Source: Actinidia chinensis
Lineage: Eukaryota; Streptophyta; Magnoliopsida; Ericales; Actinidiaceae
Direction: 5' to 3'
Length of the DNA stretch: 15,000 nucleotides
Assembly: GCA_009663005.1 (NCBI GenBank)
Contig: CM018900.1
Location: 10,632,645-10,647,644, forward strand
Every line of letters begins with the position of its first letter. The first letter of the stretch is position 1. This document shows positions 1-15,000 of this stretch, one piece after another. The notes under the pieces were generated by a model that did not search any database, was not told the DNA's origin, and saw only the letters and a list, made by a program, of their open reading frames with translations. The position numbers were made by a program, and so were the translations under genes.

Positions 1-1071
1 TTATGCATAGCGGCTTACTTCTAATATTATTACTGATTTAATCAAAACGTGAAATGAGTGAAGTTATTATTTTTATTTTTTAAAAATTATTTATAACTTC
101 CAGATGCACAATTTTTAGAATGTAGCTATATATAGAGTTTTTTCCAGTTTGATGGCAAGATGATAATTTCAATGAATTTTGAGCAATGGAATTTCAAGTC
201 AGGTCCACCCATTTTTTTTTTGGAAATAGCTTAAGTAAAACTAACCACACTTTGTCATTACTAAAGGTAAAAAACGGATTTTGGTGAAACTCCATTGTTT
301 AAGGCTTAAAAAGGGGGAAAAATCATTTTAGAAAATAATTATTTTGTTAATTTCTTAATCAATTTGATTCTGATTTAAGCAAAAATTCCTGAGTTTATGT
401 TTGTTTATCTTTTCAGTTTTATAATTTTTATAATTTCTTAATTTCATACTTAGATTGGTTAGCAATTACCTTTTCTTAGTTCTTTCTTGATAGGATTAAG
501 GTTTTTAAAGCCTTTAGCTCATCATTTTAATTTCAAATCTGATTATTAATATTGTGAGAGAAAACTTCTCTTATATCTTGTACTTGCGAATTATTTTTGT
601 GTGCTTGCTTCATCCTGTACTTATGAATGATTTTTTTATTAGTCCCATCTTTCACCATCTCTCTTAAAATCAATTGGTGTTAGAGAAAATTTTGACTTTT
701 GTACTTACGAATTATACTTGTGTTCGTGACATTCAATCCACTGTCGATGCAGATCTAATTACAATGATGCGGATTGCTTTTTACCCTATAACCTAACACT
801 TTTGTTCTTATTATTCTTACTCTTTCACCTTTTCTAATGACAATGCTCATTCATTACAAGTTGAATGACACTGTACCAACATATATGCATCATCTTCATC
901 ATCCTCATGTGTGAATCCTCCTTGTATACAGGGGGGCACACAGTGGTTGGCCACCTCTTTTCCAGACAAACAAACATGGGGACATGCAACCACACTTTGT
1001 AGCTATCAACTTTATGATCATGTATTAGTTTTACATAAAGAATTTGGAATTTGATGTGCCATTTGAAGCAT
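1..1071. other. AT-rich intergenic DNA
   Basis: No gene is supported here. The stretch is AT-rich with many homopolymer runs. It holds a diverged direct repeat (551-739, listed separately). A less AT-rich patch at about 895-1010 falls inside a 111-codon antisense open frame with no recognisable domain. Confidence 0.6.
551..739 (+). repeat. Diverged direct repeat, two copies of about 65 bp
   Basis: Copy 1 (about 551-616) and copy 2 (about 675-739) share the same order of blocks: GAGAGAAAA or TAGAGAAAA, then TTGTACTT(G/A)CGAATTAT, then TTGTGT(G/T)C(T/G)TG, then a CAATCC/CATCC-like end. They differ at many positions, so the duplication is old. A related fragment with CTTGTGCGTGACTTAATTAT occurs near 2153-2190. 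The copies may derive from an old retroelement, but no terminal structure is visible. Confidence 0.45.
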
Positions 1072-1111
1072 TGTGTTGGTGTCTTTACACTAGCACCAAG
1101 ACACCAACACA
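1072..1111. repeat. Perfect 14-bp inverted repeat with 12-nt loop
   Basis: TGTGTTGGTGTCTT (1072-1085) is the exact reverse complement of AAGACACCAACACA (1098-1111), separated by 12 nt. Transcribed from either strand it would form a tight hairpin. Flanking bases allow only partial further pairing (GAAG and CAT blocks with a bulge). No known microRNA sequence is recognised in it. Confidence 0.85.
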
Positions 1112-2252
1112 TGATGTGTCTTCTACAGAAGTTGTAATGGAAGCCCAAGAGAAAACTCCAAACAAACAATTAGTTCACATTTAAAGCAACTAAAAACATG
1201 ATATGCATTATTGGAATTATTCTATCTGACAATTACATGAGTTGTTGTGGTTTTAAAGCAATTTTATGCTATGCATTGTTATAGTCATTAATAAGCTATG
1301 GCTATATGTGTTTATGCAAATTTAATTTTGAGCCCTTATATGTGTTTATGGGTCTTTATTTCATATAAGTTACAAATGCACCTATCTATGTATATTGAGG
1401 AAGAGAAAGAATAGTTTTTATAAGAGAGAAGTTTTCATTGTACAAAGAGATTGAATTTGGAAATAGTATTAGAGATTTCACTATTTTAATTTTTATAGTT
1501 TCTAAACAACTCAGTTCAGGAAGATCGAGTTTACGTAAATTTGTTTAAGTTTTTATTAATCTCTATACTATTTTTCATTTATGTTATTAAACTTTTTGGC
1601 TAACGTTAACTTTTATATTTTTAGAATTTCTAGGTATCCCATAAATTGTTTAAAAATAATTTTATTTTTATAATATTGTATAAAATCAAATTTTGTAAGT
1701 AATTCTCTTACACGTGTAAATGATAAAGATGATGAGGTTATAAGCAGCATAAAACACATCATATGCAAAATTATGTGAATTTTCGGTGGTTAAGGGAAAC
1801 TCCAACAGCTGATGAATTATTAGTCAAGCTTTGCACACTAATAATATCTGGTTGTGATAAAATATAAAAAAAATCCCAAATGTAATCAAGAGAATGAATG
1901 ATGAATCCATATCCATCTCACCGACCAGAAAAAATACAGGGCATGAATTGGTGAGCTTGTCGGATGTTGCAAATGTATCATTATAAATTAAATCTTTTGA
2001 CTAAATAGAACTTTTTTAAATGAAACAAGATGAATTTTTGTTCAAATGAGAATTACAAACATTTGTGCTCAATCATGCTTTGTGTGATGTGTGCTAGCCT
2101 ATTTGATTCCAACCTAGGTTGAGTCAGTCCTGTGAATGAGTTAATTTGTACCTTGTGCGTGACTTAATTATACTCGTACTTGTTATGGATTATGCCTTAT
2201 AAAATAAAAAAAAAAGAATTTTAAAGGAAAATTGTTAAATACTTACAACCAA
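1112..2252. other. AT-rich intergenic DNA
   Basis: I see no coding exon, RNA gene or clear transposon end here. The stretch is AT-rich throughout, with only short frames in all six readings. Confidence 0.55.
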
Positions 2253-2272
2253 ATAGATAGATAGATAGATAG
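2253..2272 (+). repeat. (ATAG)5 microsatellite
   Basis: Five perfect ATAG units in tandem. A tetranucleotide tract of this kind in plant intergenic DNA is usually length-variable between individuals. Confidence 0.95.
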
Positions 2273-2388
2273 CACATTAAAAGTAATAAATCAATTGCTA
2301 CTGCATTCTTCATTTTGTTGATTGAAAGAGAATCCATTGATTAAAATGCGATTTCCTATAATGACTCCGACAGTTGATAGCCCCTTCA

Positions 2389-2426
2389 AGAGTAGCGGGT
2401 CGTTGCCAGAGTAGCGGGTCGTTGCC
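2389..2426 (+). repeat. Perfect 19-bp tandem duplication
   Basis: The unit AGAGTAGCGGGTCGTTGCC occurs twice head to tail (2389-2407 and 2408-2426) with no mismatch. It is much more GC-rich than its surroundings, so the duplication looks recent. No function is recognised. Confidence 0.95.
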
Positions 2427-2945
2427 AAAAACTCCGAATTCAAATTAGGATTCATCCAATTTCAACTCAAAGACATGCATGTATATCTCTGCTTGTGTCC
2501 TACACAATGCTATATGAGTGTCAAACGACCCTACAATCTCTCATAATCTCACTACTCTTGGCCGTGCCAAACACACCTATAATCGTCTCGTATTATGCCG
2601 CATCGTAACAATCACATGCCCAATACTTCATTTTGAGTGAATTATTTTTAGTTCATATTGAGAGCAATTTTAGTTGATTGAAAGCTGCATCATTTGGTCT
2701 AATTATAAAAGCAAATGACTAATTTAATTAACTTTATATTTTCTTTATTTAGTCCAAAAGTATCAAATTATTAGTTATATATATCTAAACAAATAAATTT
2801 ATTTAGCTGAAATATTTTTCCAAGATTATTATATAGAGTACATTAAAGTGACCAATGTGTGCCTAGGATTGTAGAGTCGTCATTTAGCCCAACTTGGTTT
2901 AAGTTTTTTGGATTTTTTTAGTTGATTTTAGTGAATTTTTTTACT
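2427..2945. other. Intergenic DNA without recognisable genes
   Basis: The left part (to about 2625) is less AT-rich but has stops in every frame and no domain I recognise. The remainder is AT-rich and leads into the foldback arm at 2946. Confidence 0.5.
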
Positions 2946-3170
2946 GTTCAAAATTTTATATTTTTTCAGTTTCTCTTAACGAGGGAGTCCAAAAATATAT
3001 ATTTCTTTTATTTAATTCGAAAAAAAGTTTACTAAGGATGAACCAAAATTATTTTTGACAAAAAACCCCCTCTAAAAGTGGTTTCTAGTGTTTTTTAAAA
3101 AATTAAATAGAATTTTTATATTTTCAAATTCTTTTCGTTAAGAAAGATCGAAAAAATATAAAATTTGAAT
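2946..3170. mobile_element. Foldback (inverted-repeat) element, class uncertain
   Basis: Arm 1 (2946-2981) and arm 2 (3136-3170) are reverse complements with few mismatches and one indel. Both share the core TTTTATATTTTTTC and the block CTTAACG. Weaker complementarity continues inward (blocks after CTTAACGA) and outward (T/A-rich blocks to about 2880 and 3260), so the whole region could fold into an imperfect hairpin. No coding capacity and no certain target-site duplication are seen. It may be a non-autonomous MITE or a palindromic rearrangement. Confidence 0.55.
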
Positions 3171-4384
3171 TAAACGATAAAAAAAAATTTTAAAATAAAA
3201 AATAATTAAAAAATCAAAATAATTAAAAAGTCAAAAAAAAACGAAAAAACATTACCCTAAATTGGACCTTAATATCCAACAGTTTTTTCTATGTAATTTG
3301 AATCATGTTCCATCACCGCAGTCTGACGAAGTGTAGCAGTCTCACAAAATGACTGGTAGACAGGTCGAGTCTACACAGTATTTGTCTACAAGTACTGCCT
3401 GCCGAGAGAGAGAAGGGAACCTATAAAGACACTAAATCTAGTAATGGTCTAAACAAAGGATTCGGAGGATCCGAACTCACCTGATCTTTACCAATAAAGA
3501 TTTAACGAGAGTCCCATTTTATTCCCCTCAAAACTCACAAGTGTATATGGAGTGAATATTATTTTATTTCTATTATTACACTATGCTCCTTCAAATTTTA
3601 TACTCCTTACTAATTTGAATTGTAGGGTGGTTTGGATTAGATTTTTTGTTAATTTATTTTGAATATATTAGGGGTACATTTATTTCGAGTGATTTAATGT
3701 AAGTGTATGAGAGCTTTTTTGGATAGTTTCTTTTTCAATTTTACATAAAAAAATCATAAAGTGTTTTTTTTTATTTTTTTTATTTATTTGTTTACCCCAA
3801 ACGGAGCACATAGTAAAATTAATGAGATATAGTTTTATTCTGAACTCTGATCTGAAAAGTTTATTTTATAAAAATTTTAAGAAAACCATTAATGTAAAAA
3901 ATTATTTTTAATAGAATATTTAGTTATATAATCAAATTACATTTGGTCTGGTTTGAAACAAAATAGATTTTTAGTAGTTTTTGGTGTATTTTTTTTACCT
4001 TTTAAATTCCACTGATTATAACGTATTTAAAAAATAAAAAAAAAATATCTGAAAGATAAAAGTATAAATAATTCAAAAATATAAAAACGGGAGATATATT
4101 CTAAATATTATAATTTGTAATTTCAACAAAAGTAATCAATTCATGTGATTACTACTATACCCGAACAAAGTGATTTAAACCCTTATACTCTAAAAAATTA
4201 TAGTAAGTTATCATTTTGGCTTTGATTTTTATATTTTTTAATCGTAATATATTTTTTATAAAAAAAATTAAATTAAATAATTATTTTTATTCAGATATTT
4301 TTACTACATAAAATGATATTTTCTCAATTTTTTAGTAACTTGTAATATGTATGAGACTGAAAAAGTATTCTCTCTCACTAATAT
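3171..4384. other. AT-rich intergenic DNA with one less AT-rich patch
   Basis: Most of this is extremely AT-rich. The patch at about 3300-3540 has more G and C and contains a small palindrome (TTCGGA/TCCGAA around 3460) and GTAGACA/TGTCTAC blocks. It resembles eroded transposon sequence but has no open frame of note. A weak terminus-like motif pair (TGGTTTGGA near 3629 and CCCCAAACGGAGC near 3796) is too imperfect to call. Confidence 0.45.
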
Positions 4385-4498
4385 TGTGTTTGAATTCTGA
4401 ATGTAATGAGATAAAATAAAATGATAATAAAAAAAATAATTGATTCAAGTGTTTGAGATCCTTAAATTTTTTTTAATAATTTTTTTTATCCAAACACA
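4385..4498. mobile_element. Short MITE-like element
   Basis: The 114-bp stretch is bounded by the perfect 8-bp inverted repeat TGTGTTTG (4385-4392) and CAAACACA (4491-4498). The interior is AT-rich and non-coding. GTTTGG-type termini are common in plant Tourist and hAT-derived MITEs. The termini are short and no target duplication is clear, so the call rests on the ends and on similarity to the better elements at 5439, 7587 and 10580. Confidence 0.4.
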
Positions 4499-4524
4499 GA
4501 TAAAAAGTAAGGATAGAGAAAGCG

Positions 4525-4533
4525 CTATATGCA
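4525..4533 (+). promoter_or_regulatory. Candidate TATA box for the MIR319 transcription unit
   Basis: CTATATGCA lies ahead of a region with plant leader features: the purine/pyrimidine-biased (TC)n tracts at 4637-4650 and 4756-4775, and an AAACCCTAA-type telo-box (complement of TTAGGGTTT) at 4813-4821. A start near 4555-4560 would be at the usual spacing. The same decamer GCTATATGCA recurs at 5961-5970 closer to the hairpin, so the true start cannot be chosen from sequence alone. Confidence 0.4.
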
Positions 4534-4636
4534 TTTACACATTCCTTGGTGCCTGAAAGACACCACCACCATCATCATATTCATATCCTGAAAAAAAATC
4601 TTCAGATAAAAAGAAAGAAACCCCAAAGAAATCCAA

Positions 4637-4650
4637 TCTCTCTCTCTCTC
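4637..4650 (+). repeat. (TC)7 microsatellite in putative 5' leader
   Basis: Seven TC units. Pyrimidine-rich dinucleotide tracts are typical of plant core promoters and 5' leaders. A longer copy follows at 4756-4775. Confidence 0.9.
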
Positions 4651-4706
4651 TTGCCAGATTTGTAAAGATCTTCATATAATATCGCTTTCCTTTTTTTCTG
4701 ACTCTC

Positions 4707-4802
4707 ATGGACAGCGACCCATCACCTCCCTCTGTCTGTTCAAACTCTTCCGTAATCTCTCTCTCTCTCTCTCTCCAACTTTTCCTTTCCTATTTTGTTT
4801 GA
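4707..4802 (+). CDS. Small ORF in putative MIR319 leader (speculative)
   Basis: An ATG at 4707 opens a 31-codon frame ending in TGA at 4800-4802. The translation starts MDSDPSPPSVCSNSS and continues as an S/L-alternating run produced by the (TC)10 repeat. If transcription starts near 4555 this would be the first ATG of the primary transcript. Some plant pri-miRNAs encode short regulatory peptides (miPEPs) from the first ORF of the leader. I see no sequence conservation evidence, and the repeat-driven composition argues for chance. Recorded as a candidate only. Confidence 0.15.
   Translation: MDSDPSPPSVCSNSSVISLSLSLQLFLSYFV
4756..4775 (+). repeat. (TC)10 microsatellite
   Basis: Ten perfect TC units inside the putative leader. 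Length changes here would change the frame of the 4707-4802 ORF. Confidence 0.95.
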
Positions 4803-4812
4803 GTCATTGAAA

Positions 4813-4821
4813 TTAGGGTTT
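4813..4821 (+). promoter_or_regulatory. Telo-box
   Basis: TTAGGGTTT is the reverse complement of the plant telo-box AAACCCTAA, a motif enriched near transcription starts of growth-related plant genes. A second, longer telomere-like run is at 5368-5381. Confidence 0.45.
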
Positions 4822-5040
4822 GAACTGACCATCATTGCTGCCATTGGTTTTTTCCACTGCTTAAATAATCTGCTAGAAAATTTGTTAGCTCTAATGAAAT
4901 CTCTTTATTTCTATTATTTAGGTGCACAATGCACGAGAAGGTACTATTTTTTTTATCTTTAGATTCTGTGAAAAAAAGCAAACACTTAACCTCTAGATTT
5001 AAAGTTTTTCTTGTGTGGGGGGAAATCTCTGATCTCAAAT

Positions 5041-5220
5041 ATTTTGGTAATGCATGATCTTATGTGTTTATATATATGCAATATATGTGTTGTTTGATCT
5101 AGATCAGAGATCTTGGTAATGCATGATCTTATTGTTATAACTAGCAATATATGTGTTGTTTGATCTCATTAATTGTTATAACTATGCAATATATGTGTTG
5201 TTTGATCTCATTAATTTTAT
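5041..5220 (+). repeat. Nested tandem repeat upstream of MIR319
   Basis: The 23-bp core GCAATATATGTGTTGTTTG plus ATCT occurs three times without mismatch (5078-5100, 5144-5166, 5186-5208). The first two copies are 66 bp apart and also share TTGGTAATGCATGATCTTA upstream. The last two are 42 bp apart and share ATTGTTATAACTA upstream and CATTAATT downstream. The pattern implies two successive duplications of different length. Palindromes such as GATCTAGATC (5096-5105) sit at the junctions. Confidence 0.9.
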
Positions 5221-5367
5221 TTTATTTATTTTTTATTTTTTGTAGTTTGATCTGAACTTTACTCATTGGTATCTGGTTATTTAGGTTCAAATGCAAAATG
5301 TTTTTTTTTTCTTCTTGTATTAATAATATATTTTAGTGCTTTTCTTCCTTGGGGTAACTTCAGTTGT

Positions 5368-5381
5368 TAGGGTTAGGGTTT
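5368..5381 (+). promoter_or_regulatory. Double telomere-like motif
   Basis: TTAGGGTTAGGGTT contains two overlapping telo-box units. It is too short to be a true interstitial telomere array. As a telo-box it could bind Myb-type or TRB proteins near a start site. Confidence 0.4.
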
Positions 5382-5438
5382 CATGCAAACAATACTTTGT
5401 CTATTTAGGAAACAACAACTCTCTTGTGCTTGACTTAA

Positions 5439-5586
5439 GCTATGTTTGGATCAAGGATTTTTTGAGGGCTTTACAAAAGTAAAGAGAATGGGAGGCAACC
5501 AAAAAATATAATGCTTAGCTCTTTCACTTTATAGTCCTTTTGTCTTTCTGTTTTCTTTTTTCTCGATAGATCGCTTCAAACACAGC
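5439..5586. mobile_element. Tourist-like MITE remnant
   Basis: The left end GCTATGTTTGGA (5439-5450) and right end TTCAAACACAGC (5575-5586) are imperfect inverted repeats sharing GCT(A/G)TGTTTG. TAA lies directly before the left end (5436-5438 region) and TAA is found one base beyond the right end, which fits a 3-bp PIF/Harbinger (Tourist) target duplication with slight erosion. The interior is non-coding. It lies between the two candidate promoters of MIR319. Confidence 0.5.
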
Positions 5587-5960
5587 CTAAACCTTGTGGG
5601 AGTCTGTTTTAAGATTGTCACTTCAATGGAAACATTCAAAATGGATTTATTCTTATGTTTGAGTACACCTAGAATCTTACAATGAGTAAAAAGAGCAAAG
5701 AGTTTTCGTATAATTTTGTAGTAAAATGCAATTATCTTCTTCAATGATTCATTTTTGTTATCCCCACAGCATGTTCTGATTTTTGGAAAAAATACTATTT
5801 TGTGATAAAATTGCATAATTATGAATAGTGATAATTAATTACATTGTAAATTTCTGTATCTCTAATCATTTTGTGCCTTTTTTCCCCTTTCTTTTTGATG
5901 TGGTAGTTTAGAAGAATAAACCAATTAAGAATAAACCATTAAGAAAATTATGTGAGAAAA

Positions 5961-5970
5961 GCTATATGCA
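5961..5970 (+). promoter_or_regulatory. Second candidate TATA box, proximal to MIR319
   Basis: GCTATATGCA followed by TAAATTA lies about 350 bp upstream of the hairpin base, a common distance for plant MIR genes. A start near 5995 would make the 24-codon frame at 6014-6088 (starting MHCTINFTT) the first ORF of the transcript. The alternative is the distal box at 4525. Confidence 0.4.
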
Positions 5971-6333
5971 TAAATTATCACAAACTAGAGTACAATTTAA
6001 GGGTGTTACTTTCATGCATTGCACCATTAATTTTACTACATCTTTACTAGTCATGAATTTTTGCAGTAATGATACGACTTCGATTTAATTTTGTTACTGA
6101 CTTATGTCTAGATGTTTATTCTTGTGTGACCAGCCTTAAAGTGTCTTTGTGGGAGGTTCCTCGTTCGAATTGATAGAGCAACGTCAGCATGCTGTAGTAA
6201 TCTAACTTACTAACTAACGATATCTTGTGGGAAAAAAATATTTGTTCTTGTGCTTTCTTTTTTATGACATGAATTCCAATTATAAAGCCCGTGGTTTGAA
6301 TATCGTGACACATATTCTTGAAAACGATATAAG

Positions 6334-6354
6334 TGAGCTTCCTTCAGTCCACTT
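6334..6354 (+). ncRNA. MIR319: miR319 star strand (5' arm)
   Basis: The segment containing GAGCTTCCTTCAGTCCA is complementary to the mature miRNA. The ends are inferred from a 21-nt duplex with 2-nt 3' overhangs against 6484-6504, so they may shift by one or two bases. Confidence 0.8.
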
Positions 6355-6483
6355 ATGGGGGGTGAAGGATTCGGAATTAGCTGCCGACTCATTCATTCAA
6401 ACGCAGTAGAAAACGGACTAGTTGATACTATTGTGAATGTGTGAATGATGCGGGAGATCAATTTCATCTTTTCTTTTCCATGC

Positions 6484-6504
6484 TTGGACTGAAGGGAGCT
6501 CCCT
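6484..6504 (+). ncRNA. MIR319: Mature miR319 (miR319a/b type)
   Basis: The 21 nt at this position, with core GGACTGAAGGGAGCTCC, match the conserved plant miR319 as I know it, including the 5' U and the CCCU end of the a/b type. The C at position 6 (TTGGAC) and the CTCCC end separate it from the related miR159, which has TTTGGATTG and ends CTCTA. It lies on the 3' arm opposite the predicted star strand. Confidence 0.97.
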
Positions 6505-6515
6505 TTTATCCTTTT

Positions 6516-7586
6516 TTTCGCCCCACTTCCACTACTAATTATGTTCAGATTATTTTCGGAGCAGATCGTTGATATACTTATGAATTTGAATTGCTAATTC
6601 CGCATTTTTCTCTCTGTTACTTATCAATCTGTTTTTGTTGTTTTAAATAGTCTTGTACTACTTGCATATTTGAATTTGACAGATATTCGCTTCAGTAATT
6701 CTTAAAAACTTGTTACGACTTGGTTTAATCTTAACTATCTTTCCTTGATTCTATTAATTGGGATTAGGTAGTCATCCATTGTCTTTTGTTGTTATTCAAC
6801 AAGTTGTTCCGGTTAACATAAATAGGTGTATTTGTCAAAACTTCTCGATAGTAGATTTTAGGTTTTGACCCCGGAAATTGTGTTATCTTGTATGACATAG
6901 TTTTTATTTCTGATTGTGGGGGAAAAAAAACAACTTCGGAACTTGTTTAAATTCTCATTCTAAGAAGTTGCTATTTTGGTGCGTTTAAATCTGCTTTCAA
7001 TGACAAACACTCGCAATGATAATTTTCATTGAAATAATATTGTTTCTTCTAGGAAGCTTCCTTATATTGTTATCTTGCAAATTTTGATTAACACCATCAT
7101 TATTGTTGTTGTTTTGGCTTGGTCAATATCAACCAGCATATCAATTCTTGAAAACACATATTTCGTGTTTCTTTTGATAATTCATGTGGATGGTATTGTA
7201 TTTATCAGGTAAGATTCATTAATAAACATGCTTTATTAATTTTCCCTACATGTGGGATATTAATTTCAAACTTCACTTGCCTTGGTGTTGCTACTCATTG
7301 GAGAACACAGAATTGTTGGCTTGATTAGGAAAGATCACATGTAAAGAGTTCTATTACAGTAAAATTTGGCCTGCTTGATCACAATTCAGGAGGTATGTAT
7401 TTGATCTCTTCTCAAAACTCGAATCGAAATAGGAAAAATCTTATAAGTTTTCTTTATATTGTTGCAGATTTGTTGAGAACACTTCTTGGAAGGTCAGCCG
7501 CTTTCAATTCTTACTGCATAATGCCACTTTTTGTATTTGTGTTATTTTTGTTTTTGATTTTCTAAACCTAGTGTTTTTACTTTTGG
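6516..7586 (+). other. Putative 3' part of the pri-miR319 transcript
   Basis: No protein-coding exon is recognised. Several plant splice-site-like signals occur in order: a donor CAG/GTAAGA at about 7208-7214, a donor GAG/GTATGT at about 7390-7396, an acceptor TTGTTGCAG ending near 7468, and a donor AAG/GTCAGC after about 7491. Pri-miRNAs of plants are often spliced downstream of the hairpin, so these may mark non-coding exons. No polyadenylation site can be assigned with confidence. Confidence 0.3.
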
Positions 7587-7963
7587 GGCTGTGTTTGGAA
7601 CTATGAAAAGAAATGGAAAAGAAGGGAACATCATAATTTTCCTCTTCTTTTGTTTGGGTTTGAGTTTTTTTGGAGGGAAAACTAGTAAAAATTCGTTTTC
7701 TTTCTCATTTTATAAAACTTTCTTTTAACATTCTTCCCTCTTTCTTTCAATTTTCTTTTCCTTGTTTATTTAGCTTGTTTTGTTATTTTCTTTCTTCTTT
7801 CATCTAAAATCCAAGTTTTTTCTTTTCTCATTTTCTTTTCATTTCATTGCAAAAAAACAAACGACAATAAATAAACTAAATTTTCCTCAAGTCTTCATTT
7901 CAATTACTATTTAAATTTTCTCTTCCTTTCTAATTTTTCTTTCCACAAATTCCAAACATAGCC
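7587..7963. mobile_element. MITE-like element with 14-bp terminal inverted repeats
   Basis: The left end GGCTGTGTTTGGAA (7587-7600) matches the reverse complement of the right end TTCCAAACATAGCC (7950-7963) at 13 of 14 positions, with looser pairing inward over A/G-rich and T/C-rich halves. The interior has no coding capacity. TTA follows the right end but the left flank is not a clean match, so the target duplication is degraded. It resembles Tourist or hAT-type MITEs. Confidence 0.65.
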
Positions 7964-8386
7964 TTATTTTTGAAGAAAGGGAAAATGTTTCTACTACTAG
8001 CCCTTGGGTTCTTTTTCTTGCTATTTAACTGCATTCCCTTCATGCAAAGCATATGATCTAGTGAAGTTTGAAATATAATAGAAGAAAGAGTTTATTTATT
8101 TTTCTTTCATTAGTTATGCAAAGAAAAAGAAAAAAGGAAATAGAAATCCAACTACAAAAAATGAAAAATAAAATACCAAACTCTCTCATGATGCCACATT
8201 TTTATCTTTGGTTCATTAGTATACTTGTTATAATGGTATTTCTTATCCATTTTATGGTTTGTGTTTGTTTTTGTTTTTGGTGTTTTTATATACTAGCCCA
8301 GCTGTATCGCTATCAATCATTTACTCTTTGTAAAAGCTCTAGTTAATGCACAATTTTTATAAATTTTTATTTATTTTTATACATTT

Positions 8387-8391
<5 letters not shown>
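7964..8391. other. AT-rich intergenic DNA
   Basis: No gene is supported. A 92-codon + frame at 8068-8346 has a low-complexity K/E-rich start and an aromatic, hydrophobic end with no recognisable domain. Confidence 0.5.

Positions 8392-8417
<26 letters not shown>
8392..8417 (+). repeat. (AT)13 microsatellite
   Basis: Thirteen perfect AT units within longer A/T-only sequence. This is expected to be unstable in length. Confidence 0.95.
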
Positions 8418-9409
8418 TTCATATATTAATTTACTTTTTGTTTATTAAGCACTGCTTAATACATTTTCCATATTAATATTAGCTACCATTTATGGCCTAA
8501 TGGGCTAATTAAGTGGCTAGGCAGCGGTTGGAACTTGAAGCTAATTAATTTATGGGGGTTTATTGACATTCGTGAGTTGTATTCATTGAATGTACACTAG
8601 AATTAGGTCATGTTGGATTTGGTTTAGACCTAGACTGCTTTGAAAGGGTATTGATTTGTACACACTATTTTTTACTAAAGACACTTATATTTGTTTTTTA
8701 TGTTTATGAAACAAGGTGGTAATAACTTCCTTATCACTTTTTTTAATTAAATAAATTGTCTTTTTATCTTTGACACAACTATTCATTTTCTATATCGAAT
8801 GCATTTGAGGATCCAAAATATCGATTACGACTTAGCAAGTTTGACAAACTTTATGCTAAATTTAGCACAAAATTTGTAGATGTACTACTCTATACTCACT
8901 ATTTTATTACATATTTTAGAAAAGTGGTTTGTTAAAAGAGAAAAGTTAATCTTCAATTATAATTAGACTCAAAGTTGGCTAATATATTGGAGATCAGTAC
9001 TATGGTTTCTGAATTTAGACTAAGAAAAGTTCCTAAAATTTAAAAGGGTTTTGATTTCTGCACTTATTTTTTTTACATTCTACATTCTAAAATTTGTCTC
9101 TATTAATTAAAATTATAAAAATGTCCTCTTTTATATTGACTTTTGAGGGTAATTTTGTAATTTTACTTAATAAAGATAAAAATTTGAAATGTAAAATGTA
9201 AAAAAAAGAGTGTAAAAATCAAAATCCAATTTAAAATAACTAGTTTATTGACTTGAGTGTGTGCATTTTACATAATTAAATAAATTTGAACTTTTTATGT
9301 TAAATTCTGATAACTTTTCTAAATTTAAATTTTGAAATTGTGGTGAATTTTTGGGGTTGTAGTGTTTCTATTGGATGGAAGTAGCATGGTGGAACTAATG
9401 GGAAACCTC
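8418..9409. other. AT-rich intergenic DNA
   Basis: No coding exon, RNA gene or clear repeat boundary is seen. Frames are short in all six readings. Confidence 0.55.
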
Positions 9410-9655
9410 TTATGTATATAATATAGAAAAAATTATATATAAAAAATCAGGATTTAATTATGAGAACAAATTAAATTATACAGTTTTAATTGTAACTAAT
9501 CGAACTCTATAGTTTTAATTATGTAGTAATTTAAATAATTTGCTGGTTTTTGTCTTAACGGAACTAGTTTGAAACGGTAGAGTTTAATTTGTTCTCATAA
9601 TTCAACCATAGAGTATATTATGCAATTTTTCTTATAATATATTATGTATAATTTA
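9410..9655. mobile_element. Long-arm foldback element
   Basis: AATTATGAGAACAAATTAAA (9456-9475) is the exact reverse complement of 9583-9602. Imperfect complementarity extends outward on both sides for roughly 45 bp (TATGTATATAATAT against ATATATTATGTATA) and inward for about 10 bp. The whole 250-bp region could fold into one imperfect hairpin with a loop of about 100 nt. There is no coding capacity. A MITE of unknown superfamily is most likely; such hairpins often produce 24-nt small RNAs. Confidence 0.65.
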
Positions 9656-9725
9656 TATATCTTTCTATGCAAAATGTACTATACTCTACTATTCGTTGAA
9701 TGAATCACAGTACAACCTCGGTTGG

Positions 9726-9823
9726 TCAAGCCGCTGGTTGAACTGTGTTTCTATAATATATATATCTGTCATAGCAAAATATAATATTCGCTTGAGTTCT
9801 ATTGGCTGTGACCAGCGGCTTGA
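9726..9823. repeat. Perfect 13-bp GC-rich inverted repeat
   Basis: TCAAGCCGCTGGT (9726-9738) and ACCAGCGGCTTGA (9811-9823) are exact reverse complements 72 nt apart. The arms are far more GC-rich than the surrounding DNA. The loop is AT-rich and includes ATATATATAT. Pairing does not extend beyond the arms. It could be the ends of a tiny inverted-repeat element or a short hairpin RNA. No known miRNA is recognised. Confidence 0.8.
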
Positions 9824-10576
9824 ATATTTTTATTTTTATACCTGTTCATGGTTCACTTCTTTTGTGGAACCAAACTCATTATTTTAGTCTTTGAAAATTA
9901 AAATGAAAGAGATCATGCTGGTGCTTGTGGGTAAAGTAGTCATCTGAAACTATAAACAATGCCACTTCATTGGGGGGATCGACAAATGGAAGTACAATTA
10001 TATTGATTTTGGTAACAATACCGAGAGGGAGGCATGTGTTCTGCTTCTCTCTCTCTCTCTTGTGTATATTTATATACATAAATACTTTTTTTTTGAGGAG
10101 ATTGGCCATGCCCAATTTTTAGATTCCTTACAAAATTGTGTTGTGTTGCCATATTGCACGAACGTTGTTGAGCTTGCCACATAAAATTATGTATGTTAGT
10201 ATATATGAAATGCACGATGATCGACATGTGTTGAAAACGAATGGTATTAGTACAATAATACTAAATAATTAGAGAAAATTAGTTAGAAAACTACCAAAAA
10301 GAAAGTATATTTGTGGGTCCCATTCATTTTAGTAGCGAGAATTAACCTTAAACCTACACGTCATCTCTTGGAGTATAATTTGTGGGATAAATTTTTTTTG
10401 AGTAGCCTGTATTAATAATTAATGATAATTAAGAGGACATTGCTTTAGAAATACTTAGTAGTAGCATTTTGTGTCTTGAATGTCAAGTGTTTACTTCGTT
10501 TTTTTCACAAGTAACAATAATGAGATATTATTAAATTGAAGCATTTTGCGTTTGATTTCATGTACCCAAATGGTGA
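9824..10576. other. AT-rich intergenic DNA
   Basis: It contains a (TC)n tract at 10046-10060. Antisense frames of 78 and 86 codons cover 9879-10227 but overlap each other in different phases and encode low-complexity sequence from the TC tract, so neither is taken as a gene. Confidence 0.5.
10046..10060 (+). repeat. (TC)7 microsatellite
   Basis: Fifteen bases of alternating T and C without interruption. Confidence 0.9.
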
Positions 10577-10681
10577 TTAGGGTTCGTTTGGCTAGAGGAT
10601 ATGGGAGAGAGATAAATTTTAGAGGGGATAATTTTTAATTTTGTTTGGATACTTTTTAGAATTTGGTGAATAAGGGTGGAT

Positions 10682-10738
<57 letters not shown>

Positions 10739-10771
10739 GATATATTTTATTTTTCTCTCTCTATATATAAA

Positions 10772-10819
<48 letters not shown>

Positions 10820-10862
10820 GATAACTTTTAGTTAAGGTCTAGGCCACCAAAAAATTATTAGT

Positions 10863-10897
<35 letters not shown>

Positions 10898-10966
10898 TCA
10901 TATTCGTCAACCAAACGCCCGGAAAAAAGTTATCCCCTCCAAATCCAATAGCCAAACGACCCCTTA
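10577..10966. mobile_element. Tourist-like (PIF/Harbinger) MITE with TTA target duplication
   Basis: The element runs 10580-10963 (384 bp). Its left end GGGTTCGTTTGGCTA matches the reverse complement of its right end TAGCCAAACGACCCC at 14 of 15 positions. It is flanked on both sides by TTA (10577-10579 and 10964-10966), the 3-bp target duplication of PIF/Harbinger elements. Further inverted complementarity exists inside, around 10672-10720 against 10778-10822, sharing GAGAAACAAAAT. It has no transposase and would need one supplied in trans. Good matching of ends and intact flanks suggest a fairly recent insertion. Confidence 0.85.
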
Positions 10967-11221
10967 GGACCATAACTAATCTAGAGGATAAATTGTAATA
11001 TTCTATTTATGTATTGGGATGCAAGTGTCATTACTAAAGACTTGAGGGGGTCACATGCCCTCAAAGCTGCCTCCGTCCCTTCCCTACAACGCTCTCACAT
11101 AATTTGAACTAGACCTCTTCTATAATCGAAGAGAATTAATCTACGTCCTTGAATAAATGGGTTATTTGCAACACACATTTGGACAAGGGTTTTGTATGCC
11201 CATCACTAGCAAATATGTCTC
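10967..11221. other. Intergenic DNA
   Basis: No gene is seen. A less AT-rich stretch at about 11045-11095 (with CTGCCTCCGTCCCTTCCC) looks like eroded transposon sequence, a guess based on general resemblance only. Confidence 0.4.
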
Positions 11222-11326
11222 CAAATGATAGGATTTGTACTTCTATTTTAACACATAAGATACAACAAATCATCAAATGATAGGATTTGTATTTCTACTT
11301 TAACGCTTAAGAGTGCAACAAATCAT
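11222..11326 (+). repeat. 52/53-bp tandem duplication
   Basis: Two adjacent copies (11222-11273 and 11274-11326) both begin CAAATGATAGGATTTGTA and end CAACAAATCAT. They differ by several substitutions and one indel in the middle, so the duplication is not recent. Confidence 0.9.
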
Positions 11327-11640
11327 CAAACTCAAAATGTCAATCTATATGTTGTTGTGTTATTATGAGTTTTACGACCTCCATTAATTAGGCATGAAAT
11401 TAGAAATATACCAGTTTCTAAGACTTTTGAGTCAAGTATGGCCTAATTTGGATCCGAAATTAGTAAGTATATTATTTTCATTAATAGTGCTATGAACTCA
11501 AAAAAAGGTATCCCCAATAGTATTCTGAAAATAAGTGTATGGTATAGAATGAATTTGATCCACAATTTGATATGTTCTTTCTTTCTTCGTTACATTAAAA
11601 AAACGATCATAAAGTACACCTGCTCAATCGTGTTCACATG

Positions 11641-11720
11641 AAAATTTATTTAGTACTTAAAGGAGCAACGCTTTCTTTTTAAAATTTATTTAGTACTTAA
11701 AGGAGCAACGCTTTCTTTCT
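11641..11720 (+). repeat. 40-bp tandem duplication, nearly perfect
   Basis: Two adjacent 40-bp units (11641-11680 and 11681-11720) match at 39 of 40 positions. The unit contains TTTAGTACTTAAAGGAGC. High identity suggests a recent duplication. It lies about 200 bp beyond the stop codon of the PADRE gene. Confidence 0.95.
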
Positions 11721-11926
11721 CTCGTATGAATAGTGAATTCAATAATCAACGACTCATGATACACACTCTTAAATGAAACCAGTGAACATTGCTCTCAAAA
11801 TTCTCTAAATAATCACCCATAGCTTTTGTAAATTCTTTGTACCATTGATCGCAACACTTGAAAAATCACAAAAATTCATAACACTTGGAATAATTTTGCA
11901 CACCACAACTTAGAAGTTGAGGAGAT

Positions 11927-12439
11927 TCATTTAAACACATTTGCATGACAAGGTGGGGAAATCACCTCTGGAATGGTCTGCAGGGCTGATTTCCAGGGCA
12001 ACTTCTTGAAACCAAAGTCCTCTAGCCCCCAAACCTGACTCAACACCACTACCATCTCCCCATCACTCTCAAACCCCACGTCGCTAGATTCTGGCAGTGG
12101 CCTCCTCCAATTACCGCCTTTATTAACCCCCTTGGGGACTACTATCAGCCCCCTGGCCACTGATGCCCACACCAAACTCTCAAACACTGCATCATCCACG
12201 ACCACCTCTTCCGGCACCAGGAAGTAGTGCCGGTGGCTGCTGAGCTGGCACATGTCCAGCAGGGGCCACTGGTCGGATGACCGGCACGGTATGACCTTGT
12301 GGTCAGGGTACGAAACGATGACGTCCTTTACACGCGTACCTTGGGTGAATTTGAGCAGCTCACCATTTTGTGTCGCCACAAGAATTTGGGTCTTGTTTGA
12401 CGAAAGCTCAGGACAGAGGCAGGAAAGAGAGTCACCCAT
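11927..12439 (-). CDS. PADRE (DUF4228) domain protein
   Basis: This is an intact single-exon gene of 170 codons, ATG at 12439 and TGA at 11927-11929. The start is the natural one because MGDSLSCLCP carries the family's N-terminal glycine with downstream cysteines, fitting myristoylation at G2 and possible palmitoylation at C7 or C9. Residues about 18-100 follow the PADRE pattern: an ILVATQNGELLKFTQGT strand pair, then VKDVIVSYPDHKV, then a PLLDMCQLSSHRHYFLVP block like the family's LxxGxxYFLLP. A C-terminal LPWKSALQTIPE resembles the W-x-P-x-L-x-x-I-x-E motif of many members. Length is normal for the family. PADRE genes are plant-specific and often induced by pathogens or abiotic stress; the biochemical role is unknown. 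The frame is much more GC-rich than the surrounding DNA, supporting real coding selection. Confidence 0.8.
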   Translation of the reverse strand: MGDSLSCLCPELSSNKTQILVATQNGELLKFTQGTRVKDVIVSYPDHKVIPCRSSDQWPLLDMCQLSSHRHYFLVPEEVVVDDAVFESLVWASVARGLIVVPKGVNKGGNWRRPLPESSDVGFESDGEMVVVLSQVWGLEDFGFKKLPWKSALQTIPEVISPPCHANVFK

Positions 12440-13578
12440 TAGTGGTGCGTTTGGTTGATGTTGTTATTTGGGTTTATGATTTATGTATGGACTATGGGCT
12501 GTCCCATTTGAAGCTACGATGATAACAAGAAATATGTTGTGTTGGGAATTCTTGTTTGTGGTAAATTTACCTAGTGACAGAGTCCTCACGGTGACCTTTA
12601 TTTGTGACTTGTGTGCATATGCGAGATGTGTCTGGCTATAAGGTCCAATGTTTTATTTGTTTTGAATTCATGCCTGTATCACCTATATTATTATTGATAG
12701 TGCAATTTAAAATTATGCGGATCGATACCATTACCAATAGCGTAATTTAAAAGCTTGTCTCATGGTGATCTTAATTTGTGTTTGCTTTGGGTTTGTGAAT
12801 TTTGCACGAGAGGGAGGTATATGTGAGATGTATCTAGAGCAATAGGGTCCAATGTTTTAATAAACTTTCAATGATACAATTTTGTTTCGAGATTTCTATA
12901 TTTCAATATTCTCATCATATCGTGTATTAAAATAAAGTTTTGGAAACTGAGGAATGTTTGCGATTGTGCATGCTTCTAGTCAAAATTCTATTTCCTTGGT
13001 TTTTTTCCAACCAACTATTGCAACTTCTAAATAGTAAGTTTACAAAATTTAGAATTTTGAAATTTAGAATTTTATCTGTTTCTGCACTTTGGGGAGGTCG
13101 ATTTAAGCACCTAACAGGTCTCTGAAAACAAACCCAAAATTCCGGAAAATATTTTCAAATTATCGAAATCATTTTTGTACGCAAAAGAAAACTATAATTT
13201 TTTATTTCCAAAAACATGAAAACAGAAACTGAAAAGAACATTGTACATAACAGAGCCTTTTACATTTCCTTATCGACCACGCACAAAGTTGCGCTTTTTA
13301 GACGAGGAATTTTAGTGTAACAAACACACCAATGAACTCAACTCGAGATCATCGAATGCCCATCAGTAATAACCTAAAGGACCCAATAATATTATACTTC
13401 TGGAAAGAAAACAAATATATATACCACCCACGGTGTATTTGTCTCTCGCAAATGTCGTTCTTGATCAGTTCAGTTGATAATTCAAAAAAAAAAAAAAAGA
13501 AAGAACAGAATAATCAGAGCACTACAAAGCCATTAAATCTACAGGCAGCCCACCACCAGAATAGCACATGTTAACCTA
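12440..13578. other. Upstream region of the PADRE gene and intergenic DNA
   Basis: The first 100-200 bp should hold the PADRE promoter and 5' leader, read on the - strand. No strong TATA box is seen; CATAAATC near 12480-12490 is a weak candidate. The rest contains a diverged direct repeat (12581-12860) and an A15-like run at about 13485-13498. Open frames at 12940-13125 and 13332-13574 (+) have no recognisable content. Confidence 0.45.
12581..12860 (+). repeat. Diverged direct repeat upstream of the PADRE gene
   Basis: Copy 1 (about 12581-12656) and copy 2 (about 12756-12860) share blocks in the same order: TC(A/CA)(C/T)GGTGA(C/T)CTT, ATTTGTG, GAGATGT(G/A)TCT, and GGTCCAATGTTTTA. Between them GATAGTGCAATTTAAAA is echoed by CAATAGCGTAATTTAAAAG. 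Spacing differs, so the copies have diverged by indels. Confidence 0.65.
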
Positions 13579-13914
13579 TACTAATCCGTCTCCTCTTAAT
13601 TATCCACTATTCTTTTTTTATCCATCCCTAAATATTTGTTCACTATTCACTTTTGATCTATAAAATATACTAGTATTCTCTTTTCACCTTTTCCTTCTTA
13701 AATTCAAATAATGAAATTAAAACTCCAAATTCCAATAAAATACAATCAATAACAACAAAAAAAAAGAACGACGACATTGGACGCTGAACAAATTTTATTA
13801 CATTCTCAACAAATAAAGTCACTTTGAAAATGAGCATGTATTGAAGGGTAAATTAGGAACGTCAAAAGTTCCCTAATTTTGAAAAGGGACAAATAAAAGG
13901 AGACGGAGGGAGTA
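13579..13914. mobile_element. Stowaway-like (Tc1/Mariner) MITE
   Basis: The element spans 13581-13912 (332 bp) between TA dinucleotides (13579-13580 and 13913-13914), the target duplication of Tc1/Mariner elements. The right end, read inward, begins CTCCCTCCGTCTCC, the classic plant Stowaway terminus. The left end CTAATCCGTCTCCTCTTAAT is a matching but eroded terminus. The interior is AT-rich and non-coding. Confidence 0.85.
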
Positions 13915-14225
13915 CAATTTATCATGGAAAATTTGAAAAAGAAAAATTTACCATTTCAGTGATTTCTCAGAGTGCAATCAACAAGCCAATCCTATCTGTG
14001 AAGCTAGCACAAGTTCTTATTTCTAAAGAAAGATGACTGGTAAACCAGAGACTCAGAGAGAGAGAGAGAGAGAGAGGCTTTGCAATGGCAAAAAAACACT
14101 GAATTTTCCTTATTAATTTCTGCTATGCTGACAATTAATTGATAATAAGTGAAGACTATTGTACACGACACATACAAAAGATGACTCGAAGTTTTGTGAG
14201 TTAAAATATGTAAATATACATGTGT
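13915..14225 (-). other. Putative 3' untranslated region of the ATM-type transporter gene
   Basis: The segment lies directly after the stop codon on the - strand. It contains an (AG)11 tract at 14055-14076 (+ strand). A possible polyadenylation hexamer variant on the - strand, AATAAG near 14112, would place the mRNA end around 14090. No further coding sequence is recognised. Confidence 0.4.
14055..14076 (+). repeat. (AG)11 microsatellite
   Basis: Eleven perfect AG units, read as (CT)11 on the transcript strand of the adjacent transporter gene. Confidence 0.95.
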
Positions 14226-14369
14226 TCATACCAAAACTTTGATGGATGTATCAACTCCATCAGCAGCATTATTTTGCTGCCCCCAGAGCTGGGCATATCG
14301 TCCAGCCTTTGACAAGAGAATTTCATGGGGTCCTTGTTCCACCACCTTGCCATTCTCAAGAACTATAAT
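14226..14369 (-). CDS. ATM3: Last coding exon of mitochondrial ABC transporter ATM1/ATM3 (ABCB7/Atm1 clade), partial
   Basis: Forty-seven codons plus TGA (14226-14228) encode the C-terminal end of the nucleotide-binding domain and tail. IIVLENGKVVEQGPHEILL follows the H-loop and D-E in ABC half-transporters, and GRYAQLWGQQNN matches the plant ATM clade. A 3' splice site on the - strand (TTTTCATCAG, AG at 14371-14370) immediately precedes codon 1, giving a phase-0 join to an upstream exon that should end ...CDE. ATM3 sits in the mitochondrial inner membrane and exports a glutathione-linked persulfide needed for cytosolic Fe-S proteins and Mo cofactor. The larger upstream part of the gene is outside the window. 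A GGTATG donor-like site overlaps the stop region, so an alternative final exon is possible but the tail length fits termination here. ATM1 or ATM2 paralogues cannot be excluded. Confidence 0.82.
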   Translation of the reverse strand: MIVLENGKVVEQGPHEILLSKAGRYAQLWGQQNNAADGVDTSIKVLV

Positions 14370-15000
14370 CTGATGAAAATAAATCAAAGCATCAAAATCA
14401 ATGAAAATAATCAAAAAGATGTCAAAATTATAGAAAGGGAAGCACATAACAATAACAGAGGCAGATTGACAATCCAAACAAAGCTTAATGCATTCCACTT
14501 GGGGACCTAAGTAACCTAATCCGCCTAAGTAGGGCGGTGGATCGCGTGAATTTGCGAATTGAGTGCGAAACACGGTCAAAAGCGTGAATTTGTTTGGCCA
14601 AATATGCAAGTTATAAAACGAATTGACTCTAAACGAGTCATGCACTGCCACATATGCAGAAGACAACGCATGCTAGTGCGCGGCTGGCGCACCTTACGAA
14701 GCTAGGTTTTGCAGCCAGCCTTTATCTACCTATGTTCCTGTATGATAAAGCCACAAATGAATAAGGTTTCTTATATGAAGCCGGAAGCTTGATGCTTTCC
14801 TTTCTACCCGATGTGGGATTGTGTCAACTGAAGAGGATTTCGTGATATAGCACAAAACCAACAAAATAATATCTATAATGAAACTAGATTATATGAACGA
14901 TAGATATTTTGGTATATAAATACTTGATTATGAAAATCTGTAAATATAAACGCTCTCAAGGTACTCTCGACCCCACAAATTTAGAAATTGACGCTCTCAA
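14370..15000 (-). other. Last intron of the ATM-type gene, continuing past the window
   Basis: No preceding exon (expected to encode a HRLTT...CDE-like end) is found, so the intron is at least 631 bp. It contains a GC-rich patch at about 14500-14710 with CCGCC/GGCGG pairing near 14521-14537 and repeated GCGTGAATTTG. On the - strand ATCCCACATCGGG near 14809-14821 is a motif common at plant LTR starts, so part of the intron may be retroelement-derived. ACGCTCTCAA occurs twice near the right edge (from about 14950 and 14991). Confidence 0.55.

Follow-up and report, generated by a model that had tools for sequence, protein, structure and literature searches.

A type 1 MIR319 gene in a 15,000-nucleotide stretch of Actinidia chinensis DNA

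The 15,000-nucleotide stretch of Actinidia chinensis DNA analysed here, referred to as the window, contains a MIR319 hairpin on its plus strand, together with a PADRE-domain gene and one exon of an ABC transporter gene on the minus strand. The features assigned, in window coordinates, are as follows:

6321-6515, plus strand: MIR319 precursor hairpin (fold-back), pairing inward from 6321 and 6515 and matched by the Rfam model RF00638 at 6323-6515
6334-6354, plus strand: miR319* (5' arm), the partner of 6484-6504 with a 2-nt 3' overhang
6355-6377, plus strand: 5' arm of the spacer duplex, a putative DCL1 by-product of 23 nt that faces a 21-nt step of the 3' arm
6378-6399, plus strand: ACR5, the 5' strand of the conserved loop-proximal duplex, matching the Rfam consensus
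6440-6462, plus strand: ACR3, the 3' strand of the conserved loop-proximal duplex, matching the Rfam consensus
6463-6483, plus strand: 3' arm of the spacer duplex, a putative DCL1 by-product consisting of the 21 nt that precede mature miR319
6484-6504, plus strand: mature miR319 (3' arm), UUGGACUGAAGGGAGCUCCCU
6321-6513, minus strand: antisense hairpin arising from the near-palindromic stem, hypothetical as a transcript
12439-11927, minus strand: PADRE-domain gene, an uninterrupted 170-codon frame (Pfam PF14009, E 5.5e-08)
approximately 14375-14226, minus strand: last coding exon of a mitochondrial ABCB25-type ABC transporter (best match ABC transporter B family member 25, mitochondrial, E 2.3e-15)

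Of the 101 protein frames listed in the window, 12 were tested against Pfam. The PADRE protein had one homologue in the protein search, from Actinidia rufa (59% identity over 58% of the query), and the ABCB25-type exon, a short piece, gave no Pfam match. To the left of the hairpin, the frames at 834-1169, 2291-2461 and 5529-5816 (all minus strand) had no Pfam match above the cut-off; a sub-threshold match to EST1 (15.5 bits versus a cut-off of 25) was found at 5532-5816 (minus strand). For an 86-codon frame at 9970-10227 (minus strand), the match to Pfam PHAF1 fell short of the threshold (E 0.0018; 18 bits versus a cut-off of 27), and a 40-nt unit is tandemly duplicated at 11641-11718, in two copies with 100% matches. 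Rfam returned no second MIR gene above the cut-off in the window. At E values up to 1, its sub-threshold matches were PYLIS_5 at 863-957 and MIR7504 at 7612-7709 on the minus strand, and MIR4414 at 6369-6469 and mir-9201 at 10017-10061 on the plus strand. The Pfam results for these 12 of 101 frames are consistent with the hairpin being the window's sole developmental regulator.

An earlier note, made from the letters of the window, had proposed the MIR319 hairpin at 6321-6515 and had named its fold as a check. When 6300-6530 (plus strand) was folded, a single, unbranched stem was obtained that forms one long hairpin (-86.1 kcal/mol; z -7.22), and none of 200 dinucleotide shuffles was as stable. 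In this minimum-energy fold 6335-6351 pairs unbroken with 6485-6501, as the note had predicted. The MIR159 family model of Rfam, RF00638 (model length 196; cut-off 74 bits), matched the plus strand of the hairpin with 151.2 bits (E 2.5e-34), in an alignment covering the full model. In a scan of both strands by 594 windows of 200 nt, the lowest energy was found for the one starting at 6301 on the plus strand (-79.8 kcal/mol), and the next lowest fell at about 12.2 kb, in a protein gene rich in G+C (-74.7 kcal/mol). Since the latter comes so close, energy alone says little, and the case for MIR319 is carried by the shuffle test and the family model. Together with the exact mature 21-mer, the fold and the Rfam match place the hairpin at the coordinates that had been proposed. 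A hairpin arising by chance is ruled out by the shuffle z, the RF00638 score and the specificity of the 21-mer within the window.

The 21 nt at 6484-6504, which the earlier note had recognized as miR319, agree at 21 of 21 letters with the miR319 printed for chickpea (PMC4190074), grapevine (MIR319B/C/F; PMC2831844) and soybean (MIR319e/g/h/i/l; PMC3141666). In the literature searched, this 21-mer appears in 43 papers. When UUGGACUGAAGGGAGCUCCCU was searched for in the window with up to 3 mismatches, the only sites found were 6484-6504 and its own star arm (6332-6352, minus strand, 3 mismatches), and the shuffle control gave a mean of 0.00 sites (200 shuffles). Exact matches in the viral and prokaryote genome collections numbered 0. 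The mean paired probability of 6484-6504 is 0.90, and its duplex with the opposite arm, which includes 17 consecutive pairs (6335-6351 with 6485-6501), has few mismatches and leaves 2 nt overhanging at each 3' end. The star strand had been predicted on the opposite arm, and the 2-nt 3' overhangs give exactly 6334-6354. Small RNAs resembling this star have been printed for other plants: 6335-6354 agrees at 19 of 20 letters with one from Ammopiptanthus, and the star at 18 of 21 with a second form, these being two of the three forms printed (PMC5048172). The agreement is 19 of 20 for a chickpea small RNA, again over 6335-6354 (PMC4190074), and 20 of 21 for one from banana (PMC6329063).

As the minus strand of the hairpin also matched RF00638 above the cut-off of 74 (98.9 bits) and gave a fold of -64.3 kcal/mol (z -3.44) that none of 200 shuffles equalled in stability, we considered whether both strands work, with an antisense transcript that would fold and yield a second miR319-like RNA, GUGGACUGAAGGAAGCUCACU, from 6352-6332. 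The miRNA-like duplex of the minus strand is nearly as stable as that of the plus strand (-29.3 versus -32.6 kcal/mol). Antisense MIR319 hairpins have also been catalogued before, since the tree of PMC3118147 includes an antisense sequence, Ath-MIR319e, as one of a redundant pair of ath-MIR319b sequences. However, both the minus-strand fold and the minus-strand match are expected because the arms of this near-palindromic stem are near reverse complements, and a near-perfect inverted repeat would by itself produce such a signal. The plus strand is favoured by 52 bits and by 22 kcal/mol, the putative mature 21-mer of the minus strand begins with G rather than U, and the term 'antisense' as it appears in PMC3141666 denotes the opposite arm, not the opposite strand. 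We therefore regard a working antisense hairpin as very unlikely.

The second duplex that the earlier note had described in the upper stem is present in both the Rfam alignment and the fold, where 6378-6399 faces 6440-6462. Its 5' arm at 6379-6399, AGCUGCCGACUCAUUCAUUCA, is identical to the grapevine chromosome 6 small RNA 6_12672 (PMC7278995), which is named after csi-miR159b-5p in that source, and ACR5 lies within 1-2 letters of small RNAs printed for Ammopiptanthus (two forms; PMC5048172), cumin (PMC10180537), rice (PMC3505464) and bamboo (PMC3804618). The 3' arm at 6440-6460 reads UGUGAAUGAUGCGGGAGAUCA. For ACR3 the agreement is 19 of 21 and 17 of 20 letters with Ammopiptanthus small RNAs (two of the four forms printed; PMC5048172) and 17 of 21 with one from bamboo (PMC3804618). 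Along the 3' arm, successive 21-nt intervals run from 6442-6462, within ACR3, through 6463-6483 to the mature strand at 6484-6504, a spacing that fits cutting from the loop toward the base. On the 5' arm, bulges would make the facing pieces, derived by hand from the pairs, 23 and 20 nt long instead of 21 if cleavage kept to the fold. The features that define type 1 MIR159/319 genes are a distance from miR to miR* greater than 60 nt, the presence of ACR5 and ACR3, and an unbranched stem (PMC3118147). All three of these 'bi-duplex' features are found here, with 129 nt separating 6354 from 6484.

The mature sequence identity, the hairpin, the star geometry, the second duplex and the 21-nt spacing of the 3' arm observed in this analysis support the MIR319 reading, and the locus very likely represents a functional flowering-plant MIR319 gene of type 1. 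By analogy with the family, RNA polymerase II would produce a transcript of the plus strand, and DCL1 would cut the hairpin from the loop toward the base in steps of approximately 21 nt, releasing first the upper duplex (6378-6399/6440-6462), then the spacer duplex and last miR319/miR319* (6484-6504/6334-6354). The mature strand would be loaded into an Argonaute, probably AGO1, and would guide cleavage of the mRNAs of TCP transcription factors. As these factors control cell proliferation, the gene would be expected to dampen growth-controlling TCP genes. Loop-to-base cutting of pri-miR319 in four steps, a requirement for the upper stem and TCP mRNA targets have been described (PMC6195573, PMC5719433, PMC9201385). 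The melon MIR319c hairpin gives rise to an extra 5'-arm small RNA whose accumulation is cold-dependent; three of its predicted targets were tested and cleavage was not found (PMC6195573), an argument against that product being functional. In Arabidopsis, miR319b.2 targets RAP2.12 (PMC5719433).

Degeneration of the upper stem is thought to leave some MIR159/319 copies unprocessed (PMC3118147), and on this precedent the locus might be a decayed, silent MIR319 copy. Against this, the mature and star strands and both conserved loop-proximal strands are intact and the stem is unbranched; a silent copy is therefore highly improbable, and we retain the reading of a functional gene.

The earlier note had also stated that the hairpin has no protein frame. 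This is almost correct, except that a 46-codon ATG frame at 6269-6409 on the plus strand crosses the 5' arm. This frame had no match in Pfam and probably arose by chance. At least 8 codons are present in the frames of 27 ATG starts between 4400 and 6330 on the plus strand, with nested starts counted apart. A peptide encoded in the primary transcript was also considered; none was singled out, and the single frame that enters the hairpin, at 6269-6409, is the one mentioned above that lacks a Pfam match. Five TATA-like words occur on the plus strand within 4000-6400, all at 4063-5071 in A+T-rich DNA, and as promoter evidence they prove nothing; among the AATAAA words searched for as transcript ends, none was convincing. 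Imperfect repeats of 29 to 42 nt occupy 5035-5220, approximately 1.1 kb upstream of the hairpin. Two CT-repeat tracts lie at 4637-4782 on the plus strand, 1.5-1.7 kb upstream of it, and a third at 10046-10070. CT-repeat tracts are of a kind found in plant 5' leaders, and the region at 4637-4782 (plus strand) is a possible candidate for the start region of the primary transcript.

At the looser threshold, the Rfam model of MIR4414 (RF03440) aligned full length to 6369-6469 (plus strand) with 25.1 bits, a score that falls far short of its cut-off of 100 bits and corresponds to an E value of 0.0051 over the 331 bases searched or 0.23 over the whole window. The 5p 21-mer of MIR4414 agrees with ACR5 at 17 of 21 letters and the 3p 21-mer with ACR3 at 14 of 21, so that the best matches of the two arms are strands that form a duplex together in the hairpin. 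As a control, we used the two printed arms of MIR4414 (44 and 45 letters), leaving aside the 40 unprinted letters between them. With 21-mers that were chosen after the alignment had been seen, 0 of 5000 shuffles (5p) and 63 of 5000 (3p) matched the hairpin equally well or better, and 8 and 47 of 5000, respectively, did so against the MIR159 consensus. The whole 5' arm stood out against the hairpin (8 of 5000 shuffles) but not against the MIR159 consensus (1716 of 5000). The match of the whole 3' arm to the hairpin was weak (418 of 5000), and in the MIR159 consensus its best match fell elsewhere (3308 of 5000).

Since these shuffle statistics are mixed, the link is suggestive only, a hint from sequence comparison that miR4414 may descend from the upper stem of a MIR159/319 gene. 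Ammopiptanthus ACR3 reads from MIR319 precursors carry the label 'mtr-miR4414b' (PMC5048172), and pepper miR4414a/b also start with AGCUG (PMC3667847). Passages of PMC5048172, PMC4233070 (pear) and PMC3667847 contain no statement of such a descent, and none of the papers in the literature searched joined miR4414 with the phrase 'miR319 precursor'. In a more far-reaching reading, the upper duplex is a microRNA lineage in itself: AGCUGCCGACUCAUUCAUUCA would accumulate and regulate its own targets, and miR4414 would be this duplex as it remained in a MIR159/319 gene whose lower stem had disappeared; we consider this unlikely. If true, the miR4414 link would supply a concrete descendant for studying the conservation of a multi-product hairpin, a hairpin that has been kept from moss to flowering plants for reasons called not well understood (PMC3118147).

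Since the matching Rfam model, RF00638, carries the name MIR159, and MIR159 and MIR319 have a common ancestry and architecture (PMC3118147), we also weighed whether the locus is instead a MIR159 gene, which would silence GAMYB-type MYB genes, the targets of MIR159 (PMC6195573). The mature sequence of grapevine MIR159A/B, CUUGGAGUGAAGGGAGCUCUC, differs by eye at only 2 of 21 letters from 6483-6503 of the window (PMC2831844), whereas grapevine miR159c, UUUGGAUUGAAGGGAGCUCUA, differs by eye at 4 of 21 positions in the same register (PMC2831844). Despite the closeness of MIR159A/B, a MIR159 identity is scarcely credible and was rejected on the mature sequence, which agrees at all 21 letters with the miR319 printed for chickpea, grapevine and soybean. 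Rfam model RF03483, which is named MIR319, scored no more than 19.8 bits, and that on the minus strand, against a cut-off of 54. Since this model has a length of 92, compared with 196 for RF00638, and was judged to be for short hairpins, we did not count the miss as defining. The sequence comparison thus supports assignment of the locus to MIR319, not MIR159, and the earlier attribution to the MIR319 family on the plus strand is upheld by the mature 21-mer, RF00638 and the fold.

The locus is genuine and ordinary, probably a functional MIR319 gene of a thoroughly known kind. It is not unusual, since type 1 loci are known from many plants: a 2011 survey counted 231 type 1 genes, including 5 candidates, across 71 species (PMC3118147). 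The locus alters no general idea. Its value is as annotation: for a conserved developmental regulator that a search based on open reading frames would overlook, it supplies the position, the strand and the processing products to be expected.

Compared with known systems, the locus shares its 3'-arm mature 21-mer with the MIR319 genes printed for soybean and grapevine and, by the type 1 definition, the star, the long unbranched stem and the second conserved duplex with known type 1 MIR319 genes. Its architecture shows no visible difference from RF00638, while some of its spacer and loop letters deviate from the consensus of that model. MIR159 is alike in hairpin architecture and upper duplex but differs in the mature sequence, at 4 of 21 positions for grapevine miR159c and 2 of 21 for grapevine MIR159A/B. 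In MIR4414 (RF03440), both arms of the miRNA duplex resemble ACR5 and ACR3, and the model covers the upper stem alone, at 6369-6469, without the miR319 duplex.
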